DNA of 34,252 nt from the NCBI GenBank assembly GCA_016867235.1, contig VGJY01000027.1:1-34252 (forward strand), read 5' to 3'. The notes under the pieces are model-generated. The model searched no databases. It was not told the DNA's origin and worked only from the letters and a program-made list of their open reading frames with translations. Shown one piece after another: positions 1-34,252 of this stretch. The stretch is from Candidatus Tanganyikabacteria bacterium. GTDB taxonomy: Bacteria > Cyanobacteriota > Sericytochromatia > S15B-MN24 > VGJW01. The translations under genes and the position numbers were made by a program. The first letter of the stretch is position 1; every line of letters starts with the position of its first letter.

Positions 1-57
1 ACACTAGGCGCCCGACCGCCGAGGTCACAGTCCCGGTGAGGCAACAACGAGGCAACG

Positions 58-100
58 AAAAAAACGAGGAAGCGGACCAGATGTGTCTCTGATCCGCTTC
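58..100 (-). terminator. Rho-independent terminator of tRNA-Asn
   Basis: Read on the minus strand, a 12-bp stem (arms at 89-100 and 69-80, one mismatch that is a wobble pair in RNA) is followed four bases later by a run of seven T (complement of the A-run 58-64). It lies about 10 bases past the tRNA-Asn 3' end, so it fits a terminator for that gene. Confidence 0.85.
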
Positions 101-109
101 TTCACTAGG

Positions 110-182
110 CTCCGGCAACTGGACTCGAACCAGTGACCCGCTGATTAACAGTCAGCTGCTCTACCAACTGAGCTATGCCGGA
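110..182 (-). tRNA. tRNA-Asn (anticodon GTT)
   Basis: On the minus strand the segment folds as a complete cloverleaf. The acceptor arms are TCCGGCA/TGCCGGA, the D arm contains AGTTGGTAGA, and the anticodon stem GCTGA/TCAGC encloses the loop CTGTTAA with anticodon GTT. The T loop TTCGAGT closes the T arm. The discriminator base is G, as expected for bacterial tRNA-Asn. The 3' CCA is not encoded (the genome reads CCT after the discriminator), so it would be added after transcription. A promoter lies just upstream and a terminator just downstream, so this is a single-gene unit. Confidence 0.95.
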
Positions 183-196
183 ACGGTGTCGCGCCG

Positions 197-226
197 ATGG
201 TAGCAAGCCCTGAGATCGCTTGTCAA
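197..226 (-). promoter_or_regulatory. Sigma-70-type promoter of tRNA-Asn
   Basis: On the minus strand a perfect -35 TTGACA (complement of 221-226) is followed after 18 bp by the -10 TACCAT (complement of 197-202). The predicted transcript start is near 190, eight bases before the tRNA 5' end. The ATG at 197 on the plus strand sits inside this -10 box, which argues against using it as the start of the neighbouring plus-strand gene. Confidence 0.7.
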
Positions 227-271
227 GGCGCCCGGCGCCGCTTCATGCGCCCCATGGTACGATGCCGGACG

Positions 272-1483
272 ATGTCGCTCCAGAAGGTCGTGCCGTCCGG
301 CACACGCCGGCCGCGGCGGGCGGCTTCGGCAGCCCAGGTGCGGCGGCGGCACTTCGCGATCCTCTTGCTCCTGCTGGCGGGCCTGGTCGCCCTTGCGGCC
401 GGTCTGATGATGGTCGCCCGCTACGTCGCGCCCTGGGGCAACCTGTCCTGGCTGCTGGGCAACCCGAAGTTCCTGGACCGGCCGCGTAACGTGCTGGTGG
501 TGGGGCTCGACCGGGAAGGGCGCGGGGCGCGCGGCGACCTGTACATGCTAGCCCGTCTCGACACGCGCGTTCCGGCCGTGACGATCCTCTCGGTCCCGGT
601 CGAGACCCAGACCACCATACCGGGCTACGGCGTCGGGAAACTGGCCGACGTACCGGCCGTCGGGGGAGGTCCGCTGGCGCGGCAGACCATCGAGGCGCTC
701 CTTGGCGTCGGCGTGGACCGCCTGGTTATCCTCGATCCTGGCCTGCAGGGGCGGGTCATCGATCGCCTGGGAGGCATCGACGTGCTCGTGACCCGCGCCA
801 TGGCTTTCAAGGCCCCCGGCGCCGCCGCCACCGTCCAGGTACCGGCCGGTAAGCAACGCCTCGACGGGAAGCGGGCGATCGCCTTCGCAGCGGCGCGATC
901 CGGCGACGCCGGGGATCTCAAGCGCATCTCGCGCCAGCAGTACCTGGCGGCGGCCATCTTGCGGCAGGCCGGACGCAACCCCTGGAAACTGGCGAGCGCC
1001 ACCAAGGCGCTGGTCAAGGAGGCCGGCGGCGACCTGGCGCAGCCTGAAGCCGAGGAAGTCGTCCGCTTCCTGGAGAGCCATCCCACGACGCGATTCACGA
1101 CGATTCCGGGCGACCCCGGTTACGGCGGGGCGTGGATTCCGAGCCCGACGCGCATTCAGGCCCTGCTCGAGCGCGTCGAGTCGCTCAAGCAAAAGCCCGG
1201 CGCCAAGACGCCGATGGCCGAGATCCGGTTCAGCCCCAAGCGCGAGAAGGCGGCCAACGGGCTGGCAAATCAGCTCGTCGATCGCGGAGTGACCGTGGTG
1301 AGGACCGCCCCGCTGGAGGAAGAGGACGCGACCAACGTGGTGGCCCGGGAGCCGTCGGGGCGCGTCGATCACATCGTGCGTACCCTCCTGCCGGCAGCTC
1401 CGTGGGTCCTTTCCGACGATCCGTCGCCCTACTCGGCCGACTACACCATCGTCGTAGGCCTGGATGCCCCCGAGATCCGCTGA
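272..1483 (+). CDS. Divergent LytR-CpsA-Psr (LCP) family protein with LytR_C domain
   Basis: LCP proteins are membrane-anchored enzymes that transfer undecaprenyl-linked glycopolymers to the cell wall. From the chosen start (residue 1 = ATG 272; ATGs at 197, 245 and 254 are in frame) the 403-residue protein has a basic N-terminus and one membrane helix at about 29-47. An LCP-like domain spans about 72-265, and a LytR_C-type domain (from AEIRFSP to YTIVVGLD) forms the C-terminus. The active site is altered relative to the canonical LCP protein at 21918: the IPRDT motif reads VPVET (108-112), so the catalytic Arg and Asp are gone, and the first Arg of the RFR motif is Ala. The later Arg residues of the GDLKRISRQQ stretch remain. 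No SD precedes ATG 272, but TACGAT at 258-263 would place transcription near 270. The 3' end overlaps the ABC ATPase by 20 bases. The LCP fold is a confident call; loss of activity is inference. Confidence 0.8.
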   Translation: MSLQKVVPSGTRRPRRAASAAQVRRRHFAILLLLLAGLVALAAGLMMVARYVAPWGNLSWLLGNPKFLDRPRNVLVVGLDREGRGARGDLYMLARLDTRVPAVTILSVPVETQTTIPGYGVGKLADVPAVGGGPLARQTIEALLGVGVDRLVILDPGLQGRVIDRLGGIDVLVTRAMAFKAPGAAATVQVPAGKQRLDGKRAIAFAAARSGDAGDLKRISRQQYLAAAILRQAGRNPWKLASATKALVKEAGGDLAQPEAEEVVRFLESHPTTRFTTIPGDPGYGGAWIPSPTRIQALLERVESLKQKPGAKTPMAEIRFSPKREKAANGLANQLVDRGVTVVRTAPLEEEDATNVVAREPSGRVDHIVRTLLPAAPWVLSDDPSPYSADYTIVVGLDAPEIR

Positions 1484-2195
1484 TCCTGGACTCGCCTCCG
1501 ATCCGCTCCTGGAGGCCCGAGGGGTTCGGAAGGTCTTCCAGCGCGACGGAGAGCAGCTCGAGATTCTGGCGGGCATCGACTTGCAGGTCCGGGCCGGCGA
1601 ATTCGTGGCGATCACCGGGCCCTCCGGTAGCGGGAAGTCCACGCTCCTGTACCTGCTTGGTGCGCTGGATCGGCCGACATCGGGCGAGATCAGGCTGCTG
1701 GGCCGGGCGACCAACGAACTCGAGGATGCCGCGCTCGCGTCCATTCGCAACACGCTCGTGGGCTTCGTCTTCCAGTTCCACTTCCTGCTGATGGACCTGA
1801 CCGCCCTCGAAAACGTGATGGTGCCCGCCATGGTGGGCGGAGCCAGTCCGCAGCAGTGCGAGGCCAAGGCGCGGGCCCTCCTGGACCGGGTCGGCCTGTC
1901 GCACCGCCTGACCCATCGCCCCGCGCAGCTTTCCGGAGGCGAGCAGCAACGAGTCGCCGTCGCCAGGGCCCTGATGAACGGGCCGGCACTCCTGCTCGGA
2001 GACGAGCTGACGGGCAACCTCGACACGGCGGCGAGCGAGTCCATTTACCAGCTTCTGCGGGAGCACAACCGCGCCGAGGGCCAGACCATAGTGGTCGTAA
2101 CCCATAACCCCGCGCTCGCGGCCCATGCCGATCGGGTGCTCGAGATGGTGGACGGGAAGATTCTTGGGATCTCCGTCACGGGCCAGACCCTGTAG
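1464..2195 (+). CDS. ABC transporter ATPase, LolD/MacB type
   Basis: This 243-residue nucleotide-binding subunit powers a membrane partner by ATP hydrolysis at the inner face of the membrane. All motifs are present: Walker A GPSGSGKST (52-60), Q-loop Gln104, signature LSGGE (156-160), Walker B ALLLGDE (175-181) and H-loop His214. The D-loop context reads DELTGNLD where this subfamily usually has DEPTGNLD. Overall it matches the LolD/MacB/FtsE class, which handles lipoprotein release, efflux or division. The start overlaps the preceding LCP gene by 20 bases, so the two are probably translated together. No FtsX-like permease gene is adjacent, so the partner must be encoded elsewhere. The exact substrate cannot be read from the sequence. 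Confidence 0.9.
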   Translation: MPPRSADPGLASDPLLEARGVRKVFQRDGEQLEILAGIDLQVRAGEFVAITGPSGSGKSTLLYLLGALDRPTSGEIRLLGRATNELEDAALASIRNTLVGFVFQFHFLLMDLTALENVMVPAMVGGASPQQCEAKARALLDRVGLSHRLTHRPAQLSGGEQQRVAVARALMNGPALLLGDELTGNLDTAASESIYQLLREHNRAEGQTIVVVTHNPALAAHADRVLEMVDGKILGISVTGQTL

Positions 2196-2225
2196 ATCCG
2201 GCGGCCTGCCGCGATATGACCTGGT

Positions 2226-2336
2226 TTCGACCCCACGAACGAATTTCGAGTTTTTCTCGAACAAACGCTTGACGTTCGAACGGTCGGTCGATTATTCTCG
2301 ATGACATCTCGAACGTACTCTCGAAAGGAGCCCGCG
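2226..2336 (+). promoter_or_regulatory. recA promoter with clustered TTCGA/TCGAA operator-like repeats
   Basis: A -35 TTGACG (2269-2274) and a -10 TATTCT (2293-2298) are spaced by 18 bp, giving a start near 2305. The perfect palindrome GTTCGAAC (2274-2281) overlaps the -35. A second inverted repeat, TTCGAG-N5-CTCGAA (2245-2261), lies just upstream. TCGAA recurs at 2309-2313 and 2321-2325, and TTCGA at 2226-2230. This arrangement fits repressor control, and LexA is the expected regulator of recA by analogy. The motif is not the textbook Bacillus or Escherichia SOS box, so the repressor identity is inference. The SD AAAGGAG (2324-2330) lies six bases before ATG 2337. Confidence 0.65.
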
Positions 2337-3440
2337 ATGCCGCCCAAAGACACCGCCCCACCCGCCAAGGTCCCGTCCAAGGAAGTCGCCGGCTCGCAGC
2401 CAGCGCGCCCCACGCCCTCTCCCGAGCACGCCGAGAAGCTTCGCGCTATCGAGCTTGCCATCGGCGGCATCGAAAAGCAGTTCGGCAAGGGTTCGATCAT
2501 GAAGCTGGGCGACAACGCCCGCATGAAGGTCGCTACAGTACCGACGGGCATCCTCCCGCTTGACGTCGCTCTTGGCGTCGGCGGACTGCCCCGCGGCCGC
2601 GTCGTCGAGATCTACGGCCCGGAGTCCGGCGGCAAGACGACGGTCAGCCTCCAGGTGGTGGCGCAGGTGCAGCGGTCGGGAGGCATCGCGGCGTTCATCG
2701 ACGCCGAGCATGCGCTGGATCCCATCTACGCCGCCAAGCTCGGCGTGGACATCGACAACCTCCTGGTCTCGCAGCCCGACACCGGCGAGCAGGCCCTGGA
2801 AATCGCCGAGGCCCTCGTGCGCTCCGGCGCGGTCGATCTGGTCGTGGTCGATTCCGTGGCGGCCCTGGTGCCCAAGGCCGAGCTGGAGGGCGAGATGGGC
2901 GATGCCCACGTGGGCCTCCAGGCCCGCCTCATGAGCCAGGCCCTGCGCAAGCTCACCGCCGCCATCGGCAAGAGCGCCTCGATCGTCATCTTCATCAATC
3001 AGCTCCGGGAGAAGGTAGGCGTCATGTTCGGCAATCCCGAGGTCACCACGGGCGGTCGGGCCCTTCGCTTCTACGCTTCGGTCCGCATCGAGGTCCGGCG
3101 CATCGAGACCCTCAAGAAGGACGGCGTGGAGTTCGGCAACCGGGTGAAGGCCAAGGTGGTCAAAAACAAGGTGGCCCCGCCCTTCAAGGTCTCCGAATTC
3201 GATCTCTATTTCGGCGAAGGTGTGTCCCGCGAGGGCTGCATCCTGGACATGGCCGCCGACATGGGCATCCTCACCAAGAGCGGGACCTGGTACGCCTACG
3301 GCGAGACCAAGCTCGGGCAGGGCCGCGACTCTGCCAGGCTCTTCCTGGTGCAGAACCAGGATCTGGCGACCGAACTGGATCGGCTCGTACGCACCAAGCT
3401 CCAGCTCATCATTTCCGAATCCGTGCGCGACGACGACTAG
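2337..3440 (+). CDS. recA: Recombinase RecA
   Basis: RecA forms ATP-dependent filaments on single-stranded DNA for homologous recombination and induces the SOS response. The 367-residue product carries Walker [10 protein letters not shown] (94-102) and the conserved loop stretches [14 protein letters not shown] and [14 protein letters not shown]. Start choice: an upstream in-frame ATG (2301) lies before the predicted transcript start, whereas ATG 2337 has the SD AAAGGAG six bases upstream. The N-terminus carries about 23 extra Pro/Ala/Lys-rich residues before the usual RecA start, compared with the E. coli protein. The C-terminus ends in a short acidic tail (RDDD). The gene is followed by a strong GC hairpin and then a long repeat region. 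Confidence 0.98.
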
Positions 3441-3460
3441 AGGAGAGTCCCAGCCGCGCC

Positions 3461-3494
3461 AGCCCGGGGGCCGAGTCGCTCCGGTCCCCGGGCT
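3461..3494 (+). terminator. GC-rich hairpin after recA (possible terminator)
   Basis: A 9-bp perfect stem (3461-3469 with 3486-3494) extends inward past one mismatch. It lies 20 bases after the recA stop. No T-run follows, so it is not a canonical intrinsic terminator. It may slow or end transcription, or protect the 3' end of the transcript. Confidence 0.4.
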
Positions 3495-3556
3495 ACCCTC
3501 CGGGGTGGGGCTTCGTGGGTGATCTCAGGAAGCCCCTGGGTACTCAGGATCCTTGC

Positions 3557-3618
3557 GCCCGGGACCGCCGGCGTCCCGCCGGCCCCATGAGGCCGGCAAG
3601 ATGCCGGCGGTCCCGGGC
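3557..3618. repeat. REP-like nested palindrome
   Basis: Outer arms 3557-3572 and 3603-3618 are a perfect 16-bp inverted repeat. Nested within is a second perfect 7-bp stem (3578-3584 with 3591-3597) around a 6-base loop. The GCCGGC-rich, double-stem layout resembles dispersed REP or MITE-like intergenic elements. Only one full copy is in the window, so its dispersal is inference. Confidence 0.6.
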
Positions 3619-3750
3619 CGCATCGACTCTTGTTGCCGGTTCGTTCAGCGGTGTCGGCGCAGGCGGTGGAAAACTCTCTGGGGGTCTTGATTGCTTGAAC
3701 GCGGTCCGACCGGGCGCTCCTGGTAGGCTGCCATTCTTCGGGCTTCCTTC

Positions 3751-4191
3751 CTTGGCCGGCCGGCCGGGGTTCGCAACCTGGTCAGCGTCACGTGACGGGG
3801 ATCGGGCAGCGGGAAGCCGCGCAGGGTGCTGGTTTTGCGGCAATTGCGGGTCTTCTGTCCTGTGCTTCGCGGCGGGCTTCCGGAACCGGGATAGCGTCAC
3901 GTGACGGAGACTGCCGCCGGGAAGCAGCGCAGGGAGCGGGTTATGCCGCAATTGCGGGTTTTCGGTCCTGTGCTTCGCGGCGGGCGGCCCGGGGAAATCT
4001 GGCCGGCCGGCCGGCCGGGTTTCCGGAACCGGGCTTGCGTCACGTGACGAAGACTGCCGCCGGGAAGCCGCGCAGGGAGCGGGTTGTTCCGCACTTGCGG
4101 GTTTCCGGTCCTGGGCTTCGCGGCGGGCGGCCCGGGGAAATCTGGCCGGCCGGCCGGCCGGGCTTCCGGAACCCGGCCAGCGTCATGTGAC
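3751..4191. repeat. Tandem repeat array, 143-bp unit
   Basis: Units are bounded by the palindrome GTCACGTGAC at 3787, 3896 and 4039, and by GTCATGTGAC at 4182. The last two periods are exactly 143 bp (3896-4038 and 4039-4181), differing at roughly a dozen positions. The first period is 109 bp because it lacks a 34-bp block (GGCGGCCCGGGG to the GGCCGGCC run). A partial unit end is recognisable at 3751-3786. Each unit also holds a CCGCAATTGCGG-type palindrome and TTCCGGAA, and full units hold a run of overlapping GGCCGGCC. No convincing gene runs through it: the unit length is not a multiple of three. It fills the gap between the convergent recA and sigma factor genes; the rest of 3441-4205 shows only the two hairpins listed separately. 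Confidence 0.9.
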
Positions 4192-4205
4192 GGGATTCTT
4201 CAGGT

Positions 4206-5294
4206 TCAGTCCATGTACTCCGCGATGTGGCGCTCGATCATGGCGGTGCGAAGCTTGTTGAGCGCCTTGCCCTCGATCTGGCGGACGCGTTCGCGCGTGA
4301 CGCCGAAGCGGCGGCCGATTTCCTCGAGGGTGTGGACCTGGCCGTCGTCCAGGCCGAAGCGCAACGTGACGACCTCGCGCTCCCGGGCCGAGAGGACCGA
4401 CAGGACCGACTGCACGTCCTCGCGCAGCAGGAGTTGCGCCACGGTGGACGCGGGGCCGGGAGCCTCGCGGTCCACGATGAAGTCGCCCAGGCGGCTTTCC
4501 TCCTCCTTGCCGACGGGCGTCTCCAGCGAGATGGTGTCCTTCACGACGCGCTTGACTTCCTTGATCTTCTCGACCGGCACGTTGGCGGCCTCGGCGATCT
4601 CCTCGTCGGCCGGCCGGCGGCCCAGCTTCTGGGTCAGGCGCTGCGAGATGGCGCGGAGGCGGTTGATGGTCTCCACCAGGTGCACGGGAATGCGGATGGT
4701 GCGGGCCTTGTCGGCCAGGGCGCGGGTGATTGCCTGGCGGATCCACCACATCGCGTAGGTCGAGAATTTGTAGCCGCGGCGGTAATCGAATTTCTCGACG
4801 GCGCGGATGAGGCCCAGGTTGCCCTCCTGGATGAGATCGAGGAAGGACAGCCCCCGGCCCAGGTACTTCTTGGCGACGCTCACCACGAGGCGCAGGTTGG
4901 CTTCGATCATCCGCTTGCGCGCCTCCTGGCCGAGCTTGCCGTTTTCGGCCATCGCCTTGGCGAGCATCACCTCCTCTTCCGCGGTGAGCAGCGGAATGGC
5001 GCCGATCGAACGCAGGTACGCCTGGATGGGATCGGACGGCGCCACGCGCTCGGCGCGCTTCTCGCGCGGCGGGCGGACCACGGCCGGCGCCTCGTGCTCC
5101 TCCTCCACCGCCACCTCATCGGCCGGTTCCGCCGCCTCGGCGTGCGGCTCCTCCTCCTCGAAGAAGGTCACCCGGAGCGTCTGGTCCTCGGCCTCCTGCT
5201 CCTTCTCGACCTGCTCGAGCGCCACATCGGCCGGATCCGGCAAGTCGGCCAGGAGCTCCTTGAGGAGACCCTGATCGCCGTTCGTCCCGCTCAT
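4206..5294 (-). CDS. Sigma-70 family RNA polymerase sigma factor (RpoD/SigA-like)
   Basis: Sigma factors direct RNA polymerase to promoters. The 362-residue protein has an acidic N-terminal segment (about 1-85, with a Glu-rich stretch). Region 1.2 begins at [11 protein letters not shown] (about 88). Region 2 follows with [17 protein letters not shown] and [15 protein letters not shown], then region 3. Region 4.2 ends the protein with [20 protein letters not shown]. Region 2.4 and the 4.2 helix-turn-helix match the primary or group-2 class that reads TTGACA/TATAAT promoters, consistent with the promoters seen here. Whether it is the principal sigma (rpoD/sigA) or a close group-2 paralogue cannot be settled from one window. 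A G-rich SD (GGGGGGG) lies about six bases before the ATG. No convincing promoter was found in the 149-base gap upstream. Confidence 0.95.
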
Positions 5295-5443
5295 CGCTCG
5301 CCCCCCCGGTCCCAGGTTTGGGACTTGCTGAGCCTACTCCAGTCAAGAAGCCGGGGGCAAGCGCCGAACAAGCGTCTCAGGGGCATCAAAATGCGACCGG
5401 GGGCCGCTCGGCGCGAGCGACCCTCGGAAAGCCGGCGTCGAAT

Positions 5444-5737
5444 TCACCAGTGCGCGATGGCGTCCTCGACGTCCCGGTAGGATCCGGCCAGGCGGGCGGC
5501 GTAATCGGCCCACTCGGTCTGGCCGCTGCGTCCCAGCAGCCGGGAGTACCGGCCGAGGGCGGCGCGCTTGTAGGCGAGAGTCCGGCCCTCGTCGAAGATC
5601 AGGCGATGCACCGTCTCCCAGAACCGCTCGAGGCGAGCGTCCCGGCGCGGGTCCGCGGAGGTGGTGATGGTGACGGTCGCCGGCCCCGCCGGGGCCACGT
5701 CCAACCGAAGCTCTTGAGCCTTCACCTGCGACGACAT
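5444..5737 (-). CDS. Hypothetical protein, 97 aa
   Basis: I do not recognise this family. The product is soluble, with no signal peptide or membrane segment. An N-terminal beta-like part (VKAQELRLDVAPAG, then TVTITTSA) is followed by a helical Arg- and aromatic-rich part (RLERFWETVHRLIFDEGRTLAYKRAA to DVEDAIAHW). ATG 5737 was chosen over the in-frame 5791 start because a purine-rich GAAGGGA lies just upstream. It is read away from the PLD gene and toward the sigma factor gene, 149 bases from it. A shared transcript with the sigma factor is possible but not shown. Confidence 0.6.
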   Translation of the reverse strand: MSSQVKAQELRLDVAPAGPATVTITTSADPRRDARLERFWETVHRLIFDEGRTLAYKRAALGRYSRLLGRSGQTEWADYAARLAGSYRDVEDAIAHW

Positions 5738-5827
5738 CCTGATTCCCTTCTCCCTATCCCCTTGGTGGGTCGACACGCTTACTGTACCCACGGGGTGTCA
5801 AGAGACTGAAAAGTGACTGTTAAGAGA

Positions 5828-5867
5828 AGGGTAAGTGCTTGGTAATTTTTTAACCCAAGCTTACCCT
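5828..5867. promoter_or_regulatory. Imperfect inverted repeat in divergent intergenic region
   Basis: AGGGTAAG (5828-5835) pairs with CTTACCCT (5860-5867), and CTTGG (5838-5842) with CCAAG (5855-5859). A 2-base bulge and an AT-rich 12-base loop complete the hairpin. It sits between two divergent genes in the most AT-rich part of this gap, which suits an operator or a promoter-proximal structure. It could equally shape the 5' end of a transcript. Confidence 0.45.
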
Positions 5868-5899
5868 CGCTAACCGGAGAGCCATTCGATAACAACCTT

Positions 5900-8740
5900 G
5901 TGAGGGTCCCCGACCTGCGTCCCCCCGCCCCCGTAGCGCGCCCCGCGGCTGCCGGGGAAGTCGCTCGCAACCCCCTGCTCCGTGCGCAGGCCGATAGCCT
6001 CGCGACGGCACCGGTCGCCATTCTCGGCGACGTCGCGGTCGAACTGGCGGACGTGGACGGCATCGCGAGCCCCGGCAACGACGATCTGCGCGGCACGGCC
6101 AGGGGACAGGTGGCCGTCGATCGGGACTACCTCCTCTCGCAACTGAGAGAGTTCGTCAAATCCGACGACAAGAAAGCCATCACCCGCATCGCCTTCGACG
6201 CCAGACGCCGCGTGTACGAAATCGAGGGCCATGCCCGCCTCTTCGGCCGCTTTCGCGGCCCGGGCTTCAAGGTCGAGATGAAGGCGGATGGCGACGGCCA
6301 CCTGGTGGTGACCGGCAGGTCCTGGGCCGACCCGCTCCTGCGCCTCTTCGGGCAACCGACGGTGGCCGACTGGGTGGAGCGATCCATCCGGGCTTACAAG
6401 CCGCCCGTCAAGCTGCAGCGCGAGGGGCGGAAACTCATCGTGGCCGGGATTGCCAACCTGACCGTGCCGCTCGGGTCGGACAACATCAAGCTGACGCTCT
6501 CGGATTACACCCCCCGTGCCGGCCAGCCAGGCCCGTTCTCGCTCGGCGCCGACGGGCGGGTCGTCACGGCGCTCGCCGGCGAGGTCCGGGGGTTCATCTG
6601 GCAGGGCAAGCCCACCGGGCAGGCCGAGCACCCGGACAAGGCCAGCCTGCAGGTGCACTTCGTCGCCCGGGCCGACCGCTCGATCGCCACGCGGGTGACC
6701 GGCAGCGCCACGGTCGGCATCACCGAGGAGCAACTCAAGAACCTCACCGGCCAGCGCGGCGAGGTCCTGTTCCCCTTGCTCAAGTCGGGCCGGGCCACGT
6801 TCTCGGATCTGCGCATCGAGGGCAGCTACTCCAGCGGCCGCCGCTGGGAGTCGCGCATCACGGCCAACGCGCGCGTCGAAACTCCCCAGGGCCTGACGAT
6901 CGAGACGCCGCTCACCGCGGACATCGACGACGGAGGCAAGGGCGTCACGGCGAGCGCGGGGCCGGTCGCATGGCGCGATCCGTTCAACGGCCGGCTGCGG
7001 ATCGAGCGGTTCGACTTCGCCAGCGGCGCGGACGGGATGCGTCTGGAGGTGGTGGAACCGCCCGACAAGCCGCTCGATGTGCCTTTCGCCGAAAACCGCC
7101 TGGGCCTCTGGATCGGGGGCGATGCTTACTTCCAGCAGCTTCTGGCCGCAGTGGGGCAGGCGCGGGAAGGCGTGCTGCTCGAGTCCTTCGGGTATCCAGG
7201 CGGCCAGCGGCCGGAAAAGCTCATGGAGGCCCTGCTGAACAGGGCGGCTCGCGGCGTAGCCGTCCGCCTGCTCATCGATCCCGGGCCGTTCGGGACCGAG
7301 GACTGGGCCGGGCGAGTGAAGACGACCCTCGCGGGAAACGGGGACGACGCCTGGACGAAGCGCTTCATGGCGGGCCTGACCGGAGCCGAACTCGCCCGCA
7401 TTCGCGAATCCTTCGACGTCGTGGAGCATCCGGGGGGACTGGCGCGCACCAACCACCGGAAAGTCGTGGTCGTCGACGGTGTCCTGGGCGTGACGGGCGG
7501 CGTGAACGTGGGCGACGGCCACTTCTCGACCGTCCAGGACGCGATGGTGCCCGTCGTGGGACCGGCCGCGCGCGACCTGGCCGAGGCATTCCTGCGCACG
7601 TGGGCCGAGGACGGCGGGAAGGTGACCGACGACGATCGGCGCATCTTCGTCAAGGACGACGCCGCCATCACCGCCGAGGGCGGCGCGAGGTTCGGCGGCC
7701 TCGTGGGCGTGGCGCCGGCGAAGGCCCGCATGCTGGTGACCGACGACCGCCAGGCCGAGATAGCACGTGCCTACCTGGATGCCATCGACGGGGCCCGGAA
7801 GGCCGTGAAGGTCGAGCAGCAGTACCTCACGGAACGCGCCGTGGTCGCGGCCCTGGCCCGCGCCATCCGCCGCGGGGTGGACGTCACGGTGGTCGTGCCG
7901 GAAGACCAGGGCAACGAGTTCGAACTCGGGAACAACCTGGCCATCTTGCGCCTGCTGGAAGCCTCCGCGGCTACCGGAGCGGGGAGCGTCGACGCCCGCT
8001 ACTACCAGACCCGCGGGACCTGGACGCACCACGTCCACTCCAAGATCCTGGTCGCCGACGGCGAACGGGCCCTGGTGGGCTCGGCGAACGTCGATCAGCG
8101 GGCCATGCGCGGCCTGGCCACGACGGCCCAGGGGCGCATCCTGTGGAACAAGGAACTCGATCTGGACATCGCGGATCCCGCGTTTGCCGGCCGGATCGAC
8201 CGCGAGGTCTTCGGCCGCGACACGAGGCCCGAGGAGTCCCGGGACGTCTGGGAGAAGCTCGTCGCCACCAGGCTGGAGGCTCCCGCGAAGCGAAATCCGG
8301 CCGACATGGCCAAGCTGGGTCTCGATTTGCGGACGCTCATGCACGAAGAGGCGGCCACGGCCATTCGCTCGGCTGGCGACTCGCCTGCCGAACGGGAGGC
8401 TCGCACCCGTCTAGAAGCCGCGCTCGCCAGGGCCGAGGGCGCCTGGGACGCAACCTGGTCGCTGGCCGCCACTCCCGACGTGGACAGGGTAGAATTCGTC
8501 AAGGCCAGGATTCCGGCCGGCCGCGGCCGCGACGTCGAACTCCACATGCTCCGGCATCCCGGCGGCCAGGCGGCCTGGGCCCGGGCCGCCGCGCACGCCG
8601 CCCTCTACGGGGTGGAGCGAGCGGTGGCCGACCTGTACCGGGCCGGCGGGTTCAAGCGGCACGAGGCGTTCGTGCGGGCCGCCCTCCGGCCCGACGAAAG
8701 GCAGGCCCGGCTGTCGGACGCGTTCAACCTGCTATTCTGA
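5900..8740 (+). CDS. Phospholipase D-like (HKD) phosphodiesterase with long N-terminal domain
   Basis: The 946-residue protein has the two HxK motifs of the PLD superfamily. His519-Lys521 lies in NHRKVVVVDG, followed by GGVNVGD. His713-Lys715 lies in HSKILVADG, followed by GSANVD. The pair resembles cardiolipin-synthase-type enzymes, which act on phosphodiester bonds of phospholipids. About 400 N-terminal residues are not part of the usual enzyme: they look beta-rich (FKVEMKADGDGHLVVTGRS, KLIVAGIANLTVPLGSDNIK), and I cannot name the domain. A helical C-terminal stretch of about 180 residues follows the second HKD motif. No signal peptide or membrane helix is evident. The start is GTG 5900; GGAGAG is 20 bases upstream, too far for an SD, while GATAAC (5888-5893) could give a leaderless start. 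The PLD fold is certain; the substrate is not. Confidence 0.85.
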   Translation: MRVPDLRPPAPVARPAAAGEVARNPLLRAQADSLATAPVAILGDVAVELADVDGIASPGNDDLRGTARGQVAVDRDYLLSQLREFVKSDDKKAITRIAFDARRRVYEIEGHARLFGRFRGPGFKVEMKADGDGHLVVTGRSWADPLLRLFGQPTVADWVERSIRAYKPPVKLQREGRKLIVAGIANLTVPLGSDNIKLTLSDYTPRAGQPGPFSLGADGRVVTALAGEVRGFIWQGKPTGQAEHPDKASLQVHFVARADRSIATRVTGSATVGITEEQLKNLTGQRGEVLFPLLKSGRATFSDLRIEGSYSSGRRWESRITANARVETPQGLTIETPLTADIDDGGKGVTASAGPVAWRDPFNGRLRIERFDFASGADGMRLEVVEPPDKPLDVPFAENRLGLWIGGDAYFQQLLAAVGQAREGVLLESFGYPGGQRPEKLMEALLNRAARGVAVRLLIDPGPFGTEDWAGRVKTTLAGNGDDAWTKRFMAGLTGAELARIRESFDVVEHPGGLARTNHRKVVVVDGVLGVTGGVNVGDGHFSTVQDAMVPVVGPAARDLAEAFLRTWAEDGGKVTDDDRRIFVKDDAAITAEGGARFGGLVGVAPAKARMLVTDDRQAEIARAYLDAIDGARKAVKVEQQYLTERAVVAALARAIRRGVDVTVVVPEDQGNEFELGNNLAILRLLEASAATGAGSVDARYYQTRGTWTHHVHSKILVADGERALVGSANVDQRAMRGLATTAQGRILWNKELDLDIADPAFAGRIDREVFGRDTRPEESRDVWEKLVATRLEAPAKRNPADMAKLGLDLRTLMHEEAATAIRSAGDSPAEREARTRLEAALARAEGAWDATWSLAATPDVDRVEFVKARIPAGRGRDVELHMLRHPGGQAAWARAAAHAALYGVERAVADLYRAGGFKRHEAFVRAALRPDERQARLSDAFNLLF

Positions 8741-8788
8741 TGGCGCGGCCGGCACGGAGGCCGCCCCCCTGTTGCATCGCGAGACCGG

Positions 8789-9712
8789 TCAGCGGACCGT
8801 GTACTGGACCTGGTTGCGTCCGGCTTGCTTGGCGTGATAGAGGGCGAGATCCGCCGCCTGCAGCAGCACGTCGGAGTCGTCGCCGTCCTCCGGGAAGGAC
8901 GAGAGGCCGATGCTCGCCGTGATGGCGAGGCGGATGCCGTTGTCCGGGTAGTTGCCGCGTTCGATGCTCGCCCGGATGCGTTCGGCCACGACCAGGCCCT
9001 GGTCGCGATCCGTCTGGGGCAGGATGAGCGTGAACTCGTCGCCGCCGTAGCGGCAAAGCACGTCGTACACCCGGGTGTTGAACTTGACGATCGAGGCGAC
9101 CTCGGACAGCACCCGGTCGCCGATGGCGTGGCCGTGGGTGTCGTTGATGGCCTTGAAGTGATCGACGTCCACCATCAGCACGGTGAGACCGTAGCCGAAG
9201 CGGGCGGCGCGGTTGGTCTCTTCGCGGAGGCGTTCGAAGAGCAGGCGCCGGTTGTGGAGGCCGGTCAGTTCGTCGGTGTTGGCCTTCACCTCGAGTATCT
9301 GGTGCTTCGTGCGGAGTTCTTCCTGGAACTTCTTCATCCGCAGGGCCACGCGCACCCGGGCCATGACGATCTTGGGATTGAACGGCTTGAGGATGTAGTC
9401 CTGCGCACCCGCATCCAGGGCCTGGATGATCTCTTCGTCGGCGTTCATGCCCGACAGGAAGATCACCGGGATGTACCGCGTCGCTTCGTCGGCCTGGAGC
9501 GCCTCGCACACCTGGTGGCCCGTGACCAGCGGCATCCTGATATCCAGCAGGACGCAATCCGGCAGATGGTGCTCGGCCTTCTGGATGGCCTCTACGCCAT
9601 TGGTGGCGATGATGAAGTCGTAACCTTCGCGGCGGATCATCGTCTGGAGAAGCTTCAAGTTGTCCGGCTCGTCATCAGCAAGCAGGATGAGGGGCTTTTC
9701 TCGTGCAATCAC
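8789..9712 (-). CDS. Response regulator with GGDEF domain (diguanylate cyclase, PleD-like)
   Basis: The 307-residue protein joins a receiver domain (1-125) to a GGDEF domain (about 145-305). The receiver keeps the acidic pair DDE (13-15), phosphoacceptor Asp57 and Lys109. The cyclase has GGDEF (223-227) and the inhibitory site RVYD (214-217) at the standard five-residue spacing, so c-di-GMP synthesis with product feedback is expected. It should act in the cytoplasm downstream of an unlinked histidine kinase. The start is GTG 9712; no clear SD precedes it and the sequence just upstream is AT-rich (TTTATATA). It follows the PP2C gene by 56 bases on the same strand, so co-transcription is likely. 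Confidence 0.93.
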   Translation of the reverse strand: MIAREKPLILLADDEPDNLKLLQTMIRREGYDFIIATNGVEAIQKAEHHLPDCVLLDIRMPLVTGHQVCEALQADEATRYIPVIFLSGMNADEEIIQALDAGAQDYILKPFNPKIVMARVRVALRMKKFQEELRTKHQILEVKANTDELTGLHNRRLLFERLREETNRAARFGYGLTVLMVDVDHFKAINDTHGHAIGDRVLSEVASIVKFNTRVYDVLCRYGGDEFTLILPQTDRDQGLVVAERIRASIERGNYPDNGIRLAITASIGLSSFPEDGDDSDVLLQAADLALYHAKQAGRNQVQYTVR

Positions 9713-9768
9713 TATATAAAGGAAACGTAGGCCTGGCCTGCGCCAAGGTCCTTTTACATTCTACCCAG

Positions 9769-10482
9769 CTAGGCGTTGGCGATGAGGATGACGGTGATGT
9801 TGTCCCGTCCCCCGCGCTCGTTGGCGATGTCGATCAGCGCCTGGCTTGCGTCCTGGGGATCCTCATGAGCCTCGATGCGTTCGAGGATCTCCTCGGCCTT
9901 CACGAAGCGCGTCAACCCGTCGGTGCAGAGCAGGACCCGGTCACCGGGCAGGAAGTCATGAACGGACGTGTCGGTCTCCACTTCCTTGAACTGGCCCAGG
10001 CTGCGCGAAATGGCGCTCCGGTACGGATGCGTCTCGGCCGCCTCGGGCGTGATGACGCCGGCTTTGACAAGTTCGGCGACCATCGAGTGATCTTCGGTCA
10101 ACTGGCGGATCCCGCCGTCGCGCACCAGGTAGGCCCGCGAGTCGCCCACGTGGGCGATGGTGAACCGGTCGCCCTCGACGATGGCCGCGACGACGGTCGT
10201 ACCCATGCCCTTGAGGTTCTTGTCGGCCTGGGCGGCCGCGGCTATCTCGGAATTCGCGCTGGTGATGGCGCGCACCATGGCCTCGGCGGCGCCTTCCTCG
10301 GGCTGCCGCGCCCGGAGAGACCCCAGGAGGGAGTCGACGGCCTGCTGGCTGGCGACCTCGCCCGCCTGGTGGCCGCCCATCCCGTCCGCCACGATGAAGA
10401 TCCCGCGGTCGCGATCGAGACCGAGGGCATCTTCGTTGCTGCTACGGACCTTGCCTACGTCGGAAAGGCTGCCGACTCGCAC
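9769..10482 (-). CDS. PP2C-type serine/threonine protein phosphatase (Stp/PrpC-like)
   Basis: A 237-residue metal-dependent phosphatase that removes phosphate from Ser/Thr of proteins, usually opposing a Hanks-type kinase. The PP2C motifs are in order: SNED (15-18), VADGMGGHQAGE (31-42), GTTVVAAIV, AHVGDSRAYL, DHS, LLCTDGLT and GGRDNITVI at the C-terminus. The metal-binding Asp residues (Asp18, Asp33, and the Asp of CTDG and RDN) are all visible. The size is that of bacterial single-domain PP2C enzymes. The start is GTG 10482 with AGGAGG upstream. No kinase gene is adjacent. The gene diverges from tadA and precedes the GGDEF gene. Confidence 0.93.
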   Translation of the reverse strand: MRVGSLSDVGKVRSSNEDALGLDRDRGIFIVADGMGGHQAGEVASQQAVDSLLGSLRARQPEEGAAEAMVRAITSANSEIAAAAQADKNLKGMGTTVVAAIVEGDRFTIAHVGDSRAYLVRDGGIRQLTEDHSMVAELVKAGVITPEAAETHPYRSAISRSLGQFKEVETDTSVHDFLPGDRVLLCTDGLTRFVKAEEILERIEAHEDPQDASQALIDIANERGGRDNITVILIANA

Positions 10483-10528
10483 CCTTTCGTCCTCCTAGTT
10501 CGATAGATTCAGACAGGATACCAGATAC

Positions 10529-10540
10529 TAGAATCCGAAG
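10529..10540 (+). promoter_or_regulatory. -10-like box giving a leaderless tadA start
   Basis: TAGAAT (10529-10534) lies exactly six bases before ATG 10541, which would put the first transcribed base on the start codon. No SD and no good -35 are present. rpoZ shows the same geometry at 25483-25495. Confidence 0.45.
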
Positions 10541-10990
10541 ATGCGACATGCGCACTGGATGGACTTCGCCCTCACGGAAGCCCGCGAGGCCGGCGCGGCG
10601 GGCGAGGTGCCGGTCGGCGCGGCTCTGGTGTGCGACGGGGCCGTGGTGGCCCGGGCGGGAAACACCCGCGAAGCGGCCGCCGATCCCCTGGGCCATGCCG
10701 AACTCTCGGTGCTGCGCGCCGCGGCCACGGCCCTCGGGCGCTGGCGCCTCGCGGGTTGCACCCTCTACGTCACGCTGGAGCCCTGCCCGATGTGCGCGGC
10801 CGCTGCCGTGCAGGCGCGCGTGGACCGCATCGTGTTCGGCGCCCAGGACCCCAGGCTTGGGGCATGCGGATCGGTCTGGTCACTGGCCCAGGCGCCGGAA
10901 TGGCATCACCGGGTCGAGATCGTCGGCGGGGTCCGCGAACAAGAGGCCGCCGAACTGCTCAGGGAGTTCTTCGCAGGCCGCAGATCCTAG
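10541..10990 (+). CDS. tadA: tRNA-specific adenosine deaminase TadA
   Basis: TadA converts adenosine-34 of tRNA-Arg(ACG) to inosine so that one tRNA reads three codons. The 149-residue protein has the zinc deaminase signature. His52 and Glu54 lie in GHAELSVL, and Cys82 and Cys85 in EPCPMC, with Glu54 as the proton shuttle. The length is normal for bacterial TadA. ATG 10541 has no SD; ATG 10559 is a possible later start. The tRNA-Ser gene begins 28 bases after the stop. Confidence 0.93.
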   Translation: MRHAHWMDFALTEAREAGAAGEVPVGAALVCDGAVVARAGNTREAAADPLGHAELSVLRAAATALGRWRLAGCTLYVTLEPCPMCAAAAVQARVDRIVFGAQDPRLGACGSVWSLAQAPEWHHRVEIVGGVREQEAAELLREFFAGRRS

Positions 10991-11018
10991 GTTCATGCTA
11001 AACTACCGGATGCCGCGC

Positions 11019-11100
11019 GGAGGGTATCCGAATGGTGAGGAGGCCGCCTCGAAAGCGGTTGCCGGGTAACCGGTTGCGGGTTCGACTCCCGTGCCCTCCG
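11019..11100 (+). tRNA. tRNA-Ser (anticodon CGA)
   Basis: The segment folds as a class II tRNA. Acceptor GGAGGGT pairs with GCCCTCC plus discriminator G. The anticodon stem GCCGC/GCGGT encloses the loop CTCGAAA with anticodon CGA, and the T arm has TTCGACT. The long variable arm characteristic of tRNA-Ser is formed by CCGG/CCGG around GTAA. The 3' CCA is not encoded. TAAACT (10999-11004) is a possible -10 with a start near 11011. At 82 nucleotides it is slightly short for tRNA-Ser because the D loop and variable arm are compact. Confidence 0.92.
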
Positions 11101-11151
11101 CCTCCCAATGGAAATGTGTGCATGGGTATACGGCTCGTTGAGATGACCGGG

Positions 11152-11172
11152 GCCCTCGGGGCCGACGAGGGC
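11152..11172 (+). other. Hairpin over the SD region of the glycosyltransferase gene
   Basis: GCCCTCG (11152-11158) and CGAGGGC (11166-11172) form a perfect 7-bp stem ending two bases before ATG 11175. The 3' arm contains GAGGG, the only SD-like sequence, so folding would hide the ribosome site. It could also act as a weak end to the tRNA-Ser transcript. There is no T-run. Confidence 0.4.
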
Positions 11173-11174
11173 TC

Positions 11175-13331
11175 ATGACATTGCTCAAGTGGCCCCGCCG
11201 ACTGATCGTCGTCTGCCGAGGCGAGTCCGTCACGGATGTCGCCGTGCGGGACGCCGAGGCCGCCGGCCATTCCTTCGCGGCCTTGCAGGACCGGCCTAGC
11301 CGGGTTCCGCTGTCCCCGCTGGGAATCGAGCAGGCGCGAGACGCCGGCAAGCGCCTCTTCGCCGGCGGCCACCGCCCGGATACCGTGTTCTGCGGTCCCG
11401 ACCTGGCCTCGCGCCAGGCTGCGGTACACGTCCTGCGGGCCATCGGCTACGACGCCGAGGCGGATCTGCCGCACGTGGCCTCGCACGTTCTGCCGTTGCC
11501 CGGCAGGCCCAGCCCGGTGGCCGAGCTGGAAGTCGCACACCGCCTGCTTGCGAAGGCGGTAGACGTCCTTCACGAGGAGCGTCTGCGCGACCTGGATCCG
11601 GGCACGCTGGCTGGCTGCACGCCCACGGGCCGCTCGCGGGCCTTCGCCGAGTTGTACCGCGTGGATCCCGGCCACATGTACCGGCGCGCGCCCGGCGGAG
11701 AAAACCACGCGGACGTGGCCCTGCGCGTCAATTCGTTCCTTTCTGAACTCGGCCGCGAGTTCGCCGGCGAAACGATCATGATCGTGACGAGCCGCGCGGT
11801 GCGACACGCCATCCGGCGCCTGCTCGAGCCGATGGCCGGCGACGCGGCCGAGCGCGAACTCGCGATCCTCGATGACGGGCCGCCGCCCGAGGAGTATGTC
11901 TGCGACTCCAGCGGGCCGGTCGCTCGCAAGTTCCTCCTGCAGAGTTACTACCGGATGGCGGACATCGCCCAGACCGGGGCGCGGACCGCGCTGTCGCGCA
12001 TCCGCCGCCGTGGCGAGGACGACGATCAGGAAGTGAGCTACCCGGAGTTGCCGGTCGGCGTCCCCGGGGACGTGCGCGGCCGCGTGCTGATCACCTACCT
12101 GTCGGCAGGAAACGGCCATCGCATCGCCGCACAGGCGATCGAGGCGGATCTGCGCGAGCGCTATCCCGACGTGGAGGTCCGGGCGCCGGAGGACCTGTAC
12201 AACTTCTCCAGGCCGGGAAAGCTGGGCGCCCAGCTCTTCTACAAGGTCATCGACCTGCGCATCTACCATCATCTCTACGGCATCGCGGATCGCGTCCCGG
12301 CGAGCCCGGAGCAGATGAACTTCCTCAGGCGCCAGGTCATGCAGCTCCTCAGCCGCGGATTCAAGAAGCTCCTCGCCGAGTTCCAGCCCGACGTGGTGGT
12401 CAACGCGCATCCCCTCGGCACCGAGCTGCTGTCTGGCGCGCAGGCCGGCGGCCAGGTGCCCGACTCGGTCCGCAACTTCCAGGTCGTCACCGACTGCTAC
12501 GGGCACATGTTCTACGTGCTGCCCAACGTCCATGCCACCTTCGTCCCCAACACCAAGGTCGCCGGGGAGCTGCAGGAGAAGGGGATGCCCGCCGACCGCA
12601 TCTTCGTCACGGGCATCCCGATCCACCCATCGTTCGCCGAGCGAGTCGATCAGGCGGTCGCCCGCGATCGCCTGGGTCTCTCGCGTACGGCGAAGGTCCT
12701 GCTCGTGCAGGGCAACCTCATCGACGACGTCCTCCAGTACGATGCCATCCTCGAGTACCTCGTGGCGTCGTTCCCCAAGGGCGTTCACGGACTGGATGTC
12801 GAGGTCGTGGTGGTCTGCGGCAAGAACGCGGAGCTCCACAAGGGCCTGCAGGCCCTTGCCCGGGGCTACACCGGCAAGGTTCGGCTGGTGCCCTTCGGCA
12901 TGGTCCCCTCGCAGCAGATGCGCGACATCATGCGCGCGGCCGACCTGTCATTGACCAAGCCAGGCGGGTTGACGACCGCGGAGAGCATCGCGATGGAACT
13001 GCCGATGGTGCTCTACGAGGTCATGGGCGGCGGCCAGGAAGGCTACAACGCGGAGTACTTCAAGAAGGAAGGCGTCGCCCAGGACGTGTACAGCCTGGAA
13101 GAGGCGTGCCGGGCGGTCGCCGACCTGCTGGACAGCCCCGAGCGCCTGCAGGCCATGCAGAGCGCGGCGGCGCGAGTCGCACGCCCGCAGGCGGCCAGCA
13201 GCGTGGCGGACGTGGTCGGCCACGCGTTGCACTTGCTGGGCCCCGAAGGAGTAGCCTGGCCGGTGCGCCCCGAAAAGGGCCGGGCCCGCCTGCGCATGCC
13301 CGGCCTGCGCCCCACTCGCACGCGGACCTGA
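11175..13331 (+). CDS. Fusion: degenerate histidine phosphatase domain + MGDG-synthase-like glycosyltransferase
   Basis: The 718-residue protein has two parts. Residues 8-230 have the fold marks of the histidine phosphatase superfamily (LIVVCRGES, LSPLGIEQARDAG, GGENHADV). However, the RHG core reads CRG (14-16) and the second catalytic His is replaced in VTSRAV (204-209), so both catalytic histidines are absent. Residues 303-690 match the MGDG synthase/UgtP class of GT28 enzymes. The acceptor-side motif is ITYLSAGNGHRIAAQAI (307-323) and the nucleotide-sugar motif is KPGGLTTAES (595-604), followed by ELPMVLYEVMGGGQE. Such enzymes add sugars to diacylglycerol at the membrane. A basic tail (about 690-718) could aid membrane binding. 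The glycosyltransferase call is strong; sugar donor and product are not known. That the phosphatase-like part is regulatory is inference. Confidence 0.85.
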   Translation: MTLLKWPRRLIVVCRGESVTDVAVRDAEAAGHSFAALQDRPSRVPLSPLGIEQARDAGKRLFAGGHRPDTVFCGPDLASRQAAVHVLRAIGYDAEADLPHVASHVLPLPGRPSPVAELEVAHRLLAKAVDVLHEERLRDLDPGTLAGCTPTGRSRAFAELYRVDPGHMYRRAPGGENHADVALRVNSFLSELGREFAGETIMIVTSRAVRHAIRRLLEPMAGDAAERELAILDDGPPPEEYVCDSSGPVARKFLLQSYYRMADIAQTGARTALSRIRRRGEDDDQEVSYPELPVGVPGDVRGRVLITYLSAGNGHRIAAQAIEADLRERYPDVEVRAPEDLYNFSRPGKLGAQLFYKVIDLRIYHHLYGIADRVPASPEQMNFLRRQVMQLLSRGFKKLLAEFQPDVVVNAHPLGTELLSGAQAGGQVPDSVRNFQVVTDCYGHMFYVLPNVHATFVPNTKVAGELQEKGMPADRIFVTGIPIHPSFAERVDQAVARDRLGLSRTAKVLLVQGNLIDDVLQYDAILEYLVASFPKGVHGLDVEVVVVCGKNAELHKGLQALARGYTGKVRLVPFGMVPSQQMRDIMRAADLSLTKPGGLTTAESIAMELPMVLYEVMGGGQEGYNAEYFKKEGVAQDVYSLEEACRAVADLLDSPERLQAMQSAAARVARPQAASSVADVVGHALHLLGPEGVAWPVRPEKGRARLRMPGLRPTRTRT

Positions 13332-13332
13332 T

Positions 13333-13353
13333 CGCGCTCGCACCACGAGCGCG
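13333..13353 (+). terminator. Hairpin after the glycosyltransferase gene
   Basis: CGCGCTCG and CGAGCGCG form a perfect 8-bp stem with a 5-base loop, starting two bases after the stop codon. No T-run follows. It lies between convergent genes and may serve both directions. Confidence 0.4.
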
Positions 13354-13428
13354 GGCCCACACGGGCGCCAGGCGGAATGCTCGCGAGGCGTGCGGCCGGC
13401 CTCCCGAGCGCGGCCCAGCCGATGCGGG

Positions 13429-15033
13429 TCATTCCAGCTCTTCGGGCCACTCCATGTCGTCCAGCGGCGCCGTCTGCACCGTCCCGGCAAGCTGGCCGGT
13501 GGGCGCGTGGCGGCCCTCGGACGGATCGGGCGGCTCGGCATGCGCGTGCGCCGCGAAGTCGGCCTTCGGCTCCTCGGCGGCTATCTCCTCGACCATCCGC
13601 GCGGCGAAATCGGCGCGCCGGTTGCCGTCCTCGATGGCATCCAGGGCGGTCATGGCCTCCTCTCGGGTCTGGCTCACGCGCAGCGACAGGAGGTGCGCGT
13701 CCTGCAGGTCGGCGTCCATGCTGTGCAACTCCGCCATGATGCGGCCCAGGGCATCGTCGAGGAGGGACACGGTATCGGCGGCCTCCCCGACCTGGTTGGC
13801 CGACCGCAACACCGATTCGACGGTCTGTTTCGACTCCTGCTGCACCAGCTTCAGGAGGGCCGTGATGTCCGACGTGGACTGCGTGATGGTCTGCGCGAGT
13901 TTCTGAACCTCGTCGGCGAGGAAGCGGAAGCCCTTGCCCTGCTCGCCGGCCCGCGCCGCCTCGATCTTGGCGTTCAGCGACAGGATGCGCGTGAAGTAGG
14001 CGATGTCGGCGATGTCCTTGAGCACGTCCTCGATCTGGCGCGACCGCTTCGCGAAGGCCTCCACCAGGTCGAGGGAGTCCTCGATGGACAGCCGCACGTA
14101 CTCCATCGACTCGAGCGCTTCTCGCAACCGCTGGCGGCTCTCGTCGATCAGGGCGTCCGTGGCCTCGCTCGTGCCCACGATCTGGCCCACGGAGTCGGAG
14201 ATGATGCCCACGTCGTTCAGCGAGCTCTCGACCTCCCCGCGCACCCGTCCCAGCAATCCGAGGTTGGCCTCGGCCGCTTCGCGGACCCGCCGGTAGCCGT
14301 GCGCGAGGCGATCGATACGCGCCATCTGCTCGGAAATCACGGCCTTCAAGTCGCCGATCACCCGGTTCTGTTCGGCCAGCCGATCCTGAGCCGTCTGCAG
14401 ATCGCGCTGCAAGCCGGCGGCCCGGGCTTCGAGGTCCGGATCGGCCCACAGCAGCTCGCGCAAGCGATCCAGCCGGCCATAGGCGGCTCGGCCCTGCAGA
14501 ATGTCTTCCTTCAGGGGCAGGATGGCGCAGGCCCCCGCGACCGCCGCCCAGAAGGCGACTCCGAGCGCGACCGGCCAGGTCGTGGCGTGCACGCCCGCCA
14601 GGGCCGCCGCGACCGCCGCGAGGCACCCGCCGGCTAAGCCCAGGGCCACCCGCAGCGGTAGCGCCGCGAGCCGTGCCGGCGTGCCCGGGGGCCAGTCCTG
14701 CCCGGGCTTCACTTCCCAGGCCACGCACGCGCACAGGACCAGCGCCGGGCCGAACCACGAGGCCGCGATCGCCGCGGGATGGGGGGCCAGGTTCCAGGTG
14801 AGGACGACCGAGGCCGCGCCGGACAGCCCGGCGATCGCCGGCCCCGTGACGACGGCCAGGTCCCTGAACTGCCGCGACGACGCGGCGAGCCAGGTCATGC
14901 CGCCGGCGACGGCCGCCACGACTCCCAGGACTGCAAGCTGCGGCCACGATCCGCCGGCAAGGACGGAGAGCGTGAGCGCCGCCAGCGCCGGGCCGCAGCT
15001 GGCCAGCAGGCGGCCTCCCGGCAAGGCGGCCAT
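13429..15033 (-). CDS. Membrane protein with methyl-accepting chemotaxis signalling domain
   Basis: The 534-residue protein begins with about 180 hydrophobic residues forming roughly five or six membrane helices without a clear extracellular sensor. A coiled coil and an MCP signalling domain follow. The hairpin tip is recognisable at about 345-380 (LSLNAKIEAARAGEQGKG, then ADEVQKLAQT), which is where CheA/CheW normally bind. The C-terminus (about 475-534) is acidic and Pro-rich, ending DDMEWPEELE, and carries no CheR-binding pentapeptide of the NWETF type. It is the last gene of a minus-strand run after cheY and the CheX-like gene (46 bases upstream). No cheA or cheW is in the window. A multi-helix membrane anchor suggests sensing of a membrane or intracellular state; this is inference. 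No clear SD marks the start. Confidence 0.82.
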   Translation of the reverse strand: MAALPGGRLLASCGPALAALTLSVLAGGSWPQLAVLGVVAAVAGGMTWLAASSRQFRDLAVVTGPAIAGLSGAASVVLTWNLAPHPAAIAASWFGPALVLCACVAWEVKPGQDWPPGTPARLAALPLRVALGLAGGCLAAVAAALAGVHATTWPVALGVAFWAAVAGACAILPLKEDILQGRAAYGRLDRLRELLWADPDLEARAAGLQRDLQTAQDRLAEQNRVIGDLKAVISEQMARIDRLAHGYRRVREAAEANLGLLGRVRGEVESSLNDVGIISDSVGQIVGTSEATDALIDESRQRLREALESMEYVRLSIEDSLDLVEAFAKRSRQIEDVLKDIADIAYFTRILSLNAKIEAARAGEQGKGFRFLADEVQKLAQTITQSTSDITALLKLVQQESKQTVESVLRSANQVGEAADTVSLLDDALGRIMAELHSMDADLQDAHLLSLRVSQTREEAMTALDAIEDGNRRADFAARMVEEIAAEEPKADFAAHAHAEPPDPSEGRHAPTGQLAGTVQTAPLDDMEWPEELE

Positions 15034-15079
15034 CAGGGTCGCGGCTGCAGCAGGTCCATCCCTTGCCCCAGCCGGTTTC

Positions 15080-15970
15080 CTACCCGCCCTTTTCGTGCTG
15101 GATGATCGCGAGGTCGAGGCGGCTCTCCACCGCGATGAGCGAGGTGATGACGGTATAGCCTTCGGGAAGCTCGGTGTTGAACGTGCGCTTGATGATCTTG
15201 GGCGGCTCGAGGTTGGTGACCAGGTCGCGCTGGCTGAGCTTCGCGCAGATGTTGCCGCACATGACGTTGAGGAACTCCTTGGCCGCGTCCTGCACGAGAT
15301 CGGTGGGCTCGTCGAAGGGCTCGTCGAGCATCTTGGTCGCGATCTTGAGTAGCAGCTTGGTGGGTAGGCCGAAGAGAACCGTGGCGTTGACGTCGCCGGA
15401 GATGACCTGACTGACGTGCCAGTCGTAGCCGAGCCACTGGCTGCGCTCCTGGTGGCAATCCTCGATGAGCACGTTCTCGTGGATGATGCGCTTGAAGAGC
15501 TTGAGCACCATGTCCAGGACGTCCACGACCAGCTCGGCGCCGCGCAGCTGGACCAGGGCCCCGCGGATCATCATCTGGCTCGCCTGCTGCTCGGCCTTGA
15601 ACATGGCCAGCTCGCGCTCCAGCTCCTCGGCCGACATGAAGCCCTTCTCGACCAGGGCCTCGCCCAGGAAGAGCCGCGACGTCTTCTGGATCTCGACTAG
15701 GTCGGCAAGCTGATCGGGCGTGAGGTAGCCGAGATCCACGGCGAGGTCGCCGAACAGGCGGTCGGTGGTCTTCTGCTGCTGGTTGACCTGCCGCACCTGC
15801 TCCTCGGACAGCACGCCGCGCTCGATGGCGAGGGTGCCCAGGCGGGCGTTAGTCGTGTTTTGGTACTCGACGGCATCGAGGAGCTGCTCGTTGGAGATGC
15901 GGCCCTTCTCGAGCAGGTACTGGCCGAAGAACTTGACGGTCGTCGCGATCACGCTAGACGCGCCCTTCAT
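15080..15970 (-). CDS. MshEN-like repeat protein with C-terminal CheX-like phosphatase domain
   Basis: The 296-residue protein has four tandem N-terminal repeats with a 29-residue period: GQYLLEKGRISNEQLLDAV (from 16), LGTLAIERGVLSEEQ (from 44), FGDLAVDLGYLTPDQ (from 73) and LGEALVEKGFMSAEE (from 102). The pattern LGxxLxxxGxLsxeQL matches the MshEN/type II secretion ATPase N-terminal family, some members of which bind c-di-GMP. Residues about 150-296 resemble CheX/CheC phosphatases, with the signature EFLNVMCGN near 212-220 holding the catalytic Glu and Asn. CheX removes phosphate from CheY, and cheY is directly upstream, overlapping by 17 bases. A GTG at 15952 is an alternative start that would avoid the overlap. 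The combined architecture is unusual. Confidence 0.75.
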   Translation of the reverse strand: MKGASSVIATTVKFFGQYLLEKGRISNEQLLDAVEYQNTTNARLGTLAIERGVLSEEQVRQVNQQQKTTDRLFGDLAVDLGYLTPDQLADLVEIQKTSRLFLGEALVEKGFMSAEELERELAMFKAEQQASQMMIRGALVQLRGAELVVDVLDMVLKLFKRIIHENVLIEDCHQERSQWLGYDWHVSQVISGDVNATVLFGLPTKLLLKIATKMLDEPFDEPTDLVQDAAKEFLNVMCGNICAKLSQRDLVTNLEPPKIIKRTFNTELPEGYTVITSLIAVESRLDLAIIQHEKGG

Positions 15971-16334
15971 ACGCCTTCTTGAGCGCCTGCAGCAGCGTGT
16001 CGCGCTCGAACGGCTTCATGATGAAGTTCTTGGCACCCTTCTTGATGGATTCCAGGACCTTGTCCTTGCTGCCCAGCGACGAGACCATGATGACCTTGGC
16101 CTCGGGATCGAAGTCGATGATATTCGAAAGAGCCGTCACGCCATCGACCTCGGGCATCACGATGTCCATCACGACCAGGTCGGGGCGATGCTCCTTGTAC
16201 TTCTCGAGCGCTTCGCCGCCGTCCGCCGCCTCGGCGACCGTGTAGAACTCGGTATCGGTCAGGGACTTCTTGAACATCGTCCGCAACGTCAAGGAGTCGT
16301 CGACGATCATCACCCGGATCTTACTGTCAGACAT
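15954..16334 (-). CDS. CheY-like single-domain response regulator
   Basis: A 126-residue receiver domain without an output domain. Acidic residues Asp12-Asp13, phosphoacceptor Asp57 (in VVMDIVMP), the conserved Ser pair near 85 (VSSLGS) and Lys109 (MKPFE) are all present. It should act by protein-protein contact, as CheY does at a motor or other effector. The next gene encodes a CheX-like domain, its likely phosphatase, and the third gene an MCP-like protein, so the three form one signalling operon. No strong SD is visible before the ATG. Confidence 0.92.
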   Translation of the reverse strand: MSDSKIRVMIVDDSLTLRTMFKKSLTDTEFYTVAEAADGGEALEKYKEHRPDLVVMDIVMPEVDGVTALSNIIDFDPEAKVIMVSSLGSKDKVLESIKKGAKNFIMKPFERDTLLQALKKAYEGRV

Positions 16335-16428
16335 GGGTATTGCTGGGTACCTCGAAGCGGGTTCTGGTGCGGAATATCAGAGGCGACGCCAGGTTAGCAC
16401 ATCCGGGCCGTCTTGTCCCTCTGACACT

Positions 16429-16457
16429 AAAGCCTCCCTGCCCTGCAGGGAGGCTTT
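16429..16457. terminator. Strong symmetric hairpin terminator
   Basis: A perfect 13-bp stem (16429-16441 with 16445-16457) encloses a 3-base loop. It begins with AAA and ends with TTT, so a U-rich 3' side exists in both directions, although the U-tract is short. It lies 14 bases past the stop of the small minus-strand ORF and upstream of cheY, so it should insulate the two. Confidence 0.65.
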
Positions 16458-16470
16458 ATAAACGCGGAAA

Positions 16471-16602
16471 CTAGCGCGCAAACCAGCCGGTCAGCTTGCC
16501 TGGAATGATGATCTGGAGCGCGGTCGGGTTGAAGAGGTAGCCGTTCCCCTTGCTGTCGGTGATAGCGGGGCGCACGGTCGGGTAGACCTGCTTCATCCAC
16601 AT
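16471..16602 (-). CDS. Small hypothetical protein, 43 aa
   Basis: I do not recognise this protein. ATG 16602 follows AAGGAGG with a 10-base spacer, one of the best SD sequences in the window. A strong hairpin follows the stop, so it looks like a complete small unit. The product starts MWMKQVYPTVRP and ends IIIPGKLTGWFAR, with a hydrophobic middle but no clear membrane helix. An in-frame ATG at 16710 would give 79 residues; the extra N-terminus is Gly/Lys-rich and lacks an SD, though it begins near the transcript start predicted from the AT-rich promoter at 16720-16747. Codon use is less GC-biased than in neighbours. Confidence 0.5.
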   Translation of the reverse strand: MWMKQVYPTVRPAITDSKGNGYLFNPTALQIIIPGKLTGWFAR

Positions 16603-16710
16603 TGGGCTGGACCCTCCTTCGGTCCCTGCATCGGCTCCTGGCGTGGCCGGTACCTTTTCCAGAATACGTACAGACCCTTTTCTCCCTGTTTGCCGTGCAT
16701 AACCCTTCAT

Positions 16711-17022
16711 TCAAATGTTAGATAAAATCACATTTAATGTAACGTAACACGGAAATCCTACATTATGTTACCACAGATTAAGGCCAGGATAAGGCCGGTG
16801 AAGGCGGACGCGCAGCAAGCGCTAAGACTCCCGGTAGCATTGCAGGAGCTTAATACCGTCCAAACGGCGATTGCAGCGGCGCTTGATGAGGGAGATTTCG
16901 GTTCGTTAAGTGGGTGTGGAGCCTGGGTGCAGGCCGGTTGCCGAACGGTTAAACCGAGGACGACGCCGAGCGTTCAACGGTTCCCGTACGTGGTATGATC
17001 GGCCTTGGAGGTAATAGCCGGA
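16711..17022. other. AT-rich promoter island and intergenic sequence
   Basis: Bases 16711-16770 are markedly AT-rich against the GC-rich background. On the minus strand TTACGT (16747-16742) and TTATCT (16725-16720), 16 bp apart, could form a promoter for the small ORF. On the plus strand TATGAT (16994-16999) is a good -10 for the IscA-type gene, starting transcription near 17006, just before its GGAGG. The 77-codon open frame at 16765-16998 in between has no SD, runs through that promoter and uses unusual codons, so I do not call it a gene. Confidence 0.45.
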
Positions 17023-17427
17023 ATGATTGCGACCGTGATCTCTTTGACCGAGGCGGCGAGCGCCAAGGTGCGCGAGTTCCTGGCGGCCCAGAATCGGGAC
17101 GACCTGGCGCTTCGTGTCTACGTGAAGCCGGGCGGCTGCTCGGGGTTCAGCTACGGGATGGGCCTGGATGAGGCCCGCGAGACCGACACACTCTTCGATG
17201 TGGACGGCATCCGCGTCGTGGTGGACCCCCAGAGCTTCAGGTTCGTCGAGGGCGTCACCATAGACTACAAGGACGCGATGCTGGGTGGCGGTTTCGCCAT
17301 TACCAATCCCAACGCCGCCTCGAGCTGCGGCTGCGGATCGAGCTTCCGGCCGAAGGAAGAGGGCGCCGAGGACGAAGCGCCGGTACCCGCCCAGGGCGGC
17401 GGCTGCGGCTCGGGCGGCTGCTGCTGA
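17023..17427 (+). CDS. IscA/ErpA/SufA-type iron-sulfur assembly protein with Cys-rich tail
   Basis: A-type carrier proteins accept and deliver Fe-S clusters. The 134-residue product has the family core (VISLTEAASAKVREFL to FAITNPNA). The three conserved cysteines are present: one in PGGCSGFSYGM (about 39) and two in SSCGCGSSF (near 105-107). Beyond the normal end, about 27 residues are added: an acidic linker (KEEGAEDEAP) and a tail GGGCGSGGCC with three more Cys. ATG 17023 is chosen over the TTG at 17005 because GGAGG (17007-17011) lies between them. No other Fe-S assembly genes are adjacent. The role of the tail in metal or cluster binding is inference. Confidence 0.9.
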   Translation: MIATVISLTEAASAKVREFLAAQNRDDLALRVYVKPGGCSGFSYGMGLDEARETDTLFDVDGIRVVVDPQSFRFVEGVTIDYKDAMLGGGFAITNPNAASSCGCGSSFRPKEEGAEDEAPVPAQGGGCGSGGCC

Positions 17428-17464
17428 CCTACGGCCACGCCGCGCTAGCCACCTGAAGCTCTCC

Positions 17465-17490
17465 GGGCGCACGCCGCGACGCGTGCGCCC
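17465..17490 (+). terminator. GC hairpin after the IscA-type gene
   Basis: A perfect 10-bp stem (17465-17474 with 17481-17490) with a 6-base loop lies 37 bases after the stop. No T-run follows, so termination is only possible, not certain. Confidence 0.4.
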
Positions 17491-17555
17491 ACTGGCATTC
17501 CAGGCGCCGGCCTACGCCGCGGGATTCATGGCGCCGCTCACACGACTCCGCCCCG

Positions 17556-17622
17556 CGTCATTCCGGTGGAAGCCGGAATCTAGCCAGACCTCGGCTAGAC
17601 CCCGGCTTTCGCCGAGGTGACG
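17556..17622. repeat. Imperfect inverted-repeat element (REP/MITE-like)
   Basis: Two 28-base arms (17556-17583 and 17595-17622) match at 21 of 28 positions as an inverted repeat, starting CGTCA and ending TGACG. The left arm itself folds (ATTCCGG with CCGGAAT), and so does the right-hand part (CCTCGGC with GCCGAGG). Such GTCATTCCGG-type elements are widely dispersed in GC-rich genomes; only one copy is seen here. Confidence 0.55.
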
Positions 17623-17653
17623 AAGACAGCGCAAGGTCATCTGGGCGGCGCTA

Positions 17654-17947
17654 TCAGGCCGACTGCGCGACCAACCGGAGCAGGGGATTGGCTGCCCGCT
17701 CCAGGCGGCTCTTGAGCTCGCCGCCGGTCAGAAACGAGCCGGAAGCCGGATCGAGGGCCACGACATTGTCCCGCAGCAGCTTGAGGACCTCGCCGGACAG
17801 ATCGGCGGCCGCAAGGAGCCGGATCTCCTCGGCCCGGCTGGCCGGCAGCAGGAGCAGCGTGCCGTCTCCGAGCGTCGTGACCACGCGAAATTCGTGTCGC
17901 CTGCCCTCGTCGTCGGCGACGATGCAGCGGCGCTTGAGTTTCAACAT
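17654..17947 (-). CDS. Hypothetical protein, 97 aa
   Basis: Not recognised. The protein starts with a basic strand (MLKLKRRCIVADDEGRRHEF), has a beta-like middle (RVVTTLGDGTLLLLP) and a helical, Leu-rich C-terminal half (EEIRLLAAADLSGEVLKLLRDN). It appears soluble, with no signal peptide. The ATG follows a G-rich SD (GGGAGGTGGGAGG). It is downstream of the 104-aa gene by 37 bases on the same strand, so the two probably form an operon. Confidence 0.6.
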   Translation of the reverse strand: MLKLKRRCIVADDEGRRHEFRVVTTLGDGTLLLLPASRAEEIRLLAAADLSGEVLKLLRDNVVALDPASGSFLTGGELKSRLERAANPLLRLVAQSA

Positions 17948-17984
17948 CCTCCCACCTCCCGCAGCGGGTGTCCGCTGCCCAGCG

Positions 17985-18299
17985 TCACATCTTTCCGGCC
18001 GGGCTGGCGGTGGCGGCCGTCACCCGGAGATCGCCCGCGCCTTCCATCTGGCGCCGGGCAGACATGGCTTCCAGGACGTCGTCGAACGCGGCGGCGCCAG
18101 CGCGGACCAGGCAGTGCTCGAACAGCAGGCCCGTCTCGCGCCGCAACTTCGCGGCCGCTTCCAGGCCTTCGCGCGCGACCTGGCCGCCGCGGATCAGGAT
18201 GCCGGCCAATCGCACGTCGCGTTCGAGTTCCGCGAGTTCGGCCGGAGTCGCGTCATCGCTGACGAATCCCATCAGGATCAGTCGTTCGGTTCCTTCCAT
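17985..18299 (-). CDS. Hypothetical protein, 104 aa
   Basis: Not recognised. A soluble, mostly helical protein with a short strand at the N-terminus (ERLILMGFVSDDATP), an Arg/Glu-rich middle (ELERDVRLAGILIRGG, KLRRETGLLFEHCLV) and a flexible Ala/Gly-rich end. GAGGTG lies upstream of ATG 18299 as SD. It is the first gene of a two-gene minus-strand pair and diverges from pdxA across 137 bases. Confidence 0.55.
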   Translation of the reverse strand: MEGTERLILMGFVSDDATPAELAELERDVRLAGILIRGGQVAREGLEAAAKLRRETGLLFEHCLVRAGAAAFDDVLEAMSARRQMEGAGDLRVTAATASPAGKM

Positions 18300-18436
18300 G
18301 ATGCACCTCGCATGCTGTGTTATGTTGACGCCATTGCGCGACTCACCCGGATGATGTCACGCCCGTCCCCCGGGGACCGTGGCGATCGTCACCCGGCCGG
18401 CAGGTTTCCTGCTTGTTCGATATAGCCGACATCTGT

Positions 18437-19411
18437 ATGCTTTCTGGTCCATTGGACATCGCCTTGACTTACGGAGATCCGGCGGGCATCGGTCCGGAGA
18501 TCGTCGCGCGGCTGCTCGCTGATCCGCCGCCAGGCACCCGGCCGATCGTCTACGGCGATCGCGGCATCCTGGCGGCCGGTGCTGCCATCGCCCGCGTTGC
18601 CGTCCCTCATGACGCATGCGCGTTCAGGGAAGTTCCTTGGCACGGGGATCCCCCGCCGCCCGGAATCGCCTCGGACCGGTGCGGCGAGCACGCGGTCGCG
18701 GTCCTGGAGGCCGTGGCGCGGGATCTCCGGAGCGGGCGCATGGGCGGCGTGGTCACCGGCCCGGTGAACAAGGCCGTCGTGCGCCGCGTACGGCCGGACT
18801 TCCTGGGCCACACAGAGTTCTTCGCGGCGGTGGGCGGCGTCACGCGCTTCGGGATGCTCCTGGTGGTCGAACCCCTCCGCGCCATCCACGTCACCACCCA
18901 CATCGCCCTGCGCGATGTCCCGGCGCGCCTCACGCCGGCGCGCATCGTCGAGACCATCTCCCTGGCGGCGGAGGCCCTGGATCTCCTGGACGAGCCGACC
19001 AGGGCCATCGGCGTCTGCGGTCTCAACCCTCATGCGGGCGAAGGCGGCGCCTTCGGGGACGAGGAGCGGACGTTGATCGCGCCGGCCATCGCGGAAGCCA
19101 GCGCGCGCGGCTTCGCCGTGGAGGGCCCCCTGCCGCCCGACGCGGCGTTCCCGCGGGCGGCGCGCGGCGATTTCGGCGCGATTGTCTGCATGTATCACGA
19201 CCAGGGCCACATCGCGCTGAAACTCCTCGGGATGAACCGGGGCGTCAACGTCACCGTGGGCCTTCCCTTCATCCGCACGTCGGTCGATCACGGTACCGCG
19301 TTCGACATCGCCGGTCGCGGGTGCGCCGACGCCGGGAGCCTGCGAGCGGCCTGGATCCTGGCCTGCACGCTTCACAAGTCTTATCGGCGGAAAGGCACGC
19401 TAGGCCCGTAA
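18437..19411 (+). CDS. pdxA: 4-hydroxythreonine-4-phosphate dehydrogenase PdxA
   Basis: PdxA oxidises 4-phosphohydroxy-L-threonine with NAD(P) in the DXP-dependent route to pyridoxal phosphate. The 324-residue protein has the family motifs in order: TYGDPAGIGPEI, GPVNKAVV, GHTEFFA, NPHAGEGGAFGDEE, MYHDQGHIALKL and VDHGTAFDIAG. The His residues of GHTE, HDQGH and DHGTA form the metal site. ATG 18437 places nine residues before TYGDP, like the well-known enzymes. An in-frame TTG at 18413 is possible. There is no SD; TATAGC (18421-18426) would give a four-base leader, while TTGTTC-N17-TATGCT (18413-18441) is a competing promoter that would need a later TTG start. No other pyridoxine genes are adjacent. 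Confidence 0.92.
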   Translation: MLSGPLDIALTYGDPAGIGPEIVARLLADPPPGTRPIVYGDRGILAAGAAIARVAVPHDACAFREVPWHGDPPPPGIASDRCGEHAVAVLEAVARDLRSGRMGGVVTGPVNKAVVRRVRPDFLGHTEFFAAVGGVTRFGMLLVVEPLRAIHVTTHIALRDVPARLTPARIVETISLAAEALDLLDEPTRAIGVCGLNPHAGEGGAFGDEERTLIAPAIAEASARGFAVEGPLPPDAAFPRAARGDFGAIVCMYHDQGHIALKLLGMNRGVNVTVGLPFIRTSVDHGTAFDIAGRGCADAGSLRAAWILACTLHKSYRRKGTLGP

Positions 19412-19463
19412 CATAACGCTAGGACAGGGGTAAGAACGGCACAGCAATAAGGAGACCGAGATC

Positions 19464-20894
19464 TTGCCCACGTCGAAACAGCGTAACAAAGCCATCAAAC
19501 TCCTGGCAGCCCTCTCGCTCGCGGGTTGCGCCAAGGCTCCGGTCGGTGCGATTGCGCCGCAGACCGCTCCTGTCCCCGATCTCGGCGCCGCGTCCGCGCC
19601 GCGCGTCCGTGGCAGCGTGCTGGTGCGCCTCCGGGACGGCGCCGGCCCGCAGCGTACCCTCAAGACCCTCGGGGTGCTCCGCGCCACGGGGATGCCCAGG
19701 GTCTCGGTCGCGAGGACCCTGCCGGGCGAGTCCGAGGAGACGGCGGCGGCGCGCCTGATGAAGGATCCGGCGGTGGCGTACGCCGAACCGAACTACATCT
19801 ACCGCGCGATCGGCACATCCGGCCGCACGGCCGCGGATCGCGTGGCCGAGGCCGCCGGCCGCTCCGCCCAGTCGATCCGGCCTGGCGTGCGCCCGCGCTA
19901 CATGCCCAACGATCCCCGCCTCGCGGAACTCTGGGGTTTCCAGCGCATTCACGCGACCGAAGCGTGGGATCGCACGGGCGGGGACTCGGCGGTGAAGGTC
20001 GCCGTGATCGACACCGGCGTAGACTACCGCCACGAGGACCTCAGCGACGGCCGGGTGATCAAGGGCGGCAATTTCGCCGATCGCACCGACGATCCGATGG
20101 ACGACATGGGGCACGGGTCGCACGTGGCCGGCACGGTGGGCGCCACCGCGGACAATGCCAGGGGCGTCGCGGGCGTCGCATACAAGTCGACCATCCTCGC
20201 CGTCAAGGTCCTCGGCAAGGATGGCTCGGGAACCGTGGAAGGAATCGCCGAGGGCATCACGAAGTCGGTCGAGATGGGTGCCCGCGTGATAAACATGTCG
20301 CTCGGCGGGCCGCAGTCGAGCCAGACCCTCGAGGAAGCGGTCGGCGCCGCCCGCAAGGCCGGCGTCATCGTGGTCGCCGCGGCCGGCAACGACGGCAACC
20401 AAGACAACACGTATCCGGCGGCCTATCCCGGCGTGCTGGCGGTAGGCGCCACGGATCAGCAGGATAGCCGCGCCCGCTTCTCGAACTACGGGCCCTTCGT
20501 CAAGATCGCCGCTCCCGGCGTGGACATCCTGTCCTCGGCGGAAGGCACCTACAAGGTGCACTCGGGCACGAGCATGGCCTCGCCCCACGTGGCGGGCGCG
20601 ATCGCGGTCCTGGTCGCACGCAAGCCGGACCTGACGCAAGAGCAGGCGACCAAGCTACTGCAGGATAGCGGCGAACCGACGACGGGCTTCGCCACGCCCG
20701 GCATCCGGCGCATCAACCTGGCCCGGGCCCTCGACCTCCTGGACGGGAAGACCCTGGAGCCCTTGCCCGAACCGCCGCCGCAGGCGCCGACTCCCGATCC
20801 GGGTTATCCCGGCTGGCCCGATCCCGGCCAGATCTTCCCCTGGCCCATGCACGACGCGGCTTACGAGCCCTACAGTTCTACCGGCACGCGCTAG
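19464..20894 (+). CDS. Subtilisin-like serine protease (S8), predicted lipoprotein
   Basis: A 476-residue secreted peptidase. The N-terminus has Lys/Arg residues, a hydrophobic core and the lipobox LAGC with Cys22, so lipid attachment is expected. An I9-type propeptide spans about 48-115 (SVLVRLRDG to AYAEPNYIYR). The catalytic domain follows with Asp183 (VIDTGVDY), His217 (GHGSHVAG), the oxyanion Asn in AAGNDGN, and Ser370 (SGTSMASPHVAG). A Pro-rich tail (about 430-460) ends the protein. The start is TTG 19464, supported by AAGGAG nine bases upstream; no ATG fits. A good intrinsic terminator follows. Substrates are unknown. Confidence 0.93.
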   Translation: MPTSKQRNKAIKLLAALSLAGCAKAPVGAIAPQTAPVPDLGAASAPRVRGSVLVRLRDGAGPQRTLKTLGVLRATGMPRVSVARTLPGESEETAAARLMKDPAVAYAEPNYIYRAIGTSGRTAADRVAEAAGRSAQSIRPGVRPRYMPNDPRLAELWGFQRIHATEAWDRTGGDSAVKVAVIDTGVDYRHEDLSDGRVIKGGNFADRTDDPMDDMGHGSHVAGTVGATADNARGVAGVAYKSTILAVKVLGKDGSGTVEGIAEGITKSVEMGARVINMSLGGPQSSQTLEEAVGAARKAGVIVVAAAGNDGNQDNTYPAAYPGVLAVGATDQQDSRARFSNYGPFVKIAAPGVDILSSAEGTYKVHSGTSMASPHVAGAIAVLVARKPDLTQEQATKLLQDSGEPTTGFATPGIRRINLARALDLLDGKTLEPLPEPPPQAPTPDPGYPGWPDPGQIFPWPMHDAAYEPYSSTGTR

Positions 20895-20956
20895 GCGGCG
20901 CGAACCCCGACAGGCCGGAGTCCCCCTCCCCCTCCCCCCTCCGGCCGTTCCCCCAG

Positions 20957-20989
20957 GCCCACGGCATCCCCCTGCCGTGGGCTCTTTCT
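20957..20989 (+). terminator. Rho-independent terminator of the protease gene
   Basis: A perfect 10-bp stem (20957-20966 with 20973-20982) with a 6-base loop is followed by TCTTTCT. It lies about 60 bases after the protease stop. Confidence 0.75.
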
Positions 20990-20992
20990 CAG

Positions 20993-21114
20993 GGCCCCGG
21001 CAGGACGGCCACTCGCTTCGTTGCGCTGCGGGACGCCGGTGCCTTGTGTACCTCCGGTACACGGCGGCACCCGCGACCCTTGCGCGCCTCGCGATTGGCC
21101 GCCCTGCCGGGGCC
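20993..21114. repeat. 122-bp palindromic element
   Basis: The outer 24-base arms (20993-21016 and 21091-21114) match at 22 of 24 positions. The exact centre holds GTGTACC-TCC-GGTACAC (21046-21062). The part between is only loosely complementary. The element is symmetric about 21054 and would form one long fold-back in RNA or a cruciform in DNA. A T-rich stretch (about 21125-21141) follows on the plus strand. It sits between convergent transcription units and resembles a non-autonomous mobile element or a bidirectional terminator. Confidence 0.7.
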
Positions 21115-21139
21115 AGCGGCTTGGTGGTTTTATGTTTTT

Positions 21140-21481
21140 TTATGGGATCTGGATCTGCACTGACAAGGACCGGGTGCCGGCTGGCGTCGGGAACTCGGCG
21201 TCTACCGTTCCCGTGCCGGTCGCTACCACGCGGAAGCCTCCCGGCTTGCCGGTGGGCGCCAAGGCGCCCGAATAGCGCCAGACGACCCGCTCCGCCAGGA
21301 GGGGCCGCTCGCGGCCCTTCTCTACTACCTTCGCCATGCCCTCGCCGCCGGCGGCGGGCGCTTCGGCCGCCAGTTCGTAGCGGACTTCCCGATAGGCGCA
21401 GCCGGCAACGGCGACGGCCACCACTGCCGCCACGCCCAGGGAGATGTGGCGGCCCGGCCGCCCCGCCCACCGACGCCTCAT
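21140..21481 (-). CDS. Small predicted lipoprotein, 113 aa
   Basis: Not assigned to a family. The N-terminus MRRRWAGRPGRHISLG is basic, followed by a hydrophobic stretch and the lipobox VAGC (Cys28), so it should be a secreted lipoprotein. The mature part looks beta-rich (YREVRYELAAEAP, ERVVWRYSGALAP, GFRVVATGTGTVDAEF). The ATG overlaps the stop of the upstream gene as ATGA, so the pair is translationally coupled and probably works together. Confidence 0.7.
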   Translation of the reverse strand: MRRRWAGRPGRHISLGVAAVVAVAVAGCAYREVRYELAAEAPAAGGEGMAKVVEKGRERPLLAERVVWRYSGALAPTGKPGGFRVVATGTGTVDAEFPTPAGTRSLSVQIQIP

Positions 21482-21909
21482 TCGTCCCGGCGCCTGCGGC
21501 CGGCCGGCCGCGGCGTCAGCGCCGGCGCCGGTGCGACGGCGGGCCGATCGCCCGGCGGCGCCAGCGCGCTCTCGGCCGCCAGGTACTTGCCGGAGATCTC
21601 GGCCGCGGCCGCCAGGGTGCTCGCGATACCTACGCCCAGCCACGCGCCCGTACCCAGGGCAATGGCGAACAAGCCCTGCGCACTGGAAAACGGGGAATCC
21701 CCGGGCACGTGGCCGGCCCAGACAAGCTGGAACACGCCGATGCCCGCGACTCCTCCGAGCCCCAGCCATGCCGCGCCCGCGATCGGATTGCCCGCGTAGG
21801 CCTGGCCCAGGCCCGGAGCCGCCAGGGACAGCAACGCCCCCGTCGGCTGGGGCGCCGTCACGGTGATGGCGGCGGTGGCGACGGCTACCGCGAGCGAGTT
21901 CACAACCAT
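21478..21909 (-). CDS. Small membrane protein with GLGQ motif, 143 aa
   Basis: The protein has an N-terminal hydrophobic segment that may be a signal or membrane helix (VAVATAAITV). The stretch SLAAPGLGQAYAGNP is followed by two further membrane helices (about 45-70 and 85-105). The PGLGQxYxGN pattern is shared by small bacterial membrane proteins such as the DUF5683/TM2-like group, of unknown role. The C-terminus is Pro/Arg-rich. No SD is visible, and GTG 21903 is an alternative start. The start lies 8 bases from the divergent LCP gene start, and the stop is coupled to the lipoprotein gene. Confidence 0.65.
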   Translation of the reverse strand: MVVNSLAVAVATAAITVTAPQPTGALLSLAAPGLGQAYAGNPIAGAAWLGLGGVAGIGVFQLVWAGHVPGDSPFSSAQGLFAIALGTGAWLGVGIASTLAAAAEISGKYLAAESALAPPGDRPAVAPAPALTPRPAGRRRRDE

Positions 21910-21917
21910 ACCGTAGC

Positions 21918-23288
21918 ATGGGAGCCGTGCGGAGCAGAACGCCACCCGGCCGCGGCCCGAGCGCCCCCAGGCGCCTCGGTTTGCCGCTGCTGGGCCTGGT
22001 GGCCGCGTGCCTCGTCGGCTTCCTGTCGGGGGCCGCGGCCGGTCTCCTGGCGCCTGCCGGCCTGCTCGGCGAGGAGGAGGCCGCGGAGCAGGTCGCGACG
22101 GGTTCGGTGCGCGTCGGAGGCCTGGGCGGCTTCGCGCTTTCCAACCTGGCTGGCCAGCTGGTGTCACGCCAGACGATCCTGCTGATGGGACGGGACGTCC
22201 CATACGTCAACGGCCGCCCCGCCGTGGATGCGCCGGCGCGATCGGACACGATGATGCTCGTGAGCGTGGATCCCGATCGCCGGAAGCTGGGCATCCTGTC
22301 CATCCCGCGAGACACGCGCGCCGACATCCCCGGCCACGGCGCCGAGAAGATCAACGCCGCCCTGGCCCTGGGCGGGCCACCCTTGGCGATGCAGACGGTA
22401 TCCGACCTCCTGGGCACCCCGATCGATCACTACGCCTTGGTGAGGCTGGACGGCCTCGCGCGAATGGTGGACCTGATCGGCGGCGTCGACATGGAGGTGC
22501 CGGCCAACATGCGCTACACCGATCGCACGGCCGGCCTGAAGATCCGCCTGAAGAAGGGCTACCAGCACCTGGACGGCCAGAAGGCGCACGAGTTCGTCCG
22601 CTTTCGCCACGACAGCCAGGGCGACATCGGCCGGATAGCCCGGCAGCAGGCCTTCGTGCAGGCCGTGGTGCGCAAGGTGCTGTCGCCGCAGGGAGTGCTC
22701 GCGATCCCGCAGCTCGCGCAGGCGCTCCAGGAAAACATCGAGACCGACATCGACCCGTCGCAACTGGTGGCCATGGCCGCATGGGCCCGCGGGCTCGGCT
22801 CCGCCAACATCCGGATGGCGATGCTCCCGGGGGAATTCTCCGCGGGCATGCGCGCGAGCTACTGGATCGTGGACCCCGATCGCGCCAGGCGCATGGCGGC
22901 GCGCTTCTTGCGGGAGGAGAATCCCTCCCCGCCCCCCGATACCCCCGAGAACCGCATCAACGTGCACGTGGCCATCCTCAACGGCACCCCCCGGTCGCGC
23001 CTGGCCAGCGAGGCGGCGCGCCTCCTGCGGTCGGAGGGCTGGACCGTGTGGTCGATCGGCGACGCCGACCACCGGGAGTACCGCAGCACGCGCATCATCG
23101 CGGACCTTGGCGACGATTCGGTGGCCGCCGCCCTGTCCCGCAGCCTGAACCTCACCGTCAACCTCGAGCCGCTGTCGGCCGACATGAAGGTTCCGGCGGC
23201 CTCGCGGGACGATATCGACTACATCGTCATCCTCGGGCAGGATTTCATCCACGCCCTGCGCGTGCCCCTGGGCCAGGGAGGTAACTGA
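21918..23288 (+). CDS. LytR-CpsA-Psr (LCP) family cell-wall polymer transferase with LytR_C domain
   Basis: The 456-residue protein has a short cytoplasmic N-terminus, a membrane helix at about 20-45, an extracytoplasmic LCP domain (about 85-260) and a LytR_C-type domain (about 350-452). The active-site residues expected for pyrophosphate binding are present: Asp110 and Asp118 (RSDTMMLVSVD), Arg131 and Asp132 (IPRDT), Lys144-Asn146 (EKINAA), and Arg228, Arg230 and Arg239 (RFRHDSQGDIGR). It should therefore be an active transferase of lipid-linked glycopolymers, in contrast to the degenerate paralogue at 272. No SD precedes ATG 21918; GTG 21927 is a possible start. The stop is one base before the agmatinase-family ATG. 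Confidence 0.92.
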   Translation: MGAVRSRTPPGRGPSAPRRLGLPLLGLVAACLVGFLSGAAAGLLAPAGLLGEEEAAEQVATGSVRVGGLGGFALSNLAGQLVSRQTILLMGRDVPYVNGRPAVDAPARSDTMMLVSVDPDRRKLGILSIPRDTRADIPGHGAEKINAALALGGPPLAMQTVSDLLGTPIDHYALVRLDGLARMVDLIGGVDMEVPANMRYTDRTAGLKIRLKKGYQHLDGQKAHEFVRFRHDSQGDIGRIARQQAFVQAVVRKVLSPQGVLAIPQLAQALQENIETDIDPSQLVAMAAWARGLGSANIRMAMLPGEFSAGMRASYWIVDPDRARRMAARFLREENPSPPPDTPENRINVHVAILNGTPRSRLASEAARLLRSEGWTVWSIGDADHREYRSTRIIADLGDDSVAAALSRSLNLTVNLEPLSADMKVPAASRDDIDYIVILGQDFIHALRVPLGQGGN

Positions 23289-23289
23289 G

Positions 23290-24147
23290 ATGGACTTCGG
23301 CGGGCTCGAACCCGAATTCGCGGATCTGGCCACCGCCAGGGCCGTGGTCGTGCCGATGCCCTACGAGGGGACCACGTCCTATCGCCCGGGCACCAAGGAC
23401 GGGCCCCTGGCGATCCTCCTGGCCTCGCGGCAGGTCGAACTGTACGACGACGAACTGGATGCCGAACCGTACAAGGCGGGCATCGCGACCCTGCCCGAGA
23501 TCGCCCCGTCGCGACGCGATTACCAGGCCCCCATCGAGCAGACCTACGAGGCCGTCAAGGAAGTCCTCGACCGGCGCCAGTTCCCGATCGTGCTCGGGGG
23601 CGAGCACAGCATCAGCGCCGGCTCCATCCGCGCGGCGCACGAAGCCCATCCCGACCTCAGCATCCTGCAGATCGACGCCCATGCGGACCTGCGGGACGCC
23701 TACGAGGACACGCCGCAGAGCCACGCGAGCGTGATGCGCCGCATCTGCGAGATGCGCATTCCCCTGACCCAGGTCGGCATCCGGAACATCTCGGCCGAGG
23801 AGATGCAATTCTGGAAGCGCGAGCGCCCGACGACGATCTTCTGGGCGCGCGACCTGGCAAGGCGCTTCGATCCGGCGGAGATCGTGGCGACGCTGTCGCC
23901 CCGAGTGTTCCTGACCATCGACGTCGACGGCCTGGATCCCTCGATCATGCCGGCGACCGGCACGCCGGAGCCCGGCGGCTTGGGCTGGTACCAGGTGCTG
24001 GACCTGCTGCGGGAGCTCTTCAGGACGCGCGAGGTGGTCGCCGCCGACATCCTGGAACTGGCGCCCCTGCCGGGAAACGTGGCTCCCGACTTCCTGTGCG
24101 CGAAGCTGGTCTACAAGCTCGTGGGTTACAAGTTCTGCCTGGCCTGA
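23290..24147 (+). CDS. Agmatinase / ureohydrolase family (SpeB-like)
   Basis: Ureohydrolases use two manganese ions to split urea from agmatine, arginine or related guanidino compounds. The 285-residue product has all metal ligands: His106 (GGEHS), Asp129, His131 and Asp133 (IDAHADLR), and Asp211 and Asp213 (IDVDGLDPS). SHASVM and GTPEPGG complete the active site. Size and motifs fit agmatinase (SpeB) better than arginase, which would place it in putrescine synthesis, but the substrate cannot be proven from motifs. GGGAGG lies upstream, and the gene starts one base after the LCP stop, so the two are co-translated. Confidence 0.9.
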   Translation: MDFGGLEPEFADLATARAVVVPMPYEGTTSYRPGTKDGPLAILLASRQVELYDDELDAEPYKAGIATLPEIAPSRRDYQAPIEQTYEAVKEVLDRRQFPIVLGGEHSISAGSIRAAHEAHPDLSILQIDAHADLRDAYEDTPQSHASVMRRICEMRIPLTQVGIRNISAEEMQFWKRERPTTIFWARDLARRFDPAEIVATLSPRVFLTIDVDGLDPSIMPATGTPEPGGLGWYQVLDLLRELFRTREVVAADILELAPLPGNVAPDFLCAKLVYKLVGYKFCLA

Positions 24148-24160
24148 TTAGCGCCAGGCC

Positions 24161-24478
24161 TTACTCCTCATCCTCCCGCTCGGGTTCCGCAGACACCATC
24201 TCCACCCCCATCACGCGATCGCGCAGGCCCTTGCCGGGCGTGAACGCCGGGACGCGGCGGGGGGCGATGCGGATGGTCTCCCCGGTCCGCGGGTTGCGGC
24301 CCACGCGGCCGGCGCGCTCCCGGGCTTCGAAAGTCCCGAACCCGGCGATGGTGATCTTCTCGTCCTCGCCAAGGGCTTCGGAAATGGTGTCGAACACGGC
24401 GGTCATGACCGTGTTGGCCACCCGGCGCTGCACGCCGGCCCTGTCGGCGATGCGGGCAGCCAGTTCTTCTCGATTCAC
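24161..24478 (-). CDS. HU-family DNA-binding protein
   Basis: HU bends and compacts DNA as a dimer. The 105-residue protein has the family pattern: helical N-terminus (MNREELAARIADRAGVQRR), then GEDEKITIAGFGTFEARERAGRVGRNP split as ITIAGFGTF and GRNPRTGE, then the strand IRIAPRRVPAFTPGKGL. It is about 15 residues longer than a minimal HU because of an acidic tail (AEPEREDEE). The start is GTG 24478 with AGGAGG six bases upstream. It is convergent with the agmatinase gene (13-base gap) and divergent from remA. Confidence 0.95.
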   Translation of the reverse strand: MNREELAARIADRAGVQRRVANTVMTAVFDTISEALGEDEKITIAGFGTFEARERAGRVGRNPRTGETIRIAPRRVPAFTPGKGLRDRVMGVEMVSAEPEREDEE

Positions 24479-24576
24479 CCCTTACCTCCTTGGACTGACG
24501 ATCCGGCATGTAACATCCCGAAACACGTCATGAATAGCGCCGGCCTAGGGATTCGGTTGTATCATGGGCCACCCTT

Positions 24577-24840
24577 ATGGAACCGCGGCTAATCAACATC
24601 GGCTTCGGCAACTTCGTGTCGGCCAACCGCGTCGTGGCCATCGTCAGTCCGGAATCCGCGCCCATCAAGCGCTTCATCCAGGAGGCCCGCGAGAGCCGCA
24701 CGCTGGTGGACGCCACCTACGGCCGCCGCACCCGGGCCGTCATCATCACGGACACGCCCAGCATCATCCTGTCGGCCATCCAGCCCGAGACGGTGGCGCA
24801 CAGGTTCGAGGAAGCCAGTGGAAATCAAGACGGCGACTAG
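24577..24840 (+). CDS. remA: RemA-like DUF370 regulator
   Basis: The 87-residue protein begins [19 protein letters not shown], and [18 protein letters not shown] follows; both are hallmarks of the DUF370/RemA family. In Bacillus, RemA is a DNA-binding regulator of matrix genes, and remA next to gmk is a conserved arrangement in many bacteria. TATCAT (24560-24565) would give a five-base leader, and no SD is visible. The 3' end overlaps gmk by 23 bases. Confidence 0.92.
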
Positions 24841-25471
24841 TCAGACCGGCACCGGGCCGTTGTCGCGCGCCACGCGCTCCCCGCAGAAGGGGATGCTCAT
24901 CGTGGTCTCGGGCCCGTCGGGCGTGGGCAAGGGCACGCTCGTCCAGGAACTGCTGCGGCGGCGCCCGGAGCTCGTCATGTCGATCAGCGTCACCACGCGG
25001 CCGCCGCGGGCCGGCGAGGAGGACGGCGTCCACTACTTCTTCCGGACCGAAGACGAGTTCATGCTGCTGGTCCAGAACGACGACCTGCTCGAATACGCGC
25101 AATTCGTGACGGGCCTGTACTACGGGACGCCGCGCGCCTTCGTGGAAGAGGCGATCGCCCAGGGGCAGGACGTCCTGCTGGAGATCGACGTCAAGGGGGC
25201 GATCCAGGTGAAGGAGCGATGGCCGCACGGCGTCTACATCTTCCTCCTGCCTCCCACGATGGAGGAGCTGGAGGCCCGCCTCGAGAAGCGCCAGACCGAG
25301 GCCGCCGAGGCGATCCGCCAGCGCCTCACGGTGGCCGTGGACGAGCTCAACTTCCTGCCCCTCTACGATTACCAGGTGGTCAACGACGACATCACCGCGG
25401 CTGCAGGCAAGCTGGAAGCAATCATCCTGGCCGAACGCTGCCGCGTGAAGCGGCGGCTCCCCCAGAGATAA
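24818..25471 (+). CDS. gmk: Guanylate kinase
   Basis: Gmk phosphorylates GMP to GDP with ATP. The 217-residue protein has the P-loop GPSGVGKGT (32-40), the GMP-binding region [19 protein letters not shown] and the lid [15 protein letters not shown]. The start is GTG 24818, with GAGGA at a suitable distance inside remA. ATG 24893 ([10 protein letters not shown]) is an alternative that would remove 25 unconserved residues. It sits in the remA-gmk-rpoZ-coaBC-priA run. Confidence 0.95.
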
Positions 25472-25479
25472 CCGAATCT

Positions 25480-25494
25480 TGGTATAATGGCCGA
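25480..25494 (+). promoter_or_regulatory. Extended -10 promoter for leaderless rpoZ
   Basis: A perfect -10 TATAAT (25483-25488), preceded by TGG (extended -10), lies six bases before ATG 25495. This places the first transcribed base on the start codon. No -35 or SD is evident. Confidence 0.6.
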
Positions 25495-25701
25495 ATGGAA
25501 ACGCGCGAAGTCACGATCGATCACAGCGACCTGCTGATCCAGCACCCCAACAAGTACGAACTCGTCTTGAAGGTGGCGCGCCGCGCCAAGCAGATCAAGG
25601 ACGACAATGCCCGCATGCCCGGCAACGAGACGATGAAGCCCATCCCGGCCGCCATCACCGAGATGCTCACCGAGCAGCACGAAGCCATCCACGAGATGTA
25701 A
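25495..25701 (+). CDS. rpoZ: RNA polymerase omega subunit
   Basis: Omega binds the beta-prime subunit and aids polymerase assembly. The 68-residue product has the family core: DLLIQHPNKYELVLKVARRA, then KQIKDDNA and the C-terminal PIPAAITEML. Its place between gmk and coaBC is the conserved gene order, which supports the call for such a short protein. A TATAAT box lies directly upstream and there is no SD. Confidence 0.88.
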   Translation: METREVTIDHSDLLIQHPNKYELVLKVARRAKQIKDDNARMPGNETMKPIPAAITEMLTEQHEAIHEM

Positions 25702-25734
25702 GAATCCTCCCGGCGGAATCGTTAGGGGATCGCC

Positions 25735-26907
25735 ATGGCTACGATTCTGCTCGGAGTGACCGGAGGCATCGCCGCCTACAAGGCGGCCGATCTGGCTTCC
25801 AAGCTCACGGGGCGCGGCCACGCGGTCCATACCGTCATGACCGCTAATGCGACGCGGTTCGTCACGCCGCTGACCTTCGAGACGGTCACCCGCCTGCCCG
25901 TCAGGACCGACGACTTCGCGGCGGGCGACCACATCGCGCACATCGACCTGGCCCGCAAGCCGGACCTGGCGCTGGTGGCGCCGGCGACCGCCAACTTCCT
26001 AGCCAAGCTCGCGCACGGCCTGGCCGACGATCTGCTGTCCACCACGCTCCTGGCCACCACCGCGCCGATCATGGTCGCCCCGGCGATGAACGTCGAGATG
26101 TGGCGCAATCCCGCCACCGCGAGCAACGTCGCGACCTTGCGCGGGCGCGGCGTCAGCGTGCTGGAGCCCGGCGTGGGCGACATGGCCTGCGGCGAGCACG
26201 GCGAGGGCCGCCTCCCGGAGGTTCCCGACCTGCTGGCGGCCGTCGAGGGGTTCCTCGCCGCCCGGCGGCAACTTGCCGGCAAGACCGTGCTGGTCACGGC
26301 CGGCGGCACGCGCGAGCCAATTGATCCGGTGCGCTTCATCGGCAACCGGTCGAGCGGCAAGATGGGGCTGGCCCTTGCGGCGGAAGCCGCGCGGCGCGGC
26401 GCCCGCGTGGTCCTGGTCGCCGCGGCGGGAGTGCCGACCGCGGCGGCCGGCGCGGCCGAGGTGGTGCGGGCGGATACTGCCGCGCAGATGGCCGACGCCG
26501 TGCTGGCGCGCCTGGCGCAAGCCGACGTCTTGATCATGGCCGCCGCGGTGGCAGACTGGCGGCCGGCGGCGGCTGCTCCCCACAAGCTCAAGAAGCAGCA
26601 GGGAGCCCCCACGATCGCCCTCGAGCCCACCGTGGACATCCTGGCGGAGGCGGGAAGGATGCGTCGCGACGGCCAACTGATCGTGGGTTTCGCCGCGGAG
26701 ACCGAAGACCTGGAGGCAAATGCCCGGGCCAAGCTCGCGGCAAAGGGCGCCGACCTGGTGGTCGCCAACGACGCCGCGGCGGCCATGGAGGCCGACGACA
26801 ACGCGGTGGTGGTCGTCGGCCGGGAGGGTGTCGTCGCGGACCTGCCGAGGCAACCCAAGGCGGCGCTCGCGGCGGCGCTGTGGGATCGGTTCGCCCGGTT
26901 CCTGTAG
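25735..26907 (+). CDS. coaBC: Bifunctional phosphopantothenoylcysteine decarboxylase / synthase
   Basis: CoaBC joins cysteine to 4'-phosphopantothenate (CoaB) and decarboxylates the product (CoaC) in coenzyme A synthesis. In the 390-residue protein, the FMN-dependent CoaC half shows TGGIAAYKA, catalytic His69 (HIDL), PAMN (116-119) and Cys152 in GDMACGEHGEGR. The CoaB half starts near 185 with VTAGGTREPIDP, then FIGNRSSGKMG, AAAVADWRP and KLKK, which are the dimerisation and nucleotide-binding motifs. The length is usual. It begins 33 bases after rpoZ and ends 17 bases before priA, so it is part of the same operon. Confidence 0.96.
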   Translation: MATILLGVTGGIAAYKAADLASKLTGRGHAVHTVMTANATRFVTPLTFETVTRLPVRTDDFAAGDHIAHIDLARKPDLALVAPATANFLAKLAHGLADDLLSTTLLATTAPIMVAPAMNVEMWRNPATASNVATLRGRGVSVLEPGVGDMACGEHGEGRLPEVPDLLAAVEGFLAARRQLAGKTVLVTAGGTREPIDPVRFIGNRSSGKMGLALAAEAARRGARVVLVAAAGVPTAAAGAAEVVRADTAAQMADAVLARLAQADVLIMAAAVADWRPAAAAPHKLKKQQGAPTIALEPTVDILAEAGRMRRDGQLIVGFAAETEDLEANARAKLAAKGADLVVANDAAAAMEADDNAVVVVGREGVVADLPRQPKAALAAALWDRFARFL

Positions 26908-26924
26908 GGCACGCGGACGCGAGC

Positions 26925-29099
26925 ATGAAGTTCGCCGAAGTGCTGGTGGACGTGCCGGCGGCCAGCCAGGCCTACACCTACAGCGTGCCATGGGATCTCG
27001 AGCCCTTGGTGGAGGCGGGCGTCGCGGTGCGCGTGCCCTTCGGCAGCCGCCAGGACGTGGGCGGTTTCGTGGTGCGCTACCCGGCCGAGGCTCCGCCCGC
27101 CCAGGCGAAGGCCATCCGCCGCGTCAGCTCGGGGAGCCTCCTGCCCGGTCCCATGCGGGCTTTGCTCGACTGGGTGGCCGACCACTACCTCGCCTCCCGC
27201 TACCAGGTCTACGCGGCCGCCCTGCCCAAGGGTCTGCTCAAGGGCGAGGCCCACGATCGGCTGCAGCTCCATGCGGCGCTGGTCCCGGGAGCCGCTCCGG
27301 AAAGTCCGCCGACCGCCCGCCAGGCAGCCATTCTCGCGCACCTGGAGCGCCTGGGCGGCATCGCGGCCGTGGCCGATCTGGTCCGCGACCTGCGGGTCGC
27401 GCGGACCACCCTGGACGCGCTGGCGCGCCGCGGCCTCCTCCGGCTCGAGATGCGGGCCGTGCGCCGGTCGGCGCCGCGCACGGACGCCCTCGAGCACCCC
27501 CCCGACCTCACGGCCGATCAGGCGGCCGCGGTGGCGGCCATCCGCGGCGGGAAGGCCGGCGAGATCTTCCTTCTTCACGGCGTGACAGGCTCCGGCAAGA
27601 CCGAGGTGTACCTGCGGGCCATCTCCGACACCCTCGCCCGCGGCCAGAAGGCCATCGTGCTGGTGCCCGAGATCGCGCTGACCCCGCAGACCATCTCGCG
27701 CTTCGCGGCGCGCTTCGGCGACCGCATCGCGGTGCTCCACAGCGGCCTGTCGGACGGCGAGCGCTTCGATGAATGGAGCCGGGCGCGGGCCGGAACGGCG
27801 CAGGTCGTGGTGGGCGCCCGTTCGGCGGTCTTCGCGCCGCTCGAGCCCCTGGGACTGATCGTCGTGGACGAAGAGCACGACGGCGCCTACAAGCAGGACC
27901 AGGCGCCCCGCTACCACGCGCGGGCCGTGGCGTTGCGGCGGGCGCAGCTTGAAGGCGCGCGCGTCGTGCTGGGCAGCGCGACGCCCTCGGTCGAGGCCTG
28001 GCATGCGGCGCAGAAGGGCGCATTCCGGCTGCTGGAGCTGCCAAACCGGGTCGCCGGCCTCGATCTGCCCCCGGTTCAGCTGGTGGACATGCGGCAAGAA
28101 GCGCTCTCGGGCCCCCGCAGCCTGTTTGGCCGCGCCCTGACGCGGGCGCTGCGCGAGGTCCTGGAGGCGGGGGACCAGGCCATCATCCTGCTCAACCGGC
28201 GCGGCCACTCGCCTTTCGTGCTCTGCCAGGTCTGCGGGGGCACGGCCGAGTGCCCGCACTGCTCGGTCTCGCTGACGTATCACCGCAGCGGCGCGCAGGC
28301 CCTGCGCTGCCACTACTGCGGCTTCGCCCGCGCCGACGTCACCCGCTGCGATACCTGCGGGGCCCGGGCCTCACGCTACCTGGGCGCGGGCACGCAGAAG
28401 GTGGTCGAAGCCCTCCAGGCCCTGTTGCCGGCCGCCCGCATCCTGCGCCTGGACCGCGACAGCACCTCGCGCAAGGATGCCCACTTCGAGATTCTGGAGG
28501 CCTTCGCGGCCGGTGAGGCCGACATCCTGGTAGGCACGCAGATGGTCGCCAAGGGCCTGGATTTCCCGCGGGTGTCGCTGGTGGGCGTCCTGGGCGCCGA
28601 CGCCGCGCTGCGGCTACCCGACTTCCGCAGCGCCGAGCGCACGTTCCAGCTCGTGACGCAGGTCGCCGGCCGCGCCGGCCGCGCGCGTCCCGGGCGCGTC
28701 GTCGTGCAGGCCTATGCATCCGACCATCCGGCACTGGTCGCCGCCGCCGCCCACGACTACGGGCGTTTCGTGGCCGCCGAACTCGCCGATCGCGAGGGGA
28801 CCCTATATCCACCTTTCGGGCGGCTGCTGGTCCTCACGATCAGCGCGAAGTCCGCGGAGCGGGCAGAAGAAGCCGCCGGCGACCTGCGCCACGCGATCGC
28901 GCACCTCCCTGCCGAAATCCTCGGCCCTGCTCCGGCGCCGATCGCCTTGCTGCACGGCCTTCACCGCGTGCTGGTGGTGGTCAAGACCCGTCGGTTGCCC
29001 GAAGTGCTCGTTGGTCTCCGGTCCGAGGTAGCTCGCGTTGCTGCCAGGCGCAGGCACGTCCGTATCTCCGTCGATGTCGACGCGATGTCGATGTTGTAG
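26925..29099 (+). CDS. priA: Primosomal protein N' (replication restart helicase PriA)
   Basis: PriA recognises stalled forks, unwinds the lagging arm and reloads the replisome. The 724-residue protein has an N-terminal DNA-binding domain (FAEVLVDVPAASQAYTYSVP), Walker A GVTGSGKTEVY (about 219), the DEEH box (VVDEEHDGAYKQD, about 315), and a zinc-binding region with eight Cys in CxxC pairs (about 434-478). Helicase motifs follow (GTQMVAKGLDFPRV, QVAGRAGRA). ATG 26925 aligns with the usual start; an in-frame GTG at 26880 would overlap coaBC. It is the last gene of the run. Confidence 0.96.
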   Translation: MKFAEVLVDVPAASQAYTYSVPWDLEPLVEAGVAVRVPFGSRQDVGGFVVRYPAEAPPAQAKAIRRVSSGSLLPGPMRALLDWVADHYLASRYQVYAAALPKGLLKGEAHDRLQLHAALVPGAAPESPPTARQAAILAHLERLGGIAAVADLVRDLRVARTTLDALARRGLLRLEMRAVRRSAPRTDALEHPPDLTADQAAAVAAIRGGKAGEIFLLHGVTGSGKTEVYLRAISDTLARGQKAIVLVPEIALTPQTISRFAARFGDRIAVLHSGLSDGERFDEWSRARAGTAQVVVGARSAVFAPLEPLGLIVVDEEHDGAYKQDQAPRYHARAVALRRAQLEGARVVLGSATPSVEAWHAAQKGAFRLLELPNRVAGLDLPPVQLVDMRQEALSGPRSLFGRALTRALREVLEAGDQAIILLNRRGHSPFVLCQVCGGTAECPHCSVSLTYHRSGAQALRCHYCGFARADVTRCDTCGARASRYLGAGTQKVVEALQALLPAARILRLDRDSTSRKDAHFEILEAFAAGEADILVGTQMVAKGLDFPRVSLVGVLGADAALRLPDFRSAERTFQLVTQVAGRAGRARPGRVVVQAYASDHPALVAAAAHDYGRFVAAELADREGTLYPPFGRLLVLTISAKSAERAEEAAGDLRHAIAHLPAEILGPAPAPIALLHGLHRVLVVVKTRRLPEVLVGLRSEVARVAARRRHVRISVDVDAMSML

Positions 29100-29115
29100 G
29101 GGCTCTAGCCAGATC

Positions 29116-29158
29116 AAAAAAATTCAAGAGGGGCCGCTCCAAGGGTTGGGCGGCCCCT
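29116..29158 (-). terminator. Rho-independent terminator of the hsp20 genes
   Basis: On the minus strand a perfect 9-bp stem (29158-29150 with 29137-29129) is followed, after CTTGAA, by a T-run complementary to the A-run 29116-29122. It is about 35 bases beyond the stop of the downstream hsp20 gene. It may also form a hairpin at the end of priA, but without a T-run in that direction. Confidence 0.8.
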
Positions 29159-29191
29159 GCCTGTCCCGCGGTTGTCGTTCGTCGGTAAACC

Positions 29192-29926
29192 TTAGACGGC
29201 GGGAATCGCGGCGTTGATGGCCACGTTGGCGGCCGGAGTCGTCTGGCCCATCGGCACGGCGGCCTTGGGCAGCACGATGGTGATCTGGCCGTTCACGAAG
29301 TTGGCCTGGATCTGGGAGGCCGGGTAGCCGGGCGGCAGGTGGAACACGCGGCGGAGGGTGCCGAAGCGGCCTTCGGTCTGGTAGTAGCCCACCGTGACCG
29401 TGCCGTTGTTCCAGATCGGCTTGCGGAACGCCGTGAGGATGAGCTGATTGCCGGCCACCTGGAGGCTCGTGTCGCGGATGTCGACGCCGGGCAGTTCGAC
29501 GACCAGGAGGTGGGCGTCGGGGGTCTCGGCGCAGTTGACCTGGGGCGAGAGCGAGCTGTAGAGGTGGGCGCTATGGACCTGCGGGGCCATCCAGGTGAGC
29601 CGCGGATCGACGCTCAGCCGCGGATCGACGCTCAGCCGGGGATCGACGCCCAGCCGCGGATCCAGGGCGAGGCGCGGATCGAAGGCGAAGCGGGGATCGG
29701 CCCAGCGGGGATCGGCCCAGCGCGGATCGGCCTGCACGGGGATGAAGCCCTGCGGCCCGAACTGCGGGTAGACCGGCGCGTAGCCCGGCTGCTGCCAGTG
29801 CGGGGCCCCGAGCGCTTCGCCGGTGCGCGGATCGCCGTAGAAGAGGCGATTGAGGTCGGTGCGGATCGCGTCGATCGGCTGATAGCCGCCGACGAAGCCT
29901 GGCGTGTACTGCTGGCTCATCATCAT
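29192..29926 (-). CDS. Hsp20-type protein with N-terminal DPR repeats
   Basis: Small heat-shock proteins bind unfolding proteins without ATP. The C-terminal part of this 244-residue protein is an alpha-crystallin-like domain (about 130-235: CAETPDAHLLVVELPGVDI, QLILTAFRKP, GRFGTLRRVFHLPPGY, NGQITIVLPKA). Before it lies an unusual 130-residue region, including eight copies of a DPR motif (about 65-110: three ADPRW/F, then five xDPRL). This region is encoded by 15- and 18-bp repeats. The ATG-ATG-ATG start is chosen because AAGGAG lies 12 bases upstream; an in-frame ATG further up has no SD. The domain matches that of the gene 64 bases upstream, so the pair arose by duplication. Both lack the usual C-terminal IxI motif. 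Confidence 0.8.
   Translation of the reverse strand: MMMSQQYTPGFVGGYQPIDAIRTDLNRLFYGDPRTGEALGAPHWQQPGYAPVYPQFGPQGFIPVQADPRWADPRWADPRFAFDPRLALDPRLGVDPRLSVDPRLSVDPRLTWMAPQVHSAHLYSSLSPQVNCAETPDAHLLVVELPGVDIRDTSLQVAGNQLILTAFRKPIWNNGTVTVGYYQTEGRFGTLRRVFHLPPGYPASQIQANFVNGQITIVLPKAAVPMGQTTPAANVAINAAIPAV
29599..29733. repeat. In-frame 18-bp and 15-bp tandem repeats in the hsp20 gene
   Basis: Roughly five 18-bp units (with GGATCGACGCTCAGCCGC as the clearest form) are followed by three 15-bp units built on GGATCGGCCCAGCG. Both unit lengths are multiples of three, so copy number can change without a frameshift. They encode the DPR repeats. Confidence 0.8.
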
Positions 29927-29990
29927 GACGGGTGAATTCTCCTTGTCTGTCATCTGTCGAGAGAGGGATAGGCCGGCCTTGATGCCGGCG

Positions 29991-30380
29991 TTACAGGGAG
30001 GCGGCTTGAATCGCCACGTTCGCCACGGGGACTCCGGGCGCATGGGCCGCCCCGTTGCCGGTTTTGGGGATGGTGATCGTGAGCAGGCCATTGCCATGCT
30101 GGGCGGCCACGCCGGTGGCGTTGGCATCCGGCGGCAGGCTGATGCTGCGGCGCAAAGTTCCGAAACGGCCTTCGGTCATCGTGAACCCGGCGGTGACGGC
30201 ACCGGAGGTCCAGATGGGCTTGCGAAAGGCGGTGATCGCGAGCTGTTGCCCCACCACCTGCAGGGAAATGTCCTTCACCTCGATCCCGGGTAACTCCACC
30301 GCAATCAGGTAGGCTTCCGGGGTCTCGGCGAAGTTGGCGTCGACGCTCGGCGCCTCGATGTATCCGGACTGGAGCAACAT
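29991..30380 (-). CDS. Hsp20-type small heat-shock protein
   Basis: The 129-residue protein is essentially one alpha-crystallin-like domain: FAETPEAYLIAVELPGIEV, QLAITAFRKPIW, TEGRFGTLRRSISLPPDA and GNGLLTITIPKTG. It shares AFRKPIW and the EGRFGTLRR stretch with the next gene. ATG 30380 follows AGGAGG with a 10-base spacer; the longer in-frame start at 30455 lies at the transcript start and has no SD. It is the first gene of a two-gene unit driven by the TTGACA promoter upstream. Confidence 0.85.
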   Translation of the reverse strand: MLLQSGYIEAPSVDANFAETPEAYLIAVELPGIEVKDISLQVVGQQLAITAFRKPIWTSGAVTAGFTMTEGRFGTLRRSISLPPDANATGVAAQHGNGLLTITIPKTGNGAAHAPGVPVANVAIQAASL

Positions 30381-30444
30381 GGGTCGGGGACCTCCTGCGG
30401 GCTGTTTAGCTTTCTTTGTGACGTTTTGTAATGGAACTGTGTTC

Positions 30445-30474
30445 AAAGTACCCAACCGCTCGCCAGACTGTCAA
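30445..30474 (-). promoter_or_regulatory. Promoter of the hsp20 pair
   Basis: On the minus strand a perfect TTGACA (30474-30469) and TACTTT (30450-30445) are spaced by 18 bp. Just upstream lies TTGC-N8-GCAA (complement of about 30481-30496), a possible operator. No CIRCE element is present, so HrcA control is not indicated. The leader is about 58 bases. Confidence 0.65.
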
Positions 30475-30535
30475 GAAAAATTGCGAGCTTTTGCAAACTT
30501 TTTTTAAGTAGGCCCTCCGGGCGGGCCCCGCGGGG

Positions 30536-33500
30536 CTACGCGCGGGCGGAGAGGCGCTTGACGGGCCGAGCCAGAGCCGTTTCGAAGCGGCCGTCGGCGT
30601 AATTGCACCAGGTCCCGGGGAGAGCCGGGATCCTCGGGCCGGGGAGCAGGATGCCCGACAGGTTGAGAGGATCGGTCGCGGCCAGGCGGATCGGGCCCGC
30701 CGGCGCCCGCGGATCGCGGCGCCCGGCGCGCAGCGCATCTATGGCTTCGGGAAGGGCAAACTGCTCGCCGACGAGGCCCGCCACGAAGCGGCCGCCGCGA
30801 ATCTCGCCCCGCGCCTCGGCGCGCCGCAGAATCGCGAGGAGGTCTCGCCAGGGCGGAGCCTGCGGCTCGCGGACGAGCACCTCCCGCACGAGGATGCCGT
30901 AGCGCCGCAGCAACTGGGCGGCGCGCTGCTCCAGGGCCTCGGGATCCGGCAGCGGCGCGGCCGCCAGCAGTGCCCAGCGCCCGCCGGCCGGGGTCGGGAA
31001 GCGCCGTCCCCGGGAAAACAGGGAGCGCCGCTCGTCGCGGGGGGCGGTCGCGCGCGGTGCAAGCCTGCGCAAGGCGGCGAAGCCGTCGGAAGTCACCAGG
31101 CCAGCGGCGACGAGCTGGCCGATGGCGTCGTCCACCTGCGCGGGCAACACGCCGAGGTGGGCGGCAAGCTCGGCATGGAACAGGGCGCCGCGGGCCGTCA
31201 GCCTCTCCAGGATTTCCGCGGCGACCGAAGACAGGCCGGCCGCCGGCGCTGCCGGGCTCGCCAGCAGCCAGGGGAGGTCGGTGCGCAGGCCGAACGCGAT
31301 GGGCACCGCCCGCGTGATGCCCGCTCTGCGGCCCGCGTCGCCGGCACCGGCCGGCCTGCGGGAGAAGCGCCCCCAGACGACCTCGCCGCCCAGCGCCAGG
31401 CGATCGAGTTGCGCGGGCGAATAGTCCCGGACGCGGAGGGGAAAGATGGCTTCTTCCCAGGCGGGGGCGGCGCTCTCGTATCCGGCCAGCAGCTCGATGA
31501 CCAATAGCAGGCCGTCCGGGCCGTTGGTCCGGGCGTCCGGCGCCGCGTGCTGCCAGGCGAAAAGGAAGTCGAGATACGCGGCCGGCGGAACGGGCTCTAT
31601 CTCCCGGCGCAGGCGGCCGATCGTCGCGCGGTGAATGCGGGCGAGGATGCGACGGTCGCAGACTTCGTCGCAGTCGCGGCCCGGCGTGAAGCGGCCCACC
31701 AGGATCGCACCGCTTCCCTCCAGGGCCGCCACGGCTTGCCGCACGGTCGCCTCGGGTAGCGCCGTGCGCCGCGCCAGGTCGGCAACCGACAGCGGGCCGG
31801 AGCACTCGCACCAGCCGCGGACGATCTCTTCGGGCGCCGGATCGGGCCGCTCGGCCGCGAACCAGACGCCTCGGTCCCCGACCTGCCGGGCGAGTACCCG
31901 GCCTGCCGCCTGCAGATCTCGGAACCAGGTCGCCTCGTCGGGCCCGGCGAGGTCGGCCGGGAACGCGCCGAGCGTGAGCAAGGCGTCATGAAGTTCGTCG
32001 CCGTCCCGATGTGCCGGCCAGGCATCCTCGGCCGCGGCCGCGATCGCCTCCGGATCCAGCCTGCCCAGGTCGGCGACCCGCTCGGGCAAAGCCCGGCGCA
32101 ACGCCACGCTGCGGGCGCGCCGCTCCTCGAGGGGCGCGTCGTCCAGGAAGGCGTAGGGCATCGCGTTCAGCAACTGGTGGGCGAAAACCGACGGCTGCGG
32201 CGTATCCCGGCCAATCACGTCGATGCGGCCCTGCTCGATGTCCTCCAGCACCCGCACCAGGCCGTCCACGTCGAGGAACTCGTGCAGGCAGTCGCGCATG
32301 GCCTCGAAGACGAGGGGGTGGTCGGGCAACTCGACGTTCCCCGGGGCGCGGTTGTCCTGGCAGCCGGCCTGCGCGGGAAAGACGCTCGCCAGGAGATCGT
32401 CCGCCCGCATCCGCTGGAGGGGCGGCGGGACCTTCCGCCCGCCCTGGTGGCGCAGCACGAACAGCGAGCGGGTGGCCGCATGCCGCCAGCGGATGCCGAA
32501 CAGCGGCGCTTGGAGGACGGCCTGCTCCAGCACCTCTCGCGCCCTGGCGGCCTTGAGGAAGCCGAAGATGTCGGCAAGCGGGAAGCTGTGCTGCGGGCCC
32601 AGGGACAGATTGATGCCGTCGTCCGTGGCGCTGGCCTGCAATTCGAAGTCGAACGTGCGGCAGAATTTCTTGCGCAGGGCCATGCCCCAGGCGCGATTGA
32701 TGCGGCTGCCCAGCGGCGCGTGGATGACGAGTTGCATGCCGCCGGATTCGTCGAAGAAGCGCTCGGCGATCAACCGCCGTGCCGTGGGCACGGCTCCCAG
32801 CACCCGCACGCCTTCTTCGACGTAGGCTACCAGCAATTCCGCCGCCGCCGCATCGAGGCCCGTGTCAGCGATCAGCCAGTCGATCGCTTCCTTGCGGTCG
32901 CGTAGCCGCTGAAACAGCTCCTCGCGCAGCCGCCAGACGTGGGTCGACACCTCGGCCGTGCGGCCCGGTGCCTCGCCGAGCCAGAACGGGATGCTCGGCG
33001 GCGCCCCGCCGGCGTCCTCGACGCGCACCCGCCCGGCCTCGACCCGCACGATCTGCCACGAGGTGTTGCCCAGCTGGAAGATGTCGCCGGCCATGCTCTC
33101 GACCGCGAAGTCCTCGTTGACCGTCCCCACCCGCAGGCCGGAGCCGTGCATGACGACCTCGTAGTCCGCGTTTTCGGGAATGGCGCCGCCGTTGGTCAGC
33201 GCCACCAGGCGTGCCGCCCGGCGGCCGCGCACGCGGCCGTTGATCCCGTCGAGATGCAGGTAGGCCGTGCTCCGGCCCGCGCGGCCGCTCACCCCGTCGG
33301 CGAGCGTGGCCACCACCTGGTCGAACGCGTTGCGGGGCAGATCGCGGTACGGGTACGCGCGACGCGCGAGGTCCCAGAGATCGGCGACTCGCCACTCCTG
33401 GGTCCCGCATGCCGCCACGAGCTGCTGTGCAAGCACGTCGAGCGGCCAAGCCGGGATGCACAGGCGATCCAGGTCGCCGGCCGCCACACCGGCCAGGTCG

Positions 33501-34252
33501 TCACGCGTCAGCGGGAAGACGCGCGCGCGGGGCACGGCCCCGACACCGTGCCCCGACCGGCCCACGCGCTGCAGGAACGTCGAGAGCGATCGCGTGGCGC
33601 CGATGAGCACCACCAGGTCGATCTCGCCGATGTCGATGCCCAGCTCCAGCGAGGCGGTGGCCACGCAGACCTTGACGTCGGCCGCCTTGAGCCGCGCCTC
33701 CGCGGCCAGGCGCGTCTCCCGGGACAGGCTCCCGTGGTGCGCGACCACCTGCTCCGCGCCGAGGCGCTGCGAGAGCTGGAATGCCACCCGTTCGGCCAGG
33801 CGGCGCGTGTTGACGAACACCAGGGTCGTGCGCCGCGCCTTGGCCAGGCGCGCCACTTCGTCGAGGGCCTCGCCCCAGAGTTCGTGGGTCGCGATGGGGC
33901 CCAGTTCCTGCTGCGGCGTCCAGACCGAGAGATCCAGGCGCCGCCTGTGCCCGGTATCGACGATCAGGCAATCGGGCGTGCCGTCCGGCGCGAGGGCTGA
34001 CGCTCCCACGAGGAAGCGCGCAACCTCCTCGATGGGCCGCTGGGTCGCGGACAGGCCGATGCGGGTAAGTCCCGGGCCGGCAGGGACGCCGGCCCCACCG
34101 GAGCCCGGCGCGTCGGCCCCACCGGAGCCCGGCGCGTCGACCCCACCCGAGCCCGGGGGGTCGGGCACACCAAGGCCCGGGGGGTCAGGCACACCAAGGC
34201 CCGGGGGGTCGGGCACACCAAGGCCCGGGGGGTCAGGCACACCAAGGCCCGG
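30536..34252 (-). CDS. lhr: Lhr-type ATP-dependent helicase, N-terminus beyond the window
   Basis: Lhr is a large superfamily 2 helicase of DNA repair. More than 1,230 residues are visible, and the frame is open to the window edge. Motif III (RIGLSATQRPIEEVA, codons around 34050) opens the visible helicase part. Helicase domain 2 follows (TLVFVNTRRLAERVAFQLS, VATASLELGIDIGEIDLVV, FLQRVGRSGHG), then the Lhr-specific stretches GGAIPENADYEV, MAGDIFQLGNTSWQI and HAPLGSRINRAWG. A long C-terminal region of winged-helix character ends at ATALARPVKRLSARA-like basic residues. Motifs I and II lie outside the window. Directly before motif III is an unusual Pro/Gly-rich insertion of repeated PDPPGLGV and DAPGSGGA units encoded by 24-bp repeats. 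Apart from that insertion the gene looks intact. Confidence 0.9.
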   Translation of the reverse strand, partial: PGLGVPDPPGLGVPDPPGLGVPDPPGLGVPDPPGSGGVDAPGSGGADAPGSGGAGVPAGPGLTRIGLSATQRPIEEVARFLVGASALAPDGTPDCLIVDTGHRRRLDLSVWTPQQELGPIATHELWGEALDEVARLAKARRTTLVFVNTRRLAERVAFQLSQRLGAEQVVAHHGSLSRETRLAAEARLKAADVKVCVATASLELGIDIGEIDLVVLIGATRSLSTFLQRVGRSGHGVGAVPRARVFPLTRDDLAGVAAGDLDRLCIPAWPLDVLAQQLVAACGTQEWRVADLWDLARRAYPYRDLPRNAFDQVVATLADGVSGRAGRSTAYLHLDGINGRVRGRRAARLVALTNGGAIPENADYEVVMHGSGLRVGTVNEDFAVESMAGDIFQLGNTSWQIVRVEAGRVRVEDAGGAPPSIPFWLGEAPGRTAEVSTHVWRLREELFQRLRDRKEAIDWLIADTGLDAAAAELLVAYVEEGVRVLGAVPTARRLIAERFFDESGGMQLVIHAPLGSRINRAWGMALRKKFCRTFDFELQASATDDGINLSLGPQHSFPLADIFGFLKAARAREVLEQAVLQAPLFGIRWRHAATRSLFVLRHQGGRKVPPPLQRMRADDLLASVFPAQAGCQDNRAPGNVELPDHPLVFEAMRDCLHEFLDVDGLVRVLEDIEQGRIDVIGRDTPQPSVFAHQLLNAMPYAFLDDAPLEERRARSVALRRALPERVADLGRLDPEAIAAAAEDAWPAHRDGDELHDALLTLGAFPADLAGPDEATWFRDLQAAGRVLARQVGDRGVWFAAERPDPAPEEIVRGWCECSGPLSVADLARRTALPEATVRQAVAALEGSGAILVGRFTPGRDCDEVCDRRILARIHRATIGRLRREIEPVPPAAYLDFLFAWQHAAPDARTNGPDGLLLVIELLAGYESAAPAWEEAIFPLRVRDYSPAQLDRLALGGEVVWGRFSRRPAGAGDAGRRAGITRAVPIAFGLRTDLPWLLASPAAPAAGLSSVAAEILERLTARGALFHAELAAHLGVLPAQVDDAIGQLVAAGLVTSDGFAALRRLAPRATAPRDERRSLFSRGRRFPTPAGGRWALLAAAPLPDPEALEQRAAQLLRRYGILVREVLVREPQAPPWRDLLAILRRAEARGEIRGGRFVAGLVGEQFALPEAIDALRAGRRDPRAPAGPIRLAATDPLNLSGILLPGPRIPALPGTWCNYADGRFETALARPVKRLSARA
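34091..34252. repeat. 24-bp tandem repeat inside the Lhr gene
   Basis: Six full 24-bp units and one partial unit run to the window edge (34091, 34115, 34139, 34163, 34187, 34211, 34235). The first three share the form with CCCCACC; the last four share GGCACACCAAGGCCCGG and alternate between TCGGG and TCAGG at the junction. The array is in frame and codes for eight-residue Pro/Gly-rich units. It may continue beyond the window. Confidence 0.9.

What the first reader, a model, noticed from the sequence alone, without database searches (positions are those of the whole stretch)
3751..4191. 143-bp tandem repeat array with E-box-like palindromes between recA and the sigma factor gene
Seen: GTCACGTGAC punctuates exact 143-bp periods (one 109-bp unit lacks a 34-bp block), and each unit carries several other perfect or near-perfect palindromes (CCGCAATTGCGG type, GGCCGGCC runs, TTCCGGAA). 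No gene explains it and the period is not a codon multiple. It occupies nearly the whole gap between two convergent key genes. Possible roles (inference): a protein-binding array, a chromosome-organisation or replication-related site, a structured RNA, or a satellite under active expansion. The indel boundary in the short unit shows ongoing unit turnover.
Basis: partly seen in the sequence, partly recalled or inferred. Interest (0 to 1): 0.75.

Follow-up and report, generated by a model that had tools for sequence, protein, structure and literature searches.

The report
Palindromic tandem repeat between recA and rpoD
A real but fairly ordinary stretch of duplicated, hairpin-rich DNA fills part of the gap where recA and a housekeeping sigma-factor gene end facing each other; its sequence was found nowhere else, but about twenty comparable intergenic arrays sit in 2.4 Mb of this genome, preferentially between genes that converge.

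Summary
The array is real: GCGTCACGTGACG recurs at 3785, 3894, 4037 and, with one mismatch, 4180, at spacings of 109, 143 and 143 bp. Units are 86-93% identical, non-coding and very rich in perfect palindromes. It covers 440 of the 765 bp between recA and an rpoD-type gene. The rest holds a hairpin after recA and a copy of a dispersed REP-like hairpin.

The unit was found nowhere else: not in the rest of the genome, 385 other genomes of the phylum, plasmids or phages. A same-family genome keeps the gene order with a 64-bp gap holding one perfect 10-bp hairpin, so the insert looks lineage-specific. In 2.4 Mb of this genome, 22 gaps hold intergenic tandem arrays, about 5-fold over-represented between convergent genes (p = 4e-4 without this locus; 0.0014 with gap length controlled). 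CGTCACGTGACG is not a genome-wide motif, and no canonical parS was found.

Best reading: a hairpin-rich 3'-end region expanded by tandem duplication (the short unit shows a slippage deletion at CGGGC repeats), working if at all as a bidirectional transcription boundary. A site-specific protein-binding role is not excluded but has no positive evidence.

The parts
2301..3440 (+). recA (recombinase RecA)
   Evidence: ORF; TIGR02012 534 bits, above its cut-off
3461..3494 (+). hairpin right after recA, 13-nt arms, no U-tract; candidate 3'-end hairpin of recA
   Evidence: inverted repeat I18
3557..3618 (.). 62-bp near-perfect hairpin, a copy of a dispersed REP/MITE-like element with about six good copies and many partial ones in the genome
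   Evidence: fold z-score -9.0; 66 matches at E<=1 in own genome
3754..3784 (+). partial left unit (GGCCGGCCGGCCGGGG..., the end of the unit)
   Evidence: families D2 and D4; local alignment to unit end
3785..3893 (+). unit 1, 109 bp; lacks the ~35-bp GGCC block, deletion ends in a CGGGC microhomology
3894..4036 (+). unit 2, 143 bp (GCGTCACGTGACG; arm-loop-arm with CCGCAATTGCGG in the loop; GGCCGGCCGGCCGGCC; TTCCGGAA)
4037..4179 (+). unit 3, 143 bp, 11 differences from unit 2
4180..4193 (+). partial right unit GCGTCATGTGACGG, 12 nt from the stop codon of the sigma gene
   Evidence: family D3; sequence
4206..5294 (-). RpoD/SigA-type RNA polymerase sigma factor, convergent to recA
   Evidence: ORF; TIGR02393 RpoD_Cterm 354.1 bits, cut-off 354

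Best explanation
A lineage-specific, non-coding tandem duplication of palindrome-rich DNA lying in the shared 3' region of recA and an rpoD-type sigma gene. Shown: anatomy, uniqueness, a much larger gap than in the one informative relative, and convergent bias of such arrays in this genome. Inferred: a hairpin-bearing 3'-end sequence was duplicated by slippage or unequal exchange, and one unit then lost a hairpin block between CGGGC repeats. It persists in the gap because there is no promoter to disrupt, and its hairpins probably act redundantly as a bidirectional end-of-transcription and 3'-end-protecting boundary between the two converging genes.
For: Array anatomy and palindrome excess. Unit found only at this locus in its own genome, absent from 385 other phylum genomes, from the other 17 genomes of the class by covariance model, and from plasmids and phages. 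G001 keeps LytR-ABC-recA><sigma with a 64-bp gap holding a perfect 10-bp hairpin GAGGAGGGTC...GACCCTCCTC. Intergenic tandem arrays occur in 22 gaps of the 2.42 Mb sampled: 11 of 181 convergent gaps against 11 of 991 others; without this locus p = 4e-4, and p = 0.0014 when gap length is controlled. Strong stems are commonest in convergent gaps: 10% convergent, 5% co-directional, 2% divergent, 0% in coding controls and shuffles. Deletion microhomology CGGGC. Stem-loops and REPs concentrate at 3' ends and in convergent gaps in other bacteria (PMC1590033, PMC3733652).
Against: No terminator-like site with a U-tract on either strand. The unit folds only moderately better than shuffles (z -3.4 for unit 2, -1.5 for unit 3), and mutation simulations are split (0.365 and 0.005). 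No transcription data. The convergent bias could reflect relaxed constraint alone.
Confidence: 0.58

Rival explanations
1. Neutral minisatellite: the array is a chance slippage product in GC-rich palindromic DNA, tolerated because a convergent gap has no promoter, with no function.
For: Unique unit with no relatives, 7-14% divergence between units, deletion at a microhomology, unrelated units in most other arrays of the genome.
Against: The palindromic core and the predicted stems vary slightly less than the rest (p 0.051, 0.057, 0.027; the structure was taken from the same sequences, so this is biased).
Confidence: 0.27
2. Protein-binding array: CGTCACGTGACG is an operator or chromosome-organisation site bound at 109/143-bp spacing.
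For: Three perfect 12-bp palindromes in register plus one with a single change, against about 0.7 expected per genome from base composition (my estimate) and 4 single sites elsewhere; the core varies less than its flank, 1 of 13 against 9 of 21 columns (p=0.051). The TCACGTGA centre equals that of parS.
Against: parS (TGTTTCACGTGAAACA, up to 2 mismatches) has no match in this genome and no ParB homologue passes the family cut-off; the array lacks the TGTT/AACA arms; the 8-mer TCACGTGA is not enriched genome-wide; the other 4 sites share no clear context.
Confidence: 0.08
3. Structured RNA: the unit is transcribed as a repeated folded RNA, for instance a 3'-UTR-derived small RNA.
For: Unit 2 folds better than all 200 shuffles (z -3.4); between units 2 and 3 every changed pair stays a standard pair, one by a double change A-U to C-G.
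Against: Unit 3 z is only -1.5; unit 1 breaks several pairs; no Rfam match, no promoter-like site, no homologue by covariance model.
Confidence: 0.05

Closest known systems
REP / BIME elements (repetitive extragenic palindromes and their clusters)
   Same: GC-rich palindromes in non-coding DNA, favouring 3' ends and convergent gaps; clusters of repeated palindromes; a dispersed REP-like hairpin lies beside the array.
   Different: The array unit is single-locus, up to 143 bp long and in direct orientation only, with no dispersed family.
Bacterial intergenic minisatellites / MIRU-VNTR loci
   Same: Direct tandem units of tens to ~150 bp in an intergenic space, unit indels, low copy number.
   Different: MIRUs (from general knowledge) are a related family at many loci; this unit occurs once. 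Copy-number variation between strains could not be tested.
Bidirectional (convergent) transcription terminators
   Same: Hairpins between the stop codons of convergent genes; the same-family genome G001 has a single hairpin in a 64-bp gap.
   Different: No U-tracts; about 440 bp of repeated palindromes instead of one hairpin.
parS (ParB-binding centromere site)
   Same: Palindrome with the TCACGTGA centre.
   Different: Outer arms GCG/CGC instead of TGTT/AACA; no canonical parS in this genome and no ParB above the family cut-off.

Membership tests
REP/BIME | palindromic stem-loop in extragenic DNA | tested here: met
   palindrome excess over shuffles; no called gene in the array
REP/BIME | many dispersed copies per genome | tested here: not met
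   array unit found only at this locus; the neighbouring hairpin 3557-3618 does meet it
REP/BIME | paired units in opposite orientation | tested here: not met
   three units all in the same orientation
REP/BIME | associated Y1 transposase (true of some REP families only) | tested here: inconclusive
   three Y1_Tnp genes in the genome, none at this locus
Intergenic minisatellite | direct tandem units in non-coding DNA | tested here: met
Intergenic minisatellite | copy-number variation between strains | not testable with these tools
   no other genome of the same genus was returned; nearest are same family
Intrinsic bidirectional terminator | GC-rich stem followed by a U-tract | tested here: not met
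   0 terminator-like sites in 3300-4400 on either strand
Intrinsic bidirectional terminator | transcripts of both genes end there | not testable with these tools
   no RNA data
parS centromere site | match to TGTTTCACGTGAAACA | tested here: not met
   no match with up to 2 mismatches in the genome; arms of the array palindrome differ
parS centromere site | chromosomal ParB encoded in the genome | tested here: not met
   TIGR00180 matches only below its cut-off
Structured RNA family | match to a described RNA family | tested here: not met
   Rfam scan found only two tRNAs in the window

The most novel reading that the evidence does not exclude
In a lineage without a recognisable parS/ParB pair, the clustered CGTCACGTGACG palindromes are a binding array for an uncharacterised chromosome-organising protein.
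Probability: 0.03. Interest if true: 0.7.

Novelty: new member of a known kind. Interest (0 to 1): 0.25.

Why it matters
It shows how an intergenic hairpin region between two central, convergent genes can swell into a palindromic tandem array in one lineage while a relative keeps a 64-bp gap. The convergent bias of such arrays across this genome is a small, testable pattern about where tandem DNA is tolerated or useful. By itself the locus does not overturn anything.

Tried and rejected
parS: no match to the consensus in this genome and no ParB above cut-off. Genome-wide CACGTG regulon: only 4 other 12-bp sites, without common context, and the TCACGTGA core is not enriched. Cyanobacterial HIP1-type palindrome GCGATCGC: abundant, but as expected from a high-order Markov model. 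Mobile-element, phage or plasmid origin: no match. Dispersed repeat: the unit is single-locus. CGTC-tagged REP: in that family CGTC is an unpaired tag (PMC3733652), here it is inside the palindrome, so not filed there. Degenerate older units left of 3754: alignment no better than shuffles, p=0.17. The one weak hit in another genome of the class (G011) covers only about 20 bp of close similarity. Conservation of stems: hints near p=0.05, biased because the structure comes from the same sequences; mutation simulations disagree. The genome-contig scan with the sigma protein brought only distant relatives and no close species.

Full report
Observation. The array is present. GCGTCACGTGACG lies at 3785, 3894 and 4037, with a one-mismatch copy GCGTCATGTGACG at 4180; spacings are 109, 143 and 143. 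Best bounds are 3754-4193. Units 2 and 3 are 93% identical; unit 1 is about 86% identical to them over the shared part and lacks a ~35-bp GGCC-rich block. The position of the deletion can be shifted over CGGGC, so it looks like slippage between two CGGGC copies flanking a palindrome. Because the partial unit at the left edge carries the GGCC block, loss from unit 1 is simpler than gain in the others (inference). Unit 2 has six palindrome centres of >=10 bp against 0.39 in dinucleotide shuffles. The units differ from one another, which argues against a simple assembly duplication, but reads could not be checked.

Surroundings. recA (TIGR02012) ends at 3440 and an RpoD/SigA-type sigma gene ends at 4206 on the other strand. 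The array is 440 bp of the 765-bp gap. A hairpin without U-tract follows recA (3461-3494), and a 62-bp near-perfect hairpin (3557-3618, z -9.0) belongs to a dispersed REP/MITE-like family in this genome. The array comes to within 12 nt of the sigma stop codon. No terminator with a U-tract and no sigma-70-like promoter was found in the gap; Rfam finds only two tRNAs in the window.

Uniqueness and history. The unit matches nothing else in the 6.12-Mb genome beyond short, mostly GGCC-type stretches. It is absent, apart from one short resemblance, from 385 other genomes of the phylum, from the other 17 genomes of the class with a covariance model, and from plasmids, phages and viral contigs. In the same-family genome G001 the order LytR-ABC-recA><sigma is kept, but the gap is 64 bp and holds a perfect 10-bp inverted repeat. 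The window's gap is therefore most simply a lineage-specific expansion; with one informative relative, the direction is inferred.

Class. I took 2.42 Mb of the genome as stretches, called genes with a simple dicodon model (88% coding, 2146 genes) and ran TRF. Twenty-two gaps of at least 30 bp hold an array of period >=25: 11 of 181 convergent, 4 of 313 divergent, 7 of 678 co-directional. Leaving out the window's own contig: 10 of 175 against 11 of 973, odds ratio 5.3, p = 4e-4; with gap length stratified, 10 observed against 3.6 expected, p = 0.0014. A striking parallel is L187:5130-6150, an ~80-bp-unit array with GGCCGGCC palindromes between two convergent genes. Strong stems are likewise commonest in convergent gaps. 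The gene caller is home-made, so the counts are approximate, and some 'intergenic' arrays may lie in missed genes.

Function. Published surveys place stem-loops and REPs preferentially at 3' ends and in convergent spaces (PMC1590033; PMC3733652). The location, the hairpins and the relative's single-hairpin gap fit a bidirectional 3'-end boundary; this is inference, as no transcript data exist. Structural constraint is inconclusive: the four changes in paired columns between units 2 and 3 keep pairing, including one double change, but paired-versus-unpaired tests reach only p 0.03-0.06 with a structure derived from the same sequences, and mutation simulations give 0.365 in one direction and 0.005 in the other. 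A neutral array is the main rival.

Protein-binding readings. TCACGTGA is the centre of the ParB site parS, so I tested it: no parS with up to two mismatches in this genome, and no ParB above the family cut-off. CGTCACGTGACG occurs at four other single sites in the genome without an obvious common context; the TCACGTGA core is not enriched. There is no positive evidence for a binding array, though clustering at one locus keeps it possible.

Verdict. Real, non-random and single-locus, but of a known kind: an intergenic, palindrome-rich tandem repeat in a convergent gap.

Noticed in passing
window 3557-3618: 62-bp near-perfect hairpin belonging to a dispersed REP/MITE-like family (GGGACCGCCGGC...GCCGGCGGTCCC), with about six good copies and tens of partial ones in the genome.
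   Followed up: partly
L187:5130-6150 (contig C25): Another intergenic array, ~80-bp units with CATGCGT and GGCCGGCC motifs, between convergent genes, interrupted by a copy of a dispersed element (GGCGCCTATCGGACGCAGGC...).
   Followed up: partly
L301 (contig C417, Y1 transposase at contig 725-1081, minus strand): A Y1_Tnp (IS200/REP-associated type) gene has next to its 3' end a sequence like the dispersed palindromic element seen in L187 and L235, which suggests a REP-transposase pair.
   Followed up: no
window 2301-3440 and contig C3 42093-43061: Two full-length recA genes in this genome (protein match 77% identical); several other genomes of the family and order also show two.
   Followed up: no
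genome G000 and same-family G001-G004: No canonical parS within two mismatches in G000, G002 and G003, and no ParB above the family cut-off in any of the five genomes (G003 is only 64% complete).
   Followed up: partly
window 34090-34252: 24-bp tandem repeat (multiple of 3) running into the contig end; the contig probably broke there.
   Followed up: no
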